NCBI RefSeq assembly: GCF_030378205.1
Contig: NZ_CP127385.1
Coordinates: forward strand, 4,814,001-4,878,000
Source of the DNA: Bradyrhizobium sp. NP1
Lineage (GTDB): Bacteria > Pseudomonadota > Alphaproteobacteria > Rhizobiales > Xanthobacteraceae
Direction: 5' to 3'
Length of the DNA stretch: 64,000 bases
The notes below the pieces were generated by a model. The model did not search any database, was not told where the DNA came from, and saw only the letters and a list, made by a program, of their open reading frames with translations. A program made the translations under genes and the position numbers. Of this stretch, positions 1 through 64,000 are shown in pieces. Numbering within the stretch: the stretch's first letter is position 1; each line of letters starts with the position of its first letter.

Positions 1-1040
1 GTCTTCTCCCCGGCTATCACGCCATCGGCGTCGCGGCACCGGCGCTTCTGATCCTGCTGCGCCTGGTGCAGGGCTTCTCGCTCGGCGGCGAGTTCGGCGG
101 GGTCGCGACCTTGCTGATCGAGCACGCCCCCAAGGATCGTCGCGGCGCGGTGGGAGGCTGGGCGCAGGCGGGCGGCTTCGTCGGCCCACTGCTCGGAACC
201 GTGGTGATTCTCATCCTGAGGTCGGCGCTTTCTGACGCCGAGCTCGTCAGCTGGGGATGGCGGGTGCCGTTCCTGCTCAGCGTGCTCCTGATCGTGGTTG
301 CCGCGTACATTCGCACGCACATCACCGAAAGCCCCGAGTTCGAGCGGGCTCGCGCCCACAAGGAGCTCTCCAAGCATCCCTTGCGCGGCGTCATCGCGGA
401 GTATCCCAAGGAGATCTTCTGCGTCTTCGGCATGCATGCCGGCAACGCGTTGCTTTTCTATACCGGGCTGACCTTTGCCGTTGCCTACATCACCAGAAAT
501 GTCGGCCTCAGCCAGACCGTCGCGCTTTGGGCAAACGCCGTATTTCTCCTGGCCGCCACCATCAGCTGCATCGTCGTATCTCGTCTGTCGGACAGGACCG
601 GCCGCAAACCGATCTACCTTGCGGGAACGATCCTGGGGATGGTCATGGCCTTCCCCCTGTTCTACATGCTCGATACGGCAAACGTCGGCATTGTGCTGTT
701 GGCTGCCGCGATCATGGGCGCGATCGAAGGCGGCTTTCTATACGGCATCCAGCCGTCCTATTTCGGCGAGTTGTTCCCGACCAAGTTCCGCTATCTCGGC
801 ATGTCGCTGGGTTATCAGGCGGCGACCGTTCTCGTCGGAGCGACCGCACCGATGATCGGCGTGCTTCTTACCGAATGGAGCGGCGGACACCCCTGGGCCT
901 TCTCCCTCTATCTCATCGCAATTCTCGTTCTGGCGGCGGTATCGGTTCTTCTTGCCGGAGAGACCAGGCATCGGGACATCGAGCGCATCGAGGACCAGCG
1001 GGGCGATTCATCGCTCACGGAGCCGCGCGGGGCCGTCTAG
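1..1040 (+). CDS. MFS transporter, metabolite:H+ symporter (MHS) type, 5'-truncated by the window edge
   Basis: The reading frame is open from base 3 and has no start in the window, so the N-terminus lies upstream. About 345 residues remain. The segment starting RLVQGFSLGGEFGG is the loop motif typical of the MHS branch (ProP, KgtP, ShiA relatives), which imports small organic acids or osmolytes with protons. Later hydrophobic helices and the RLSDRTGRKP cytoplasmic loop agree with a 12-helix MFS protein missing roughly its first two helices. The substrate cannot be told. The TAG stop lies inside a CTAGTGGAGCGGAT sequence that matches the start of a repeat found elsewhere in the window. It converges on the binding-protein gene that follows. 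Confidence 0.9.
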   Translation, partial: LLPGYHAIGVAAPALLILLRLVQGFSLGGEFGGVATLLIEHAPKDRRGAVGGWAQAGGFVGPLLGTVVILILRSALSDAELVSWGWRVPFLLSVLLIVVAAYIRTHITESPEFERARAHKELSKHPLRGVIAEYPKEIFCVFGMHAGNALLFYTGLTFAVAYITRNVGLSQTVALWANAVFLLAATISCIVVSRLSDRTGRKPIYLAGTILGMVMAFPLFYMLDTANVGIVLLAAAIMGAIEGGFLYGIQPSYFGELFPTKFRYLGMSLGYQAATVLVGATAPMIGVLLTEWSGGHPWAFSLYLIAILVLAAVSVLLAGETRHRDIERIEDQRGDSSLTEPRGAV

Positions 1041-1057
1041 TGGAGCGGATATTCCGA
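1037..1057. repeat. Remnant of the CTAG-bounded hairpin repeat at the MFS stop codon
   Basis: CTAGTGGAGCGGAT at 1037-1050, followed by TTCCGAAG, matches the outer arms of the full repeat at 61897-61974 with the middle missing. The TAG of this motif is the stop codon of the MFS gene. A separate hairpin, GTCCTGGG (1061-1068) pairing with CCCAGGAC (1076-1083), follows directly and may end transcription, although it has no clear T-run. Confidence 0.55.
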
Positions 1058-1140
1058 AGTGTCCTGGGTCGTCGGCCCAGGACGTGCGGATAGCTTGAGC
1101 CTGCGGACAAAGTTGCAGGCGGTACCAAGTTCATGAATCA

Positions 1141-1165
1141 AAAGTCCCCGCCAATGGCGGGGACC
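1141..1165 (-). terminator. Rho-independent terminator of the Liv-type binding protein gene
   Basis: A perfect 9-bp stem, GTCCCCGCC (1145-1153) and GGCGGGGAC (1157-1165) with an AAT loop, is followed on the minus strand by TTTTG. A second perfect 10-bp hairpin, GCCGCATCCG/CGGATGCGGC (1181-1204), lies between it and the stop codon at 1222. Together they close the minus-strand operon and separate it from the converging MFS gene. Confidence 0.7.
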
Positions 1166-1221
1166 TTGTCGGCAGCCCGGCCGCATCCGTTGCCGGATGC
1201 GGCTGTGCTGTTGTTGCGAGA

Positions 1222-2445
1222 TCAATGCTTGACCAGCGGACAGGCGCTTTCCGACAACGGGCGGAACGCGTCATCGCCCGGGATCGTCTCGAGGATCTTG
1301 TAGACATCCCAGGGCCCCTTCGATTCCGAAGGCTTCTTCACCTGCGCCAGATACATATCGTGCACCATCCGGCCGTCGATGCGGATCTTGCCGCCCTTGG
1401 CGAAGAAGTCGTCGACCGGCATTTCCCGCATCTTGGCCATCACCTTCTGCGCATCCAGCGTTCCCGCAGCCGCAACCGCCTTGAGATAATGCATGGTCGA
1501 TGAATAGTCGCCCGCCTGGGTCGAGGTCGGCATCTTGCCAAACTTCTTCAGGAACCGTTCGGACCAGGCGCGCGATTCGTCCGTGCGGTCCCAGTAGAAG
1601 GCTTCCGTCAGCAACAGACCCTGGGCGGCCGCGAGCCCGAGCGCCTTCGTGTCGTTGAGGTTGATCGCGAGACCGACAACCTGGTTCTTGCCCTGACGGC
1701 CGATGCCGAATTCCGCCGCCGACTTGATCGAGTTGATCGTATCGGCGCCGCCATTTGCGAGCGCGATCACGTTGGCGGGCGAATTTTCCGCCTGCAGCAG
1801 GAAGGAGGAAAAATCGCTGGTATTGATCGGGTGCCTGACTTCGGAAACCACCTGTCCGCCGGCCTGCTCCACGAACCTGCGGCTGTCCTGCGCGAGCTGG
1901 TGGCCGTAGGCATAGTCGGCCACGACCAGCGCCCACTTGTTGCCGCCCCGCCGCACCACCGCATTGGCGGTGCCGCGCGCCAGCGCGTAGGTATCCCACG
2001 TATAGTGGATGCTGTTCGGCGTGCACTTCTCGTTAGTGATGACCGAGGTGCTCGCGCCATTGACGATCGCGATGCGGTCCTTGTTCTTGGTCAGCTCCAT
2101 CACCGCAAGCGCCACCGCGGAGTTCATGAGGTCGGCGATCATCACGACGTTCTTCTCGTCGATCCATGCGCGCGCCAGCGTCGCGCCGATGTCCGCCTTG
2201 TTCTGATGGTCCGCTGACAGCACCTCGATCGGACGCCCCAGCACCTTGCCGCCGAAATCATCGACGGCCATCTGGATTGCCGTCACAGCACCCGGCCCCG
2301 AGATGTCGGCGAACAGCCCCGACATGTCCGTCAGCACGCCGATGCGAACGGGCCCATCCTGCGCCGTCTCGGCCGATGCCGACGCGCCTGCCGCGAGAAG
2401 GCCAAGTGCGAAAGCTGCTTTTGCGATATTTCTCATGTCAATCAT
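1222..2445 (-). CDS. ABC transporter periplasmic substrate-binding protein, Liv/branched-chain (PBP type I) family
   Basis: The protein of 407 residues starts MIDMRNIAKAAFALG and has a cleavable signal peptide ending near ASASAE. The ATG at 2445 was chosen over a longer in-frame start because AAGGACGG lies just upstream and the signal peptide begins there. The fold is that of a LivJ/LivK-like protein (motifs RIGVLTDMSG, NSAVALAV, HPINTSDFSSFLLQA). It is the last gene of the minus-strand catabolic operon, so it probably delivers that operon's substrate, an aromatic or acyl acid rather than leucine. No LivHMGF partner is present in the window. It is clearly paralogous to the protein at 44742-45941. 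Confidence 0.88.
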   Translation of the reverse strand: MIDMRNIAKAAFALGLLAAGASASAETAQDGPVRIGVLTDMSGLFADISGPGAVTAIQMAVDDFGGKVLGRPIEVLSADHQNKADIGATLARAWIDEKNVVMIADLMNSAVALAVMELTKNKDRIAIVNGASTSVITNEKCTPNSIHYTWDTYALARGTANAVVRRGGNKWALVVADYAYGHQLAQDSRRFVEQAGGQVVSEVRHPINTSDFSSFLLQAENSPANVIALANGGADTINSIKSAAEFGIGRQGKNQVVGLAINLNDTKALGLAAAQGLLLTEAFYWDRTDESRAWSERFLKKFGKMPTSTQAGDYSSTMHYLKAVAAAGTLDAQKVMAKMREMPVDDFFAKGGKIRIDGRMVHDMYLAQVKKPSESKGPWDVYKILETIPGDDAFRPLSESACPLVKH

Positions 2446-2527
2446 CGTGCATTCCGTCCTTATCGACTTTTCCGGATCGCGGAAGACCTTCCCGGACCCG
2501 CTCCAACAACACCAACCGTTTTGCCCA

Positions 2528-3289
2528 TCACAGGCGCTGACCACCACTTACATCGATGCTCTGCCCCGTAATCCATCCGCCGTCGTCGGACGCCAGGAAG
2601 GCGACCACACGGGCGATGTCGCCGGGCTGTCCGACCCGGCCCAGCGCAATCGTCTGCGCGATGCTCCTGCTCAAATCCGCGTCCCTCGCGGCTGCGTTCA
2701 TGTCGGTCGCGGTCGCCCCCGGCATCAGCGCATTCACGGTAATGCCGCGCGGCCCTAAGTGAACGGCAAGAATCCGCGACAGCGTCGACAGCGCCGACTT
2801 GGTCGGCGCATAGACCGGCATTGTCGGGAACGAAGCCCGCGCGCCCATCGACGAGATGTTGATGATGCGGCCACCGTCGTTGAGCGCGGGCAACAATGCC
2901 TGGATCAGAAAGAACGGCGCCTTGAAGTTGACCTGAACCATCCGGTCGAAATCGGCCTCGGTCACCTGCTCGATCGTCTTGCGATCGTCAATTCCCGCAT
3001 TGTTGACGAGAATGTCGAATGACGACGCGCCCCGCCGCTGCCTCAGCATGCCGAGAAACGTGTCCGAGAGCGTGCGATGTCCCGACGCGTCGGCGAGATC
3101 GGCAGCGAGGGTAAATCCGGCGCCGCCTGCGCCCTCGATCAGCTCGAGCGTCCGGTCCGCTTCCTCGGCGGCCTTGTTGTAGTGAACCGCGACCAGCGCC
3201 CCGTCGGCCGCGAGCTGCACGGCAATCGCACGGCCAATGCCCCGGCTTGCGCCGGTCACCAGAGCCACCTTGCCTGCAAGCCGCTTCAT
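2528..3289 (-). CDS. SDR family oxidoreductase (FabG-like)
   Basis: This 253-residue classical short-chain dehydrogenase/reductase carries the cofactor motif TGASRGIGRA near the N-terminus, the NNAG motif, the catalytic Ser in INISSMGA and the YxxxK pair in VYAPTKSAL. It probably uses NAD(P)H on a hydroxyacyl or 3-oxoacyl intermediate. It follows the acyl-CoA ligase gene by 13 bases in the same operon, so its substrate is likely a CoA ester made by that ligase. The exact substrate is unknown. Confidence 0.9.
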   Translation of the reverse strand: MKRLAGKVALVTGASRGIGRAIAVQLAADGALVAVHYNKAAEEADRTLELIEGAGGAGFTLAADLADASGHRTLSDTFLGMLRQRRGASSFDILVNNAGIDDRKTIEQVTEADFDRMVQVNFKAPFFLIQALLPALNDGGRIINISSMGARASFPTMPVYAPTKSALSTLSRILAVHLGPRGITVNALMPGATATDMNAAARDADLSRSIAQTIALGRVGQPGDIARVVAFLASDDGGWITGQSIDVSGGQRL

Positions 3290-3302
3290 CGCATCCCTGA
3301 AC

Positions 3303-4811
3303 TCAACTGGACCAGCCTCGCGCGGCCTCGAGCGAGCGCGCCTGCTCGATCAACGCCTTGCGGTCAATCTTGTTGGTGCCCGCCCAGGGCAGTTCGGACA
3401 CGAACTTGACCCGGCGCGGATGTTGATAGGCGGGAGCATGCTCAAGCGCGAAGCTCTTGACCTCGTCGTAGGGGACCTTTGTCCCTGCCCTCGGAACGAT
3501 GAAGGCCACCGGCATCTGCCCGCGCTCCTCGTCGGCAAGCGGCACGACGGCGGCCTGCTGGACGAAAGGCGCGCCCTCGAGCATCTTCTCGACCTCGACG
3601 GGATAGATGTTCTCGCCCGAGCAAACGAACATGTCGTCGGCGCGGCCGACGAAGAAATAGAATCCATTCTCGTCGCGGCGCATCACGTCGCCGCTGTAGT
3701 ACCAGCCGTCGCGCAGCACCTCGTCCGACTTTTCCGGCAGGTTCCGGTAGCCGCTCATGACGGCCGGATTGCGCATCATCAACACCTCGCCGCTGCCGTT
3801 GGGATTCGGCACCAGCTTGACCTGGTCCGGTTGCAGCGGATAGCCGATCGACAACGGAGGCGCCGGCAGCCCATCCGGATGCGCTCCGAACACCGCCGGG
3901 CCCGCCTCCGTCGTCCCGTAGCCAAGCGAGATGCTTGCCTGCGGGAAGGCTTCGTGAACGCGCTCGATGAGCGCCAGCGTGGTTGGCGCCGACGCCAGCG
4001 ATATCTTCCTCACGGCAAAGGGAAGCGACCGGGTCAGGTCGGTCTCCTTGACGACGCGGGCGAACATGGTCGGCACCGCGACCAGATCCGTCACCCGGTA
4101 GCGCGACAACGCGCTGATGTAGCCGCGCGCCTCGAAGCCCGGCAGCATCACCAGCGATGCATTCGCCGCGAACGCCACCTTCATCGAAAACAGTCCGTTC
4201 ATGTGAAAGAGCGGCTGGGCGATGATGAATCGCGCATCCTGCGAGACGTCGGGCGCGCGCATCGACACCGCCCAGGCCTGACCCGAATGGGTCAGTGGCA
4301 CCCCTTTGGGGCGACCAGACGAGCCGGACGTATAGAGCATCTGGCCGATTTCATCGGGCGCGACCGTCACCGTCTCGAAGGTCGCCGGATGAACGGTCAC
4401 GCCAAAGCCCGACGGACCATCATCGTCGAAACTGATCGTGGGCACGCGGCCCCCGATCAGCGCCTCGCCGGCGGCGTCCACGAACGCGAATTCGATCTTT
4501 GCATCGTCGACGATGTAGTCGATGGTCTCGCGCGGCAGCTTGATGTTCAGCGGCACCGCGACATAGCCCGCGCGCATGATGCCGAAATAGGCAGCGGCGT
4601 ATTCCGCGCGGTTGAGCGCCACGATCCCGACATGGGCCCCGCGCTTCAGCCGGCGGCCGACCAGCGTCCGCGCCACGCCACCGGCGAGGAGGTCGATCTC
4701 CCGATGGGTCCAGGTTCGCGGCGCCTCGGGATCGCGCAGATCGATGATCGCGGTCCTGTCCAGATCGCGCGACCTGTCGATAAGATCGCCGAGATTGCTC
4801 CACTGCCTCAT
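3303..4811 (-). CDS. AMP-dependent acyl-CoA synthetase/ligase (class I adenylate-forming)
   Basis: The protein activates a carboxylic acid to acyl-AMP and then to the CoA thioester. Visible motifs are the phosphate-binding loop MLYTSGSSGRPKGVPL, the YGTTEAGP segment, the YYSGDVMRRDENGFYFFVGR region with the hinge Asp, and a C-terminal domain ending in TNKIDRKAL with the catalytic Lys. The ATG at 4811 (502 aa) has GGAGG eight bases upstream. A GTG at 4850, overlapping the preceding stop, would add 13 residues but lacks a ribosome site. Neighbouring thioesterase, SDR and MDR genes indicate CoA-dependent breakdown of an unidentified acid. Confidence 0.9.
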   Translation of the reverse strand: MRQWSNLGDLIDRSRDLDRTAIIDLRDPEAPRTWTHREIDLLAGGVARTLVGRRLKRGAHVGIVALNRAEYAAAYFGIMRAGYVAVPLNIKLPRETIDYIVDDAKIEFAFVDAAGEALIGGRVPTISFDDDGPSGFGVTVHPATFETVTVAPDEIGQMLYTSGSSGRPKGVPLTHSGQAWAVSMRAPDVSQDARFIIAQPLFHMNGLFSMKVAFAANASLVMLPGFEARGYISALSRYRVTDLVAVPTMFARVVKETDLTRSLPFAVRKISLASAPTTLALIERVHEAFPQASISLGYGTTEAGPAVFGAHPDGLPAPPLSIGYPLQPDQVKLVPNPNGSGEVLMMRNPAVMSGYRNLPEKSDEVLRDGWYYSGDVMRRDENGFYFFVGRADDMFVCSGENIYPVEVEKMLEGAPFVQQAAVVPLADEERGQMPVAFIVPRAGTKVPYDEVKSFALEHAPAYQHPRRVKFVSELPWAGTNKIDRKALIEQARSLEAARGWSS

Positions 4812-4846
4812 GCCGCCGGCCTCCAGCCGAACATATCCGTCGCGCC

Positions 4847-5260
4847 TCACTGGGTGGCGTAGGTTCCCCGTCCGATCGCAATCAGCGCCTTTTTCTCATC
4901 GTACACATCGATGTCGGCAACCCCGACGCTGCGGCCGAGCCGCCGCACCCGGGCGGTCGCGAGCAGAGACGTATTGATCGCCGGCCGGAAATAATCGACC
5001 CGGAAATTGATGGTCGGCAGGCCGCGCCCGACAAACATCACGAGCGCAAAGTCGCCCACCGTGTCGATGATCGAGGCGATCGGGCCGCCGTGCCACTGTC
5101 CGCTCCCGGGTCCGCGTTCGAACTCCGGCCGCATCGGCGCGCGCATGGTGATTTCCTGCTTCTCGGCATCCAGACCAGTGACGCTCAACCCGAGAAAGTG
5201 GATGAAGGGAGACCCGCGCAGCATCGCCTCGATCTGCGCCGCCTCGAGCAGCGGCTTCAT
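4847..5260 (-). CDS. PaaI-type hotdog thioesterase
   Basis: This small protein of 137 residues has the hotdog-fold signature of PaaI-like acyl-CoA thioesterases: QWHGGPIASIIDTVGDFA for the central helix and INFRVDYFRPA for the following strand. Such enzymes hydrolyse CoA esters, often to recycle CoA from stalled aromatic or acyl intermediates. The ATG overlaps the stop of the upstream oxidoreductase (ATGA), which shows translational coupling. The longer open frame upstream is a shadow of that oxidoreductase. Confidence 0.88.
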   Translation of the reverse strand: MKPLLEAAQIEAMLRGSPFIHFLGLSVTGLDAEKQEITMRAPMRPEFERGPGSGQWHGGPIASIIDTVGDFALVMFVGRGLPTINFRVDYFRPAINTSLLATARVRRLGRSVGVADIDVYDEKKALIAIGRGTYATQ

Positions 5261-6273
5261 GGCGCCACCACGATCTTGCCGAACACCTGCCTGCCTTCGA
5301 GCACGCGCATCGCCTCCCCCGCCTGTTCCAGCGGGTAGACATTGTCGATCAGCGCCTTGAGCTTGCCCGATGAGACGAGTTCGAAAAGCCGGCTGATGTC
5401 GCTGCGCTCCCATCCGTTCGAGCCGCGAACCTGCAGCTCGAATGTCCAGATCACCCGCAGGTCTTCGGCCGGATCGTAGCCCGCCGTGGCGCCGCAGGTC
5501 AGGATGCGGCCGCCGAGCTTCAGCGCGCGCAGCGACTTCACCCAGGTATCGCCGCCGGTGAAGTTGACGACGACATCGACGCCACCATTGTCCGGCATGC
5601 TGCGATTGCGCTGCGGGCGGCCATGCCGCTGACGGATCACCTGGAGGAAATCCTCCTGGGTGTAGAGAATGACCTCGTCGGCGCCGAGCGCCTTCAGCCG
5701 CTCGCCCTTCTCCGCCGTGCCGGCGCAGGCGATCACATAGGCGCCGGCGATCTTTGCAAGCTGCACGCAACACACCCCGACGCCGCCGCTCGCGCCAAGG
5801 ATCAGGACCTTCTCGCCCCGCTTGACCTGTCCGATCTCGGTCATCATGCGATAGGCGGTCCCGTAGGCAACGGGCAGCGCCGCGGCCTGCTCGAAACTGA
5901 CGTTGTCTGGAATGCGGAACAGCTGATGGGCCCGCGCCTTGCACAGTTCGGCCAGACCACCATTCATGGTCTCGCCCATCAGGCCGCCTTCGATCCGGTT
6001 GAGCGGATCGACCAGCACCCGGTCGCCGACCTTCCAGTCGCCGACCCCGGGGCCGACCTTGACGATCTCGCCCGCGACATCAAGCCCGATGATGACGGGA
6101 AATGGAATCTTGATGCCCGGCATCCCGCGTCGGGTAAAGACATCGTGGTAGTTCAGCGAGGTCGCGCGCACGCGCAGCAGGACATCGCCTTCGCCGATCT
6201 CAGGATCAGGAAAGCTCGCCTCATATTTGAGCTTCTCGATCCCGCCATGTTCCCGCAACACCACTGCACGCAT
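5257..6273 (-). CDS. Medium-chain (zinc-type alcohol dehydrogenase/quinone oxidoreductase) family oxidoreductase
   Basis: The 338-residue MDR protein starts MRAVVLREHGG. An N-terminal GroES-like fold (LNYHDVFTRRGMPG, GLDVAGEIVKVG) is followed by a Rossmann domain with LGASGGVGVCCVQLAK. It probably reduces or oxidises an enone or alcohol using NAD(P)H. The ATG at 6273 is preferred over a start 33 bases upstream because AGAAGGGA precedes it. It is the first of four closely coupled genes (MDR, thioesterase, ligase, SDR). Confidence 0.88.
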   Translation of the reverse strand: MRAVVLREHGGIEKLKYEASFPDPEIGEGDVLLRVRATSLNYHDVFTRRGMPGIKIPFPVIIGLDVAGEIVKVGPGVGDWKVGDRVLVDPLNRIEGGLMGETMNGGLAELCKARAHQLFRIPDNVSFEQAAALPVAYGTAYRMMTEIGQVKRGEKVLILGASGGVGVCCVQLAKIAGAYVIACAGTAEKGERLKALGADEVILYTQEDFLQVIRQRHGRPQRNRSMPDNGGVDVVVNFTGGDTWVKSLRALKLGGRILTCGATAGYDPAEDLRVIWTFELQVRGSNGWERSDISRLFELVSSGKLKALIDNVYPLEQAGEAMRVLEGRQVFGKIVVAP

Positions 6274-6407
6274 AGAAACATCCCTTCTGCCAGCCATACC
6301 CGGCACCTTGCGGCTGCTCTATACAACAGAGCGCCTTCAGGACCCAAAAAATTGCAACCACCTCTTCGCCCGCCGATGGCTGCCATGCGTTTCCGACAGC
6401 GGGCCCG

Positions 6408-7979
6408 TCATGACACCTCAGATACCAGGCGATCCTGCCCGGCAATTTCTGCGCGCGGGTAGAAGACGGCCCTGCGACTATCGACCGCATAACAATCCAG
6501 GAAATCGGTTGCGTCCCGCGCGAGCTGCGCAACCGAATCCAGGATGTACTGCACCTTCTCGTCCGACAGCAGGACGCTGAAATTCAGCCGCGTAAAGCCC
6601 GGCTTGCGAAGCTCCTCTCCACGCGCAATCGCGCGCCGCAGGTCCTCGGAGGCCGCCTCGTCGATATCGAGCAGACGATGCACATAGGGACCCGCGCAAG
6701 CGCATCCGCCACGCGCCTGTATGCCGAACCGGTCGCTCAGCATCCGCGTCACGAGCTGCTGGTGGACGTAGCCGCCCTTCCCGTCCCCGATCCGGAACGA
6801 GATGATGGGGAGACGATCGGCCCGCGTATTGCCAAGGAGCTCGATGCGATCGACCTTGCTCCAGGCCGACAGCGCGCGTGCGCTGAGTTCGGCATTGCGC
6901 GCCGACATGGCGCCCTCGCCGATCGCCTCCTTCACGAGGAAGGCAAGGCCGGCCCTGATATCGCCGATCACGTTCGGCGTGCCGGCTTCCTCGCGCCCTT
7001 CGAGGCGATCGCTGTAGTCATGCCCGGTTGGCGACACGAACTTCACGGTGCCGCCTCCGGGCCAGGTCGGCGTCTCCGTTTGCACGGCATCGCGACGCAC
7101 GATCAGCACGCCCGATGCGGCGGGACCGCCAATGAATTTGTGCGGAGAGATGACGATGGCGTCGATCTCGACGCCAGGGGCCGGCTCCATGGCGATCGGC
7201 AAATAAGGACCGGCGCCCGCATAATCCCAGATGATCCGTGCCCCCGCGGCCTTGACCTGCCTGGTGATCGAAGCGACGTCAGCGATGATCCCCGTCACGT
7301 TTGACGCCGCGGATAACGCGCAGATCACGGGACGTCCGCCCGCGCCGGCAAGGGCCGCGTCGAGTTGCGCGAGATCGGGACCTCCGGTCACGGCCTCCGG
7401 GATTTCAACGATTTCGGCGCCGCTTTCCCGCCAGGGCAGAATATTGGAGTGGTGCTCGTAGGGACCGATCACCACGCGCGGCACGGTCCCGGCGCCGAGC
7501 GCCGCCTGGATGCCGAACAGGTTCACGAGACGATTGAGCCCCGCGGTTGCCCCCGACCCCGCAAAGATGACGGCGTAGCGCTGGTCCGCTTCGCAGCAAT
7601 CGGCGATCGCATTGCGAGCGGCCTGCCGGAGCCCGGTGATGAACCCGCCGCAATACGAGGCTTCGGTGTGGCTGTTGGCGTAGAAGGGCAGCACCTTTGC
7701 CAGAACAAAGTGCTCGACCGACAACAACGCGCGGCCGGATGCGACGTAATCGGCGTACACCAGCTTCTTGCGGCCGAACGGCCCCACCAGTTCGGCGTCG
7801 TTTCCGACCAGGTCCGCAGCCAGGCGCTCAAGGCGATCGTCGCCCGCCATTCCATCCTTGAAGGATGTCAGAAGATCAATCGCTCGCAGAAGGTGTTGGT
7901 CCGTGGCGGACATATCGGATGCAGTCGCTTCGTCCAGGCTGACGAAATCTCTATCAGTCAATGAGGGTTGATTCCTCAC
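6408..7979 (-). CDS. Aminotransferase class V-fold PLP-dependent enzyme (cysteine-desulfurase-like)
   Basis: The roughly 520-residue protein has the class V aminotransferase fold. VIFAGSGATAGLNRL is the cofactor phosphate region, IWDYAGAGPY the Asp strand, and VISPHKFIGGP carries the PLP-binding Lys. A C-terminal RGGCACAGPYVHRLL segment resembles the active-site loop Cys region of cysteine desulfurases, but no Isc/Suf genes are near. It is longer than SufS or IscS (about 400). Substrate unknown; related proteins are often annotated only as class V aminotransferases. The GTG at 7979 gives the longest form; an ATG at 7913 is an alternative. It is divergent from an Lrp gene that probably controls it. 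Confidence 0.8.
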   Translation of the reverse strand: MRNQPSLTDRDFVSLDEATASDMSATDQHLLRAIDLLTSFKDGMAGDDRLERLAADLVGNDAELVGPFGRKKLVYADYVASGRALLSVEHFVLAKVLPFYANSHTEASYCGGFITGLRQAARNAIADCCEADQRYAVIFAGSGATAGLNRLVNLFGIQAALGAGTVPRVVIGPYEHHSNILPWRESGAEIVEIPEAVTGGPDLAQLDAALAGAGGRPVICALSAASNVTGIIADVASITRQVKAAGARIIWDYAGAGPYLPIAMEPAPGVEIDAIVISPHKFIGGPAASGVLIVRRDAVQTETPTWPGGGTVKFVSPTGHDYSDRLEGREEAGTPNVIGDIRAGLAFLVKEAIGEGAMSARNAELSARALSAWSKVDRIELLGNTRADRLPIISFRIGDGKGGYVHQQLVTRMLSDRFGIQARGGCACAGPYVHRLLDIDEAASEDLRRAIARGEELRKPGFTRLNFSVLLSDEKVQYILDSVAQLARDATDFLDCYAVDSRRAVFYPRAEIAGQDRLVSEVS

Positions 7980-8006
7980 AACATTTCGGGGAAAATGGCC
8001 TAAATA

Positions 8007-8022
8007 TCGTTCATATGATCGA
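8007..8022. promoter_or_regulatory. Candidate Lrp operator (16-bp near-perfect palindrome)
   Basis: TCGTTCATATGATCGA is an inverted repeat centred on CATATG with a single mismatched pair. It lies in an AT-rich 50-base gap between the divergent aminotransferase and lrp genes, eight bases before the lrp ATG. Lrp/AsnC proteins commonly bind such dyads and control both themselves and a neighbour. Binding is inferred from position and symmetry only. Confidence 0.5.
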
Positions 8023-8029
8023 ATATACC

Positions 8030-8515
8030 ATGAAAATAGACAAGATTGATTTAGCCATCCTGAGCCGCCTTCAAAAGAACAGCACGCTCTCGCAACGGGA
8101 TCTGGCCGAGCAGGTCGGGCTCTCCCAGAATGCCTGCTGGAGGCGCCTGCAGCGGCTCAATGCGAGCGGTCTGCTCAAGGGGACCACGACCGACATCGAC
8201 CTTGCCGCGCTGGGGCTGGACCTGACCGTCTTTGTCATGGTGCGAACGCGCCACCATTCAAAGGAATGGGCGGACCGCTTTCGCAGGCATGTCGAGCGTT
8301 TGCCTGAAGTGATCGACTTCCACCGCATCGGAGGCGACTGGGACTACATGATCAAGGTCGTGGCCAAGGGCATGCACGGCTATGACGTGTTCTACCAACG
8401 CCTCATCACCAGTTTCGATCTCGACCGGGTCACTGGCCTGTTTTCCATGGAAGGGATCGTCCGCAATCGCCCCGTCGATCTCACCCGCCTGGTTACGATC
8501 GCCAGCGATGCCTGA
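8030..8515 (+). CDS. Lrp/AsnC family transcriptional regulator
   Basis: The 161-residue protein begins MKIDKIDLAILSRLQKN. An N-terminal winged helix-turn-helix (LSQRDLAEQVGLSQNACWRRLQRL) is followed by a C-terminal RAM ligand domain containing the GGDWDYMIKVV motif. The ATG at 8030 was chosen because family members start close to the D-x-x-D-x-x-IL segment; an ATG at 8015 lies inside the putative operator. It probably senses an amino or organic acid and controls the divergent aminotransferase operon. Confidence 0.9.
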   Translation: MKIDKIDLAILSRLQKNSTLSQRDLAEQVGLSQNACWRRLQRLNASGLLKGTTTDIDLAALGLDLTVFVMVRTRHHSKEWADRFRRHVERLPEVIDFHRIGGDWDYMIKVVAKGMHGYDVFYQRLITSFDLDRVTGLFSMEGIVRNRPVDLTRLVTIASDA

Positions 8516-8555
8516 CGCCACAGCGCCAAGCCGGGCCTGAACAGTTCCGGACCGG

Positions 8556-9755
8556 CTAAGCCGCCGCCACCGGCAGCCGCTCGAGCGAGCGCAAGCCAGG
8601 CTGCCGCTGCCACCGGATCTCGGAAGGGTCGACCGCGAGGCGGAGATTCGGCCAGCGCGTGAACAACGCCTGAAGCGCACAGGCGGTCTCGATCCGCGCG
8701 AGCTGGTGGCCGAGGCAGAAATGAATGCCGGTCCCGAACGACATGTGCCGGTTCGGATGCCGCGCGAGCTCGAGCGCTTTCGGATCATCGATCACCTGCG
8801 GATCGACATTCGCCGCCACGAGCATCGCCATGACGCGCTCACCCTTCTTCAGCTTGACGCCATCGAGCTCCACATCCTGGCGGACGTAGCGCGGCTTGGA
8901 AAACTGCACCGGCGACACGAAGCGCAGAAACTCCTCGACCGCGAGCGCCGTGCGGCTCCAGTCCTGCCTCAGCCAGTCGCGCCGCGCCGGCTCCCTGAGC
9001 AGCTCGAACACCGAGCCGCTGATCAGATGCGCCGTGGTCAACGAGCCCGCATTCAGCAAAAGAAAGAGCATCGACAGCATCTCGTCCGGACTGATCCGTC
9101 CGCCTTCCATCTCGACTCGCACGAGCTCGGCAATCAGTCCTTCGCCGCCCTGCTCGCGGGCGGCTTGCAGACGCTCTTCCATATAGCGCCGCATCCTTTT
9201 AAAGGCTGGAAGCACACTGAAAAAACCGATCGCGCCCTTGATCCGCGCCATCGCGTTGGCCCAGCCGATGAAGGTGGGCCGGTCGGCCTCCGGCAGGCCG
9301 AGCAATTCGCAAATGACCGCCAGCGGCAAGATCTGCGCATAGCGCGCGACAAGATCGGCCGGGCTCCCCTCACTGAACAAGTCGCCGGCCAGGCCATCGG
9401 CGATCGTGCGGATGCGCGGTTCCATCCCCACCACGGCACGGCGCCGGAACGCTTCGTCGACAACGCTGCGCAGGCGGGTGTGGTCAGGCTCATCAGTGGT
9501 CAGCATGTTGCTGGCGAGCGTTTCAACGAATTTCGGCATCCACCAGCGCAAGCCGGCGACGGAGCCGTCCTCCTTGCGCAACGTAAAGGTCGAGGACTCC
9601 TTCAACACATGCGCAGCCACCTCGTGCGTGGTGGTGACCCAAACCCGGCCCACGATCGGAAAATGAACGAAAACCACCGGCCCTTGCGCGCGCAACTCCG
9701 CAACCATCGCGGCAGGATCACGAAAGAAAGCCTCGCTGGTAAAATCCACCCGCAT
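8556..9755 (-). CDS. Cytochrome P450
   Basis: The 399-residue soluble bacterial P450 ends the ring-cleavage operon. The heme-binding motif FGTGIHFCLG places the cysteine ligand at about residue 347, and the K-helix ExxR is seen in EEFLRF. The I-helix reads NAGSLTTAH: the acid that normally precedes the conserved Thr (AGxE/DTT) is Leu, which may change proton delivery. The ATG at 9755 has GGAG six bases upstream; in-frame ATGs at 9770, 9785 and 9794 are possible. It likely hydroxylates or demethylates an aromatic substrate feeding the dioxygenase. No ferredoxin partner is adjacent. Confidence 0.92.
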   Translation of the reverse strand: MRVDFTSEAFFRDPAAMVAELRAQGPVVFVHFPIVGRVWVTTTHEVAAHVLKESSTFTLRKEDGSVAGLRWWMPKFVETLASNMLTTDEPDHTRLRSVVDEAFRRRAVVGMEPRIRTIADGLAGDLFSEGSPADLVARYAQILPLAVICELLGLPEADRPTFIGWANAMARIKGAIGFFSVLPAFKRMRRYMEERLQAAREQGGEGLIAELVRVEMEGGRISPDEMLSMLFLLLNAGSLTTAHLISGSVFELLREPARRDWLRQDWSRTALAVEEFLRFVSPVQFSKPRYVRQDVELDGVKLKKGERVMAMLVAANVDPQVIDDPKALELARHPNRHMSFGTGIHFCLGHQLARIETACALQALFTRWPNLRLAVDPSEIRWQRQPGLRSLERLPVAAA

Positions 9756-9844
9756 CGCCCACTCCGCCATGTCGGCCCGGCCCATGCGGGACATGGGGCG
9801 AAACCGGCCGGTTGCAAGCCCGGCCGCGTTCAATCCAGCGCGAA

Positions 9845-10804
9845 CTAATCGCCGGCGACCGGCGGCGTGCCGCGGGTGTGGAAGGACTCGATCGTCTTCA
9901 GACCCCAGGCCTGGCCCTTCTTGCGTTCCTCCTCGGTCCAGACGATCGGCTTCCAGTCCGGGGCCAGGATCAGGCGCGCGCCGGCATTCGCCACCTCGAC
10001 GCGGTTGCCGCCGGGCTCGAACACGTAGAGGAAGAAGGTCTGCTGGATCGCGTGCTTGTGCGGGCCGGTCTCGATCGGGACGCCATTCTCGAGAAAAATA
10101 TCGGCGGCGCGCAGTATCTCCTCGCGGCTGTCGAGCGCGTAGGTGACGTGGTGGAAGCGGCCCTTCTGGCCGTAGTGGTCGCGGGTGTAGGCAAAGTCGT
10201 AGCTCTTGTTCGACATCGTCATCCACATCGCCGCTTCCGTGCCGTCATTGAGCACGATCTGCTCCGTGGTCCGCAGGCCGAGATAATTCTCGAAGAACAG
10301 GCGGTTGGCTTTGATGTCGACCGCGAGACAATTGAGGTGATCGAGCCTGCGCACATTGACGCCGCGCGCGGGAAAGCGCTGCGCCTGGTTCTTCAGCGCA
10401 GGTCTTAGCTCATCCGGCGCCTTGTACCACTCGGTCTCGTAGTAAAGCTCGACCACGTGGCCGTCGGGATCGCGGCAGCGGAACGCCGGCCCCTGCCCCA
10501 TGTCGCCATCGATCCAGCCGATCGCGAATTCGGACCCCTTGAGCGCGGCGACCCGCCGCTCCAGCGCCTGCGGGCTGCGCGCACGCAGCGCCATGTGGCC
10601 CATGCCGGATGTGTTCGACGCCGTGAGCTTCAGCGAGTAGCGCTCGTAGTCGTCCCAGCCGCGCAAATACACGGACTCGCCCTGCCTGGCGCTGACGGTC
10701 ATGCCCATGACGTCGACGAAGAATTCAAGGCTCTCGTCGGGCTTCGGCGTCAGCAGCTCCATATGGCCGAGATGGGCGAGATCGAAGATCGGCTCCGGCG
10801 TCAT
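9845..10804 (-). CDS. Extradiol ring-cleavage dioxygenase (type I, VOC superfamily, catechol 2,3-dioxygenase-like)
   Basis: The 319-residue protein consists of two VOC modules (about residues 10-130 and 150-290). The C-terminal module carries the 2-His-1-Glu iron site: His156 in RLDHLN, His218 or 219 in FHHVTYAL, and Glu270 in PGGNRVE. It would open a catechol-type ring next to the hydroxyls with O2. It is coupled to the next upstream gene by an ATGA overlap. With GalB- and GalC-like genes in the operon, its product should be a dicarboxylated or tricarboxylated muconate-type acid ending in 4-oxalomesaconate. The true ring substrate is inferred, not shown. Confidence 0.88.
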   Translation of the reverse strand: MTPEPIFDLAHLGHMELLTPKPDESLEFFVDVMGMTVSARQGESVYLRGWDDYERYSLKLTASNTSGMGHMALRARSPQALERRVAALKGSEFAIGWIDGDMGQGPAFRCRDPDGHVVELYYETEWYKAPDELRPALKNQAQRFPARGVNVRRLDHLNCLAVDIKANRLFFENYLGLRTTEQIVLNDGTEAAMWMTMSNKSYDFAYTRDHYGQKGRFHHVTYALDSREEILRAADIFLENGVPIETGPHKHAIQQTFFLYVFEPGGNRVEVANAGARLILAPDWKPIVWTEEERKKGQAWGLKTIESFHTRGTPPVAGD

Positions 10805-11667
10805 TTGGGCATTCCCTCAAGCAGCGGCCGCGTCACGTCATCGAACAGCTCGTCGGCGGCGTATTCACGGGGGATGAGTTTCTGCTGCGCCGCATAGCAC
10901 GTGATCAGCTCGAGCGAGCGGCGCATCTCTTGCGCCGTGAAGCGCGGCGCCGATGATGCTGCTCGGGCGGATTCGGCGAGCAAGCGATGAATCTCGCGGA
11001 CGATGTCGGGACGCTCATCGCAAAGCCGCCGGCTCACCACGACCATGTGGTTGATCGGGACCACGCCATGCCTGGCAAACCAGGCTTTCTCCTCGCCCGC
11101 GACATCGGCAAACAGCGGCTTCAAATCGGGATGATCGGCCTTCTCGCCAAGCACAGCGTCGAGCTCGCCGTCGATCAGCATCTGCACGATTTGCTTGCCG
11201 GTCGGCGCGCGGCGCGTCGTATCCCTGTATTCGGCGACATGGGCGTCCTCGAACGTCACCCAGTCGATCCGATCGAGATCGACGCCATGATCGTTGGCGA
11301 GGATACCGCGCAGCCAGGCGCCGGTCGTCGTCGTGAAGGAGCGGATGCCGACGCGTTTTCCCGCGAGATCGGCGGGCGCAAGCCGGCCGCGCTTCACATT
11401 ATGGAGTGCATGGCCATGCTGAAATCGCGCCAGCACCACGTCGGGCAGCAGCACCATCGGCTTGTCAAAGCTTTTCGCCATTAGATAAGTGACGATCGCC
11501 ATCTCCGCGACATCGAAGGCCTGCTCGCGAACCATGGGCTTGAAGCCCTTGTTGGTCGGCGAATACTCCGCGAAGTCGAACGCCACCCGGTCGGACCTGA
11601 TCGTGCCGTTCTTCAGCGCCGCCGTGCCGGGGTGGTCGCCGAGCAAGGTGCGCAGCCGCATCGTCAT
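10801..11667 (-). CDS. 4,5-dihydroxyphthalate decarboxylase-like / periplasmic-binding-fold protein
   Basis: The 288-residue protein has the fold of periplasmic binding proteins (LAGKRVGIRSFTTTTGAWLRGIL, GELDAVLGEKA) but no signal peptide, so it should stay in the cytoplasm. This pattern fits the 4,5-dihydroxyphthalate decarboxylase (Pht5-like) family, which removes a ring carboxylate to give protocatechuate. Its place between an extradiol dioxygenase and a GalC-type aldolase supports a decarboxylation step. A regulatory or binding role cannot be excluded. The start overlaps the aldolase stop, and the stop overlaps the dioxygenase start. Confidence 0.72.
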   Translation of the reverse strand: MTMRLRTLLGDHPGTAALKNGTIRSDRVAFDFAEYSPTNKGFKPMVREQAFDVAEMAIVTYLMAKSFDKPMVLLPDVVLARFQHGHALHNVKRGRLAPADLAGKRVGIRSFTTTTGAWLRGILANDHGVDLDRIDWVTFEDAHVAEYRDTTRRAPTGKQIVQMLIDGELDAVLGEKADHPDLKPLFADVAGEEKAWFARHGVVPINHMVVVSRRLCDERPDIVREIHRLLAESARAASSAPRFTAQEMRRSLELITCYAAQQKLIPREYAADELFDDVTRPLLEGMPK

Positions 11668-12359
11668 TATTCGGGCTCCGCTTCATCGACATAGACAAGG
11701 CCGGCCTTCGCGAGCGGCTCGCGCATGTTGTACATGTCGAGGCCCAGCACACCCGATGCGAGCTGCCTGCGCTTGCCTTCCTCGTCGGCGTGGCGCTTCT
11801 CAGCCCTGGCGACGACGTCGGTGGCGTATTTCCGCTGCACCACGACGACGCCGTCCTCGTCCGCGATTACGGCGTCGCCGGGATGAACGTTGATGCCGGC
11901 GCAGACCACGGGCACGTTGACCGCACCCGGCGTCGCCTTCACCGTGCCCTTGGCCGAGATCGCACGCGACCACACCGGAAAGCCCATCTCGCGTAGCGCC
12001 TTCACGTCGCGGCAGCCGGCATCGATCACGAGCCCGACCACGCCGCGCGCCTTCAGCGAAGTCGCCAGCAGTTCGCCGAACATGCCGTCGGTATTGTCGG
12101 CGGTGCAGCCGACCACCAGCATGTCGCCCGGCCTGCACTGCTCGACCGCGACATGGATCATCCAGTTGTCGCCGGGCTGCGCCAGCACCGTAACCGCAGT
12201 GCCGGCGGCTTCCGCCCCCGTCCAGACCGGCCGCAGATAGGGCTTCATCAACCCGAAGCGGCCGTAGGCTTCGTGCACCGTGGAGACGCCGAGCGCGCCG
12301 AGCCGCTTCACGAGATCGGCCTCGGTGCGCTTGATGTTGCGGACGACAATAGTCTTCAT
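11667..12359 (-). CDS. galC: RraA-like 4-carboxy-4-hydroxy-2-oxoadipate aldolase/oxaloacetate decarboxylase (GalC/LigK type)
   Basis: This 230-residue RraA-fold protein begins MKTIVVRNIKR. The family core is visible: GDMLVVGCTADNTDGMFGELLATSLKARGVVGLVIDAGCRDV, with the Arg and Asp that bind the divalent metal and carboxylate. GalC/LigK enzymes split 4-carboxy-4-hydroxy-2-oxoadipate into pyruvate and oxaloacetate, the last step of the protocatechuate 4,5-cleavage and gallate routes. Adjacent galB strongly supports this over a plain RraA role. The ATG overlaps the galB stop by ATGA. A longer upstream open frame is a galB shadow. Confidence 0.85.
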   Translation of the reverse strand: MKTIVVRNIKRTEADLVKRLGALGVSTVHEAYGRFGLMKPYLRPVWTGAEAAGTAVTVLAQPGDNWMIHVAVEQCRPGDMLVVGCTADNTDGMFGELLATSLKARGVVGLVIDAGCRDVKALREMGFPVWSRAISAKGTVKATPGAVNVPVVCAGINVHPGDAVIADEDGVVVVQRKYATDVVARAEKRHADEEGKRRQLASGVLGLDMYNMREPLAKAGLVYVDEAEPE

Positions 12360-13069
12360 ATGAGTTCCTCCACCGCCATCGGAAACAGCCGCTGATAGGC
12401 CTCGCCATAGGTCATGGCCTTGCCCGAGTTGCGCCCGCCCTGCATGCCCCGCTGCAGCGCGACGCGCTCGTAATAGGCCCAGAGATGCTTTTGCGCCGCG
12501 AGGATCTCGAAGGTCGTGCGCTTGATGTCCCAGACCTCGTCGATATTGAGGATCACTTGCGGCTTGAAGTTGCACATCTCGGGCTGGTGCGGTTCGAACA
12601 GGAACACCGGCGGCGCATTGTAATTATAGTCCGCACTCGGCTTGTGGCCCATCGCCTGCGCCACGATGCGCGCTTCCTGCGCATAGGCGGTCGCGGCGGG
12701 ATGATCGACGTTGTAGGGATCTTCCAGCGAATGCGTCAGCACGAAGCTCGGATTGAGCTCGCGATAGATGTCGATCAGCCGCTCCATATGCGCCTCCGTC
12801 AGCCGCAGCGGATAATCGCCGGCATCGAAGAATTCGATCTCGGCGCCGAGCGCGGCGGCGGCGCGTTCCGCCTCGTCCTTGCGGCCGGCCTTGACCTTCG
12901 CGAGCGTCATGCCCGGCTGCTTCCAGGCAAATTGCGACTCGCCGCGTTCGCCGTAGGCGAGGCAGACGATCTTGACGCGGTATCCCTTTTTCGCATGGAG
13001 CGCGATCGCCCCGCCGGCGCGCCAAACGAAGTCGCCGGGATGGGCGGAGACAACGAGACCAGTCTTCAT
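12356..13069 (-). CDS. galB: 4-oxalomesaconate hydratase, PIG-L/LmbE family (GalB type)
   Basis: The 237-residue protein has the PIG-L fold. The usual AHPDD motif reads VVSAHPGDFVWRAGGAIALH, as remembered for Pseudomonas GalB, and the later DPYNVDHPAAT supplies the second His. Likely zinc ligands are His10, Asp13 and His123. FEPHQPEMCNFKP and the C-terminal HLWAYYERVALQRG also match the GalB subgroup rather than sugar deacetylases. GalB hydrates 4-oxalomesaconate to 4-carboxy-4-hydroxy-2-oxoadipate, the substrate of the adjacent GalC. The start has CGGAG upstream. It lies 33 bases downstream of the tetR stop, so the two are probably co-transcribed. Confidence 0.87.
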   Translation of the reverse strand: MKTGLVVSAHPGDFVWRAGGAIALHAKKGYRVKIVCLAYGERGESQFAWKQPGMTLAKVKAGRKDEAERAAAALGAEIEFFDAGDYPLRLTEAHMERLIDIYRELNPSFVLTHSLEDPYNVDHPAATAYAQEARIVAQAMGHKPSADYNYNAPPVFLFEPHQPEMCNFKPQVILNIDEVWDIKRTTFEILAAQKHLWAYYERVALQRGMQGGRNSGKAMTYGEAYQRLFPMAVEELI

Positions 13070-13102
13070 GGGAACTCCGTTTTCGTCGGGAATTGGTTGC
13101 GT

Positions 13103-13810
13103 CTAGTGCTTGACCCTTGCCGATCGCGCGCGCGACGGCACAAGCTGGTCGAGCGGCTGCGCCTGCAGCGCGGCGACGGTCGCCCGCACGAGCTGCTCGA
13201 TCGCGTCGGCCGCATCGGTGCCGTCGGCGTCGCCGCGCGACAACCGCGAAACGCGCTCCGGCGTCACCAGCGAGTAGTAGAGCGCGCCGAGCAGGAAGTG
13301 ACAGCGCCACACGATCTCGGCGCGGGGAATATGCGGCAGGCTCGCATAGATCGCGTCGATGAAGGCGTGACTGGTGTCGTCGAAGGTCTGCGCGATGATC
13401 CTGCGCGCCACGTCGTTGCCCTCGGCCGACATCACCGCGCGCAACCGGGTGAAGCGCGCGCCGCCGCCTGCCAGATCGCTGCCCGACGAAAATGCCGGAA
13501 GCACATAGGCGCGAACGATCGCCTCCAGCCGGTCCTGCAGGTCGCGCACGCGCAGCGCTGCGGCCAGGAGCTCGGAACGGCGCAGGTTCATCGGCCCGCA
13601 ATGGCGCCGGTAGATCTCGAGCAGCAGGCCGTCCTTGGTCTTGAAATGATAGGTGACGCTGCCCGGATTGGCGCCGGCGGCCTGCGCGATGTCGCGCACC
13701 GAGACCGCGTTGAAGCCGTTGGTTGCGAACAGCTCTTCCGCCGCCGCCAGGATCGCCTCGCGCAGATTGGGCTTGCGGTTCGCCGCTTCCGCATTTGATC
13801 GTATGACCAT
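13103..13810 (-). CDS. TetR family transcriptional regulator of the ring-cleavage operon
   Basis: The 235-residue protein starts MVIRSNAEAANRKP. The N-terminal helix-turn-helix is SVRDIAQAAGANPGSVTYHFKTKDGLLLEIY (about residues 35-65); the rest is the ligand-binding and dimer domain. The only ATG at the head, 13810, lies inside a perfect 40-bp palindrome and has no visible ribosome site, so translation may be leaderless or inefficient. It is first in the operon with galB, galC, the decarboxylase-like gene, dioxygenase and P450, and is therefore the likely repressor of all of them and of itself. Confidence 0.9.
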   Translation of the reverse strand: MVIRSNAEAANRKPNLREAILAAAEELFATNGFNAVSVRDIAQAAGANPGSVTYHFKTKDGLLLEIYRRHCGPMNLRRSELLAAALRVRDLQDRLEAIVRAYVLPAFSSGSDLAGGGARFTRLRAVMSAEGNDVARRIIAQTFDDTSHAFIDAIYASLPHIPRAEIVWRCHFLLGALYYSLVTPERVSRLSRGDADGTDAADAIEQLVRATVAALQAQPLDQLVPSRARSARVKH

Positions 13811-13843
13811 GCTATTTGTACTAGTGTACAAATAGCATGGTCA
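13804..13843. promoter_or_regulatory. Perfect 40-bp palindrome, probable TetR operator
   Basis: Two perfect 18-bp arms, TGACCATGCTATTTGTAC (13804-13821) and its exact complement (13826-13843), flank a TAGT spacer. The sequence is AT-rich compared with its surroundings and contains the tetR start codon. Position and symmetry fit an autoregulatory operator for a TetR dimer or pair of dimers. It is not followed by a T-run, which argues against a terminator. Confidence 0.75.
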
Positions 13844-13944
13844 GGTCAACAGCAATCGCGCCGATGCAGCCGTGCGCCCGCAGGCGCGCGCTGTTCCGGA
13901 GACGACGATCGGCGCGACGACGCGATCGACCGCGCCTGCGGGGC

Positions 13945-14703
13945 TCAGAGCATGACCCGGCCGCCGGCGACGTCGAGCGTGGCGCCGGTGATCCAGCCTG
14001 CGGCATCCGACAGCAGGAAGAGCGCCGCCTCCGTCACGTCGGTGACGGTTCCGATCCGCTGCAACGGGAACCCATTGGCAATGGAATTGCGGACCGTGGC
14101 GGGCGCGGCAGCAAGCCGATCGGTCACGACAGCGGAAGGCGCGATCGCATTGACGCGCACCTGGCGGGAAGCAGCCTCGGCCGCCGCCTGGCGGGTCAGC
14201 GCCTGCAGTCCGGCTTTCGCGGCGGCGTAGGATGCGGACGCACCCGAGAGCTGGCGGCCGGCCGACGACGACATCAGCACGACCGCGCCGCTTCCCGCCG
14301 TCATCATCGCGGGCAGGAAGGCGCGCAGCGTCAGGAAGACCGAGGTCAGGTTGTTGTCCAGCGTTCTGTGCCAACGCTCAAGGCTGTGCTCGACCAGCGG
14401 CGTCGGCTCGCCGCCGCCCCCCGCACAGGCCGCGATTAAGGTGGGGACGCCGAACGCACGCACGGCCGCCTTGCGCAGCCGCGCCACCGCCTCCTCCTGC
14501 GTGAGATCGGCCGCGATCGCGATGGCGTTTCCTCCGGCCGCCGCAATGCCAGCCACGACACGCTCGAGCGCGGCCGCGTCGCGCCCGCTGACCACGACCC
14601 TGGCGCCACGCCTTGCCAGCGCCTGCGCAATATCAGCGCCGATGCCGCGCGAGCCGCCGGTCACCAGCGCGACGCGGCCCTCAAACGCGCCCCTCTCAGA
14701 CAT
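13945..14703 (-). CDS. SDR family oxidoreductase
   Basis: The 252-residue short-chain dehydrogenase has TGGSRGIGADIA for the cofactor loop, VVLMSSSAG with the catalytic Ser, and SASYAAAKAGLQ with Tyr and Lys. The usual NNAG is replaced by AACAGGGGEP, a variation that may affect the cofactor pocket. It overlaps the upstream membrane-protein gene by 8 bases and both lie divergent from a TetR gene with a palindromic operator. Substrate unknown. Confidence 0.88.
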   Translation of the reverse strand: MSERGAFEGRVALVTGGSRGIGADIAQALARRGARVVVSGRDAAALERVVAGIAAAGGNAIAIAADLTQEEAVARLRKAAVRAFGVPTLIAACAGGGGEPTPLVEHSLERWHRTLDNNLTSVFLTLRAFLPAMMTAGSGAVVLMSSSAGRQLSGASASYAAAKAGLQALTRQAAAEAASRQVRVNAIAPSAVVTDRLAAAPATVRNSIANGFPLQRIGTVTDVTEAALFLLSDAAGWITGATLDVAGGRVML

Positions 14704-15100
14704 AGCGCGTCACGACCATGGTGACCGCGGTGACGGCAAGCAGCGCCGCCGCGACGCGCTGCGCCTTGCCGATGCGGTCGCGGGCGCCGTCGATGCCAAG
14801 CTTCCCGCCGTGCAGCGCCCGCACAGTGGGAACGCCAACCGAGGCCTGCACCAGAAGGGCAATCAGGGCGCAGGCGGCGCCCAGCGCCAGGACCTGTTCG
14901 GCGCGCGCGAAACGATCGCCATGCAGCGTGTGCCAGATGTAGCCGCCGCTCAGGAAAGCGACGATGCCGGCGCCGAATTGCGGAAACACCAGCTTCTCGC
15001 CGCCAAGGCCTGCAAGACGCGCAAGCACAAAGGTCGATCCGGCCCAGAACACGGCGACGAGAACGTGGAAGGCGATGACGGCAATCGCGACGGCGGACAT
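14696..15100 (-). CDS. Small four-helix integral membrane protein of unknown function
   Basis: This protein of 134 residues has about four transmembrane helices: residues 4-27, 43-58, 69-90 and 112-130. HVLVAVFWAGSTFVLARL with an early His-x-x-x-x-x-x-W pattern resembles CopD/DUF2269-like membrane proteins that hold heme or copper, but the match is by appearance only. It is the first gene of a two-gene operon with the SDR and is transcribed away from the TetR gene at 15172. Confidence 0.75.
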   Translation of the reverse strand: MSAVAIAVIAFHVLVAVFWAGSTFVLARLAGLGGEKLVFPQFGAGIVAFLSGGYIWHTLHGDRFARAEQVLALGAACALIALLVQASVGVPTVRALHGGKLGIDGARDRIGKAQRVAAALLAVTAVTMVVTRYV

Positions 15101-15134
15101 GGCATGACCTTTCGAAACGGAATGGACAATTGAC

Positions 15135-15149
15135 TATACATTATGTATA
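15135..15149. promoter_or_regulatory. Palindromic operator between the membrane-protein/SDR operon and tetR
   Basis: TATACATTATGTATA is a perfect 7-bp inverted repeat around one central base. It lies in the 71-base AT-rich gap between two divergent genes, 23 bases before the tetR ATG. It is the likely site through which the adjacent TetR regulates both directions. Confidence 0.6.
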
Positions 15150-15171
15150 TTTAAAATGCGATCACAAGATC

Positions 15172-15768
15172 ATGACCAAGCGCCACTATTCGAGCCCCGT
15201 GAGGGAGAAGGCCGCCGCCGAGAAGCGGGAGCGGACGCTTGCGGCCGCGGCCGAGGTGCTGGCGAGCGGCGACCTGACCGCGTTCTCGCTCGACGCGGTC
15301 GCGCAGCGCGCCGGCGTGACGCGGCTCACCGTCTACAATCAGTTCGGCTCGCGAAGCGGGTTGCTCGAAGCGGTGTTCGATGACCGCGCCATGCGCGGCG
15401 GCCTCGGGCGCATCGCATCCGCGATGGCGATGGCCGACGCGCAGGCCGCGCTTCGCCGCATCATCGAGATCTTCTGCGAGTTCTGGGAGTCCAACCGGGC
15501 CCTTGGTCCGCTACATGCGGCAATTTCGCTCGACCCGGAATTCGCCGCCGCGCTCGAACAGCGCAACGAGCGCCGCCGCAGGCTCCTGACCACGCTGGTC
15601 ACGCGGCTGGCGGGCGAGGCTCCCCTCGCCCGCCGCCGCGACGCCGTCGACATGATGTTCGTGATGACCGGCCAGCCGGCCTATGCCTCGCTGCGCAAGG
15701 GCCGCAGCACCGTTGAAGCCTGCCGCCTGATCACGCACGGCTGTGAAGCCGCGCTTCGCGCGCTGTGA
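15172..15768 (+). CDS. TetR family transcriptional regulator
   Basis: The 198-residue protein starts MTKRHYSSPVREKAAAEKRE. The helix-turn-helix is FSLDAVAQRAGVTRLTVYNQFGSRSGLLEAVF. The ATG at 15172 was taken because an upstream in-frame start would place coding sequence over the palindrome at 15135-15149. Divergent orientation to the membrane protein and SDR suggests these are its targets. Confidence 0.88.
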   Translation: MTKRHYSSPVREKAAAEKRERTLAAAAEVLASGDLTAFSLDAVAQRAGVTRLTVYNQFGSRSGLLEAVFDDRAMRGGLGRIASAMAMADAQAALRRIIEIFCEFWESNRALGPLHAAISLDPEFAAALEQRNERRRRLLTTLVTRLAGEAPLARRRDAVDMMFVMTGQPAYASLRKGRSTVEACRLITHGCEAALRAL

Positions 15769-15805
15769 CGAACCGCGCCAGCGCGCGATGGCGGCACGCT
15801 GCCGA

Positions 15806-16501
15806 TCAGTCTTCGTACAGCATGCGTGTCAGCCATCCGGCGATCAGCGCGCCGACGACGGGCGCCACGATGAAGAGCCAGAGCTGCCCGATATACGGGC
15901 CGCCGGCGAACAGCGCAGGCGCGATGCTGCGCGCCGGATTGACCGACGTGTTGGTGATCGGAATCGAGATCAGGTGGATCAGCGTCAATCCAAGGCCGAT
16001 CGGAATGCCGGCGAAGCCCACCGCGGCGCCCTTGGATGTGGTGCCGATGATGATCACCAGGAAGAAGAACGTCAGCAGCAGCTCGGCTGCGAAGCAGGCG
16101 CCGACGCTGAAATGCGATGGACTGAGCTCGCCGTAGCCGTTCGAGGCAAAGCCGCCCATGACCCAGTCGGGCTTTCCGGATGCGATGAAATAGAGTGCGG
16201 CAGATGCAATGATCGCGCCGACGACCTGCGCGACGATATAGGGGACGACGTGCCTGTTCTCGCAGCGGCCGGCGGCCCAGAGGCCGAGCGTCACGGCCGG
16301 ATTGAAATGGCCCCCGGAGACGTGCCCGACCGCGTAGGCCATGGTCAGCACCGTCAGGCCGAAGGCGAAAGCGACGCCGAGAAAGCCGATGCCGAGCTGG
16401 GGAAACGCCGCCGAGACGACGGCGGCGCCGCAGCCTCCAAACACCAGCCAGAATGTCCCGACGAATTCGGCGGCCAGCCGCCGTTGCATATCGTTCTGCA
16501 T
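15806..16501 (-). CDS. aqpZ: Aquaporin Z-type water channel (MIP family)
   Basis: The 231-residue protein has six transmembrane helices and both half-helix motifs: HFNPAVTL in loop B and VNPARSI in loop E. The Arg after the second NPA, the His and the Phe at the constriction fit a narrow water pore, not a glycerol facilitator. Length matches AqpZ (231 in E. coli). GGGAGAAG is placed well before the ATG. It stands alone. Confidence 0.93.
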
Positions 16502-16619
16502 GGACTTCTCCCTTTGCGCACCCTTCCCCCGCGCTTGTTTTACACGATTCGGCTCCCCGTGACGCCGAGGCTAGCCGTGCGTCGCAACGCAAGAGTACCG
16601 CAGCCGCGTCGACGCCCTC

Positions 16620-17090
16620 TCACCGCGCGCTCGGCCGACCCTCGTCCCTTCGAAAGTTCGACAGAGCAAAGAACAGCGTCACGTCTTCAAGCGCTTCGAT
16701 CCATACGCCGGATGCATCGAGCAGCCTCGCTGCGACGGCCGCTATTTCCAGCGCGTCATCCCGCCCTGCCGGCCATTCGGGCGTGACCAGCAAAGTCAGC
16801 CCGTGCCTGTTGCCAAACGCGCGCACGCTTTCCAGTCCGCGCCGGGCCTGTGGTGGGATCGTCTCATTGGCCCAGGACCACAGGAACGTCCCCCCGGACA
16901 ACGAGGCCGAGCCGATCACGCGGATGTCCGCGCTGACCGTGCCGCTGTCGGTGGCGAAGATCAGCCGTGCATCCTCGAGCGAACAGTCATACCGGCAGTC
17001 GCGCAGCCCATAATCGCGCAACCATGCCTCGTTGCGTTTCTGCATGAGGCGAACGGCTTGCCTGCTCCAGGCGGCCCAATCCGGCACCAC
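16620..17090 (-). CDS. Conserved hypothetical protein (possibly DUF6882-like)
   Basis: The coding part of this frame gives about 156 residues from a GTG at 17090, which begins just after the stop of the secreted-protein gene at 17113; an ATG at 17045 is the next choice. The frame open further upstream overlaps that gene and is ignored. The segment GGTFLWSWANETIPP resembles a tryptophan-rich motif seen in DUF6882 proteins, but the family call is tentative. No signal peptide or membrane helix. It probably forms a two-gene unit with the upstream secreted protein. Confidence 0.6.
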   Translation of the reverse strand: MVPDWAAWSRQAVRLMQKRNEAWLRDYGLRDCRYDCSLEDARLIFATDSGTVSADIRVIGSASLSGGTFLWSWANETIPPQARRGLESVRAFGNRHGLTLLVTPEWPAGRDDALEIAAVAARLLDASGVWIEALEDVTLFFALSNFRRDEGRPSAR

Positions 17091-17112
17091 GCCGGTCTCT
17101 GCCGGAGCAGGA

Positions 17113-17658
17113 CTATCTTCGCTTGAGTTCGAAGGAGGCAAAGAACTTGTCCTTGTTGGCAGCCGCGAGCTCACGATAAGCCTTCGGATACTCGATAGAG
17201 AGCATGTACATGCGCTCTTTGGTCCGGACGTAGCGGAAATAGCCTCCCGTATTTGGACCCTCGACGGCAAACGAAAGCATGTCGCTGCCATCAAGGGGTC
17301 CGCGGACGATGTCGGACACCCTGTTCGACGGATTGGACGCAAAGGATTTCGGGATGTCGTCGAGCCGCGCCGTCGCAGCGCTCAACAGAGCCTCGACGGC
17401 CGCAAACTTCACGCCCTCCGGGCTCTTGCCGCCGACGACATGCGTCGCAGCTCCAGTAGCGGAATCGTGGATCGTGAAATCGTGGAACGGCACCGGCAGC
17501 CGCACGGAGAACGAGCCCTTGGTGGATTCTCCAAGGTACCAACCCGAGCCGTCGCCGACGCTGACGCCGGCGCGATGCATTTCGAGCTTGGGCTGCTGCG
17601 CACCTGCGGGGGATGGCACCAACACCATCAGAAGCAAGGCGATCGTCAAGGCGCGCAT
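17113..17658 (-). CDS. Hypothetical secreted protein
   Basis: This 181-residue protein has a clear Sec signal peptide (MRALTIALLLMVLVPSPAGAQQ) and a beta-rich mature part without recognisable catalytic motifs. The ATG at 17658 was chosen because GAGGGGACGG precedes it and the signal peptide begins there. Function unknown; likely periplasmic. Confidence 0.72.
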   Translation of the reverse strand: MRALTIALLLMVLVPSPAGAQQPKLEMHRAGVSVGDGSGWYLGESTKGSFSVRLPVPFHDFTIHDSATGAATHVVGGKSPEGVKFAAVEALLSAATARLDDIPKSFASNPSNRVSDIVRGPLDGSDMLSFAVEGPNTGGYFRYVRTKERMYMLSIEYPKAYRELAAANKDKFFASFELKRR

Positions 17659-17984
17659 ATCCGTCCCCTCTCCCGTCGAGAACGATCGTACAGGGATAGC
17701 TGAGATCAATTTGTGACGGTAACCCTGATCAAGATCGACTTCGGGACGGCATCGGCATGCCGCGCCGAGGGCAATGGCCGCTTTTCAGCTTGGTAAATCG
17801 AAGGTTAAGCCGAGGACCGTCCACAGCAACCAACACGATGCGCAAAACCCCCGATTTCCCGATGTTTCCAGTGCATCGACCGGGTGGTGTGATGCGGGCA
17901 TGCTGTCCGGCTCACAGAATGCGTCGGATTTGAATGGCCCGCCACCGCGGAGGCTTAACTGTTTGTGCAAGGACGAACCGCATA

Positions 17985-19772
17985 GTGGTTGCCGACGCCA
18001 TTTCGAATGCTTTGGATACCACGACCGTGACATCTTTAGGACGTGTAATTTCGGTTCGCGGATCGCTCGCCCGGGTCGGCCTGCTTTCGACCAGCAAGAT
18101 GACGATCCCGGAAATACGCGCCACGGTCGGCCGTTTCGTCAGCATCCGCTGCCCGAACTCGATCATCGTCGCGATGATCACCGACGTCTCCTGCGAACAG
18201 GTGCCCAGTTCCGCGGACTACATCGCCACCGCCGGCGTCGACCTGCTCGGCGAAATCCTCGGCGGCGAGCGCCCGAAATTCCAGCGCGGCGTCACCCACT
18301 ATCCTACCATCGGCGACCCTGTCGACCTCATCAACAACCAGGAGTTGCGCACGGTCTATGCGCCGAGCGGCTCCGACCAGATCAATGTCGGCACCCTGCA
18401 GCAAGACCCTTCCGTCATCGCCTATGTCGACGTCGAGGAAATGCTGTCCAAGCATTTCGCGGTGCTCGGCTCGACCGGCGTCGGCAAATCGACCGGCGTC
18501 TCGCTGCTGCTCAACGAAATCCTGAAGTCGCGGCCGAACCTGCGCATCTTCCTGCTCGACGTCCACAACGAATATGGCCGCTGCTTCGGCGAGCGCGCGC
18601 AGGTGCTCAACCCGCGCAACCTGCGCCTGCCGTTCTGGCTGTTCAACTTCGAGGAAATCGTCGACGTGCTGTTTGGCGGGCGGCCCGGCGTGCCCGACGA
18701 GCTCGACATCCTCGCCGAGGTGATCCCGCTCGCCAAGGGCGTCTATACCCAGTACCAGCACTCCGACCGCATCGGATTGAAGCGCGCCGACCCGCGGGCG
18801 GTCGGCTACACCGTCGACACGCCGGTGCCCTACCGCCTGGTCGACCTGATTTCGCTGATCGACGAACGGATGGGAAAACTGGAGAACCGTTCGTCGCGCA
18901 TCATCTATCACAAGCTGATCTCGCGCATCGAGACCGTGCGCAACGATCCGCGCTACGCCTTCATGTTCGACAACGCCAATGTCGGCGGCGACACCATGGC
19001 GGAAGTGATCAGCTACCTGTTCCGCCTGCCGGCGCAGGGCCGGCCGATGACCATCATGCAGCTCGCCGGCTTCCCGGCGGAAGTGGTTGATTCCGTCGTC
19101 TCGGTGCTGTGCCGCATGGCGTTCGATTTCGGGCTCTGGAGCGACGGCGTCTCGCCGCTGCTGTTCGTCTGCGAAGAGGCGCACCGCTATGCCTCCGCCG
19201 ACCGCAGCATCGGTTTCGGCCCGACCCGCAAGGCGGTGTCGCGCATCGCCAAGGAAGGCCGCAAATACGGCGTCTATCTCGGCCTCGTCACCCAGCGCCC
19301 TGCCGAGCTCGACGCCACCATCATCTCCCAGTGCAACACGCTGTTCACGATGCGGCTCGCCAACGACCGCGACCAGGCGCTGCTGCGCTCGGCGGTCTCT
19401 GACGCTGCGGCGAACCTCTTGTCCTTTGTGCCTTCGCTCGGCACGCGTGAAGTGCTCGCCTTCGGCGAAGGCGTGGCGCTACCGACCCGGCTGCGCTTCA
19501 AGGAGGTGCCGCCGCATCAGCTGCCGCGCAGCGAGGCGGCAATCAAGACCATGCCGTCGGTTGCCGCCGGCCACGACTTGCATTTCGTCGCCGCGGTGCT
19601 CGAGCGCTGGCGCGGCGCCACCTCGCAGCGCGACGTGCCAAACGATCCATCACTCGGCGATCGGCAGACGGTGCGCCCGAGCGAACCGCGCCCGGTGGAG
19701 GCGCCGATGCTGCAGCCCTCGATGGGGCTCGATCCCGACCGCTTCTCGCTCCTGAAGAAGCCGCTGCGCTAG
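17985..19772 (+). CDS. HerA-like P-loop ATPase (DUF87 family)
   Basis: The 595-residue protein resembles HerA/FtsK-type hexameric translocases: an N-terminal beta-barrel-like region (about 1-140) with conserved IGDPV, Walker A GSTGVGKST at about residues 162-170, Walker B-like LLFVCEEAH around 392-400, and the VTQRPAELDATIISQCNT sensor region. The GTG at 17985 is preceded by AAGGA. HerA normally works with a NurA nuclease in end resection; none is adjacent. The nearest possible nuclease is the ParB-like gene at 20441, on the other strand. The last 80 residues are low-complexity and Pro-rich. Confidence 0.85.
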   Translation: MVADAISNALDTTTVTSLGRVISVRGSLARVGLLSTSKMTIPEIRATVGRFVSIRCPNSIIVAMITDVSCEQVPSSADYIATAGVDLLGEILGGERPKFQRGVTHYPTIGDPVDLINNQELRTVYAPSGSDQINVGTLQQDPSVIAYVDVEEMLSKHFAVLGSTGVGKSTGVSLLLNEILKSRPNLRIFLLDVHNEYGRCFGERAQVLNPRNLRLPFWLFNFEEIVDVLFGGRPGVPDELDILAEVIPLAKGVYTQYQHSDRIGLKRADPRAVGYTVDTPVPYRLVDLISLIDERMGKLENRSSRIIYHKLISRIETVRNDPRYAFMFDNANVGGDTMAEVISYLFRLPAQGRPMTIMQLAGFPAEVVDSVVSVLCRMAFDFGLWSDGVSPLLFVCEEAHRYASADRSIGFGPTRKAVSRIAKEGRKYGVYLGLVTQRPAELDATIISQCNTLFTMRLANDRDQALLRSAVSDAAANLLSFVPSLGTREVLAFGEGVALPTRLRFKEVPPHQLPRSEAAIKTMPSVAAGHDLHFVAAVLERWRGATSQRDVPNDPSLGDRQTVRPSEPRPVEAPMLQPSMGLDPDRFSLLKKPLR

Positions 19773-19851
19773 CGCAGGCGCCGGCGCATCCGCCTTGCGC
19801 CGGCCGCCTCATCGACTATGGTTTTCGCAAACGATCAGCCGGAACCATGTC

Positions 19852-20430
19852 ATGACGCAAGCCGCCGCCAATCGCTTTCCCGTTCCCGCCCTCGACAAGC
19901 TGCCGGAAGACATCCGCACGCGCCTGATGGCGGTGCAGGAAAAATCGGGCTTCATCCCGAACGTGTTTCTGACGCTCGCCTACCGGCCCGACGAATTCCG
20001 CGCCTTCTTCGCCTATCACGACGCGCTGATGGACAAGGAAGGCGGCCTCACCAAGGCCGAGCGCGAGATGATCGTGGTCGCGACCTCGGGCGCCAACCAG
20101 TGCCAGTATTGCGTGATCGCGCACGGCGCGATCCTGCGCATCCGCGCCAAGAATCCCCTGATCGCCGACCAGATCGCGGTCAACTACCGCAAGGCCGACA
20201 TCACGCCGCGCCAGCGCGCGATGCTCGATTTCGCGATGAAGGTCGCGACCGAAGCGCAGAAGGTGTCGGAAGCCGATTTCGCCGCGCTCGATGCGCACGG
20301 ATTTTCCAACGACGACATCTGGGACATCGCCGCGATCGCCTCGTTCTTCGCGCTGTCGAACCGGATGGCCAACGTCACCGGCATGCGTCCGAACGACGAG
20401 TTCTATCTGCTCGGGCGCGTGCCGAAGTGA
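19852..20430 (+). CDS. Peroxidase-related enzyme, AhpD/carboxymuconolactone decarboxylase family
   Basis: The 192-residue protein carries the AhpD-type redox motif CQYCVIAHG, with two cysteines and a His for the proton relay, and the helical core EREMIVVATSGANQCQYC. Such proteins reduce peroxides, although many have unknown substrates. The ATG at 19852 was chosen because upstream extension has non-coding composition. It lies 80 bases after the HerA-like gene and converges on the ParB-like gene. Confidence 0.85.
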   Translation: MTQAAANRFPVPALDKLPEDIRTRLMAVQEKSGFIPNVFLTLAYRPDEFRAFFAYHDALMDKEGGLTKAEREMIVVATSGANQCQYCVIAHGAILRIRAKNPLIADQIAVNYRKADITPRQRAMLDFAMKVATEAQKVSEADFAALDAHGFSNDDIWDIAAIASFFALSNRMANVTGMRPNDEFYLLGRVPK

Positions 20431-20440
20431 GCGTCAGCGC

Positions 20441-21064
20441 CTAATCGTCGCCGGCCGGCCCGCACCAGCCGGGAAGATAGATCGCGTCATGGCTCTTGGC
20501 CGCCGCCTGCGCCTTCTCCATCGCCTTGTCGAAATCCTGCTCCACCAGCTTGCGCGACATCTTCCGCCGCAGGAAGTCGGCCCAGAGGAATTCGCTGAAC
20601 GGCGTGGTGTCCTTGGCAAATCCTCCGGAGCGACGCAGCTCGCCGGCGAGACTGCGGAACGGATCGTCCTTGAGATCGGCAATTGATTTCGGCAGGTCCT
20701 TGAAATGCCGACGCTCGCCCTTGGCGTCGTAGGGATAGACCCAGCGCTTGTTGTCCATCACGCCCCAGAAGGCGTCGCGCTCGACCATCCTGAGATCGCC
20801 GATCGGCGTGACGAGCACGTCCTTGACGCCCTCCTCGTGCAGCGCCCTCGCGAGATGATGGTGGTCGACCACGTAATAGCGCTGGCTCGGTCCGACCACG
20901 ACCGGGATCATGTGCTTGCCGAGCATCTCGGACTGCTTCTGCGCCTTCTGCTCGCGCCAGCGCTGGCGCTTTTCCTTGACCTCCCGCATTCCGACCGTCA
21001 TCTGCGTCGGGCGGAGCGAGAGGATCGACACCGGATGGACCTTGGGCTCGCGCACGTTGGCCAT
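20441..21064 (-). CDS. ParB-like (ParBc_2 family) protein
   Basis: The 207-residue protein resembles the ParB-like putative nuclease family PF08857: VHPVSILSLRPTQMTVGMREV at the N-terminus, IPVVVGPSQRYYVVDHHHLARAL in the core, and WVYPYDAKGERR later. The triple His near Asp in the core is the probable active or nucleotide-binding site. It is not a chromosomal partition ParB: no helix-turn-helix domain and no parA nearby. Role unknown. Confidence 0.75.
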   Translation of the reverse strand: MANVREPKVHPVSILSLRPTQMTVGMREVKEKRQRWREQKAQKQSEMLGKHMIPVVVGPSQRYYVVDHHHLARALHEEGVKDVLVTPIGDLRMVERDAFWGVMDNKRWVYPYDAKGERRHFKDLPKSIADLKDDPFRSLAGELRRSGGFAKDTTPFSEFLWADFLRRKMSRKLVEQDFDKAMEKAQAAAKSHDAIYLPGWCGPAGDD

Positions 21065-21136
21065 GTTGAAAACCTCGTTTCAATTTTAACAAAAACGTGC
21101 CCTGAAACGCGGGCGATTATGACATGATGGCGAAGG

Positions 21137-21325
21137 CTAGTGGAGCGGATTTGACGTTCGCCGCCGGCTCGCCACGATTCCCTTGCGCAAACGTCAAATC
21201 CAAAGCTTCACTAGCATCAATGGCTTGCGAGTGGTCCTTTGATTCCAGCATTCGCAAACGAGCCTCCCGAAATGGGGAGCGCATGTTGGAAATCGGACCG
21301 CGAGGAGCGGATTTTGACGTTTGCC
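21137..21325. repeat. CTAG-bounded hairpin repeat, copy A (two and a half units)
   Basis: Unit 1 (21137-21214) begins CTAGTGGAGCGGATTTGACG and ends with the near-complement closing in CACTAG. Unit 2 (about 21228-21300) begins GAGTGGTCCTTTGATTC and ends AATCGGACC. A third half-unit, GGAGCGGATTTTGACGTTTG, follows to about 21325. Copy A is more degenerate than copy B at 61897-62062 but has the same order and spacing. It fills the gap between the ParB-like gene and the Kir-type channel gene. Confidence 0.85.
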
Positions 21326-21360
21326 GACCACTGGAAAATGCCTTGCGAGACTGAAAAACG

Positions 21361-22263
21361 ATGACCTGGCATCACAACGAGCGGGCTTCGCGGCGGGTCG
21401 TGCGGCTGGGCAGCCGCGAGATCGTCACCGAAGGCCTGCACTTGAGCTTTTGGGCCGATATCAGCCACCGCTGCATGACGGCGTCGTGGCCTTCCTTCAT
21501 CGCCGGCGCGGCGCTGGTCTTCATCGTCTTCAATGCGGTGTTCGCGACGCTTTACTGGATCGGCGATCAGCCGATCGCCAACGTGCCGGACGGCGCCTAT
21601 ATCGACTACCTCTATTTCAGCATCGAGACGCTTTCGACCGCCGGTTACGGCGACATGCATCCACAGACCCATTACGGCCACTTCATCGCGGCGATCGAGC
21701 TGTTCACCGGCATCTTCTCGATGTCGCTGATGACCGGGCTGATCTTCGCCCGGTTTTCGCGGCCGCGGGCGCGGCTGCTGTTCGCGAACAATCCCGTGAT
21801 TTCGACGCATGAGGGGAGGCCGACGCTGATGATCCGTATCGCCAACGAACGGAGCAACATCATCAGCAATGCCACCGCCAAGCTCTGGCTGTTCAAGAAC
21901 GTGGTGAGCAAGGAAGGCCAGTCGATCAGGCGGTTTGACGAGCTGCCGCTGCTGCGAAGCGAAAGCCCGGCACTGGCGTTGAGCTGGACGCTCTATCACG
22001 TCATCGACGAGCAGAGCCCGCTTTACGGTCTTACGCCCGAAGATTTCGCCGCCAACGGCCTTTCGCTCGTGGTCCAGATCGACGGCTATGACATTGTTGC
22101 AGCGCAAACGCTGTCCGCGCGCAAAGCCTACGACCATGTGGAGATTCGGTTCGGCCATCGCTATGCGGACATTCTCGGCACCGCCGAAGACGGGCGGCTG
22201 CTGTTCGACTACAGCCGGTTCCACGACACGTTCGAGGCCGAGGACTTCTCTCCCCAGAGTTGA
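21361..22263 (+). CDS. KirBac-type inward rectifier potassium channel
   Basis: The 300-residue protein has two transmembrane helices (about 45-70 and 105-130) around a pore loop with the selectivity filter TAGYGD at residues 93-98. This matches K+ channels (T-x-GYG), with Ala at the usually aliphatic second place. The C-terminal half, RARLLFANNPVISTHEGRPTLMIRIANERSN, is the immunoglobulin-like cytoplasmic Kir domain. Together with two kup genes at 30-34 kb it adds to K+ handling. Copy A of the repeat ends about 35 bases before its ATG. Confidence 0.9.
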   Translation: MTWHHNERASRRVVRLGSREIVTEGLHLSFWADISHRCMTASWPSFIAGAALVFIVFNAVFATLYWIGDQPIANVPDGAYIDYLYFSIETLSTAGYGDMHPQTHYGHFIAAIELFTGIFSMSLMTGLIFARFSRPRARLLFANNPVISTHEGRPTLMIRIANERSNIISNATAKLWLFKNVVSKEGQSIRRFDELPLLRSESPALALSWTLYHVIDEQSPLYGLTPEDFAANGLSLVVQIDGYDIVAAQTLSARKAYDHVEIRFGHRYADILGTAEDGRLLFDYSRFHDTFEAEDFSPQS

Positions 22264-22329
22264 AGATTCTTGATGTGAAGCGCGGCTCGCATGCTACATT
22301 TATAAGTGAAGTTTCGGAGCCGGCCTTCC

Positions 22330-22671
22330 GTGAAAACCCAGCGGCCCATTGCGACGGATGAGGAGCATCGCGTGCTCCAGTTCCGGCCGCGCCAGCAATC
22401 GCCGCTGCTCCGGCGCCCCGACGGCCTCGCCCCACCCAAGCCCGACAACAAGCTCGAACCGCTCGACCTGTCGCGCTATGAGCGTCCGCGCGAGGCACCC
22501 GACGATTTCCGTCAGCGCATGCTCGGCAACATCGCAGGCCTCGCCTTCACCGTGGCGTTGACGGCAATCGGTATCTGGCTCGTGATCAGCATCGCCGATC
22601 TGCGCCGGACCCAGGACTGCGTGCTGATGGGGCGGCGCGATTGCGTCCGCATTTCCACACAACCCTTCTGA
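22330..22671 (+). CDS. Small hypothetical protein with one membrane helix
   Basis: About 113 residues from a GTG at 22330; a GTG at 22306 is possible. The N-terminal 65 residues are basic, Pro-rich and probably disordered; one transmembrane helix follows (about residues 72-92, [20 protein letters not shown]), then a short tail with two cysteines. It sits between the channel and the acpXL operon. Function unknown. Confidence 0.6.
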
Positions 22672-22853
22672 GAATCCGGTCCGGGCCGCCCGGCGGGCAG
22701 GACCCGGCCGGTCCGCCTCCATTGAACTCAGGCCCTCCCTCCGATATACGGGCATCCGACTCTGGACGGTGGGCCTGGATGGTTTTTCGGGCGCGTTTCC
22801 CGCCTGCCGTCCCGCCCTTGGGACTTATCTCAATAAATCAAAGGCTTAGTGTG

Positions 22854-23141
22854 ATGTCCTCAACTTTCGATCAGGTCGCCAAGATCATCGCCGAAACCTG
22901 CGACATCCCGCGCGACACGATCACACCGGATAGCCACGCCATCGACGATCTGGGCATCGACAGCCTTGATTTTCTCGACATCGCGTTCGCCATCGACAAG
23001 GCGTTCGGTATCAAGCTGCCGCTGGAAAAATGGACCCAGGAAGTCAACGACGGCAAGGCGACCACCGAGCAATATTTCGTCCTGAAGAATCTCTGCGCGC
23101 GCATCGACGAGCTGGTCGCGGCCAAGAGCGCGGGCGCCTAA
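22854..23141 (+). CDS. acpXL: Acyl carrier protein AcpXL for very-long-chain fatty acids of lipid A
   Basis: The 95-residue protein carries the phosphopantetheine site Ser in the motif GIDSLDFLD. It is longer than AcpP and has the AcpXL-type tail [32 protein letters not shown]. It opens an operon with FabZ-like, two KAS and an LpxL-type acyltransferase, the arrangement known in Rhizobiales for making and attaching a C28-C30 (omega-1)-hydroxy acid to lipid A. AAAGG lies nine bases before the ATG. Confidence 0.92.
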
Positions 23142-23153
23142 TCGCCCCTCACC

Positions 23154-23624
23154 ATGCAGCTTGACTATTTTCAGCTGATCGACCGCATTCTCGACCTCAA
23201 CACGGAAGAGAAGCGCATCACGGTCGAGGCACAGGTTCCGACGACGAGCACGATCTTCGAGGGGCATTTCCCTGGTCACCCGCTGATGCCCGGCGTGCTG
23301 CTCATCGAGTCGATGGCGCAGGCCTCGGGCTGGCTGCTGCTCGGGCTGATGAAGTTCGAGCGGATGCCGTTCCTGGCTGCGGTCAAGGAAGCCAAGATGC
23401 GCGGCTTCGTCACCCCGGGCGAAGTGCTGACGATCGAGGCCCACGTCCTGCACGAGGGCTCCGGCTATGCGATCACCGAAGCCAAGGTGAAGGTCGGCGG
23501 CAAGCTGAGGTGCAACGCGACCATCATGTTCAGCCACATCCCCTTCCCCAACGCCGACATGCGCGGACACATGGACGCCATGGCCAAGCGCATCGGCTTC
23601 CCGCAGCAGGCGCTTCAGCGATGA
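23154..23624 (+). CDS. fabZ: 3-hydroxyacyl-ACP dehydratase (FabZ-like, long-chain set)
   Basis: The 156-residue hotdog-fold protein has the FabZ catalytic His in EGHFPGHPLMPGVLL (His38) and the Glu in IESMAQ (Glu52). It dehydrates hydroxyacyl-ACP in each elongation round, here probably on AcpXL. It starts 13 bases after acpXL and its stop overlaps the next start (ATGA). Confidence 0.9.
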   Translation: MQLDYFQLIDRILDLNTEEKRITVEAQVPTTSTIFEGHFPGHPLMPGVLLIESMAQASGWLLLGLMKFERMPFLAAVKEAKMRGFVTPGEVLTIEAHVLHEGSGYAITEAKVKVGGKLRCNATIMFSHIPFPNADMRGHMDAMAKRIGFPQQALQR

Positions 23625-24826
23625 CCGACGCAGCCCCCACCAAGGCGCAAGCGGCCGAAGTCTGGATCACCGGAATCGGCCTTGCCACCTCGCTTGGCGA
23701 GGGGCTGGATGCGAACTGGGAAGCGCTCAATGCCCGTCGCGTCAATGTCGACGAGAAGACCTTCGCGCCCTATGTCGTCCATCCCTGGGTGCAGGTCAGC
23801 CTGGACGCGCAGATCCCGAAGAAGGGCGATCAGCGCCAGATGGAAGCCTGGCAGCGCATCGGCACCTATGCCGCCGGCCTCGCGCTGGATTCCGCAGGCG
23901 TCAAGGGCAACAAGGACATCCTGGGACGGATGGACATGATCGTCGCCGCCGGCGGCGGCGAGCGCGACCTGGCGGTCGATGCCGGTATCCTTGCCGCCCA
24001 GGCCCAGGGCAACGCCGCACCGGGCCTCCTGAACGAGCGCCTGATGAGCGACCTGCGCCCGACGCTGTTCCTGGCGCAGCTTTCCAACCTTTTGGCCGGC
24101 AACATCGCGATCGTGCACGGCGTATGCGGCACGTCGCGCACCTTCATGGGCGAGGAACTCGCCGGCATGGACGCCGCACGGATCGCCGTTGCGCGCATCG
24201 CAGCCGGCCAGAGCGACATCGCGCTGATCGGCGGCTCGCATAATGGCGAGCGCAAGGACATGCAGATGCTCTACGAGTTCGGCGATTTCAGCCTGAAGGA
24301 GCGTTTCGCACCGGTCTGGGCGCGCCGGCAGCACCCCGGCTTTGCCCTCGGCTCGGCGGGCGCCTTCCTGGTGATCGAATCCCGCGCCCATGCAGAGGCG
24401 CGCGGCGCCAAACCGTTCGCCCGCCTCACCACGGTCGTCGCCGACTACAGCCGGCGCAAGCAGGAGGGCGAGCTCAAGGCGTCGCTGGAAAAGCTCTGGT
24501 CGAAGCTCGGCAGCCTTGACGACAGCGCGGCGATCATCACCGGCGCGACCGGCGCCGAACCGGCCACCTCGGAAGAGCGTGCCTTCCTCGCAGGTCATCG
24601 CCGCCACGCCGTGCGCGCCACCGGAACCTCGTTCGGCCACACCATGGAAGCGCAGTTCGCGCTCGGCATCGGCCTGGCCGCCCTCGCGCTCTCGCGCGGG
24701 GCGCTGTATCCGGCGAACGATACTGCCGGCGTCGAGATTGAAATGTCCGGCACGCCGTCCCAGATTGTGGTCATTGGGACGGGTCATTGGCGCGGCGAAG
24801 GCATGGCGCTGGTCGAGGCGGTCTAG
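23621..24826 (+). CDS. Beta-ketoacyl-ACP synthase-like protein with incomplete active site (FabF2XL type)
   Basis: The 401-residue protein has the thiolase fold of KAS II. The nucleophile Cys is kept (VCGTSRTF, Cys169), as is the second His (SFGHTMEAQ, His340). The first catalytic His, in the HGTGT motif of active enzymes, is missing: the equivalent stretch reads TGATGAEPATSEE. It may therefore act as a chain-length factor or partner to the complete KAS that follows, as in polyketide KS/CLF pairs. Translation is coupled to fabZ. Confidence 0.85.
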   Translation: MTDAAPTKAQAAEVWITGIGLATSLGEGLDANWEALNARRVNVDEKTFAPYVVHPWVQVSLDAQIPKKGDQRQMEAWQRIGTYAAGLALDSAGVKGNKDILGRMDMIVAAGGGERDLAVDAGILAAQAQGNAAPGLLNERLMSDLRPTLFLAQLSNLLAGNIAIVHGVCGTSRTFMGEELAGMDAARIAVARIAAGQSDIALIGGSHNGERKDMQMLYEFGDFSLKERFAPVWARRQHPGFALGSAGAFLVIESRAHAEARGAKPFARLTTVVADYSRRKQEGELKASLEKLWSKLGSLDDSAAIITGATGAEPATSEERAFLAGHRRHAVRATGTSFGHTMEAQFALGIGLAALALSRGALYPANDTAGVEIEMSGTPSQIVVIGTGHWRGEGMALVEAV

Positions 24827-24863
24827 GCGACCACCGACCACGCTGATTGGCGGGGATAAAGAC

Positions 24864-26141
24864 ATGGCAGCACCACGCGACAAGTTCGGGCGGCCGATCG
24901 TGGTCGTGACCGGCATGGGCATTGTGACCTCGCTCGGCGCCGGGAGAGCCGACAATTGGGCCAAGCTGACCGCGGGCGAGTCCGGCATCCGCACCGTCAC
25001 CCGCTTCCCGATCGACGGCCTGAAGACGACCATGGCCGGCGCCATCGACTTCGTTCCGGTTGAGCCATTCTGCTCGGTCGGCCTGACCGAGCGCCTGGGC
25101 GAGATGGCGGTCGACGAGGCCCTGGCCCAGTCCGGCATCGGAACCAAGGGCGACTTCCCGGGGCCGCTGTTCCTGGCGGTCGCCCCCGTCGAGCTCGAAT
25201 GGCCGCAGCGGCTCGAGCTTGGCCGCGCCACCGGCAAACTCGATCCCAATTACGACGATCTGCTGCGCGCCTGCGGCGGCGGCGCCTACACCCACCTTCA
25301 CCGCCGTTTCCTGTTCGGCTCGGTCGCCGATTTCCTGGCCGAGAAGTTCGGTACCAAGGGCTCGCCGATCTCGCTCTCGACGGCCTGCGCCTCCGGCGCG
25401 ACCGCGATCCAGCTCGGCGTCGAGGCGATCCGCCGCGGCGAGACCGATGCCGCGCTGTGCGTCGGCACCGAGGCATCCGTCAATCCGGAAGCGATGGTGC
25501 GGTTTTCGCTCCTGTCGGCGCTGTCGACCCAGAACGATCCGCCGCAGGCCGCCTCAAAGCCGTTTTCCAAGAACCGCGACGGTTTCGTGATGGCCGAGGG
25601 TGCCGGCGCGCTGGTGCTGGAAAGCTATGAGGCCGCCAGCGCCCGCGGCGCGCAGATCCTCGGCGTCGTGGCCGGCTGTGGCGAGCTCACCGACTCCTTC
25701 CACCGCACCCGCTCCAGCCCCGACGGCAAGCCGATCATCGGCTGCATCAAGAAGACGCTCGCCGACGCCGGCATGGAGGCGGAGCAGATCGACCACATCA
25801 ACGCTCACGGCACCGCGACGCCGGAGAACGACAAGATGGAATACCTGGCGACCTCGGCCGTGTTCGGCGAGCACGCCAACAAGATTCCAGTGTCGTCAAA
25901 CAAGTCGATGGTCGGCCACACCATCTCGGCCGCCGGCGCGGTTGAGGCGGTTTTCTCGCTGCTCACGCTGGAGCACCAGCGCATCCCGCCGACCATCAAC
26001 TACGACAACCCGGATCCGGCGATCCCCTTCGACGTGGTCGGCAACAAGGCCCGCGACGCCAAGGTCACCGCCGTGATGTCGAACTCGTTCGGCTTCGGCG
26101 GCCAGAACGCCTCGCTGATCCTGACGCGCGAGCCGGCGTAA
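24864..26141 (+). CDS. fabF: Beta-ketoacyl-ACP synthase II (FabF1XL type), complete active site
   Basis: The 425-residue KAS II has the full triad: Cys175 in STACASGATA, His315 in NAHGTATPEND and His352 in MVGHTISAAGA. It extends acyl-ACP with malonyl-ACP, here probably the very-long chain on AcpXL. The ATG at 24864, preceded by GGGGATAAAG, was chosen; the long upstream extension of this frame is a shadow of the preceding gene. It is 37 bases from that gene, with which it may form a heterodimer. Confidence 0.9.
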   Translation: MAAPRDKFGRPIVVVTGMGIVTSLGAGRADNWAKLTAGESGIRTVTRFPIDGLKTTMAGAIDFVPVEPFCSVGLTERLGEMAVDEALAQSGIGTKGDFPGPLFLAVAPVELEWPQRLELGRATGKLDPNYDDLLRACGGGAYTHLHRRFLFGSVADFLAEKFGTKGSPISLSTACASGATAIQLGVEAIRRGETDAALCVGTEASVNPEAMVRFSLLSALSTQNDPPQAASKPFSKNRDGFVMAEGAGALVLESYEAASARGAQILGVVAGCGELTDSFHRTRSSPDGKPIIGCIKKTLADAGMEAEQIDHINAHGTATPENDKMEYLATSAVFGEHANKIPVSSNKSMVGHTISAAGAVEAVFSLLTLEHQRIPPTINYDNPDPAIPFDVVGNKARDAKVTAVMSNSFGFGGQNASLILTREPA

Positions 26142-26162
26142 GCCGACCGCGCCGCCTCCTCG

Positions 26163-27098
26163 ATGCACCCGCTGCTTGCCCGAACCAAGGCGCGCGCGCG
26201 CCGCGCGGCCAAGCCGATTGCGGAGGCCGCGGTCGGCACCGTCACAGTCGCGCTGCTGCGCACGACGCGCTATTTCGACCCGACCAGGACCGCCAATGCG
26301 TTCGGACGCATCTCGCGGCTGATCGGTGCGCGGCTGCGCGAGAACGAGATCGGGCGCAGCAATCTTGCGGCCGCCTTCCCGGAGAAATCGCCGCAGGAGA
26401 TCGAGGCCATCCTGGCCGGGGTCTGGGACAATCTCGGCCGCGTCGGCGCCGAGTTCGCCCATCTCGACCGCATCTGGGACTACGACCTCGAGCATCCGGA
26501 AAAGCCGAGCAATGTCGAGTTTTCGGCGCGCAGCAAGGCGCTGTTCGATCGCCTGCGCGACGACGGCAAGCCGGCGCTGATCTTCGCGAGCCACCTCGGC
26601 AATTGGGAATTGCCGGCGCTTGCGGCGGTCGCCCACGGGCTCGACGCAGCAATCCTCTATCGCCGCCCCAACAGCGCGAGCGCCGACCGTATCATCGAGG
26701 AAATCCGCCAGGTGAAGATGGGCACGCTGATCCCGGCCGGGCGCGACGCGCCGCTGCGGCTTGCGGAGGCCCTGCAGAAGGGCCAGCACGTCGCCATGCT
26801 GGTCGATCAGTATCTGACCGGCGGCGTCGAGGTCACCTTCTTCGGCCGCAAGACCCGCGCCAACCCGATGCTGGCGCGGCTGCTCAGGCAGATCGAATGT
26901 CCCGTTCACGGCGTGCGCATCATCCGCCTGCCCGGCCACCGCTTCCGCGCCGAATTGTCCGAGGAGGTCGCGCCCGTGCGCAACGACAAGGGCGAGATCG
27001 ACGTACAGGGCACCACGCAGGCAATCACCTCGGTGGTCGAGGGCTGGATCCGCGAATATCCGGAGCAATGGCTCTGGCTGCACCGGCGATGGCGGTAG
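26163..27098 (+). CDS. lpxXL: Lipid A acyltransferase, LpxL/HtrB family (LpxXL)
   Basis: The 311-residue inner-membrane-associated acyltransferase has the HX4E catalytic pair (SHLGNWE; His144, Glu149), the YRRPNS segment and the Arg-rich GRDAPLRL region. It would transfer the AcpXL-bound very-long acyl chain to lipid A. It closes the operon. In Rhizobium and relatives an alcohol dehydrogenase gene usually sits just before lpxXL; here it is absent, with only 21 bases separating lpxXL from fabF. Confidence 0.88.
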   Translation: MHPLLARTKARARRAAKPIAEAAVGTVTVALLRTTRYFDPTRTANAFGRISRLIGARLRENEIGRSNLAAAFPEKSPQEIEAILAGVWDNLGRVGAEFAHLDRIWDYDLEHPEKPSNVEFSARSKALFDRLRDDGKPALIFASHLGNWELPALAAVAHGLDAAILYRRPNSASADRIIEEIRQVKMGTLIPAGRDAPLRLAEALQKGQHVAMLVDQYLTGGVEVTFFGRKTRANPMLARLLRQIECPVHGVRIIRLPGHRFRAELSEEVAPVRNDKGEIDVQGTTQAITSVVEGWIREYPEQWLWLHRRWR

Positions 27099-27150
27099 AT
27101 TGCGCGGTCATTCCGGGATGGTGCATTAGCATCGCGCCGGAATGACTGCG

Positions 27151-28245
27151 TTACCGCCCCGTCTTCACCCGCGTCCACAGCCGGTTGATGACCCGCTGGG
27201 TCGCCGGATCGCGCGCGGTGATCACGAACAGCTTTGCGAGCGTCGCCTCGTCCGGATAGATGTTCTTGTCGCCGAGGATTTTCGGGTCGATCAGCTTCTG
27301 GCTTGCCAGATTGCCGTTGGCATAGGACAGGAAGTCGGAATTCTTGGCGGCGACTTCGGGCCGGTAGAGGTAGTTGATGAGCTCGTAGGCTTCCGCCACG
27401 TTCTTCGCGTCCGCGGGGATCGCGAGGTTGTCGAAGAACATCTGCGCGCCCTCCTTCGGGATCGCATAGCCGATCTCGACGCCGTTCTTGGCTTCCGCCG
27501 CGCGGCTGCGCGCCTGCATGATGTCACCGGACCAGCCGACCACGAGGCAGATTTCGCCGGTCGCCAGCGCACTCAGATATTCCGAGGAATGAAACTTGCG
27601 CACCGACGGCCTGACCTTGAGCACGAGGTCGGCCGCTTTCTCCAGATCCGCCTGCTTGGTCGAGTTCGGGTCGAGACCGAGATAGTTCAGCGCCGCGGGA
27701 AAGATGTCATCGGCGGAATCCAGCATGTGGACGCCGCAATCCCTGAACTTCGCGAGGTTCTCCGGCTTGAAGACGATGTCCCAGCTATCGATCTTGGCGC
27801 CGGGTCCGAGGATTTTCTCGACCGCCTTCACGTTGAAGCCGATGCCGGTCGTGCCCCACATGTAGTTCGCGGCGTAGAGGTTGCCGGGATCGTAGGTCGC
27901 AAGGCGCTCGGTCACCACCGGCCAGGCGTTGGCAAGGTTCGGCAGCTTCGACTTGTCGAGCTTCTGGAACACCTTGGCCTGGATCTGGCGCTGCAGGAAA
28001 TAGGCGGTGGGCACCACGACGTCGTAGCCGGACTTGCCGGCGAGCAGCCGCGTCTCCAGCGTCTCGTTGGCGTCGAATGTGTCGTAGACGACCTTGATGC
28101 CGGTCTCCCTGGTGAAATTCTCCAGGACGTCCGGCGCCATATAGTTCGACCAGTTGTAGAAATTGACGACGCGCTCCTGCGCGCGCGCCGGCATCGATGC
28201 CAGCGCCAGCACGGCCGCTCCGGCAGCAAGCAGTCTGAGGCGCAT
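27151..28245 (-). CDS. Polyamine ABC transporter substrate-binding protein (PotF/SpuD family)
   Basis: The 364-residue periplasmic protein has a signal peptide (MRLRLLAAGAAVLALASMPARA) and the PotF opening RVVNFYNWSNYMAPDVL. MWGTTGIGFN, SWDIVFKPENL and VVGWSGDIMQA are typical of putrescine/spermidine binders. No PotGHI components are present, so it must work with a permease elsewhere. The ATG at 28245 has AAAGG upstream and lies two bases after the aminotransferase stop, so both are co-transcribed. Confidence 0.87.
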   Translation of the reverse strand: MRLRLLAAGAAVLALASMPARAQERVVNFYNWSNYMAPDVLENFTRETGIKVVYDTFDANETLETRLLAGKSGYDVVVPTAYFLQRQIQAKVFQKLDKSKLPNLANAWPVVTERLATYDPGNLYAANYMWGTTGIGFNVKAVEKILGPGAKIDSWDIVFKPENLAKFRDCGVHMLDSADDIFPAALNYLGLDPNSTKQADLEKAADLVLKVRPSVRKFHSSEYLSALATGEICLVVGWSGDIMQARSRAAEAKNGVEIGYAIPKEGAQMFFDNLAIPADAKNVAEAYELINYLYRPEVAAKNSDFLSYANGNLASQKLIDPKILGDKNIYPDEATLAKLFVITARDPATQRVINRLWTRVKTGR

Positions 28246-28247
28246 CG

Positions 28248-29423
28248 TCAACCCGCCTTTCGCCGGCGATGCACCGCGTCCGAGAGCCGCTCCAGCGCGG
28301 TGTCGATCGTCGCATCCTTCTTGGCGAAGCAGAACCGCACCACCGAGGTGACGGCGTCCTTTTCATAGAATGCCGACACCGGGATCGCGGCGACCTTGTA
28401 GTCGGTCACGATGCGCCGGCAGAACGCCTCGTCGGTCTCGTTGAGGCCGAGCGGCGACAGATCGACCGTGAGGAAATAAGTGCCCTGCGATTTCAGCACC
28501 GGAAAGCCGATGCTCTCGAGCCCCTTGGTAAGGCGGTCCCGGCTTCTGGCGAGTTCCTGGCGCATGTCCAGGAAATACTGGTCCGGCTTGGCGAGCCCAT
28601 AGGCCACCGCCGCCTGCAGGTTCGGCGCCGTGGTGAAGGTGAGGAACTGGTGCACCTTGGCGGCGACGCGCAGCAAGGGCGGCGCGGCGCAGACGAAGCC
28701 GACCTTCCAGCCCGTGAGCGAGAAGATCTTGCCGGCGGAGCCGACCTTGATGGTGCGGTCGCGCATGCCGGGAATGGTGATCAGCGGGATGTGCTCGTGC
28801 CCGTCGAAGATCACGTGCTCCCAGACCTCATCGCAGATCGCGACGCTGTCGAACTCCTGGCAGAAGCGCGCGAGCAGCTCGAGGTCCTCGCGCGGATAGA
28901 CCACGGCCGCCGGGTTGAGCGGGTTGTTGAACAGCACCGCCTTGGTCTTGGGATTGAAGGCGCTCTTGAGCATCTCCTCGGACAGCCGCCAATGCGGCGG
29001 CTCGAGCCGCAGCAGTCGCGGAATGCCGCCGGCCTGCCGGATGATCGGCAGATAGGAATCATAGACCGGCTGGAACACGATCACTTCGTCGCCGGGCTCG
29101 ACCACCGCGAGGATCGCACTTGTCAGCGCCTCGGTGCCGCCGGAGGTCACCATGACTTCCGTCATCGGATCGAGCTTGAGCCCATGCCAGTGACCGTAAT
29201 GGGTCGCGATCGCCTGGCGCAGTTCCGGGATGCCCATCATCGACGGATACTGGTTGTAGCCGTTGACCGATGCATCGGCCGCGGCGCGGCGGATATCCTC
29301 CGGGCCCGGATCGTCGGGAAAGCCCTGGCCGAGATTGATCGCGTCGTTGTCGCGCGCGAGCTGCGACATCACCTCGAAGATCGTGACGGGAAGATCCGCA
29401 AAGACCTTGTTCGTGGAGATCAT
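28248..29423 (-). CDS. PLP-dependent aminotransferase, class I/II
   Basis: The 391-residue fold-type I aminotransferase has INLGQGFPDDPGP near the N-terminus, the NNPLNPAA substrate-binding stretch, ICDEVWEH with the cofactor Asp, and the PLP Lys in SAGKIFSLTGWKVG. The GQGFPDF-type start resembles kynurenine/methionine aminotransferases (KAT/YbdL), although a succinyl-diaminopimelate role is often annotated. It sits between a rhodanese and a PotF-like gene on the same strand. Confidence 0.87.
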   Translation of the reverse strand: MISTNKVFADLPVTIFEVMSQLARDNDAINLGQGFPDDPGPEDIRRAAADASVNGYNQYPSMMGIPELRQAIATHYGHWHGLKLDPMTEVMVTSGGTEALTSAILAVVEPGDEVIVFQPVYDSYLPIIRQAGGIPRLLRLEPPHWRLSEEMLKSAFNPKTKAVLFNNPLNPAAVVYPREDLELLARFCQEFDSVAICDEVWEHVIFDGHEHIPLITIPGMRDRTIKVGSAGKIFSLTGWKVGFVCAAPPLLRVAAKVHQFLTFTTAPNLQAAVAYGLAKPDQYFLDMRQELARSRDRLTKGLESIGFPVLKSQGTYFLTVDLSPLGLNETDEAFCRRIVTDYKVAAIPVSAFYEKDAVTSVVRFCFAKKDATIDTALERLSDAVHRRRKAG

Positions 29424-29431
29424 GATGCGCG

Positions 29432-29761
29432 TCAGCCGCCGGTCCGGGTCGGCAGCCCCGCAGCCTTCCAGCCGATGATGCCGCCGGCGAGATGCCTGTC
29501 GTAAGGCAGGCCGGCTGCCTGCGCCGCGAGCGAGGCCGTCACCGAGCGCTTTCCCGAGCGGCAGGCGAACACGACCTGCTTGCTGCCCGGATCGGGAATC
29601 TCGCCGGGGTCGAAGGTCGACAGCGGCACGACGACGCCGTCGGGATAGGCTTCCACCGCGACCTCGTTGGGCTCGCGGACATCGACCAGGAGATAGCGAC
29701 CCTCCGCGATCCCCCTGGACACCTCCTGCGGCGTCAGATCATGCACCTTGTGGTCCGCCAC
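29432..29761 (-). CDS. Rhodanese-like sulfurtransferase
   Basis: This single-domain rhodanese of 109 residues has the active-site Cys loop FACRSGKRS (six-residue loop of sulfurtransferases) and LLVDVREPNEV. The start is a GTG at 29761: GGAGG lies seven bases upstream and upstream residues lack homology. It precedes the aminotransferase by 8 bases. Sulfur donor and acceptor unknown. Confidence 0.87.
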   Translation of the reverse strand: MADHKVHDLTPQEVSRGIAEGRYLLVDVREPNEVAVEAYPDGVVVPLSTFDPGEIPDPGSKQVVFACRSGKRSVTASLAAQAAGLPYDRHLAGGIIGWKAAGLPTRTGG

Positions 29762-29878
29762 GGAAAACCTCCGATCATGCTCAATCCTGCGCGACGATCG
29801 CGCCACAGCCGGCCGCCAACCTCGCCCCTCGCGCGCGGAAAATCAAGCGTTGCCGCGGCCTTGGCGGAGCGCGCTCGC

Positions 29879-31813
29879 CTAGACCGTCACCTGCGTGCCG
29901 ACCTCGACCACCCGCCCGCTCGGGATCTGGAAATAGTCGGTGGCGTCGTTGGCGGTGCGGCTCAGCGCGATGAACAGGTGATCCTGCCAGCGCGGCATCC
30001 CGGAATGGGCGGCCGGCTTCAGCGCGCGGCGCGACAGGAAGAACGAGGTCGACATGATGTCGAACTGCCAGCCGAGCTTGCGCGCGATCGCGAGCGCCCG
30101 CGGCACGTTGGGCGATTCCATGAAGCCGAAGCGCAGCGTCACCTTGGAGAAGGTGGCGCTGATCGGTTCCAGCCGCACCCGCTCGCTCGGGTCGATGCGC
30201 GGCGTCGGCGCAGTCTCGATGGTGAGAATGACATTCTTCTCGTGCAGCACTTTGTAGTGTTTCAGACTATGCATCAGCGCAGTCGGCGCGCTCGCGGGAT
30301 CGCTGGTCAGGAACACCGCCGTCCCCGAGACCCGCTGCGGCGGGCGCTTCTCCAGCATCGCCACGAGGTCGGCGAGCGGGAATTCCAGCTTGCGCGACTT
30401 CTCGAACAGCAGCCGGCTGCCGCGCCGCCAGGTATACATCACCAGCATGACCAGCGAGCCGAGCGCAAGCGGCACCCAGCCGCCCTCAAAGACCTTCAGC
30501 AGGTTCGCCGCGAGGAAGGTGAAATCGAGGAACAGGAACGGCGCGATCAGCGCGGCGGCCGCGATCGGCGTCCAGCGCCAGACCTTCCAGAACACGACAA
30601 AGCCCATCATGGCGGTGACGACCATGGTACCGGTGACGGAGATGCCATAGGCGGAGGCGAGCGCGCTGGAGGAGCGGAACATCAGCACCAGCAGCATCAC
30701 AGCGACCAGCAGCAGCGCGTTGATGCGCGGGATGTAGATCTGGCCGGAATGCGCCTCCGAGGTGTGGCGGATCTCGAAGCGCGGCATAAGCCCAAGCTGG
30801 ATCGCCTGGCGCGTCAGCGAATAGGCGCCCGTGATTACGGCCTGGCTCGCGATCACAGTGGCGACCGCCGCGAGCAGAACCATCGGCAAGCGCGCCCAAT
30901 CGGGAAACATCAGGAAGAACGGCAGGAAGGTCGGGTTTTCGACGACCTTGGGATCGGCGATGACGAGCGCGCCCTGGCCGAGATAGTTCAGCGCGAGCGC
31001 CGGCAGCACGATGACGAGCCAGGCGGTCTGGATCGGCTTCTTGCCGAAATGGCCGAGATCGGCATAGAGCGCCTCGGCGCCGGTGACGGCGAGAAACACC
31101 GCGCCGAGCGTGATGAAACCGATGATGCCGTGATGAACCATGAACGACACGGCGTAGAGCGGATTGAAGGCGAGCAACACTTCCGGCCGCTGCGCAATCG
31201 CCGGAAACGCGGCGAGCCCGATGACCAGGAACCAGACCAGCATGATCGGGCCGAAGAACGAGGCGACACGCGCGGTGCCGCGCGATTGCACGGCAAACAG
31301 CGCGAGCAGGATCACCACCGTGATCGGCACGATATAGGGTTCGAAGGCCGGCGTCAGCAGCTTGATACCTTCGATCGCCGACAACACCGACAGCGCCGGC
31401 GTGATCACGGCATCGCCGAAAAACAGGGCGGCACTGATAATGCCGAGCAGGACGAGGGTGCCGGCCGCCTTGGTGACGCCGCGCTGCGCCAGCGCCATCA
31501 GCGCCAGCGTCCCACCCTCCCCGTTGTTGTCGGCCCGCAGCAGGATGACGACATATTTCAGCGTCACCACGATGATCAGCGCCCACAGGATCAGCGAGAT
31601 CACGCCGAGCACGGCCTGCGGGGTCGCGGTACCGCCGGCGCTCGCGGCAACCACCGCTTCGCGCAGGGCGTAGAGCGGGCTGGTGCCGATATCCCCATAG
31701 ACGACGCCGATGCTGCCGAGCGTCAGGGCACCAAAACCGGCCGTGGAATGGGTGTCGCCATGTCCGTTGACCGCCGCCGTTTCCGGGGCGGTAGCTGCAA
31801 CTTCAGGGTTCAT
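29879..31813 (-). CDS. kup: Kup/Trk-type low-affinity potassium uptake protein, copy 1
   Basis: The 644-residue HAK/KUP transporter has twelve predicted helices. The family signature [38 protein letters not shown] and [18 protein letters not shown] are present. It imports K+ with protons. It is a tandem paralogue of the gene starting at 33860, with high similarity along the whole length including the C-terminal cytoplasmic part ([15 protein letters not shown]). The pair has a period of about 2.08 kb. N-terminal 25 residues are unique to this copy. Confidence 0.95.
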
Positions 31814-31961
31814 TGGAAAAGCTTAAGGCCTCGAATAAATCAGGGCACGCGGCAAGCGAGGCGGCTTATAGACCTGCGGCAGGCGCATAGCCAAGCCAAA
31901 TTTGGGCCGGCTCCATGCAAAAAACGCATGAAATTTGAGCCGCTTCGACCCATTGCCGACG

Positions 31962-33860
31962 TCAAATCGTCACCTGCGTGCCGACTTCCACGACCCGGCC
32001 GGTCGGAATCTGGAAATAGTCGGTCGCATCATTGGCCGAGCGGGTCAGCGCGATGAACAGATGGTCCTGCCAGCGCGGCATGCCCGACTGCGCCGCAGGC
32101 TTCAGCGAGCGCCGCGAGACGAAGAACGACGTCGACATGATGTCGAACTGCCAGCCGAGCTTGCGCGCGACCGCGAGCGCCTTGGGCACGTTGGGCGATT
32201 CCATGAAGCCGAAGCGCAGGCGCACGGTGGCAAACCGCTCGCTGACGCTCTCCATCCGCACCCGCTCCGATACGTCGACCCGCGGCGTCGGCGCGGTTTC
32301 GATGGTCAGGATCACATTATGCTCGTGCAGCACCTTGTTGTGCTTGAGGTTGTGCAGCAGCGCGGTCGGCACGAAGCTCGGATCGCTGGTGAGGAACACC
32401 GCGGTGCCCTTCACAATGTGCGGCGGGCGCTTTTCCAGGCTCTTGAGCAGGTCGGCGAGCGGCACCTCGATGCGCCGCGTCTTGGCGATCAGCATCGCGC
32501 TGCCGCGACGCCAGGTCCAGATCGTGACCGCCATGGCGACGCCGAACAGAAGTGGCACCCATGCGCCCTCGAACAGTTTCAGCAGATTGGCGCTGAAGAA
32601 GGTGGTGTCGACGACGACGAAGGGCAGGATCAACGCCGCCGCGGTCGCCGCGCGCCAGTTCCACAATTTCCAGATCACCACGAAACCCATGATGCCGTCG
32701 GCGACCATGGTGGTGGACACCGCGATGCCATAGGCCGAGGCAAGGCCGCTCGAGGTGCGGAACAACAGGACGAGCAGCAGCACGCCGATCAGCAGCAGCC
32801 GGTTGACGCGCGGCAGATAGATCTGCCCGGCATGCGTTTCCGAGGTGTAGCGGACCTCGAACCGCGGCAGGAGCCCAAGCTGCACGGCTTGGCGGGTCAG
32901 CGAATAGGCACCGGTGATCACCGCCTGGCTCGCGATCACGGTTGCAGCCGTCGCCAGCGCAACCAGCGGCAGCAGCAGCACCTCGGGAACCATCCGGTAG
33001 AACGAGTTCTCGATCGTGGTCGGATCCGACAGCACCAGCGCGCCCTGGCCGAAATAATTGATCAGCAGCGCCGGCAGCACGAAATAGAGCCACGCCGCCT
33101 GGATCGGCTTGCGGCCGAAATGGCCGAGATCGGCGTAGAGCGCCTCCCCGCCGGTCACCGCGAGAAAGACCGCGCCCAGCGTCACCAGGCCGATCGTGCC
33201 GTGGGACAGCAGGAATTGCACCCCATAATAGGGATTGATCGCGGTGAGCACCGAGGGATCATCGCAGATGTTGACGATCCCCATGGCGGCGATGGTGCCG
33301 AACCAGACGATCATGACCGGACCGAAGGCGGAGGCGACGCGGGCGGTTCCCCTGCTCTGGAAGGCAAACAGCACGACCAGGATCAGCACCGTGAGCGGCA
33401 CCACGTAGTGCTCCAGGGCGGGCGTCGCGAGCTTCAACCCCTCGACCGCCGACAGCACCGAGATCGCCGGCGTGATCATGGAATCGCCGATGAACATCGA
33501 CGCGCCGACCACGCCGAGCGCGAGCAGCGGCCAGCTCCGCCGGCCAAGCGCGCGCTGGCCCAGCGCCATCAGCGAGAGCGTGCCGCCCTCCCCGTTATTG
33601 TCGGCCCGCAGCAGCAGAAGGACGTATTTGGCGGTCACCACGATCAGCAGCGCCCACAGGATCAGGCTGAGCACGCCAAGCACGATGACGCGGCTCGCCG
33701 GCTGGCCCTGGGCCGCACCCGAGACCGCCTCGCGAAAGGCGTAGAGCGGCGAGGTACCGATGTCGCCGAAGACGACGCCGATGCTGCCGAGCGCCAGCGT
33801 CCAGAAGCCGGCTATGGCCGGTTGCTCGCCGGCCTCGGTCGATGGAACACTGACAGCCAT
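31962..33860 (-). CDS. kup: Kup potassium uptake protein, copy 2
   Basis: The 632-residue Kup paralogue starts [15 protein letters not shown]; a GTG at 33875 would add five residues. [20 protein letters not shown] and [20 protein letters not shown] match the first copy. The two are separated by 148 bases with no gene. Tandem kup genes are recurrent in Bradyrhizobium, and differences in affinity or regulation are likely but unproven. Confidence 0.95.
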
Positions 33861-34004
33861 GGGCTGGGAAAACACGCGCTCGCTTGATTTGATCCGGCCC
33901 GCTATCGAGGGTTTTCCGCACGCCCTGTCAATCGGGCAAGGGTCGAAGGCAGGCCGTGGACCCTGCGGCGCACCGGCGCACTGCGCGGGCGGTATTTAGG
34001 TATT

Positions 34005-34835
34005 TCAGGGCTTCAGATCCGGCGGCAGCGGCGGATCTTCGCGCATCAGCGTGATGGTCACGCGGCGATTGGCTGACAGCGAGGGATCATCGGGGAACAG
34101 CGGCTGGGTATCGGCCTTGCCGCTGACGGCGAAGATATGGGAGGCCGGCAGCCCTTCCCGTTCGAGGATCTGGCGCACGGAGTTAGCGCGGTCGGCCGAC
34201 AGGTCGAACGGGCCGTAGTCGCTGCGGGTCGGCACGAAGCCGGCCGCGGTATGACCGACGATCGAGACCCTCAGCGGGGTCTGCTTCAGCGGGGTCGCGA
34301 GCTTCTCGATCAGGCGGCGGGTGCGATCGTACGGCGCCTTGGAGCCGTCGGGAAACATCGAGCGTCCGTCCTGATCGACGATCTCCAGGTTGAGGCCCTG
34401 CTTGGTCTCCTCGAACATGATGTGCTTGGAGATCTCGGTCAGCTCCGGCATGTCCTGCAGCGCCTGCCGCAGCGATGCGGAGGCGAGCGCGAATTCGCGG
34501 TCGACCTTGAGCCGCGCGCCGTTGATGCGGCTGCGCTCCTGCTCGTTCGGCGTCGGCGTGTTGGAGGCCTCCTCGGGATTGATGTGCTCGGCGTTTCTCA
34601 GCTTCGGCCGGGTCGGAAGCCCGTCGGATTCGATGATGCCGGAATAGCGCGCCTCGGTCTGCACGCCGAAGGCTTCGCGCATGGAGCCGGCGACGATCTT
34701 CAGCTTCTGCTGGTCCTGGTTGGAGAAGGCGACGAGCATCACGAAGAAGCTCATCATCAGACCCATCAGGTCGGCGAAGGTGACGAACCAGCCGTGACCG
34801 CCGCCATGGGCATCGCCGCGTTTCTTCTTGGCCAT
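34005..34835 (-). CDS. motB: Flagellar motor stator protein MotB
   Basis: The 276-residue protein has a short cytoplasmic N-terminus, one membrane helix with the ion-binding Asp22 (WFVTFADLMGLMMSFFVML), a plug/linker, and an OmpA-like peptidoglycan-binding domain (VGHTAAGFV, LSADRANSVRQILEREGL, NRRVTITL). It forms the stator with MotA, encoded 34 bases upstream. No other flagellar gene is in the window. Confidence 0.92.
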   Translation of the reverse strand: MAKKKRGDAHGGGHGWFVTFADLMGLMMSFFVMLVAFSNQDQQKLKIVAGSMREAFGVQTEARYSGIIESDGLPTRPKLRNAEHINPEEASNTPTPNEQERSRINGARLKVDREFALASASLRQALQDMPELTEISKHIMFEETKQGLNLEIVDQDGRSMFPDGSKAPYDRTRRLIEKLATPLKQTPLRVSIVGHTAAGFVPTRSDYGPFDLSADRANSVRQILEREGLPASHIFAVSGKADTQPLFPDDPSLSANRRVTITLMREDPPLPPDLKP

Positions 34836-34869
34836 CGCGCGTTTCCTGGCAGCGCCGTTACCGAAGCCG

Positions 34870-35643
34870 TCAGGCCGGGACCGGCTCGCCCTCCTCGTGA
34901 CGATGCTTTTCCGGCAGGTAGGCCAGCAGCATTTCGCGCACCAGCGTCGGGCTCTTGGAATCGCGGATCATCAGGATGCCGTCGATGATCAGCGTGCGGT
35001 TGGTTTCCTCGTCGAGCAGCTTGCCGTGCAGCTTGTCGGCGATCGGCAGGCAGAACAGGTTCGCCACCAGCGCGCCGTACAGGGTGGCGAGCAGCGCGGT
35101 CGCCATGAACGGGCCGAGCTTGGACGGATCGGTCATGTTGGCGAACATCTGCACCATGCCGATCAGTGTGCCGATCATACCGAAGGCCGGCGCGCAGTCG
35201 CCGACGGCGCGGTAGATCTTGCTGCCCTCGTCGAGATGCATCAGGAAATTGTCGCGGTCGCGCTCGAGATTGTCGCGAATGAATTCGAGGTCATAGCCGT
35301 CGGCGACGAAGCGGATGCCCTTGGCCAGGAACGGCTCGTCGGTCTCGACCTTTTCCAGGCCGACCGGCCCCTGCTTGCGGGCGATCTCGGCGATGCGCGC
35401 CAGCTCGTCGACGAGGTCATGGGCCGACAGCCGGCTCATGGTGAAGGCGAATTTGGCGCCGAGCGGCAGGCCGTGCAGCAGCGAGCTCAAGGGGAAGCGG
35501 ATCATGGTGGCGGCCAACGAACCGCCGAAGATGATGATCATCGCATGTTCGGAGATGAACATGTGCAGGTCGCCGCCCATCAGGATCATCGTGGTAATGA
35601 CAATGATGCCGGAGATCAGTCCAGCGCTTGTCATGATATCCAT
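34870..35643 (-). CDS. motA: Flagellar motor stator protein MotA
   Basis: The 257-residue protein has four membrane helices: two at the N-terminus, then a cytoplasmic domain (about 60-145), then two more around APAFGMIGTLIGMVQM and LLATLYGALVANLFCLPIA. The length and GMIGTLIG motif are closer to PomA/short MotA than to the 290-residue enteric form. The ATG at 35643 has GTGGAG upstream and replaces a GTG 12 bases further out. It forms an operon with motB. Confidence 0.92.
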   Translation of the reverse strand: MDIMTSAGLISGIIVITTMILMGGDLHMFISEHAMIIIFGGSLAATMIRFPLSSLLHGLPLGAKFAFTMSRLSAHDLVDELARIAEIARKQGPVGLEKVETDEPFLAKGIRFVADGYDLEFIRDNLERDRDNFLMHLDEGSKIYRAVGDCAPAFGMIGTLIGMVQMFANMTDPSKLGPFMATALLATLYGALVANLFCLPIADKLHGKLLDEETNRTLIIDGILMIRDSKSPTLVREMLLAYLPEKHRHEEGEPVPA

Positions 35644-36025
35644 GGGAAGCTCCACGCTACGCGTACGACCGCCCGTTCAAGGCGGTGCGGCCCGTTCTGA
35701 GCCGCCATCCGCGACCCTACGTTGCGGCCATTAAAGACGCGTAAAGGTTAAACCGGCCGGGGTCCGACGGCCCTGCCGGCCGGCACACCGGATGCGGCCG
35801 ACGGCCATCCCGGGGGGCGGATGCCGGGCGGCCTCAACCTTCCGCTAACCATCAGCGCAGCGAGGCGTGCCGGCGTCGGCGACGGGCGGCGGCTCCGGCG
35901 CGCAGGCCACGGCGGCGCTGGTCCGGCAAAGCCGGCCACAACGTGGGGTCAGCATCTTGCATATTTTATTCAAAAATGATTGCCTTGTCTTCCGGGGACG
36001 GAAACACCTGACAAGGGGAAGCCAG
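35644..36025. other. 382-base gap with a promoter region and no supported gene
   Basis: The stretch between the divergent motA and peptide-binding-protein genes is GC-rich from 35760 to 35950 with no coding signal beyond shadow frames. AT-rich sequence from about 35955 to 35985 holds the box described separately and is the likely promoter of the plus-strand ABC operon. Confidence 0.5.
35957..35984 (+). promoter_or_regulatory. Shared 28-bp box upstream of the peptide-type ABC operon
   Basis: The 28 bases match those at 42646-42673 at 22 positions, including an unbroken 12-base core TATTCAAAAATG (35967-35978). It ends about 41 bases before the ATG at 36026. The second copy lies in the promoter of a GntR/FCD regulator, so this is a candidate binding site for that regulator. 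Confidence 0.6.
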
Positions 36026-37594
36026 ATGCGGTTACGGCACGGCGTATCGACCTCGACCATGGCAATTGCGTTGCTGCTTGCGGCGCTGGCGCCCGCGGCG
36101 GCGCAGCCAGCTCCCGCCGGCAAGGCCGCTCACGTCATCATCCAGCCCGAGCCGCCGATCCTGATGCAGGGGCTGAGCCAGAACACGCCGACCAACATGG
36201 TCGCAGGCAACATCTATGAATCGCTGTTGCGTTTCGACGAGAAGTTCAATTTGCAGCCCTCGCTCGCCAAGAGCTGGACGATCTCGGACGACAAGAAGAC
36301 CTACACCTTCCGCCTGCAGGACGGCGTGGTCTGGCACGATGGCAAGCCGTTCACCGCCGACGATGTGGTGTTCACGCTCGACAAGTTCCTGCGCGAAGTG
36401 TCTCCGCGCTGGCGGCCGGTCGTCAACAACCAGGTCGCCAAGATCGAGAAGGTCGACGACCTCACGGTGAAGATCGAGCTGAAGCAGCCGTTCTCGCCGC
36501 TGCCGCTGGTGCTCGAAGTGTCATCGACGCCGATCATCCCGAAGCACATCTATGACGGCACCGACTATCGTGCCAACCCCGCCAACAACACCCCGATCGG
36601 CACGGGTCCCTACGCTTTCAAGGAATGGAAGAAGGGCTCCTACATCCATCTCGTCAGGAACAAGCAGTATTGGCTGAAGGACAAGCCCTATTTCGACGAT
36701 CTCTACTGGGAGATCATTCCGGACGCAGCCGCCCGCGCGGTGGCCTATGAGACCGGCAAGGTCGACGTGCTACCGGGCGGCGCGGTCGACATCTACGACG
36801 TCGGCCGGCTGTCGAAGCTGCCCAACACCTGCATGACCACCAAGGGCTGGGAGATGTTCGCGCCGACCGCCTGGGTCGCGGTCAACATGCGCAGCGGCAT
36901 TCTCGCCAACAAGCAGTTCCGACAGGGGCTGATGTTCGCGATCGATCGCGAATTCGGCATGAACACGGTGTGGGACGGCATCGGCAAGGTCCCGACCGGA
37001 CCGGTCTCGTCCAAGACGCGGTTCTATTCGTCGGACGTTCCGAAATATTCCTACGATCCCGAAAAGGCCAAGCAGCTCATCAAGGCCTCCGGCTACAAGG
37101 GCGAGAAGCTGAAGCTGCTCGGCATTCCCTATGGCGAGATCTGGAACCGCTGGGCGGAAGCCGTGAAGCAGAACCTGCTCGATGCCGGCGTCAACGTCGA
37201 GATCGAGGCGACCGACGTGCCGGGCTGGACCCAGAAGCTCTCGAACTGGGACTATGACCTCGCCTTCAACTTCGTCTACCAGCTCGGCGATCCCGCGATC
37301 GGGGTGGCGCGCAACTACATCACCAGCAACATCGTCAAGGGCAACCCGTTCGCCAATATCTCCGGCTATTCCAATCCGGAAGTCGACAAGCTGTTTGCGG
37401 ATGCGGCGGTGGCGCCGACCGACGAGGAGCGCCAGCGGCTCTACACCAAGGTGCAGCAGATCATCGTCGACGACGTGCCGATCCTGTGGCTGCTCGAGCT
37501 GGAAAACCCGACTATCTACCGCTGCGACATCAAGGACCTGGTGACGACGGCGGTCGGGGTCGACGATGGGTTCCGCGACGCGCGAAGGAACTGA
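36026..37594 (+). CDS. ABC transporter substrate-binding protein, peptide/nickel family 5
   Basis: The roughly 522-residue periplasmic protein starts MRLRHGVSTSTMAIALLLAA with a signal peptide cut near AAAQPAPA. Family-5 hallmarks are YESLLRFDEKFNLQPSLAKSW, DGVVWHDGKPFTADDVVFTLDKF and FRQGLMFAIDRE. AAGGGGAAG precedes the ATG. It is first in a four-gene importer operon. Family members carry peptides, opines, glutathione or aromatic acids; the flanking hydrolases favour a small organic molecule. Confidence 0.92.
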   Translation: MRLRHGVSTSTMAIALLLAALAPAAAQPAPAGKAAHVIIQPEPPILMQGLSQNTPTNMVAGNIYESLLRFDEKFNLQPSLAKSWTISDDKKTYTFRLQDGVVWHDGKPFTADDVVFTLDKFLREVSPRWRPVVNNQVAKIEKVDDLTVKIELKQPFSPLPLVLEVSSTPIIPKHIYDGTDYRANPANNTPIGTGPYAFKEWKKGSYIHLVRNKQYWLKDKPYFDDLYWEIIPDAAARAVAYETGKVDVLPGGAVDIYDVGRLSKLPNTCMTTKGWEMFAPTAWVAVNMRSGILANKQFRQGLMFAIDREFGMNTVWDGIGKVPTGPVSSKTRFYSSDVPKYSYDPEKAKQLIKASGYKGEKLKLLGIPYGEIWNRWAEAVKQNLLDAGVNVEIEATDVPGWTQKLSNWDYDLAFNFVYQLGDPAIGVARNYITSNIVKGNPFANISGYSNPEVDKLFADAAVAPTDEERQRLYTKVQQIIVDDVPILWLLELENPTIYRCDIKDLVTTAVGVDDGFRDARRN

Positions 37595-37595
37595 G

Positions 37596-38591
37596 GTGTC
37601 CCTCGGCCGCTACACGGAGCTGTTGAAGTTCCTCGGCTTGCGGCTCGCCAAGGGATGCGTGGTCCTGTTCGCGATCGCGATCCTGAACTTCTTCCTGATC
37701 CATGCCGCGCCCGGCGATCCCGTAACCGTGCTCGCCGGCCAGTCGGGCGCGGCCGACGAGGAGTTGCTGCGCCAGCTCCGGCAGCGCTTCGGCCTCGACC
37801 AGCCGCTCGCCCATCAACTCTGGATCTATCTGAAGGACTACGCGACGCTCGATCTCGGCTTTAGCTACCGCCAGCAGCAGCCGGTGCTGACGCTGGTGCT
37901 CGAGCGGCTGCCCGCCACCCTGCTGCTCACAGGCGCGGCGTTCGCGGTCTCGCTGACGCTGGGCGTCATCATGGGCATGCTGGCGGCGCGCCGCGTCGGG
38001 AGCTGGTCCGACAGCGCCATCACCGCGCTGGCGCTCGTCTTCTACGCCACGCCTTTGTTCTGGATCGCGCTGATGAGCCAGATCGTGTTCTCGCTCAAGC
38101 TCGGATTGCTGCCCAATGTCGGCTACGAGACCATCGGCGCCGGCTACACCGGCTTGGCGCGCGCCGCCGACATCGGCACCCATCTGATCCTCCCGGCCCT
38201 GACGCTCGGCCTGTTCTTCACCGCGCTCTATGCCCGTATGATGCGCGCATCCATGCTGGAAATATCGGGCGCTGACTTCATCAAGACGGCGCGGGCCAAG
38301 GGCCTGCCGCCGTTCCTGATCCTGCGCCGCCATATCGCGCGCAACGCCGTGCTGCCGGTGGTGACGCTCGCGGGCCTGCAGGCCGGCCAACTGGTCGGCG
38401 GCGCGGTCCTGACCGAGACCGTGTTCGCCTGGCCCGGCATGGGACGGCTGATGTTCGACGCGCTGGTGCAGCGCGACTATGCCGTGCTGCTCGGCGTGTT
38501 CTTCGTCTCCTCCGCGATGGTGGTGCTGTTCAACATCATCACCGACATCCTTTATCGGATCGTCGATCCGCGCATCGAGGCGGCCGCATGA
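37596..38591 (+). CDS. ABC transporter permease, DppB type
   Basis: The roughly 331-residue inner-membrane protein has six helices. The N-terminal FFLIHAAPGDPVTVLAG and the EAA loop ISGADFIKTARAKGLPPFLILRRHIARNAVLPV (site of ATPase contact) identify the DppB branch. The GTG at 37596 with AAGGA upstream is preferred; an ATG at 37566 would overlap the preceding gene by 29 bases. Its stop overlaps the next start. Confidence 0.92.
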   Translation: MSLGRYTELLKFLGLRLAKGCVVLFAIAILNFFLIHAAPGDPVTVLAGQSGAADEELLRQLRQRFGLDQPLAHQLWIYLKDYATLDLGFSYRQQQPVLTLVLERLPATLLLTGAAFAVSLTLGVIMGMLAARRVGSWSDSAITALALVFYATPLFWIALMSQIVFSLKLGLLPNVGYETIGAGYTGLARAADIGTHLILPALTLGLFFTALYARMMRASMLEISGADFIKTARAKGLPPFLILRRHIARNAVLPVVTLAGLQAGQLVGGAVLTETVFAWPGMGRLMFDALVQRDYAVLLGVFFVSSAMVVLFNIITDILYRIVDPRIEAAA

Positions 38592-39424
38592 GCTTCGTCA
38601 GGCGCTTCGCGCGGAACCGCGGCGCGGTGATCGGGCTCGCGCTGCTCGTGGTGCTGCTCGCGTTTGCGATCATCGGCCCCTACCTCTATCCGCAATCGCC
38701 CTGGCGCGTCGTCGGGCGGCCGTTCCTGGCGCCGTTCGCGATGGAGCGCTTTCCGCTCGGCACCGATACGCTCGGCCGCGACATCGCCGCCGGCCTCGTT
38801 CATGGCGCCAGCGTTTCACTCACCATCGGCGTGGTCTCGACCCTGGTGGCGCTCCTGATCGGCGTGCCGCTCGGCGCGATCGCGGGCTATGCCGGCGGCA
38901 TCGTCGACGATCTCCTGATGCGCTTCACCGAGTTCTTCCAGACCATCCCGAGCTTTGCACTGGCGATCGTGCTGGTCGCGATCCTGCAGCCGACGCTGGG
39001 CTCGATCGTGCTGACGATCGGGCTCGTATCCTGGCCGCCGGTAGCGCGGCTGGTGCGGGGCGAAGTGCTGTCGCTGAAGACGCGGGAATATGTGCTCGCC
39101 GCCGTCACGCTCGGCCAATCGACGTCGCGGATCATCTTCAGCCAGATCCTGCCGAACGCGATCGCCCCGATCGTCGTGATGGGCTCGCTGATGATCGCAT
39201 CCGCCATCCTCCTGGAGTCGGCCTTGTCGTTCCTCGGGCTCGGCGATCCCAACCGCATGAGCTGGGGTTACATGATCGGCGCCGGCCGCGCCCGGCTGAT
39301 TGATGCCTGGTGGATCAGCTTCTTTCCCGGGCTTGCGATCTTCCTGACCGTGCTGGCGCTCAACCTCGCCGGCGAAGGCCTCAACGACGCGCTCAATCCG
39401 CGCCTGTCACGGGGTGGGCGATAG
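38588..39424 (+). CDS. ABC transporter permease, DppC type
   Basis: The 278-residue inner-membrane protein has the DppC family opening (GAVIGLALLVVLLAFAIIGPYLYP), the LGTDTLGRDIAAGLVHGA stretch and the EAA loop starting LKTREYVLAAVTLG. It forms a heterodimer with the preceding permease, to which it is coupled by an ATGA overlap. Confidence 0.92.
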   Translation: MSFVRRFARNRGAVIGLALLVVLLAFAIIGPYLYPQSPWRVVGRPFLAPFAMERFPLGTDTLGRDIAAGLVHGASVSLTIGVVSTLVALLIGVPLGAIAGYAGGIVDDLLMRFTEFFQTIPSFALAIVLVAILQPTLGSIVLTIGLVSWPPVARLVRGEVLSLKTREYVLAAVTLGQSTSRIIFSQILPNAIAPIVVMGSLMIASAILLESALSFLGLGDPNRMSWGYMIGAGRARLIDAWWISFFPGLAIFLTVLALNLAGEGLNDALNPRLSRGGR

Positions 39425-41032
39425 ATGGCCGCTTCCCTGCTCGCTGTCGAAGGCCTGAAGCTGGCGCTGCCCGCTTTCGCCGACCGCTCGTTCGCCATCG
39501 ACAATGTCTCGCTCTCGATCGCGCCCGGCGAGACGCTGTGCGTGGTCGGCGAATCCGGCTCCGGAAAATCGATGCTCGCCCACGCCGTGATGGGCCTTTT
39601 GCCGAAGGAGGTCAGGCCGACATCCGGCAGCATCCGCATCGAGGGCCGCGACCTGCTCGCGCTCGACGAGCGGACGATGCGCGACGTGCGTGGCCGCGAG
39701 ATCGGCATGATCTTCCAGGAGCCGATGACCTCGCTCAACCCGATCATGCCGATCGGCCGGCAGATCGAGGAGACCTTCGAGGCGCATGGGCTGCTCGATC
39801 CGCCGCGCCGCCACGCGCGGGCGATCGAGCTGCTCACCGAGGTCGGCCTGCCCGACCCCGCGCAGATCGCGCGGGCCTATCCGCACGAGCTGTCCGGCGG
39901 CCAGCGCCAGCGCGTCATGATCGCGATCGCGCTTGCGCTCGAGCCGCGGCTGCTGATCGCGGACGAGCCGACCACCGCGCTCGACGTCACCACGCAGGCG
40001 CAGATCCTGAAACTGATCGCCGAGCTGCGCCGCAAGCGCGGCACGGCAGCCTTGTTCATCACCCATGATTTCGGCGTGGTCGCCGATATCGCCGACCGCA
40101 TCGTCGTGCTGCAGCAGGGCGTCCTGGTCGAACAGGGCACGGCTGATGCCGTGCTGGCGCAGCCGCAGCATCCCTACACGCAACGGCTGATCGCGGCCGT
40201 GCCGTCGCTGCGACCGCCGGAGCGCCCCGCCGAGCCGACGCGGCCGCCGGTGCTGGTGGTGGAAAATCTCGGCAAGACCTATCGCAAGCGCGGGCTGTTC
40301 CAGACGGCGCGCAGCGTGACCGCCGCGGCCGATATCTCCTTCACGCTGGCGCGCGGCGAGACCCTGGGCCTGGTCGGCGAATCCGGCTCCGGCAAATCGA
40401 CGATCGGCCGCTGCTGCATCCGCCTGATCGAACCGGACCAAGGCCGCGTCGTGCTCGACGGCGTGGCGCTCAACAGCCTGCCGCCGGGTGCGATGCGCCG
40501 GCAGCGCAGCCGCATCCAGATGGTTTTTCAGGACCCCTACGCCTCGCTCAACCCGCGACAAACCATCGGCCGCATCATCGCCGACGGGCCGCTCGCCCAT
40601 GGCGTCACGCATCAAGAGGCCACGCGGCGGGCGAAGGAGCTGCTCGAGCTGGTCGGGCTTTCGGCCGGCGCGATCGACCGCTACCCGCACGAATTCTCCG
40701 GCGGCCAGCGCCAGCGCATCGGGCTTGCGCGTGCGCTCGCGCTTCAACCTGACGTGCTGGTCGCGGACGAAGCGGTCTCGGCGCTCGACGTCTCGGTGCA
40801 GGAACAGATCCTGGCGCTGATCAAGACCATCCAGGACAAGCTCGGCCTCGCCATCCTCTTCGTGACCCATGACCTGCGCGTCGCGGCGCAGATCTGCGAC
40901 CGCATCATCGTGCTGCAGCGCGGCCACATCGTCGAGAGCGGCCGCACAGCCGCGCTGTTCGCCAATCCGCAGCACGCCTATACGCGGCAACTGCTGTCAG
41001 CCATTCCCGGCAGCACACGCTTCAAGAATTGA
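39425..41032 (+). CDS. ABC transporter ATP-binding protein, fused DppD-DppF type
   Basis: Two complete ATPase domains lie in one chain of 535 residues. The first has [22 protein letters not shown] and [12 protein letters not shown]; the second has [22 protein letters not shown] and [12 protein letters not shown]. Fusion means one protein can power the importer. Start follows the permease stop directly (TAGATG). In the first domain's Walker A the usual final Ser/Thr is followed by Met. The second domain's Walker B reads DEAVSALD rather than DEPTSALD, as is common in DppF. Confidence 0.93.
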
Positions 41033-41093
41033 AAGACCTGCTGCGCCGTCCGCGCGGGCGGATGGCATTCACATCATCGAGGAAGGAGACACG

Positions 41094-41903
41094 ATGGCGA
41101 CCCGGCACGAAATGATATTCGAAGGCGTTCCGGTCGCCTATTGGGAAGGCGGCCGAGGCTTTCCGCTGCTGCTGATCCACGGCTCGGGCCCTGGCGCCTC
41201 GACTGCCGGCAACTGGCGTCTGGTGCTGCCGATGCTCGAACAGCACTTCCATGTCATCGCGATCGACCTGATTGGGTTTGGCCAGAGCGGCCGCAAGCCC
41301 GCGCCTCCCTATTTCGATCTCGGCCTCTGGCATCGCCAGGCGAACCACGCCCTCGGCCTGTTCGGCTCCGAGCAGGTCGGCGTTCTCGGACATTCGCTTT
41401 CCGGCTCCATCAGCCTGCGCCTTGCCGCGCTCGATCGCCGCGTCTCCCACGTCATGACGACGGGCACGATGGGCACCGTCTTTCCGCTCAACGAGCACCT
41501 GGTCAGGACCTGGTCGTTTCCCCCGACGCGGGACGCGATAAGGCTTGCCGCCCGGTCGCTCATTTTCGACGAAAGCGTCATCACCGACCCCTATATCGAC
41601 GGTCGCGTCGAGGTGCTGCATCAGGGCGACTACGGCGACTATTTCGCGTCCATGTTCGAAGGCGACAAGCAGCGCTACATCGATGCCGCTGCGCTCGATG
41701 GTCGCCTGTTGCGCGACATCGTCGCACGTGTCTGCATGGTTCACGGCCGCAACGACCTGCCGATCCCCTGGCAGGCCGCCTCATGCCGGCTCGCCGAATT
41801 CATGCCGCAGGCGGACGTCATGCTGCTCGCGCGCTGCGGGCATTCGCCAGCACTGGAGCATCCGGAAAAGCTGGTCGCGCTGGCGCGCGATTTCTTCAGG
41901 TAG
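41094..41903 (+). CDS. Alpha/beta hydrolase, meta-cleavage-product-hydrolase-like
   Basis: The 269-residue protein has the full triad: Ser in the elbow GHSLSGS, Asp in HGRNDLP and His in RCGHSPALE. The oxyanion segment LLIHGSGPGAS is the form seen in BphD/MhpC-type C-C hydrolases, which split ring-fission products. GGAAGGAGA before the ATG is a very strong ribosome site. It follows the importer by 61 bases and is probably co-transcribed. The substrate is unknown. The stop codon merges with a remnant of the CTAG repeat. Confidence 0.9.
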   Translation: MATRHEMIFEGVPVAYWEGGRGFPLLLIHGSGPGASTAGNWRLVLPMLEQHFHVIAIDLIGFGQSGRKPAPPYFDLGLWHRQANHALGLFGSEQVGVLGHSLSGSISLRLAALDRRVSHVMTTGTMGTVFPLNEHLVRTWSFPPTRDAIRLAARSLIFDESVITDPYIDGRVEVLHQGDYGDYFASMFEGDKQRYIDAAALDGRLLRDIVARVCMVHGRNDLPIPWQAASCRLAEFMPQADVMLLARCGHSPALEHPEKLVALARDFFR

Positions 41904-41959
41904 TTGATTCTAACATTCGCAAAAGTGCCTCCCAAAGCGGCGCGAATGCCGGAATCGGA
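41901..41959. repeat. Truncated CTAG-repeat remnant at the hydrolase stop codon
   Basis: TAG, then TTGATTCTAACATTCGC, AAAAGTGCCTCCCAA and finally GAATCGGA correspond to unit 2 of copy B (61988-62062) with 7 bases lost near the start and the far CTAG end eroded. The TAG is also the stop codon of the hydrolase gene. Confidence 0.75.
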
Positions 41960-41968
41960 GCGCCAGGT

Positions 41969-42631
41969 CTACAATCCCCGGATCAGCCGCGCCGCGGTGT
42001 GCTCGCAGTGCTGCCGGCACAGCTTGCGCAGCCGCACGGCGTCGCCCGCCTGCAGCGCCTCGAACATCGCGCGATGCTCGGTCTCGGCCTGCCGCACGTC
42101 CTTGGTCAGGTTGATTTCAATACGGATATAGGGCGCGACCTGATCGCGCAGCATGGTGGCGAAGCGGCTGGCATGGCGGCGATGCGCCGAGGACAACAAC
42201 CGCGCATGAAACTCCGAATTGGCGTCGAGCCATTTGTCGATCTGGTTCGGCGAACGGGTGGCGATCCGCTCCATCAGCGACAGCGCCTGCGACACCGCCA
42301 GGATGTCGTTGTCGGTCCGGCTCTGGGCGGCGACGCTGGCGAGATGCTCCTCAACTGCTGCGCGGAGCTCGAAAATCTCCTGGATCTCGGAGCGATCGAG
42401 CGACAGCACGGCATAACCGCGGCGCGGCCGCAGGACGACGAGCCCCTCGACCTCGAGCCGCGTCATCGCCTCGCGCAGCGGCACGCGGCTGGCGCCGAGC
42501 CGCCGCGCCAGTTCCTCCTGGCGCAGCACCCCGCCGGGCGGAAAGACCCCCGTCAGGATCCCCTCCCGCAACCTTCCGTACAGCGTCTCCGACACGGAGG
42601 GGACCCCGTCAAGGGGTGCGGCTTTCGGCAT
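41969..42631 (-). CDS. GntR family transcriptional regulator, FCD subfamily
   Basis: The 220-residue protein has an N-terminal winged helix (VSETLYGRLREGILTGVFPPGGVLRQEELARRLGASRVPLREAMTRLEVEGLV) and an all-helical FCD effector domain with metal-binding His/Asp candidates (FHARLLSSAHRR, TEHRAMFEAL). GGGGAG precedes the ATG. It is divergent from the FAH/RidA genes and converges on the hydrolase, so it probably controls this catabolic block in response to an organic acid. Confidence 0.9.
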   Translation of the reverse strand: MPKAAPLDGVPSVSETLYGRLREGILTGVFPPGGVLRQEELARRLGASRVPLREAMTRLEVEGLVVLRPRRGYAVLSLDRSEIQEIFELRAAVEEHLASVAAQSRTDNDILAVSQALSLMERIATRSPNQIDKWLDANSEFHARLLSSAHRRHASRFATMLRDQVAPYIRIEINLTKDVRQAETEHRAMFEALQAGDAVRLRKLCRQHCEHTAARLIRGL

Positions 42632-42645
42632 CAGTCTCCCCGATA

Positions 42646-42673
42646 TTGAAGATTGTATTCAAAAATGCTTTGC
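42646..42673 (+). promoter_or_regulatory. Shared 28-bp box at the gntR promoter
   Basis: This copy contains the same 12-base core TATTCAAAAATG (42656-42667) as the box at 35957-35984, and the overall match is 22 of 28. It starts 15 bases above the gntR ATG. The TTG-TATTCAA portion has the partial dyad symmetry common in FCD-type operators. Suggests autoregulation plus control of the ABC importer. Confidence 0.6.
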
Positions 42674-42873
42674 TGCATTGGAAAGTTCTGACAGCGCGGC
42701 GGGGGGAAAGTCAACATGGGGATCAGCCTGGAGGACGGGACCTCGGCCAGCCTTGGGCCCAGCCTTGGGCCGGAGACGCCGCCCCGCCGGCTGCCTGCTC
42801 CAATCACGGACCGGCGTTTCGCACCGGTTGCCACGGGCGGCCGCGAGCCGGCCCTGCATGAGGAAAACAGACC

Positions 42874-43758
42874 ATGAAGCTCGTCACCTTCAACAAAAGC
42901 GGCGCGGCCCATGTCGGCGTGCTCGCCAGCGGCGATACGGCGCTGGTCGACCTGACCGAGGCCGGCATCGCCAGGGACATGCTCGATCTCGTCGACCGCT
43001 TCGACAGCCTTCGCGACAGGGTCAGGACCGCGGCGGCCTCGCATCCGGCGCGCACCTATGACGCGCGCGACCTGCTCGCGCCGATTCCCCTGCCCCGCCG
43101 CAACATCTTCTGCGTCGGCAAGAACTATTACGAGCACGCGACCGAGTTCGGCTCGAGCGGCTTCGATTCCGGCTCGGTCGGCGGCAGCGAGGTGCCGGAG
43201 TATCCGATCATCTTCTCCAAGCCGCCCTCGGCGGTGATCGGCCCCGGCGCCGGCATCGACTCCTCGCTCGATCCCTACAATTCCGTCGACTACGAGGCGG
43301 AGCTTGCCGTCATCATCAGCCGCGCCGGGCGTGTGCGCGAAGCCGACGATCCCATGAGTTTCGTGTTCGGCTACACCATCCTCAATGACGTGACCTCGCG
43401 CGAGCTGCAGAAGCGCCACAAGCAGTGGCTGCTCGGCAAGGGTATCGACACCTTCGCGCCGATGGGGCCCGCGATCACGACCGCAGATGCGATCAAGAAT
43501 CTTGCCGATCTCACGATCGAGCTCACGGTCAATGGCGAGCGGCGGCAGTCGGCCCGGATCCGCGACCTGATCTTCGACATCCCGACCCTGATCCGCGCCA
43601 TCGGCCGCTCGACCAGCTTCGTGCCCGGCGACATCATCGCGACCGGAACACCCGTCGGCGTCGGCATCGGCTTCAAGCCGCCGCGCTACCTGAAGCCGGG
43701 CGACAAGGTTCGCATCACCGCGTCCGAGATCGGCGCGCTGGAAAACCCGGTCCTGTGA
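42874..43758 (+). CDS. Fumarylacetoacetate hydrolase (FAH) family protein
   Basis: The 294-residue protein has the FAH-fold C-terminal domain: RNIFCVGKNYYEHATEFG, the metal-binding acids in DYEAELAVII, and FGYTILNDVTSRELQ with the third ligand. Members are 2-keto-3-deoxy acid dehydratases, acylpyruvases or C-C hydrolases of ring-cleavage products. GAGGAAAACAG precedes the ATG. First gene of the plus-strand unit FAH-ridA-ridA-binding protein. Confidence 0.88.
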   Translation: MKLVTFNKSGAAHVGVLASGDTALVDLTEAGIARDMLDLVDRFDSLRDRVRTAAASHPARTYDARDLLAPIPLPRRNIFCVGKNYYEHATEFGSSGFDSGSVGGSEVPEYPIIFSKPPSAVIGPGAGIDSSLDPYNSVDYEAELAVIISRAGRVREADDPMSFVFGYTILNDVTSRELQKRHKQWLLGKGIDTFAPMGPAITTADAIKNLADLTIELTVNGERRQSARIRDLIFDIPTLIRAIGRSTSFVPGDIIATGTPVGVGIGFKPPRYLKPGDKVRITASEIGALENPVL

Positions 43759-43787
43759 ACGACCAGATCAACAACGGAGAACAATCG

Positions 43788-44198
43788 ATGGCAGCGGACA
43801 TCAAGATCTACAATCCCGACGAGCTCGGACCGCCGATGGGGCAATACACCCACGTGACACGGGTGAAGGCCAGCGAATTCCTGTTCATCGCCGGCATGCT
43901 GTCGGGCGACTCCAAGGGCAACATCATCGGCGCCGGCGACTTCGACAAGCAGGTGACGCAGGTCTTCAGCAACGTCGAGGCGGCGCTGAAATCGGCCGGG
44001 GCATCCTGGGCCAATGTCGTGCAGTTCACGACCTACCTGGTGCATTCCCAGGACATCCCGCGCTTCATGGAATTCCGCCTGCGCGAATTCCCGAAGATGT
44101 TCCCGAACGGCAAGTATCCGCCGAACACGCTTCTGATGGTCGACCGCCTGGTGCAGGAGCCGTTCCTGGTCGAGGTGCAGACCATCGCGGCGATCTGA
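43788..44198 (+). CDS. RidA family protein, copy 1
   Basis: The 136-residue protein has the Rid fold (VKASEFLFIAGMLSGDSKGNIIG, VEAALKSAGASWANVVQFTTYLV, NTLLMVDRLVQEPFLVEVQTIAAI). Rid enzymes hydrolyse reactive enamine/imine intermediates; the RidA active-site Arg (usually in R-x-x-V) is replaced here by NTLLMVDRL, so this copy belongs to a non-RidA Rid subgroup. GGAG precedes the ATG at 43788. Confidence 0.85.
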   Translation: MAADIKIYNPDELGPPMGQYTHVTRVKASEFLFIAGMLSGDSKGNIIGAGDFDKQVTQVFSNVEAALKSAGASWANVVQFTTYLVHSQDIPRFMEFRLREFPKMFPNGKYPPNTLLMVDRLVQEPFLVEVQTIAAI

Positions 44199-44274
44199 GC
44201 CGCTTTGCGACAGCGGGCCGCGGAGCACTCCGCGGCTTTCGCGCCAGTGATTTTGCCGATTGGGGGCTCACACC

Positions 44275-44688
44275 ATGACCAAGAAACGCTCGCCGGGACG
44301 CGAGGAATTCCGCGTCGCAGGACTGCCTGCGCCGCTCAGCCACTACACCGATGCGGTGAGGCACGGCGATATCCTGTTCGTCTCCGGGCTGACTGCGCAT
44401 GATGCCGACGGCAGGCTGGTCGGGGGCGCCGACGCCGCCGCGCAGACCAGGCAAATCCTGACAAACCTGAAGAAAGTGCTGGATGCGGCCTCCGCCAGCT
44501 TTGCCGACGTGTTGAAGGTCACGGTGTTCCTCACCGACATCAACGACCGCGCCGCGATCAATCCGGTGCGGCAGGAATTTTTCGGTGCAAGCCGCCCCGC
44601 CAGCACGCTGATCGAGGTCAGCCGGCTGGCGCTGCCCGAGATGAAGGTCGAGATCGAGGCCGTGGTCGGCCTGCCGCCGCAGGCCTAA
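44275..44688 (+). CDS. RidA family protein, copy 2
   Basis: This 137-residue Rid protein has VRHGDILFVSGLTAHDADGRLVGG and RQILTNLKKVLDAASASFADVLKVTVFL. The C-terminal RPASTLIEVSRLALPEMKVEIEAV keeps the conserved Arg of the active-site loop and the Glu near the end, unlike copy 1. The two may act on successive intermediates. The ATG at 44275 is preferred over an upstream TTG. Confidence 0.87.
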   Translation: MTKKRSPGREEFRVAGLPAPLSHYTDAVRHGDILFVSGLTAHDADGRLVGGADAAAQTRQILTNLKKVLDAASASFADVLKVTVFLTDINDRAAINPVRQEFFGASRPASTLIEVSRLALPEMKVEIEAVVGLPPQA

Positions 44689-44741
44689 AGCCGACAACAA
44701 CAAGAACGACAAGCCAACGACAAGAACAGGAAACAGGCATC

Positions 44742-45941
44742 ATGCTCCACAAGGCACTCACACTCGCGGTCGCCCTCCTCTGCGGATCGGCGATCGCCGC
44801 TCACGCCGATCCCTCCAAGGCGATCAAGATCGGCGTGCTCAGCGACATGTCGGGCCCCTACGCCGATCAGGCCGGCCTCGGCTCAGTCGAGGCCGCGCGC
44901 ATGGCGATCGAGGACGCCGGCGGCAGCATCGCCGGCCAGCCGATCGAGATCCTCTCCGCCGACCACCAGCACAAGACCGACGTCGCGACCGCGATCGTGC
45001 GGCGCTGGATCGACGTCGACGGCGTCGACGTGATCGTCGACATGCCGAACTCGGCGGTCGCGCTCGCCGTGCAGCAGATCGTTAAGGAGAAGAACAAGGT
45101 CGCGCTGTTCGCGACCGCGGCGACGACGGAGCTGACCGGCAAGCAGTGCTCGCCGAACGGCATTCAGTGGGTCTATGACGCCTATTCGAACGCCGCCGGC
45201 CTCGTCAAGGCGCTGGTCGCCAAGGGCGAGAAGAGCTGGTACTTCCTCACGGTCGATTATGCGCTCGGCCTGTCGCTGCAGGCCGAAGCGACCAAGGCGC
45301 TGACCGCGCTCGGCGGCACCGTGGTCGGCAGCGTTCGCCATCCGCTCAACAACGCCGATTTCGGCTCGTTCCTGCTGCAGGCCCAGGCCTCCAAGGCCCG
45401 CGTCATCGCGCTCGCCAACGCAGGCGCCGACACCATCAATTCGGTGAAGCAGGCGGCCGAATTCGGCCTCAACAAGGACCACATCATCGTCACGCCGCTG
45501 GTCTACATCTCCGACATCCACAGCATGGGCCTGCAGTCGACCCAGGGCCTGACCTATGTCGAGGGCTTCTACTGGGATCTCAACGACGACACCCGCGCCT
45601 GGTCGAAGCGCTTCTTCGAGAAGCGCAAGGCGATGCCGACCATGACCCACGCGGGCGTGTATTCCTCCGTCGCGCATTACCTGAAGGCGGTGAAGGCAGC
45701 GGGCACCTCCGACACAACGGCAGTGCTCGCGAAGATGCGCGAGATGCCGGTCAACGACTTCTTCGCCAGGGGCGGCACCATCCGCGCCGACGGCCGCATG
45801 GTGCACGACATGCTGCTGGTGCAGGTCAAGTCGCCCTCGGAATCGAAATATCCGTACGACTACTACAAGGTGCTGGCGACGATCCCGGGCGACCAGGCGT
45901 TCCGGCCGCTCTCCGAAAGCGAGTGCCCGCTGGTGAAGTGA
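44742..45941 (+). CDS. ABC transporter periplasmic substrate-binding protein, Liv family (paralogue of the one at 1222)
   Basis: The 399-residue protein has a signal peptide (MLHKALTLAVALLCGSAIAAHA) and a PBP type I fold. It shares long identical stretches with the protein at 1222-2445: NSAVALAV, ANAGADTIN/ANGGADTIN, YSS..HYLKAV, DGRMVHDM and a C-terminus FRPLSESECPLVK. No Liv permease or ATPase is nearby. It follows ridA by 53 bases and is likely co-transcribed with the FAH/Rid genes. Confidence 0.9.
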   Translation: MLHKALTLAVALLCGSAIAAHADPSKAIKIGVLSDMSGPYADQAGLGSVEAARMAIEDAGGSIAGQPIEILSADHQHKTDVATAIVRRWIDVDGVDVIVDMPNSAVALAVQQIVKEKNKVALFATAATTELTGKQCSPNGIQWVYDAYSNAAGLVKALVAKGEKSWYFLTVDYALGLSLQAEATKALTALGGTVVGSVRHPLNNADFGSFLLQAQASKARVIALANAGADTINSVKQAAEFGLNKDHIIVTPLVYISDIHSMGLQSTQGLTYVEGFYWDLNDDTRAWSKRFFEKRKAMPTMTHAGVYSSVAHYLKAVKAAGTSDTTAVLAKMREMPVNDFFARGGTIRADGRMVHDMLLVQVKSPSESKYPYDYYKVLATIPGDQAFRPLSESECPLVK

Positions 45942-45944
45942 CAG

Positions 45945-46772
45945 CTAGGCTGACGACAACCCTGTCAGCTTCAGACTGAGCTCGCGCAGCCGCTTGCGGG
46001 CGGCTGCATCATAGGCCTGCGGGTTGGCGCGGGCCTCCTTCATGCCGTTGAAGAACAGCCCACTTTCGTCGGCGACATCATCGCCGCGCACCAGGTGCAG
46101 GATCGCCTCGCCGCCCTGCTCCACCGTCGAGACCGGCGTGATGCCGCCGGCCTGCACCATGGTCGTGTTCATGTAGGTCGCGGGGTGCAGCGAATTGACC
46201 GTGATGTCTGATCCCTTCAGCTCCGCGGCAAGATCGATGGTGAACATGATCTGTGCCAGCTTGCTCTGGGCATAGGCGCGCGAGCCGCTGTAGCCCCTGG
46301 TGATCATCACGTCGTCGAAATCGATCGGGTGCTGGCCGAGGGATGCGACATTGACGATGCGCGCGGGCGCGGCGGCCTTGAGCAGCGGCAACAGCAGACA
46401 GGCCAGCAGGAAGCCCGCGAGATAGTTCACCGCGAATCGCAGCTCATGGCCGTCGGCGCTGGTCTGTCGCGTCGCGCCACCATTCATCGAGCCGATTCCC
46501 GCATTGCTGACGAACACGTCGAGGCGCTTGTGGTCGGCCGCCACCGCCTCCGCAAGCCGCTTCGCTTCTGCAAGCGATGCGAGGTCGGCCTGATAGAAGG
46601 TCGGCGCTCTGTGCCCGTCGCGTTTGATCTCCTCGATCAGGGTCTGCGCGCGGCCCGCGTCGCGGCCGTGGATCAGCACATTGGCGCCCTCCGCAGCGAG
46701 ATGCCGCGCCACATAGCGGCCGACGCCGTCGGTCGAGCCCGTGATCAGGACCGTCTTGCCGCGCATGTCCAT
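45945..46772 (-). CDS. SDR family oxidoreductase, retinol-dehydrogenase-like
   Basis: The 275-residue extended-type SDR has TGSTDGVGRYVARHL for the cofactor loop, FVSNAGIGS, VNVASLGQ with Ser, and RAYAQSKLAQ with Tyr and Lys. The ATG at 46772 has GGAG seven bases upstream; the ATG at 46778 is too close to it. It ends 3 bases from the converging binding-protein gene and follows the RraA-like gene by 13 bases on the same strand. Confidence 0.87.
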   Translation of the reverse strand: MDMRGKTVLITGSTDGVGRYVARHLAAEGANVLIHGRDAGRAQTLIEEIKRDGHRAPTFYQADLASLAEAKRLAEAVAADHKRLDVFVSNAGIGSMNGGATRQTSADGHELRFAVNYLAGFLLACLLLPLLKAAAPARIVNVASLGQHPIDFDDVMITRGYSGSRAYAQSKLAQIMFTIDLAAELKGSDITVNSLHPATYMNTTMVQAGGITPVSTVEQGGEAILHLVRGDDVADESGLFFNGMKEARANPQAYDAAARKRLRELSLKLTGLSSA

Positions 46773-46785
46773 CGCCATGCTCCAG

Positions 46786-47499
46786 TCAGTGGATCTCGGC
46801 GGAGCGCTTCAGCGCCTCCTTCAGCTTCTCCAGCGAAAAGTCCTTGGATCGCGCGATTGCCAGGATCGGTTCCTCGCGCCGGCCGCAGAGCTCGGCGGCG
46901 TCAGGCAGCTTTGCGGCGATATCGCGCGGAATGACGATGGCGCCGTGCCGGTCGGCGTGGATCAGATCGTCCGAGCGCACGGTCATGCCGGCGACCCGCA
47001 CCTCACCGCCAAAGCTTTCGGCATGCACCCAGGCATGCGACGGGCCGATCGAGCCGGCCAGCGCCTGGAAGCCCGGCGCCCATTGCGGGATGTCGCGGAT
47101 CGAGCCGTCGGTGATGACGCCAAGGCACCCGAGCGCCTTGTGCACGTTGCTCTGCACCTCGCCCCAGAATGCGCCATAGCCGACGTCCGGGCCGTCGATG
47201 TCCTGGATCACCGTGATGCGCGGCCCGTGCCCGGTGCCGACATATTCGTAATAGTCGATGCGGCGCTTGGACTGCTCGGCAGCGGAGAGACCGGACTGCA
47301 GCACCGAGCGGATCGTCACGGTACGGGCATAGCCGACCATCGGCGGCAGGTCGGGAAACGGGCAGACCAGCGGCTTCGTGGTATAGCCGATCAGCCGCCG
47401 CTCGGGCGCGACCACCTCCATCGCGTTGCAGATCGTCGGCGTGTCGTAGCGCGCCAAGGTCTCAAGCAGCGAAGCGGGAAGCGGTCCTGATGTGGTCAC
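46786..47499 (-). CDS. RraA family protein (aldolase/decarboxylase-like)
   Basis: The 237-residue RraA-fold protein starts at a GTG with AGGAGAG upstream. The family centre is visible as GEVQSNVHKALGCLGVITDGSIRDIPQ, where the Asp and Arg of the metal-carboxylate site are kept. TPTICNAMEVV opens the domain. It is distant from the GalC-type protein at 11667 and longer at the N-terminus. Many such proteins cleave hydroxy-keto acids to pyruvate; the context of FAH and Rid genes agrees. Substrate unknown. Confidence 0.83.
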   Translation of the reverse strand: MTTSGPLPASLLETLARYDTPTICNAMEVVAPERRLIGYTTKPLVCPFPDLPPMVGYARTVTIRSVLQSGLSAAEQSKRRIDYYEYVGTGHGPRITVIQDIDGPDVGYGAFWGEVQSNVHKALGCLGVITDGSIRDIPQWAPGFQALAGSIGPSHAWVHAESFGGEVRVAGMTVRSDDLIHADRHGAIVIPRDIAAKLPDAAELCGRREEPILAIARSKDFSLEKLKEALKRSAEIH

Positions 47500-47627
47500 G
47501 GCGTTCTCTCCTGATCTTGTCCCGGCCATTTTCGAGGGCCGTGGACCATCAGGCCGTATAGCCGAGTTCAGGCATGAACCCAACTCGGCGAACGCTCATG
47601 GCAGATATTTGAAGGCTTGACGCCTGC

Positions 47628-48509
47628 CTAGTGCAGGCGCTCGGGGCGGTCGTCCTCGGGCGGATTGGAGATCGCCGGCGCGTAGCCCGAGGCCGGACTG
47701 GCAACCGACGTAGTGCCCGCCTGCGCCTGCGAGGCGGCCAGTGCCCGCGCCTGGTCGCGATAGGACTTCCAGCCCACCGGCAAGGCAAGCAGATAGGCGA
47801 TCGAGCCGGCGGAGAGGATGTACCAGGGATAGCCGATCAGGAGCGCGACGAAGAAGATTACGGAGACGAACACCGGCAGCACCAGTTCCGGCGGCACGCG
47901 CATCCGCACCGTCTTGCCGGAGAACACCGGCAGGCGCGACACCATCAGGAAGGCGACCACCAGCGTATAGGTCGCGGTCAGGATCGCCGGCGCCGGCGGC
48001 AGGCCGAGGAAACCGAGATAGACCGGCAGCAGCACGACGATCGCACCGGCAGGCGCCGGCACGCCGGTAAAGAAATTGGCGGCAAAAGCGGGCTTGTTCG
48101 GGTCGTCCATGGTGGCGTTGAAGCGCGCCAGCCGCAGGCCGCCCGAGATCGCAAACAGCATGGCGGCGATCCAGCCGGCGTTGCGCAGCTCATGGAGCTG
48201 CCAGAAATACAGGATCAGGCCGGGCGCGACGCCGAAATTAACGAAGTCCGCGAGGCTGTCGAGCTCGGCGCCGAATTTCGACTGGCCCTTGATCAGGCGG
48301 GCGACGCGGCCATCGATGCCGTCGAGCACCGCGGCGAACACGATCGCCGCGACCGCCAATTCCATCCGCCCTTCGGTCGACAGCCGGATCGCGGTCAGGC
48401 CCGCGCAGATCGCGAGCAACGTGATGACGTTGGGCAGCAGCATGCGCACCGGGATCGGGCGAAAGCGGCGGCGGCGCAGTTCGAGATCGGTCGGGTCTTG
48501 CGGTATCAT
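47628..48509 (-). CDS. pssA: CDP-diacylglycerol-serine O-phosphatidyltransferase
   Basis: The 293-residue membrane enzyme carries the CDP-alcohol phosphotransferase motif spread over LDGIDGRVARLIKGQSKFG and AELDSLADFVNFGVAP (DxxDGxxAR...GxxxDxxxD). About eight hydrophobic segments follow. It makes phosphatidylserine, which Psd, encoded just upstream, decarboxylates to phosphatidylethanolamine. The ATG at 48509 is taken; an extension to 48545 is possible. The last 35 residues are Ala/Pro-rich. Confidence 0.92.
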   Translation of the reverse strand: MIPQDPTDLELRRRRFRPIPVRMLLPNVITLLAICAGLTAIRLSTEGRMELAVAAIVFAAVLDGIDGRVARLIKGQSKFGAELDSLADFVNFGVAPGLILYFWQLHELRNAGWIAAMLFAISGGLRLARFNATMDDPNKPAFAANFFTGVPAPAGAIVVLLPVYLGFLGLPPAPAILTATYTLVVAFLMVSRLPVFSGKTVRMRVPPELVLPVFVSVIFFVALLIGYPWYILSAGSIAYLLALPVGWKSYRDQARALAASQAQAGTTSVASPASGYAPAISNPPEDDRPERLH

Positions 48510-48700
48510 GGCCTCAATATAGCAAACGGCGGGGCATGCCGCCATTGCGGCAGTTCGCCCTCTGCACCGACCTTTCCGATGGTTAATCCGCGCAAAATGG
48601 CCGCTTACGCGCTGCGGAAGGCGGGCCGAGTGCCGCCGATTTGAAGTTCCTGCAGCACAAGCTGCTAATTCTACTTCGTGCTCGGGTGGTATGCGGCGGG

Positions 48701-49399
48701 TTACGAACTTCGGAAAGCGGGCGCTGCCCCGTTCAGCCGAAAGTCGGCCAAAATGGTCTCGCCGGCGATCGCGGTCTGGCCCTCGGCCACCAGCGGCCGC
48801 GTGCCCTCGGGCAGGTAGACGTCGAGCCGCGAGCCGAAGCGGATCAGGCCGAAGCGCTCGCCGGCGCCGATGGTCTGGCCTTCCTTGACAAAGGAGACGA
48901 TGCGGCGCGCCACGAGGCCGGCGATCTGCACCACCCCGATCCGCCCGTTCGGCGTCGAGATCACGAGCGAGTTGCGCTCATTGTCCTCGCTCGCCTTGTC
49001 GAGCTCGGCATTGATGAAGATGCCGGGCCGGTAGGCGATGCGGTCGATCCGCCCCGCTACCGGGCTGCGGTTCACGTGACAGTTGAACACGCTCATGAAG
49101 ATCGAGACGCGCGGCAGCGGCCGGTCACCGAGCCCAAGCTCGGCCGGCGGCAGGACAGTCGTGATCATGGAGATGCGGCCGTCAGCCGGTGCGACCACGA
49201 TGCCGTCGCGTACCGGCGTGACCCGCACGGGATCGCGGAAGAACAGCGCGCACCAGATCGTCAGCACGGTGCCGATCCAGCCCAAGGGCGTCCACAGCCA
49301 GAACAGGACTAGGCTTGCGAGCGCAAAGCCGCCGATGAACGGATAGCCTTCGGGATGGATCGGCGGAATCTGCCGCTGGATGGAATTGGCGATGGACAT
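48701..49399 (-). CDS. psd: Phosphatidylserine decarboxylase, small (type II) form
   Basis: The 232-residue proenzyme is shorter than enteric Psd (about 320), as expected for the archaeal/alphaproteobacterial type. [19 protein letters not shown] carries the catalytic His, and the self-cleavage site is Gly-Ser in [12 protein letters not shown], where Ser becomes the pyruvoyl group. One N-terminal membrane region. Together with pssA it is the PE pathway; 191 bases without a gene separate the two. Confidence 0.92.
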
Positions 49400-49435
49400 G
49401 AAGACTACTGCTCTCTTCCCACTTTGCTACTCTCT

Positions 49436-49494
49436 CCCCTCTCCCCTTGTGGGAGAGGGTGGCACGCCGCGAAGGCGGCGTGCCGGGAGAGGGG
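49436..49494. repeat. Palindromic repeat, left copy of the DUF559 cassette
   Basis: Two hairpins lie in series: CCCTCTCCCC-TTGT-GGGAGAGGG, then GGCACGCCGC-GAAG-GCGGCGTGCC, closed by GGGAGAGGGG. It directly follows the TGA of the DUF559 gene on the minus strand. It is the inverted counterpart of the repeat at 49829-49882. Confidence 0.85.
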
Positions 49495-49828
49495 TCAGGA
49501 CGGATTCCCAAGCGCGGCCGCAATGGTATCGAGGACGCCGCCGGTGCTTTTCAGCACCTCATTATTCCAGAACCGCAGTACCCGGAACCCCTCATCTTCA
49601 AGCCATCGGGTCCGGACCGGGTCCGTTTTTACTCTCGGCATGTTGGCTGCCATCGACCTCGATAATGAGACGCCGCTCGAAACAAACAAAATCAACAACG
49701 TAGCTGCCGATCGTCGCCTGCCGCTTGAATTTGCTTCCCTTGAATCGGTGGGCGCGAAGGAAATACCACAGCCGCCGTTCGGCGTCCGTCATGTTGCGGC
49801 GGAGGACCTTGGCCTGCGCGGTCGTCAT
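49495..49828 (-). pseudogene. DUF559 (very-short-patch-repair-like) endonuclease gene with a frameshift
   Basis: Read from 49828 the first frame gives MTTAQAKVLRRNMTDAERRL, WYFLRAHRFKGSKFKRQ and FERRLIIEVDGSQHAES, the DUF559 fold with its nuclease Glu, Asp and Gln. It then runs out of frame into a stop. The other frame continues KTDPVRTRWLEDEGFRVLRF and WNNEVLKSTGGVLDTI to the TGA at 49495, the normal C-terminus. Removing one A from the AAAAA run at 49626-49630 would restore an intact protein of about 110 residues. Sequencing error or real mutation cannot be told apart. Its ribosome site, GAGAGGGG, is part of the right-hand repeat. Confidence 0.82.
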
Positions 49829-49882
49829 CCCCTCTCCCGTCTCGACTTCGTCGAGCCACCCTCTCCCACAGGGGGAGAGGGG
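49829..49882. repeat. Palindromic repeat, right copy of the DUF559 cassette
   Basis: CCCCTCTCCC, a small hairpin CTCGAC-TTC-GTCGAG, then CCCTCTCCC-ACA-GGGGGAGAGGG. Its reverse complement aligns with the left copy over the first 28 bases (CCCCTCTCCC...GGGAGAGGGTGGC) and the last ten (GGGAGAGGGG), differing only in the inner stem. It abuts the ATG of the DUF559 gene. Confidence 0.85.
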
Positions 49883-49927
49883 ATTTTCTTCGTGCTGCTG
49901 GAATCAAGCCGTTCCGAGCAGCGTCGA

Positions 49928-51874
49928 TCACTCCGCGGCCGTTGCGATCGGATCGTCGACCTCGGGCGGGGCGCGGTTCGGCGCCTCGTTGTCGTCGTCG
50001 ATCTGGGCAAGCCGCTCGCGCGCGGCCTCCGCCTCGCGCTGGCGGTTCCACATGCTGGCATAGAGCCCGCCCTTCGCCAGCAGCTGCGCATGGGTGCCGC
50101 GCTCGGCGATGCGGCCCTGGTCGAGCACGATGATCTCGTCGGCGGCGACGATGGTGGAAAGCCGGTGCGCGATCACCAGCGAGGTGCGGTTGCGCGAAAC
50201 GCGCTCCAGCGCTTCCTGGATTTCGTGCTCGGTATGGCTGTCGAGCGCAGACGTCGCCTCGTCCAGCACCAGGATCGGCGGCGCCTTCAGCACGGTGCGG
50301 GCGATCGCGACGCGCTGCTTCTCGCCGCCCGACAGCTTCAGGCCGCGCTCGCCGACCTGTGTCTCGTAGCCCATCGGCGCCATCCGGATGAAGGTATCGA
50401 TCTGCGCCAGCCGCGCCGCTTCCTCCACCTCGGCATCGCTCGCGTCCCAGCGGCCATAGCGGATGTTGTAGCGGATGGTGTCGTTGAACAGCACGGTGTC
50501 CTGCGGCACCATGCCGATCTGCGCCCGCAGCGAGTCCTGCGTGACCTCGCGGATATCCTTCCCGTCGATCAGGATGCGGCCGCCGGAGACGTCGTAGAGG
50601 CGGAACAGGAGGCGCGAAATCGTCGACTTGCCGGCGCCGGACGGGCCGACAATCGCGACCGTCTTGCCGGCCGGCACGTCGAAGCTGAGACCTTTCAGGA
50701 TCGGCCGCTCCTCCTCGTAGGAAAAGCGCACGTCCTCGAAGCGCACATGGCCTGAGGTAACGACCAGCGGCTCGGCGCCGGGAATATCCTTGATCTCGGC
50801 CTCGCGCCCAAGCACGCCGAACATCTTCTCGATATCGATGACCGCCTGCTTGATCTCGCGATAGACCATGCCCATGAAGTTCAGGGGCTGATAGAGCTGG
50901 ATCATCATGGCGTTGATCAGGACGAAATCGCCGACCGTGTTGTGGCCGGAGCGCACGCCGATCGCGCACATGATCATGGTGACGGTGAGGCCCGCGGTGA
51001 AGATCACCGCCTGCCCGGTGTTGAGCACCGCGAGCGAGGTGTAGGTCTTCACGCTCGCCTGCTCGTAGCGTTCCACCGAACGGTCGTAGCGCTGCGCCTC
51101 GCGCGTCTCGGCGCCGAAATATTTCACGGTCTCGTAGTTCAGCAGCGAGTCGATCGCCTTGGTGTTCGCCTCGGTGTCGGAGTCGTTCATCTTGCGGCGG
51201 ATGCCGATCCGCCACTCGGTCGCGATGTAGGTGTAGTACATGTAGATCACGACGGTGATCATCGTCGCCAGCACATAACGCCAGTCGAACTGCCAGAGCA
51301 GCACGGCCATCAGCAGCGATACCTCGACGATGGTCGGGATCAGCTGCAGGATCACCATGCGCACGATGACCTCGATGCCGGTGCGGCCGCGCTCCAGGAT
51401 GCGCGTCAGCCCGCCGGTCTTGCGCTCCAGGTGGAAGCGCAGCGACAATTCGTGCATGTGGACGAAGGTGATGTAGGCGAGCTTGCGCACCGCATGCATG
51501 GCGACGCGCGCGAAAATGCCGTCGCGCCATTGCGTCAGCACCGCCATCAGCACGCGCATCGTGCCATAGCTCGCGGTCAGCAGCAGCGGCGAGGCGACGA
51601 TCCAGAACGCCCAGTTCGACGCCTCGACCGGCGCGGAGCCGTGTCCGGTCAGCGCGTCGGTCGCCCATTTGAAGGTGAAGGGCACCGCAAGGGTGGTGAG
51701 CTTGGCGAGGAGCAGCAGCACGACCGACCAGACCACGCGCATCTTCAGGTCGACGCGGTCGCCGGGCCAGATATAGGGCCACAGATGCGCGAGCGTCCCG
51801 ATCAGGGTCGCGCGTTCGATCGCGGGGATGGGTCCCGGCGCTTGTCTGCCGTGGAACGAATCAGGATGAGCCAT
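49928..51874 (-). CDS. ABC exporter, fused membrane and ATPase domains (Atm1/HMT1-type)
   Basis: The 648-residue half-transporter has six membrane helices (about 45-330) followed by an ATPase: Walker A GPSGAGKST, signature LSGGEKQRVAIAR, Walker B ILVLDEATSALD. NYETVKYFGAETREAQRYD and the MNDSDTEANTKAIDSLLNYE stretch are hallmarks of the Atm1 branch, which exports glutathione-linked sulfur or metal conjugates. It would act as a homodimer in the inner membrane. The ATG at 51874 is used rather than a TTG just before it. The C-terminal tail is acidic and not conserved. Confidence 0.92.
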   Translation of the reverse strand: MAHPDSFHGRQAPGPIPAIERATLIGTLAHLWPYIWPGDRVDLKMRVVWSVVLLLLAKLTTLAVPFTFKWATDALTGHGSAPVEASNWAFWIVASPLLLTASYGTMRVLMAVLTQWRDGIFARVAMHAVRKLAYITFVHMHELSLRFHLERKTGGLTRILERGRTGIEVIVRMVILQLIPTIVEVSLLMAVLLWQFDWRYVLATMITVVIYMYYTYIATEWRIGIRRKMNDSDTEANTKAIDSLLNYETVKYFGAETREAQRYDRSVERYEQASVKTYTSLAVLNTGQAVIFTAGLTVTMIMCAIGVRSGHNTVGDFVLINAMMIQLYQPLNFMGMVYREIKQAVIDIEKMFGVLGREAEIKDIPGAEPLVVTSGHVRFEDVRFSYEEERPILKGLSFDVPAGKTVAIVGPSGAGKSTISRLLFRLYDVSGGRILIDGKDIREVTQDSLRAQIGMVPQDTVLFNDTIRYNIRYGRWDASDAEVEEAARLAQIDTFIRMAPMGYETQVGERGLKLSGGEKQRVAIARTVLKAPPILVLDEATSALDSHTEHEIQEALERVSRNRTSLVIAHRLSTIVAADEIIVLDQGRIAERGTHAQLLAKGGLYASMWNRQREAEAARERLAQIDDDNEAPNRAPPEVDDPIATAAE

Positions 51875-52069
51875 CAAATCGAAGCCTGGCGGGGAGCGGG
51901 AACGCGCCGCCTTTGTCTGTATTCACCCCGTCATATAGAGTGTTTATTTGCCCCGCGCACCCCGACAGATGGGTGATTCTTTCGCCATGTCCGGATATTT
52001 GCGGATAGATTTCCAAGGGCTACGAATCAGCGGCTTGACGCCCTTACCTTGCGGTGCCACATGCTGAAG

Positions 52070-52675
52070 ATGAGCAATATTAAAACTGTCTGTGTCTATT
52101 GCGGCTCCGGCCCCGGGACCAATCACCATTTCATCGAATCCGCGAAGGCCTTCGGCAAGATCCTCGCCGAAAACGGCATCCGCCTCGTCTATGGCGGCGG
52201 CTCGCTCGGCATGATGGGCGCGGTCGCCTCCTCCGTGCTCGACCATGGCGGCACCGTGACCGGCATCATCCCGGACTTCCTCACTGCGCGCGAAAACGCC
52301 ATGACCCGCGCGCAGGAAATGATCGTCACGCCCGACATGCATGAGCGCAAGCGGCTGATGTTCGAGCGCTCCGACGCCTTCGTCGCGCTGCCCGGCGGCA
52401 TCGGCACGCTGGAGGAGCTGGTCGAGCAGCTCACCTGGCAGCAGCTCGGACGCCACTCCAAGCCGGTGCTGCTCGCCAACATCGACGGCTTCTGGGAGCC
52501 GCTGCTCGCACTGTTTGCGCATATGCGCGAAACCCAGTTCATCCGCCCCAACCTGTCGATCGACATCCTCAAGGCCGAACGGGTCGAGGACATCCTGCCC
52601 CGCCTGCGCGCCGCCGCCGCGCGCGTCGGCGAAAGCGGCAAGCAGATGGCGCCGGAGATCGCGCGAAGGCTTTAG
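52070..52675 (+). CDS. LOG family protein (cytokinin riboside 5'-monophosphate phosphoribohydrolase type)
   Basis: The 201-residue protein starts MSNIKTVCVYCGSGPG; an ATG nine bases upstream is also possible. The family motif PGGIGTLEE and GGGSLGMMGAVA are present, with the Arg and Glu of the active site in HERKRLMFERSDAFV. LOG enzymes free the base from nucleoside monophosphates and in plant-associated bacteria can make active cytokinins, though many simply recycle nucleotides. The gene stands alone. Confidence 0.9.
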   Translation: MSNIKTVCVYCGSGPGTNHHFIESAKAFGKILAENGIRLVYGGGSLGMMGAVASSVLDHGGTVTGIIPDFLTARENAMTRAQEMIVTPDMHERKRLMFERSDAFVALPGGIGTLEELVEQLTWQQLGRHSKPVLLANIDGFWEPLLALFAHMRETQFIRPNLSIDILKAERVEDILPRLRAAAARVGESGKQMAPEIARRL

Positions 52676-52699
52676 GTCGAAGGCGGCAGCAACCCGCCT

Positions 52700-53170
52700 T
52701 CAATCCTCCTCGCCGGATCGCCGGTAGCGGAAATCGCAATGGCTGGCGCCCTGCATGATGGTTTGCGTGCGCGTCAGCCTGACGTCGGGATCAAACCCTT
52801 TGGCCGTATCGAAATCCGCGCTGCAGACCAGCAGGAATCCGAGCTCCGGCTCGCCGAGCGCCTTGTAGAATTCGGCGTAGCGGCATCCCGTGACGTCGAT
52901 CGCGTAAGTGTCCTCTGACCGCTCGACCACCCTGTAGTCGAGCGCGTCTTCGCCGGCATAGGTTGCGAACGCGGACGCCATGACGTTGCCGAGGTTCTTG
53001 TCGTTCTTCGCCCGCCAGAACGCTTCGCCGTAGCGGCGATAGGTGTCGCCGAGCGCCTTTCGAACCAGGGCGTTCGCCCGCTCCTTGCCGAGCTCTGCCT
53101 GCAAGGCCTTCACGAGCGGCACCAGCAACTCGGCCTGGATCTTGGCTTGCTGAATGACGGAAACGGCCAT
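52700..53170 (-). CDS. L-2-amino-thiazoline-4-carboxylate hydrolase-like protein
   Basis: The 156-residue protein resembles the ATC hydrolase family (PF14196): GCRYAEFYKALGEPELGFLLVCSADFDTAKGF and the C-terminal LTRTQTIMQGASHCDFRYR. The family member from Pseudomonas opens the thiazoline ring on the way to cysteine; most relatives are uncharacterised. The conserved Cys/His/Asp near the end are the probable catalytic group. No partner genes for that pathway are adjacent. Confidence 0.78.
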   Translation of the reverse strand: MAVSVIQQAKIQAELLVPLVKALQAELGKERANALVRKALGDTYRRYGEAFWRAKNDKNLGNVMASAFATYAGEDALDYRVVERSEDTYAIDVTGCRYAEFYKALGEPELGFLLVCSADFDTAKGFDPDVRLTRTQTIMQGASHCDFRYRRSGEED

Positions 53171-53242
53171 GCTCCACCTCCCGTTCTGGCGTTGCGCGAA
53201 GTATAGCGCAGATCCACGGCGGCGTTGAGATGCGGCCGTCCT

Positions 53243-53620
53243 TCACGCCTGCGGAAACGTCACCGCCTCGATGCGGTTGCCGTCGGGATCGGTGACGAAG
53301 GCAGCGTAGTAGCGGACGCGATCGTGCGGCCGCAATCCCGGCGCTCCATCGGAAGCGCCACCGGCACCGAGCGCCGCGGCGTGGAAGGCATCAACCGCCT
53401 CCGGCGATCGCGCGCGCAGGCAGATATGCGTGCCGCTCCCCTCCTCCACCCGCTTCATGCCGGGGCGCAGGTTGATCCAGAATTCCGGATAGGCCTTGCC
53501 GAAGCCGATCGTCGCCGGCCGCGTGACGAGGCGTGCGAGCCCGAGCGGTGCAAGCGCAGCCTCATAGAAGCGCGCGGCGCGTTCGAGGTCGCTGACGGCA
53601 ACGGAAATGTGATCAATCAC
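53243..53620 (-). CDS. VOC family (glyoxalase/bleomycin-resistance fold) protein
   Basis: This single VOC domain of 125 residues starts VIDHISVAVSDLERAARFYEAAL and ends DPDGNRIEAVTF, giving the His and Glu metal ligands typical of the fold. The GTG at 53620 has GGAG upstream and overlaps the stop of the DinB gene (GTGA). It may be a lyase, dioxygenase or drug-binding protein; no specific function can be named. Confidence 0.85.
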   Translation of the reverse strand: MIDHISVAVSDLERAARFYEAALAPLGLARLVTRPATIGFGKAYPEFWINLRPGMKRVEEGSGTHICLRARSPEAVDAFHAAALGAGGASDGAPGLRPHDRVRYYAAFVTDPDGNRIEAVTFPQA

Positions 53621-54198
53621 GATGGCTCTCCCTCCTCCCTGCCCCACACCATTTCCTCGCTCCAGCCGAGCTGGTCGAATTCGCCAGCCCGCAGCGGCGC
53701 TTCACCGACCGAGAAGAACTCATCGAGCTGAGGCGGCTTGATCGCCGTTCCCGCGAGCATCGCATGGGCCTGGCCGCGATGATGGATCTGATGCTGGAAC
53801 AGATGCATCAGCAGGCGGTCGCGCCGCTCAGCCTGAATGCGGGTATCACGGTTGACCCGCACGATCGCGCCGAGACGTTCATCCGTCAGCGCATTGCAAT
53901 GCGCGATCAGGCGCGCATCTATCGCAGCTTGCGCGGTCCGCAATTCGCCGATTGATGGATACGGCACGGGATTGGCCCAGGCCTTCGGCCCGAGCCAGCC
54001 GCCTTCGAGCGCATCGACATAGAAGAGGTCGATGACATAGATGTGATTCAAGGTCGCCTGCAGGCTCGGAAAGAAGCTCGTTCGATCGGCCTCGAATGCC
54101 TGCCGATCGAGCCCGGCACAGGCCGAAAGCAGCCGATGGTTCGACCACGCGTTGTTGTAGGCGAACGCGCGGTAGGTCTGAACGAGGCTGGCGGGCAT
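53617..54198 (-). CDS. DinB family protein
   Basis: The 193-residue four-helix protein of the DinB/YfiT type has the metal-binding His triad: His in TLNHIYVIDLFY and two in HQIHHRGQAHAML. Such proteins are thiol-dependent S-transferases or of unknown function. GGAGG lies before the ATG at 54198. It is coupled to the VOC gene. Confidence 0.87.
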   Translation of the reverse strand: MPASLVQTYRAFAYNNAWSNHRLLSACAGLDRQAFEADRTSFFPSLQATLNHIYVIDLFYVDALEGGWLGPKAWANPVPYPSIGELRTAQAAIDARLIAHCNALTDERLGAIVRVNRDTRIQAERRDRLLMHLFQHQIHHRGQAHAMLAGTAIKPPQLDEFFSVGEAPLRAGEFDQLGWSEEMVWGREEGEPS

Positions 54199-54241
54199 AT
54201 CCACCTCCAGGCGCGAACTGATCCCCCATGCCAATGATGGC

Positions 54242-55840
54242 CTACGCCGGCGCGTCCGACCTCACAAGCTTGTAGAATACAGAATCCATCAGCGCCTGGA
54301 ACGAGGCGTCGATGATGTTCGGCGACACGCCGACCGTGGTCCAGCGTTCGCCGGCCTCGTCCTCGCTCTCGATCAGCACACGCGTCACCGCTTCCGTACC
54401 GCCATTGAGGATACGGACGCGGTAGTCGACCAGCTTCAGCCCCTCGATATATTTCTGGTACTTGCCGAGATCCTTGCGCAAGGCGACGTCGAGCGCGTTG
54501 ACCGGGCCGTTGCCTTCGGCGGCCGAGATCAGCCGCTCGCCGGCGACATCGACCTTCACCACAGCGAGCGCCACGGTGACCTGCTGGCCGTTGGCGTTGT
54601 AGCGCTGCTCGACATTGACGTCGAACTGCTCGACGCGGAAATATTCCGGCACCTTGCCGAGGGTGCGGCGGGCCAACAGCTCGAACGAGGCATTGGCGGA
54701 TTCATAGGCGTAACCGGCGGCCTCGCGCTCCTTCAGCTCCTCGACGAGGCGCGAAAGCCTGGCGTCGTTCCTGTCGTAGGCGAAGCCTGCCCGGTCGAGC
54801 GCGGCGATGACGTTGGAGCGGCCGGCCTGGTCCGAGACCAACACCTTGCGGTGGTTGCCAACCGTCTCAGGCGCGACATGCTCGTAAGTCTGCGGATCCT
54901 TCAGCATTGCCGACGCATGGATGCCGGTCTTGGTCACGAAGGCGCTTTCGCCGACATAGGCGGCGTGGCGGTTCGGCGCGCGGTTGAGCATGTTGTCGAG
55001 CGTGCGCGACACCTTTGCGAGACTGGCCAACTGCGCATCGGAAACGCTGATCTCGAAGGAATCGGAAAATTCACGCTTCAGCTTCAGGGTCGGGATCAGC
55101 GAACAAAGATTGGCGTTGCCGCAGCGCTCGCCAAGGCCGTTCAGCGTGCCCTGGATCTGCCGCGCGCCGGCGCGCACCGCGGCCAGCGAATTGGCGACCG
55201 CCTGTTCGGTGTCGTTGTGGGCATGGATGCCGACGTGATCGCCCGGGATGAGCTTGGTCACCTCGCGCACGATCGCTTCCACCTCGTGCGGCATGGTGCC
55301 GCCGTTGGTGTCGCACAAGACGACCCACCGCGCGCCGGAATCATAGGCCGCCTTGGCGCAGGCGAGCGCGAATTCGGCGTTTTCCTTGTAGCCGTCGAAG
55401 AAATGCTCGCAATCGAGCATGACCTCGCGCCCGGCGGCCTTCGCCGCAGCGACGCTGTCGCGGATGGAGGCGAGGTTTTCCTCGTTGGTGGTCTCGAGCG
55501 CCACCCGCACCTGATAGGCGGACGATTTCGCGACGAAGCAGATCGCATCCGCCTTGGCCTCGAGCAGCGCAGCGAGCCCCGGATCGTTCGAGGCCGAGCG
55601 GCCGGCGCGCCGCGTCATGCCGAAGGCGGTGAAGCGGGCATGGTCGAGCTTCGGCTTGGCCGCAAAGAACTCGCTGTCGAGCGGATTGGCGCCGGGATAG
55701 CCGCCCTCGACATAGTCGATGCCGAGTTCGTCAAGCATCGCGGTGATCGCCTGCTTGTCGTGCAGGGTGAAATCGACGCCGTTGGTTTGCGCGCCGTCGC
55801 GCAGCGTGGTGTCGAAGAGATAGAGGCGCTCCTTGCTCAT
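54242..55840 (-). CDS. cimA: Citramalate synthase
   Basis: The 532-residue HMGL-like TIM barrel begins FDTTLRDGAQTNGVDF, the DxxLRDG motif with metal and substrate residues. HAHNDTEQAVANSLAAVRAGARQIQGTLNGLGERCGNANL holds the His-x-His metal ligands and the GxGERxGN loop. A C-terminal LeuA regulatory-like domain follows from about residue 400. It condenses pyruvate and acetyl-CoA to (R)-citramalate for threonine-independent isoleucine synthesis. The start overlaps the GNAT stop (ATGA). Confidence 0.93.
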   Translation of the reverse strand: MSKERLYLFDTTLRDGAQTNGVDFTLHDKQAITAMLDELGIDYVEGGYPGANPLDSEFFAAKPKLDHARFTAFGMTRRAGRSASNDPGLAALLEAKADAICFVAKSSAYQVRVALETTNEENLASIRDSVAAAKAAGREVMLDCEHFFDGYKENAEFALACAKAAYDSGARWVVLCDTNGGTMPHEVEAIVREVTKLIPGDHVGIHAHNDTEQAVANSLAAVRAGARQIQGTLNGLGERCGNANLCSLIPTLKLKREFSDSFEISVSDAQLASLAKVSRTLDNMLNRAPNRHAAYVGESAFVTKTGIHASAMLKDPQTYEHVAPETVGNHRKVLVSDQAGRSNVIAALDRAGFAYDRNDARLSRLVEELKEREAAGYAYESANASFELLARRTLGKVPEYFRVEQFDVNVEQRYNANGQQVTVALAVVKVDVAGERLISAAEGNGPVNALDVALRKDLGKYQKYIEGLKLVDYRVRILNGGTEAVTRVLIESEDEAGERWTTVGVSPNIIDASFQALMDSVFYKLVRSDAPA

Positions 55841-56352
55841 GACTGCGCTCCCGGCGCGGCGGCGTCGCCGAGCTGCTTCTGCATGGTGGTGTTGGCGAGC
55901 CACTCGCCGTTGACGGAAACGCTGTTGCGCTGGCGCGCCACATAGCCGCGCTTCCTGAAGAACTCCTGCGCGGTCTCGCTGGCGTCGACGGTCAGTGCCT
56001 TCACGCCGCGGCCACCGGCAAGCCGCTCCAGCGCATCGCACAGCATGGAACCGATGCCTTCGCCCGCCGCATCAGGGTGCACGTAGAGCATGTCGATGTG
56101 GTCGTTGCCTTTCAGCGACGCAAATCCGACCGGCGAATTCTCCAATGTCGCGATCAGCGTCAACTGGCCGGCAAGCCGCTTGCCGAAGGCCTGCTCGTCG
56201 TCGGCCGAGGCCGCCCAGGCCTCCTGCTGCGCTTCGCTGTAATCGTCGCCGGTCAACTCCAGGATCGAGGCGGCGAAGATCGCCGCCAGGACGGGCGTAT
56301 CGGCGGCCAGAAATGGCCGCAGCGCTGGTTTTGGCGATTCCTGTGCCATCAT
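55837..56352 (-). CDS. GNAT family N-acetyltransferase
   Basis: The 171-residue protein carries the GNAT acetyl-CoA loop in [22 protein letters not shown] and the final strands [20 protein letters not shown]. It sits between cysS and cimA, each joined by an ATGA overlap, and is probably co-translated with both. Substrate unknown. Confidence 0.87.
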
Positions 56353-57800
56353 CGCGCGATCTCCCAGGTGGTGACCGGCTTGCCGTCGGCGCCCTTGCCA
56401 TCCTTGAGCACGACGCCCATTGCAGCGAGCTCGTCGCGAATGCGGTCGGATTCCCTGAAGTCCTTGCGGGCGCGGGCGGCGGCGCGTTCGGCGATCAACG
56501 TGTTGACCTGATCGGCGTCGATATCGGATTTTTGACGTCGGAGAATATCTTGCAACCCTACGCCCTTCAGAGTGAAACCCAAGAAGTCGCAAGTCGCCTT
56601 AAGATCACTGGCGGCTCGATAATCTCCCGCCCGGCCCTTCGCTGCTAGCGAATGAAGCGCCGCAATGGCTTGGGACGTGTTCAAGTCGTCACTGAGAGCC
56701 GAAAGCACATCCTCCGACACAGTTCCGTGCTCTGCATCTACGGTACGTGTTATGTGCTGAAAACTGTCGAGAGCGACTGCCGCCTGTTCAGTCGAATGCC
56801 GCGTCCAATCAATCGGCGATCGATAGTGCGTCATCAACATCTGAAACCGCAACACTTCTCCTGGCCAGTCTTTCAGCAGATCACGGATCGTGAAAAAATT
56901 GCCGAGCGACTTCGACATCTTCTCGCCCTCGACCTGGAGGAAGCCGTTGTGCATCCAGGTGTTGGCCATGCGCGCTTCATGGAACGCGCAGCAGCTTTGC
57001 GCGAGCTCGTTCTCGTGATGTGGGAACACCAGATCGATGCCGCCGCCATGAATGTCGAACTGCTCGCCGAGATGCTTCCAGGCCATCGCCGAGCATTCGA
57101 TGTGCCAGCCGGGGCGGCCTTCAGACTTGATGCCCGCAGGCGAGGGCCAGGACGGCTCGCCGGGCTTGGAGGGCTTCCACAGCACGAAGTCGGTGACGTC
57201 GCGCTTGTAGGGAGCAACATCGACGCGCGCGCCGGCGATCATCTCGTCGAGCGAGCGGTTGGCCAGCGCGCCGTAACGCGGCAGCACCTTGTTCGCGGCG
57301 TTCATCGCCTGCGGCGAGAACAGCACGTGATCTTCGGCGACATAGGCGAAGCCGCCCTCGACCAGCTTCTCGATGATCGCGCGCATTTCGGCGATGTGCT
57401 CGGTCGCGCGCGGCTCGACGGTCGGGCGCAAGGCACCGAGCGCGTCGACATCCTCGTGGAACTGGCGCTCGGTGACCTCGGTGACCTTGCGGATCGCCTC
57501 GTTGAGCGGCAAACCCGGAAAATCCCGCGCCGCGCGGTCGTTGATCTTGTCATCGACGTCGGTGATGTTGCGGACGTAGGTGACTTTCGTCTCACCCTTG
57601 CCATCGTCCCACACGCCCTGTTTAGCCAGATGGCGCAACAGGCGGAACAGCACGTCGAACACGATGACGGGGCGCGCATTGCCGATATGGGCGAAGTCGT
57701 AGACCGTCGGCCCGCACACATACATGCGCACATGTTTCGGATCGAGCGGCACGAAGGGCCGCTTTTCCCGGGTCAAGGTATCGTAGAGTCGCAATTGCAT
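56349..57800 (-). CDS. cysS: Cysteinyl-tRNA synthetase
   Basis: The 483-residue class I synthetase has the HIGH-type motif ([10 protein letters not shown]), the KMSKS loop (EKMSKSLGN) and the zinc ligands in [36 protein letters not shown]. It charges tRNA-Cys. The anticodon-binding half, encoded at about 56530-56890, has visibly lower GC at third positions than the rest of the gene and its neighbours, suggesting recombination with a foreign allele. First gene of the cysS-GNAT-cimA operon. Confidence 0.95.
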
Positions 57801-58089
57801 GGGTATACCGTCGCTCGTGCCTTGCGGCCGGGCGTCCTGATGATCTCTTTGTGTAGAGAAAAGACGGCCTCAGCCAGCGAATCGCTAGCTAATAATCTCG
57901 CGGCAAATGATGCAGATGGCGAGGAAGCCGTTCATGGTCACACCATGGGGGAATCGGGGGCATGCCGTCAAGTGGGGCGTTTTCGGACCGATTTTCGCCG
58001 CAAAATCAAAGCACCTCCGCCGGCATGGTTAATCATCCTTAATCTTTTCGGTCTATCCCATGCGCGCGTTCCCCATTGATCGGTGCCCT

Positions 58090-58395
58090 ATGCGACTTGT
58101 TACGGCGCTTTTCGTCTCCGCGCTCCTTGCCGCTGCTTCCGAAGCCGCGGCGGAAACCAGGGTTTTCATCGTCGCCAACCAGGCCGACGGCTATGGCGTC
58201 GACCAATGCCTGGCCCGGGGCGAGAAGTGCGGCGCGCACGCCGCCCTGTCCTATTGCCGGGCGCGCGACTTCAGCCAGGCGTCGGCCTATCGCCGCGTCG
58301 ATCCCGACGAAATCACCGGTTCGGTGGCGAGATCCGGCGGGAACTGCGCCCATGGCGGCTGCGATGAATATGTCGCGATCACCTGCCAGCGCTGA
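58090..58395 (+). CDS. Small secreted cysteine-rich hypothetical protein
   Basis: The 101-residue protein has a signal peptide (MRLVTALFVSALLAAASEAAA) and a mature part with six cysteines, suitable for disulfides in the periplasm (DQCLARGEKCGAH, SYCRARDF, GNCAHGGCDEY, ITCQR). The segment from ANQADGYGVDQCL resembles DUF4189-like small domains, weakly. The ATG at 58090 is taken because the signal peptide begins there. Function unknown. Confidence 0.7.
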   Translation: MRLVTALFVSALLAAASEAAAETRVFIVANQADGYGVDQCLARGEKCGAHAALSYCRARDFSQASAYRRVDPDEITGSVARSGGNCAHGGCDEYVAITCQR

Positions 58396-58528
58396 AGCCT
58401 GATTCGGACCGGCCGATCTGCCACACCGGTGCCCCGGAAACGACGTGACGATGCCCCGGGAAGCAGCTATGTGGGAGCGCCTGCCGCGGGGCTTGCCGGC
58501 CGCGCGGAAATGCTTTTTACGGCCGGAT

Positions 58529-59707
58529 ATGCCAGAACAGCAGACTGCCTCTCTCCGCCGATGGATCCTCGCCTGCGCCGCGTTGCTCGGCGGGCTTGCG
58601 TCCGCTCCTGCCGCGTTCGCGCAGATGAACCCCGGCGCGCCGCCCCCGCCGCCTGCGGCGGCCACCAACCCGATCTGTCCCCGGCTGGAAGCGCAGCTCG
58701 CCACCATCGACCGTGGCGGCAGCAATGATCCGAACAAGGACGAGCAGATCCGCCGCTACCAGGACGCCGCCACCCGCCAGCAGGCCGAACTCGAGCGCGT
58801 CACCTCGCAGGCCAAGCGCATGGGCTGCGACAGCTCCGGCTTCTTCTCGCTGTTCAATGGCCAGTCCGCGCAATGCGGCCCGGTGAACAACCAGATCCAG
58901 CAGATGCGCGCCAATCTCGACCAGATGACCTCGAGCCTGGAGCGGCTGCGCACCGGCGGCAGCGTCGACCGCGACAACCAGCGCCGCTCCGTGCTGATTG
59001 CGCTGGCGCAGAACAATTGCGGGCCGCAATATGCCGCAGCCGTTCAGCAGCAGGGCCCCTCCGGCCCCGGCGGCTTCCTGAACAACCTGTTCGGTGGTGG
59101 CAACAACGCTCCCGGCATGCCGGTCCCGGCCGATCTCGGTCCGCCATCCGGCACCTACCGCACGGTGTGCGTGCGCACCTGCGACGGCGCCTATTTCCCG
59201 ATCTCGTTCGCAACCGTGCCGACGCGCTTCCCTGACGACGAGAAGACCTGCAAGTCGCTGTGCCCGGCCACCGACGCAACGCTGTTCGCCTACCGCAATC
59301 CCGGCGAGGACATGAACCAGGCGGTTTCCATCGCGGGCCAGCCCTATTCGTCGCTGCCGAATGCGTTCCGCTTCCGCACCGAGTTCAATCCGTCCTGCTC
59401 CTGCAAGGCGCCCGGGCAGACCTGGTCGGAGGCGCTCAAATCGATCGACGACAAGGCGGCCGCCGAGCAGCAGGGCGACATCATCGTCACCGAAGAGAGC
59501 GCGCGGAAGATGCAGCAGCGCGCCCAGCAGACCAAGGGTGCAGCGGGTGCGGGCAAGAAGGGCGCGCCGGCGGCTACCGCGAACACGCCCCCTGCCCCTG
59601 ACCCCTCGCAGCCCGCCGCCGATCCGGCAACTGCCGGCAAGGACCGGCCGATCCGCTCGGTCGGGCCGACCTTCCTGCCCAACAACGCGCCCGCCACCAC
59701 GCGCTAG
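58529..59707 (+). CDS. DUF2865 domain-containing secreted protein
   Basis: From 58529 the 392-residue protein has a typical signal peptide (MPEQQTASLRRWILACAALL, cut near AAFAQ). In-frame starts up to 58445 exist but give an unusually long n-region. The mature part has a Pro-rich stretch, a coiled-coil region (about 50-160) and the DUF2865 core YRTVCVRTCDGAYFPISFAT with YRNPGEDMNQAVS and several cysteines. The C-terminal 70 residues are low-complexity Ala/Pro. Function unknown; the domain is frequent in Rhizobiales. Confidence 0.82.
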   Translation: MPEQQTASLRRWILACAALLGGLASAPAAFAQMNPGAPPPPPAAATNPICPRLEAQLATIDRGGSNDPNKDEQIRRYQDAATRQQAELERVTSQAKRMGCDSSGFFSLFNGQSAQCGPVNNQIQQMRANLDQMTSSLERLRTGGSVDRDNQRRSVLIALAQNNCGPQYAAAVQQQGPSGPGGFLNNLFGGGNNAPGMPVPADLGPPSGTYRTVCVRTCDGAYFPISFATVPTRFPDDEKTCKSLCPATDATLFAYRNPGEDMNQAVSIAGQPYSSLPNAFRFRTEFNPSCSCKAPGQTWSEALKSIDDKAAAEQQGDIIVTEESARKMQQRAQQTKGAAGAGKKGAPAATANTPPAPDPSQPAADPATAGKDRPIRSVGPTFLPNNAPATTR

Positions 59708-59717
59708 ACCGGGTTCG

Positions 59718-61466
59718 CTAACCGTCAAACGCTTCCGCCGAGGCGCGGCCCACGCGCGACACCAGCTTCTCGTCGGGAACCGGCAGCGCCTTGCCGAGAT
59801 CGCGGAAGCGGTTGGTGATGGGATAGCGGCGATCGCGACCGAAATTCTTGCGCGTCACCTTGACGCCGGGCGCGGCCTGCCGGCGCTTGTATTCGGCGAT
59901 GTTCAGCAGGCGGTCGATGCGCGCCACGAGATCAGCATCGAAGCCCGCCGCGATGATCGAGGCGAGCGGCTCCTCGCGTTCGACCAGCCGCTCCAGGACG
60001 GCATCGAGCACCTCGTAAGGCGGCAGCGAGTCCTGGTCGGTCTGGTTCTCGCGCAACTCCGCCGTCGGCGGCCGGACGATGATGCTTTCCGGGATGACCT
60101 CGCCCGAGGGTCCGAGCGCGCCGTCCGGCTTCCAGCGGTTGCGCAGCGCCGAGAGGCGGAACACCTCGGTCTTGTAGATGTCCTTGATCGGATTGAAGCC
60201 GCCGTTCATGTCGCCATAGAGCGTGGCGTAGCCGACCGACATTTCCGACTTGTTGCCGGTCGTCACCACCATGGCGCCGGTCTTGTTGGAGATCGCCATC
60301 AGCAGCGTGCCGCGGGCGCGCGCCTGCAAATTCTCCTCGGTGATGTCGCGCGGCAGTCCCTTGAACACGCCGGACAGGATCTTCTCGAAACCCTCCACCG
60401 CGTCCGCGATCGGCAGCACCTCGTAGCGGATGCCGAGCGCGGCCGCCAGCCGCGCCGCGTCGTCGAGCGACACCTGCGCGGTGAAACGGTACGGCAGCAT
60501 CACGCCGCGCACCGCGTCCTTCCCGAGCGCGTCGACCGCGATCGCCGCGCACAGCGCGGAGTCGATGCCGCCGGAGATGCCGAGCAGCACGCCGGGAAAT
60601 CCGGTCTTGCGGACGTAGTCGCGCAGGCCAAGCACGCAGGCCGCGTAATCGGCCTCGTCGCCATCAGGGATTTTCGCGATCGGGCCAGAGCAGCGCCAGC
60701 CGGCGTCGGTCTTGCCCCAGCGCAGGGTCGTGATGCTCTCCTGGAACGCCGGCAGTTGGGCGGCGACCGACAAATCCGCATTCAGCACGAAGGAGGCGCC
60801 GTCGAACACCAGCTCGTCCTGGCCGCCGACCTGGTTGAGATAGGCGAGCGGCAGGCCGCTTTCGGTGACGCGTGCCACCGCAATCGACAGCCGCACGTCG
60901 CCCTTGTCGCGCGCGTAAGGCGAACCGTTCGGCACCACGATGATTTCGGCGCCGGTCTCGGCAAGGCACTCGACGACGTTCTCGTAGTCCTCGGATTCCT
61001 CGAGCCAGATGTCCTCGCAGATGGGAACGCCGACCCGCACGCCGCGAACCGTCACGGGACCCGCGGCGGGTCCGCGCGCGAACAGGCGCTTCTCGTCGAA
61101 CACGCCGTAGTTCGGCAAATTGGCCTTGAAGCGCAAGGCGGCGATGCGGCCGCCGTCCAGCAGCGCCACGGCGTTGTAGAGCTTGTCGTCCTCGACCCAG
61201 GGGCTGCCGACCAGCATCGCCGGTCCGCCATCGGCGGTCTCGCGGGCCAGCGCCTCGACCGCCGCGCGGCAGGCCGCCTGGAACGCGGGCTTGAGCACGA
61301 GGTCTTCAGGCGGATAACCGGCAATGAACAGTTCCGGCAGCAGGACGAGGTCGGCGCCATCGGCCGCCGCCTGCGCGCGCGCGGCGCGGGCCTTGGCGGC
61401 GTTACCCTCGACATCCCCGACGGTCGGATTGAGCTGGGCGAGCGTGATCGAAAATTGAGCGGTCAT
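59718..61466 (-). CDS. nadE: NAD+ synthase, glutamine-hydrolysing
   Basis: This two-domain enzyme of 582 residues has an N-terminal nitrilase-type amidase with the Glu-Lys-Cys triad (LLPELF, FKANLPNYGVF, PICEDIW) that frees ammonia from glutamine. The C-terminal synthetase has the PP-loop SGGIDSALCAAIA and TGNKSEMSVGYATLYGDMNGG. It makes NAD+ from deamido-NAD. The ATG at 61466 is chosen over a start 15 bases upstream. Confidence 0.95.
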   Translation of the reverse strand: MTAQFSITLAQLNPTVGDVEGNAAKARAARAQAAADGADLVLLPELFIAGYPPEDLVLKPAFQAACRAAVEALARETADGGPAMLVGSPWVEDDKLYNAVALLDGGRIAALRFKANLPNYGVFDEKRLFARGPAAGPVTVRGVRVGVPICEDIWLEESEDYENVVECLAETGAEIIVVPNGSPYARDKGDVRLSIAVARVTESGLPLAYLNQVGGQDELVFDGASFVLNADLSVAAQLPAFQESITTLRWGKTDAGWRCSGPIAKIPDGDEADYAACVLGLRDYVRKTGFPGVLLGISGGIDSALCAAIAVDALGKDAVRGVMLPYRFTAQVSLDDAARLAAALGIRYEVLPIADAVEGFEKILSGVFKGLPRDITEENLQARARGTLLMAISNKTGAMVVTTGNKSEMSVGYATLYGDMNGGFNPIKDIYKTEVFRLSALRNRWKPDGALGPSGEVIPESIIVRPPTAELRENQTDQDSLPPYEVLDAVLERLVEREEPLASIIAAGFDADLVARIDRLLNIAEYKRRQAAPGVKVTRKNFGRDRRYPITNRFRDLGKALPVPDEKLVSRVGRASAEAFDG

Positions 61467-61509
61467 GGCGCGATGGTGCACCCCTGTGCGGTCAACTGCA
61501 ATTGCCCCT

Positions 61510-61863
61510 TTAGAACGCGCCCATGCGCTCGGCGAGGGCGAACAGCCAGAACGCGCCGGCCATCAGCAGGGAGACGCCGACGGCGGCCGAGCCCATGTCC
61601 TTGACCCGGCCGATCTGCGCGTCGTGATCGGTGGTCAGCCGATCGGCGAGCTTCTCGATCGCGGTGTTGAGCAGCTCGACCACCAGGACGAAGGCCACGA
61701 CGGCCACGAGCTCGACTCGGCGCATGGTCGTGGCGCCGATCAGCCATGCGCCGGGCAGCGACAGCGCGAGCGCCGCCAGCTCCTCGCGAACGGCCTGCTC
61801 CGAGCGGACCGCAAAGACGAGGCCGTTCCGCGTGTTGATCGTGGCCCGCCAAAGCCGCAGCAA
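61510..61863 (-). CDS. dgkA: Diacylglycerol kinase
   Basis: The 117-residue integral membrane enzyme has three helices and the DgkA motif ELLNTAIEKLADR with GRVKDMGSAAV. It recycles diacylglycerol to phosphatidic acid. The best start is a TTG at 61863 with AGGGGGG eight bases upstream; the frame above it closes at the TAG of the CTAG repeat. The repeat begins 34 bases upstream. Confidence 0.88.
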   Translation of the reverse strand: MLRLWRATINTRNGLVFAVRSEQAVREELAALALSLPGAWLIGATTMRRVELVAVVAFVLVVELLNTAIEKLADRLTTDHDAQIGRVKDMGSAAVGVSLLMAGAFWLFALAERMGAF

Positions 61864-61896
61864 TTCCAGTGCCCCCCTACGGCCAGAAGCCCGACG

Positions 61897-62062
61897 CTAG
61901 TGGAGCGGATTTGACGTTCGCTACCCGTTTGCCGCGATTCTTTAATGCGAACGTCAAATCCGAAGCTCCACTAGCATCAATAGCTTGCTAGTGGTCCTTT
62001 GATTCTAACATTCGCAAACGTGCCTCCCAAGTGGGGAGCGAATGTTAGAATCGGACCACTAG
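61897..62062. repeat. CTAG-bounded hairpin repeat, copy B (complete inverted pair)
   Basis: Unit 1 (61897-61974) runs from CTAGTGGAGCGGATTTGACG to AAGCTCCACTAG, with arms of 25 and 28 bases and a 3-base bulge. Unit 2 (61988-62062) runs from CTAGTGGTCCTTTGATTC to GAATCGGACCACTAG with the bulge on the other arm. Read on the opposite strand, unit 1 aligns with unit 2, so the pair is head-to-head, spaced by 13 bases. The last CTAG holds the stop codon of the DAHP synthase gene. Confidence 0.9.
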
Positions 62063-63447
62063 AACCCCGCCGCCGCCGGCACCGGCTTGACCTTGTTGCC
62101 GCGCTCCTGCTTGAGCAGCTCGGCGATCAGGAAAGCGAGGTCGATCGACTGCTCGGCGTTGAGCCGTGGATCGCAGACCGTGTGGTAGCGGTCGTTGAGA
62201 TCCTCTTCGGTGATGGCGCGCGCGCCGCCGATGCATTCGGTGACGTCCTGGCCCGTCATCTCCAGATGGACGCCGCCGGCATGGCTGCCTTCGGCGGCGT
62301 GGATCGCAAAGAACGCGCGCACTTCCGACAGGATGCGGTCGAACGGCCTTGTCTTGTAGCCGGAGCTCGAGGTGACGGTGTTGCCGTGCATCGGATCACA
62401 CGACCACACGACGCTGCGGCCTTCGCGCGTCACCGCGCGGATCAGCCCCGGCAGGTGATCGCCGACCTTGTCGGCGCCGAAGCGGTTGATCAGCGTCAGC
62501 CGTCCGGGCTCGTTGTCCGGATTGAGCACGTCGATCAGGCGCAAGAGCTCGTCCGGCTTCAACGAGGGTCCGCATTTCAGGCCGATCGGATTCTTGATGC
62601 CGCGGAAATATTCGACATGGGCGTGATCGAGCTGGCGGGTGCGATCGCCGATCCAGATGAAATGGCCCGAGGTCGCATACCAGTCGCCGGTCGTGGAATC
62701 GACGCGGGTGAAGGCCTGCTCGTAGCCGAGCAGCAGCGCCTCGTGGCTGGTGTAGAAGTCGGTCGCGCGCAGCTCGGGGTGGCTTTCCAGATCGAGCCCG
62801 CAGGCGCGCATGAAGTTCAGCGCCTCGGAGATGCGATCCGCCAGCTCCTTGTAGCGGCGCGACTGCGCGGAGTCCTTGAGGAAGCCGAGCATCCACTGGT
62901 GCACGCTGCCGAGATTGGCAAAGCCGCCGGTCGCGAACGCACGCAACAGATTGAGCGTCGCCGCCGACTGCCGGTAGGCCATCAACTGGCGCACCGGATC
63001 GGGGTTGCGCGCTTCCGCGGTGAAGGCGATGTCGTTGATGATGTCGCCGCGATAGCTCGGCAGCTCGACGCCATCGATCTTCTCGGTGGCCGACGAGCGC
63101 GGCTTGGCGAACTGGCCGGCGATGCGGCCGATCTTCACCACCGGCACCGCGCCGGCATAGGTGAGCACCACCGCCATCTGCAGGAAGATGCGGAAGAAGT
63201 CGCGGATGTTGTTGGCGCCGTGCTCGGCGAAGCTTTCGGCGCAATCGCCGCCCTGCAGGAGGAAGGCTTCGCCCGCGGCGACGCGCGCAAGCGCCTTCTT
63301 CAGATTGCGCGCCTCGCCGGCAAAGACCAGCGGCGGAAAGGTGGCGAGCTGCGCCTCGACATCGGCCAACGCGCGGGCGTCGGGATATTGGGGCATCTGC
63401 TGCACCGGCCGGGCGCGCCAGCTATCCGGTGTCCACCGCTCGGACAT
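62059..63447 (-). CDS. aroF: 3-deoxy-7-phosphoheptulonate (DAHP) synthase, class II
   Basis: The 462-residue enzyme is of the plant/actinobacterial class II type: [19 protein letters not shown] at the N-terminus, [14 protein letters not shown] with the metal-binding Cys, [26 protein letters not shown] with Asp and His, and [15 protein letters not shown]. It catalyses the first step of the shikimate pathway. The ATG at 63447 has AAGGAG upstream. Its TAG stop is part of the CTAG end of the repeat copy B, so the C-terminus may have been set by the repeat insertion. Confidence 0.95.
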
Positions 63448-63636
63448 GGGGGTCAACTCCTTGAGCAAAAACCGTCACTTACCGAGGCAAGCGCATGCGC
63501 CGCGTTATACACAGGCTGCTCCATAACCGCTAGCCGCAATTCCGCCCCAGCATCAGACGCTTACCACAAGCCCTTGCGGCCAAAGTCGAATTCGCATTTG
63601 CTTGAACCACGACCTGAGGCAGGCGGGGACCGGGCG

Positions 63637-64000
63637 GTGGATACGGCGGCGCTGGACGACGTTTTCAGTGATGACATCACGATCCCCGCGGCCGACGGCT
63701 ACCCGCTCGCCGCCACCCTGTTCCTGCCGCGGGGCGCCAAGCGGCATGCGGTGCTGATCAGCTCGGCGACCGCCGTGCCGCGCCGGATCTACCGCGGCTT
63801 TGCCGGCTACCTGGCGCATCGCGGCTGCGCCGTGCTCACCTACGACTATCGCGGCGTTGGCGGCTCGCGGCAGCGCGCGGTCGAAGGCTACAACCGGCCG
63901 CGATCGCTGGTCGGCTTCAAGGCCTCGATGGCCGACTGGGCCGCACTCGACATCACCGCCGCTGTCGCGTGGATGCGCGAGCGCTACCACAACCTGCCGC
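63637..64000 (+). CDS. Alpha/beta hydrolase, 3'-truncated by the window edge
   Basis: An open frame from a GTG at 63637 runs off the window: 121 residues are visible. The strand-turn VLISSATAVPRRIYRGFAGYL and the following CAVLTYDYRGVGGSR (oxyanion and Asp-Tyr-Arg-Gly region) are typical of alpha/beta hydrolases related to serine aminopeptidase S33. The nucleophile elbow lies beyond the end. The start is uncertain because only a loose GAGG is upstream. Confidence 0.75.
   Translation, partial: MDTAALDDVFSDDITIPAADGYPLAATLFLPRGAKRHAVLISSATAVPRRIYRGFAGYLAHRGCAVLTYDYRGVGGSRQRAVEGYNRPRSLVGFKASMADWAALDITAAVAWMRERYHNLP

Follow-up and report, generated by a model that had tools for sequence, protein, structure and literature searches.

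A small nuclease gene of the DUF559 family, framed by inverted palindromic units, occupies 447 bp of the 64,000-nucleotide stretch of Bradyrhizobium sp. NP1 DNA analysed here (the window), and the same pairing of gene and units recurs around related genes in many bacterial groups. This pattern suggests DUF559 as the partner enzyme that a widespread class of palindromic 'junk' repeats has so far lacked. The association of gene and repeats is close to certain. It is observed as framing, a preferred polarity of the units, spread over phyla, co-occurrence at the genome level, inner stems that vary yet are often palindromic, and a spacer that in different genomes is filled, holds a single hairpin or is empty. 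It is likely that the DUF559 enzyme acts on the flanking units, and we propose that the units spread by homing-like repair. We give even chances to the reading that the 447-bp unit is a degenerate representative of a REP/RAYT-like class in which a homing-type nuclease takes the place of the transposase and would drive the spread. To our knowledge, no enzyme class other than RAYT has been established as a partner of REP-like palindromes. Among the literature matches listed, mostly titles and the openings of abstracts, none reports a link between DUF559 and repeats.

The cassette lies between an Atm1-type exporter gene (49928..51877, minus strand, ending at 49928) and psd (48701..49399, minus strand, starting at 49399), upstream and downstream neighbours outside the cassette whose names are those of an earlier note on this DNA; the note placed it correctly, on the same strand as both. 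Its central claim, that the DUF559 gene (49495..49828, minus strand) is exactly framed, also holds: the left (49436-49494) and right (49829-49882) units are inverted, with 35-nt arms that are 91% complementary, the ATG (49828) directly follows the GGGAGAGGGG of the right unit, and the TGA (49495-49497) abuts the left unit. Read inwards, each unit consists of a pyrimidine block, a 5-nt loop, a complementary purine block, an inner stem-loop and a second purine block, GGGAGAGGGG, at the gene. In the left unit (plus strand), the outer hairpin, CCCTCTCCC-CTTGT-GGGAGAGGG after one C, spans 49436..49459 and is followed by a variable inner stem-loop of 10 bp (49460..49484; fold and shuffle test) and the second purine block (49485..49494), which adjoins the DUF559 stop codon. 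In the right unit (minus strand), the outer hairpin is at 49859..49882, the variable inner stem-loop at 49839..49858 (fold and shuffle test) and the second purine block at 49829..49838, where it probably serves as the ribosome-binding sequence, a role assigned from the sequence. The repeat-supplied ribosome-binding site of the earlier note fits the window locus; at several other loci the start codon seems, by eye, to lie further in. The two units were said to share their first 28 and last 10 bases; the last 10 (GGGAGAGGGG) are indeed equal, whereas the outer agreement is 27 of 28, with the loop reading CTTGT on the left and CCTGT on the right. The inner stems differ in their letters and are nevertheless palindromic in both units, as described. 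Folded as single-stranded DNA, the left unit adopts the structure as drawn (-26.2 kcal/mol, z -6.8). For the right unit, the top-ranked fold is a different one, with the second purine block paired to the outer pyrimidine block (z -3.4, equalled by 2 of 200 shuffles). CCCTCTCCC occurs seven times in the window, six of them within the cassette (0.63 expected), and, with up to two mismatches allowed, the hairpin matches 11 sites of the 7.7-Mb genome (19 strand hits), two of these sites being in the window cassette; a backward control pattern gave no match in the same genome under the same tolerance. Rfam has no match in 49300-50000 at E up to 1.

The earlier note had made its reading depend on such flanks recurring at DUF559 genes elsewhere, and they do. 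We scored hairpins with an 8-nt pyrimidine arm and a complementary purine arm, at most one mismatch and a loop of 2-9 nt, within 450 bp of the domain; at least five C were demanded for the NP1 genome, the phylum loci and polarity, at least four for the genus and many-phyla sets, and the controls were run under both settings. Hairpins stand on both sides of 60 of the 74 DUF559 domains analysed in the window genus, on a single side of 11 and on neither side of 3, and the 60 two-sided cassettes span 435-592 bp. Five of the six DUF559 loci of the NP1 genome are two-sided, the sixth, which encodes a long protein (L006), having no hairpins. The best phylum loci (n = 30) comprise 16 two-sided and 14 one-sided cases and none without hairpins, and the lower-scoring ones (n = 19) comprise 10, 7 and 2, respectively. 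Across many phyla, a search with an alignment (A1) of six domains from already collected loci yielded 580 confirmed relatives, of which the best 80 include 54 two-sided, 20 one-sided and 6 unframed genes (53, 21 and 6 under the stricter rule). These 80 come from Mollicutes, Bacteroidetes, Brocadia, Nitrospirota, a cyanobacterium, candidate-phylum bacteria, Chloroflexi groups, Clostridia and Proteobacteria, among others; their repeat letters vary by genome (CCCTCTCCC, TCCCCCTTT, CCTTCCCC and others), and the purine/pyrimidine design is constant. Around the same 80 genes, 191 hairpins fall within 69,772 bp near the genes versus 45 in 291,806 bp further away. Random stretches of 20 of these genomes contain 17-18 hairpins per 400,000 bp, and 107-113 of 4000 random pseudo-loci have any hairpin and 0 of 4000 are two-sided (ranges over the two settings). 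Under both settings, such hairpins are absent from 30 GIY-YIG genes and from 28 psd relatives, a control that omits the NP1 copy (L008) and one locus at a contig end (L032).

The genus and phylum loci were taken from the top of the score lists, usually one per genome; 18 phylum loci of lower score together with L098, and 40 further genus loci, were chosen by score and coordinates and not by their repeats. L099 was left out of the counts as a duplicate of L098, and the genus set leaves out both the long protein L006 and the broken window copy. The reading frame extends beyond the start of the 3' hairpin in 35 of the 60 two-sided genus cassettes, so that DUF559 proteins, as annotated, may end in translated repeat sequence. 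At three loci (L068, L075 and L083), arrays of many hairpins adjoin the DUF559 gene.

The units are also oriented. Among the 131 nearest hairpins of the genus, the second purine block lies on the gene side in 124 and on the outer side in 19. The linker between the two purine blocks is shorter than 12 nt in 70 of 133 units (e.g. T, TTA, TTG or TCGG); in the window units it measures 25 and 20 nt and carries the stem-loop. Of 33 distinct, parsable long inner segments, 18 have a stem longer than those of their shuffled versions (p<0.05), and the other 15 do not. One short-linker arrangement of the unit is the published TM_ECO pattern, CCCTCNCCC-N3-6-GGGNGAGGG-N3-GGGNGAGGG, whose 3610 copies in 262 proteobacterial genomes have been assigned no function and show no functional correlation with their neighbour genes (PMC4666352); a word search of the main text of that paper finds neither 'DUF559' nor 'endonuclease'. 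The window units do not follow the 9-9-9 layout of TM_ECO with its 3-nt second linker. The DUF559 gene of E. coli K-12, ycjD (L067, 2030-2860), has a degenerate hairpin at its stop codon, a full TM_ECO copy (fit by eye) about 170 bp downstream of the stop, before fabI, and a different long palindrome directly upstream. In other E. coli, according to an excerpt of PMC12817139, the eefRABCD operon replaces ycjD.

These data bear on the view that DUF559 proteins are ordinary host enzymes of Vsr-like repair or of defence, around whose gene a separate REP-like family has gathered, either because the adjacent spacers tolerate insertions or because the units act as terminators or ribosome-binding sites. 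For the Caulobacter DUF559 protein VsrA, the excerpted report proposes a role in mismatch repair and describes genetics tying it to a solitary methyltransferase (PMC12907096), in line with host service, as is the residence of the genus cassettes at few sites (11 groups, see below). However, a gathering of this kind would have to produce inverted framing, a preferred polarity and a span of 435-592 bp in 60 cassettes, and to do so across phyla with different repeat letters, while sparing psd and GIY-YIG genes; furthermore, PADLOC run on three relatives returned only weak DpdF matches, to two of them. We therefore regard a pure host function as unlikely, although it is the strongest of the alternatives.

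The window gene itself is broken by a frameshift at about 49628-49635. Its open pieces cover 49598-49828 and 49495-49698, and PF04480 matches it in two parts that overlap but are read in different frames (92 and 39.6 bits, against a cut-off of 20.6); the match to NCBIfam PRK09767, the YcjD equivalog, is below its cut-off. With its reading frame lost, the window copy is probably inactive. The frameshift may not be unique to the window assembly, because a protein 99% identical to that of the window, and equally short, heads a cluster of three sequences, one of which may be the window copy. The nearest full-length relatives have 105-126 aa and are 79-83% identical across the first ~67 residues. 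Relatives carry precomputed PF04480 and mostly also PF18741 matches, and several are labelled very-short-patch-repair endonuclease by the source database; identity of the window protein to the other DUF559 domains of the genus is about 60%. One relative of 110 aa (P0008), modelled from 32 sequences (pLDDT 84), is predicted to have the Vsr-like catalytic fold. The structures nearest to the model are NGO0050 (3hrl; 45% identity, TM 0.75) and then the homing endonuclease I-Bth0305I (3r3p; Foldseek E 8.1e-4, TM 0.70), and weaker fold matches are to Toxoplasma mitochondrial-ribosome proteins, modification-dependent restriction enzymes and Vsr. Sequence profiles likewise match 3hrl (E 1.5e-38) and 3r3p (E 9.6e-4), other profile matches (E 0.2-0.94) being to unrelated chains and without meaning. 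Excerpts of earlier work show YcjD among the predicted PD-(D/E)XK nucleases, with a profile able to detect Vsr (PMC1189080), and place a DUF559 gene in the EDxHD homing family (PMC9403480).

The nature of the enzyme matters for a second view, in which the protein processes folded single-stranded hairpins as RAYT does and the units spread by strand transfer, with no homing repair. RAYT genes, as the excerpted source describes them, are always flanked by two inverted REPs, and their orthologs keep their place while the palindromes drift and palindromicity is kept (PMC2817692), traits that resemble those of DUF559. However, the window pieces belong to PF04480 and not to the Y1 HUH transposases (PF01797), and the fold predicted for the relative P0008 is like that of I-Bth0305I and, weakly, Vsr. 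Both of these are hydrolytic nucleases and not HUH enzymes, and form no covalent DNA intermediate. Spread by strand transfer is, in our estimate, unlikely, and somewhat less probable than a host function.

Repeats and DUF559 co-vary between genomes, as the reading of the earlier note also demanded. A strong DUF559 match (E up to 1e-12) is present in 80 of 299 genomes of the phylum, and at least two perfect CCCTCTCCC hairpins are found in 52 of these 80 versus 15 of the 219 others (odds ratio 25, Fisher p 2.7e-24 over the 299 genomes, uncorrected for kinship). Fewer than two perfect hairpins occur in 28 of the 80, several of which belong to genus g9, whose fetched DUF559 loci bear other arms, e.g. 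TCTCCCCCCTTGCGGGGGAGA. Repeats can also occur without the gene, since 12 of the 219 genomes that lack a strong DUF559 match hold at least five perfect hairpins. In the NP1 genome, inspection by eye reveals three inverted pairs of units with no gene between them (L339, L340 and L342), the latter two with extra sequence inside, as well as single hairpins (L338, L341 and L343). The pair at ~360-530 of L342 (C1:6230.9 kb) lies inside an apparent UvrD-type helicase gene, judging its flanks by eye. Gene-less pairs, and genomes with many hairpins and no strong DUF559 match, would fit a gene that is a mere passenger, with an unrelated transposase mobilising the miniature inverted-repeat ends in trans, but chance cargo would hardly be one and the same gene family in many phyla with differing repeat letters, and we hold this reading to be unlikely and the least probable of all.

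How long the cassettes stay in place, and how they arrive, can be read in part from the sites that they occupy. By their outer flanks, the 60 two-sided genus cassettes fall into only 11 site groups, which points either to long residence or to preferred sites. In the largest group, of 15 cassettes, the proteins belong to two lineages that share 46-54% identity, and each lineage carries a separate repeat class (11 and 4 cassettes). This spacer has therefore been occupied on more than one occasion, and protein and repeat went together. Across 11 site representatives, pairwise similarity of proteins and of units correlates modestly (Spearman 0.33; 18 of 2000 permutations are as high). The window protein, on the other hand, does not group with the dnaN-recF proteins of the same repeat class, and repeat class is therefore not strictly tied to protein clade; an origin of the window cassette from the dnaN-recF lineage was ruled out on the same ground, the proteins not being close.

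The hppD-hmgA spacer, compared in 30 genomes of the family of G271, which we take to be a xanthomonad family, is found in several states. It is filled with a DUF559 cassette in 10 genomes (one cassette is internally deleted, and the left end of another is unseen), holds a single hairpin at about the filled position in three (L256, L258 and L264), holds neither gene in 12 (among them L263, with a hairpin of another kind) and is unreadable in one. In the remaining four (L243, L252, L254 and L265), it is occupied by a GIY-YIG gene that lies between palindromes of another kind, TTCGCCCTGAGCGTAG-type repeats (by eye), and occupancy by DUF559 or GIY-YIG differs even within genus g173. By eye, the right flank of the single hairpin of L256 resembles the right outer flank of the filled sites. 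A single hairpin in this spacer fits either an insertion target or the scar of recombination between cassette ends.

With regard to mobility, the analogy to RAYT/REP drawn by the earlier note is borne out by framing elsewhere and by genome co-occurrence but not by signs of movement, given the missing target duplications, the 11 site groups and the frameshift. At psd, where the earlier note proposed a test for empty sites, none of 29 loci of relatives has a DUF559 domain (L032 covers just 305 bp upstream), and the psd-Atm1 spacers of L012 and L013 contain weak hairpins, seen by eye, that fall under the detection rule. Neither a target duplication nor a strain-level insertion was found, the hppD-hmgA and psd spacers being too diverged for exact borders. 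Recent transposition as the source of two like DUF559 copies in genome G011 was ruled out, the copies lying within a 9.8-kb identical segment that is present twice. This dnaN-DUF559-recF segment (L098 and L099) measures at least 9.8 kb, and its two identical copies are inverted on one contig, G011:C16, which may reflect a duplication or an assembly artefact. In the dnaN-recF spacer, no clean empty site was found in the 10 of 20 genomes that could be placed, plus L098; these contain, mostly by eye, DUF559 in four cases, GIY-YIG in two, an internally deleted GIY-YIG in one and neither in four.

Some GIY-YIG genes are framed in a similar way, by other palindromes. In the dnaN-recF spacer of the NP1 genome (L218, 3176-3540, on C1), a confirmed GIY-YIG nuclease gene lies between inverted palindromes (CGTCATTGCCGGGCTTGACCCGGCAATCC), as it does in L229, and L219 has an internally deleted copy of this cassette. 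Inverted repeats above the random 99th percentile surround 9 of the 30 top GIY-YIG loci, with several different palindromes, and 16 of 30 DUF559 loci. At ~3163-3176 of L218, the GIY-YIG cassette abuts CCCCTCTCCCCT, which resembles one half of a hairpin of the DUF559 type, as though either cassette had inserted into the repeat of the other.

Collectively, we propose the following scheme. A small free-standing nuclease of the Vsr/EDxHD type, a YcjD-like DUF559 protein, is carried between two inverted palindromic units, like units also existing alone or in gene-less inverted pairs. The nuclease would recognise and cut its cognate hairpin, in the form of a cruciform, a single-stranded hairpin or a triplex, preferring the solo copy, and repair templated by the cassette-bearing locus would copy in either the unit alone or the entire cassette, as a homing-like counterpart of the action of RAYT on REPs. 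Because the palindromic ends are also direct repeats, recombination between them could remove the gene and leave a solo hairpin. More broadly, homing-type nucleases (DUF559 and, separately, GIY-YIG) instead of transposases might be the autonomous partners of several abundant palindromic repeat families across Bacteria, a generalization to which we give slightly less than even chances. If true, much extragenic hairpin 'junk', E. coli TM_ECO included, would be the footprint of nuclease-driven repeat homing. A widespread and little-studied nuclease family framed by repeats gives TM_ECO-type repeats a testable origin, and the framing predicts substrates for YcjD-like proteins.

Among known systems, REP/RAYT resembles the window class in having one gene between two inverted palindromic repeats that also occur elsewhere, as far as the excerpted sources describe it (PMC2817692, PMC8266576), but its enzyme is a Y1 HUH transposase, whereas DUF559 cassettes encode a Vsr-like nuclease. 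The units differ as well: those of DUF559 combine a purine/pyrimidine hairpin with an additional block of purines and are found across many phyla. NGO0050 (3hrl) and E. coli YcjD are members of the DUF559 family, and the excerpt of PMC1189080 does not mention a repeat context for YcjD. The EDxHD homing endonuclease I-Bth0305I is like P0008 in fold, in profile match and in being encoded by a free-standing gene. The known EDxHD homing enzymes, however, possess an extra DNA-binding region (PMC3943268, in excerpt), and the 110-aa single-domain model of P0008 shows no such extension; palindrome framing goes unmentioned for this family in the excerpts of PMC9403480 and PMC3943268. Finally, the intrastrand triplex motif (PIT) of TM_ECO corresponds to the short-linker form of the DUF559 unit: where TM_ECO has an N3 linker, the window units have 20-25 nt with a stem-loop.
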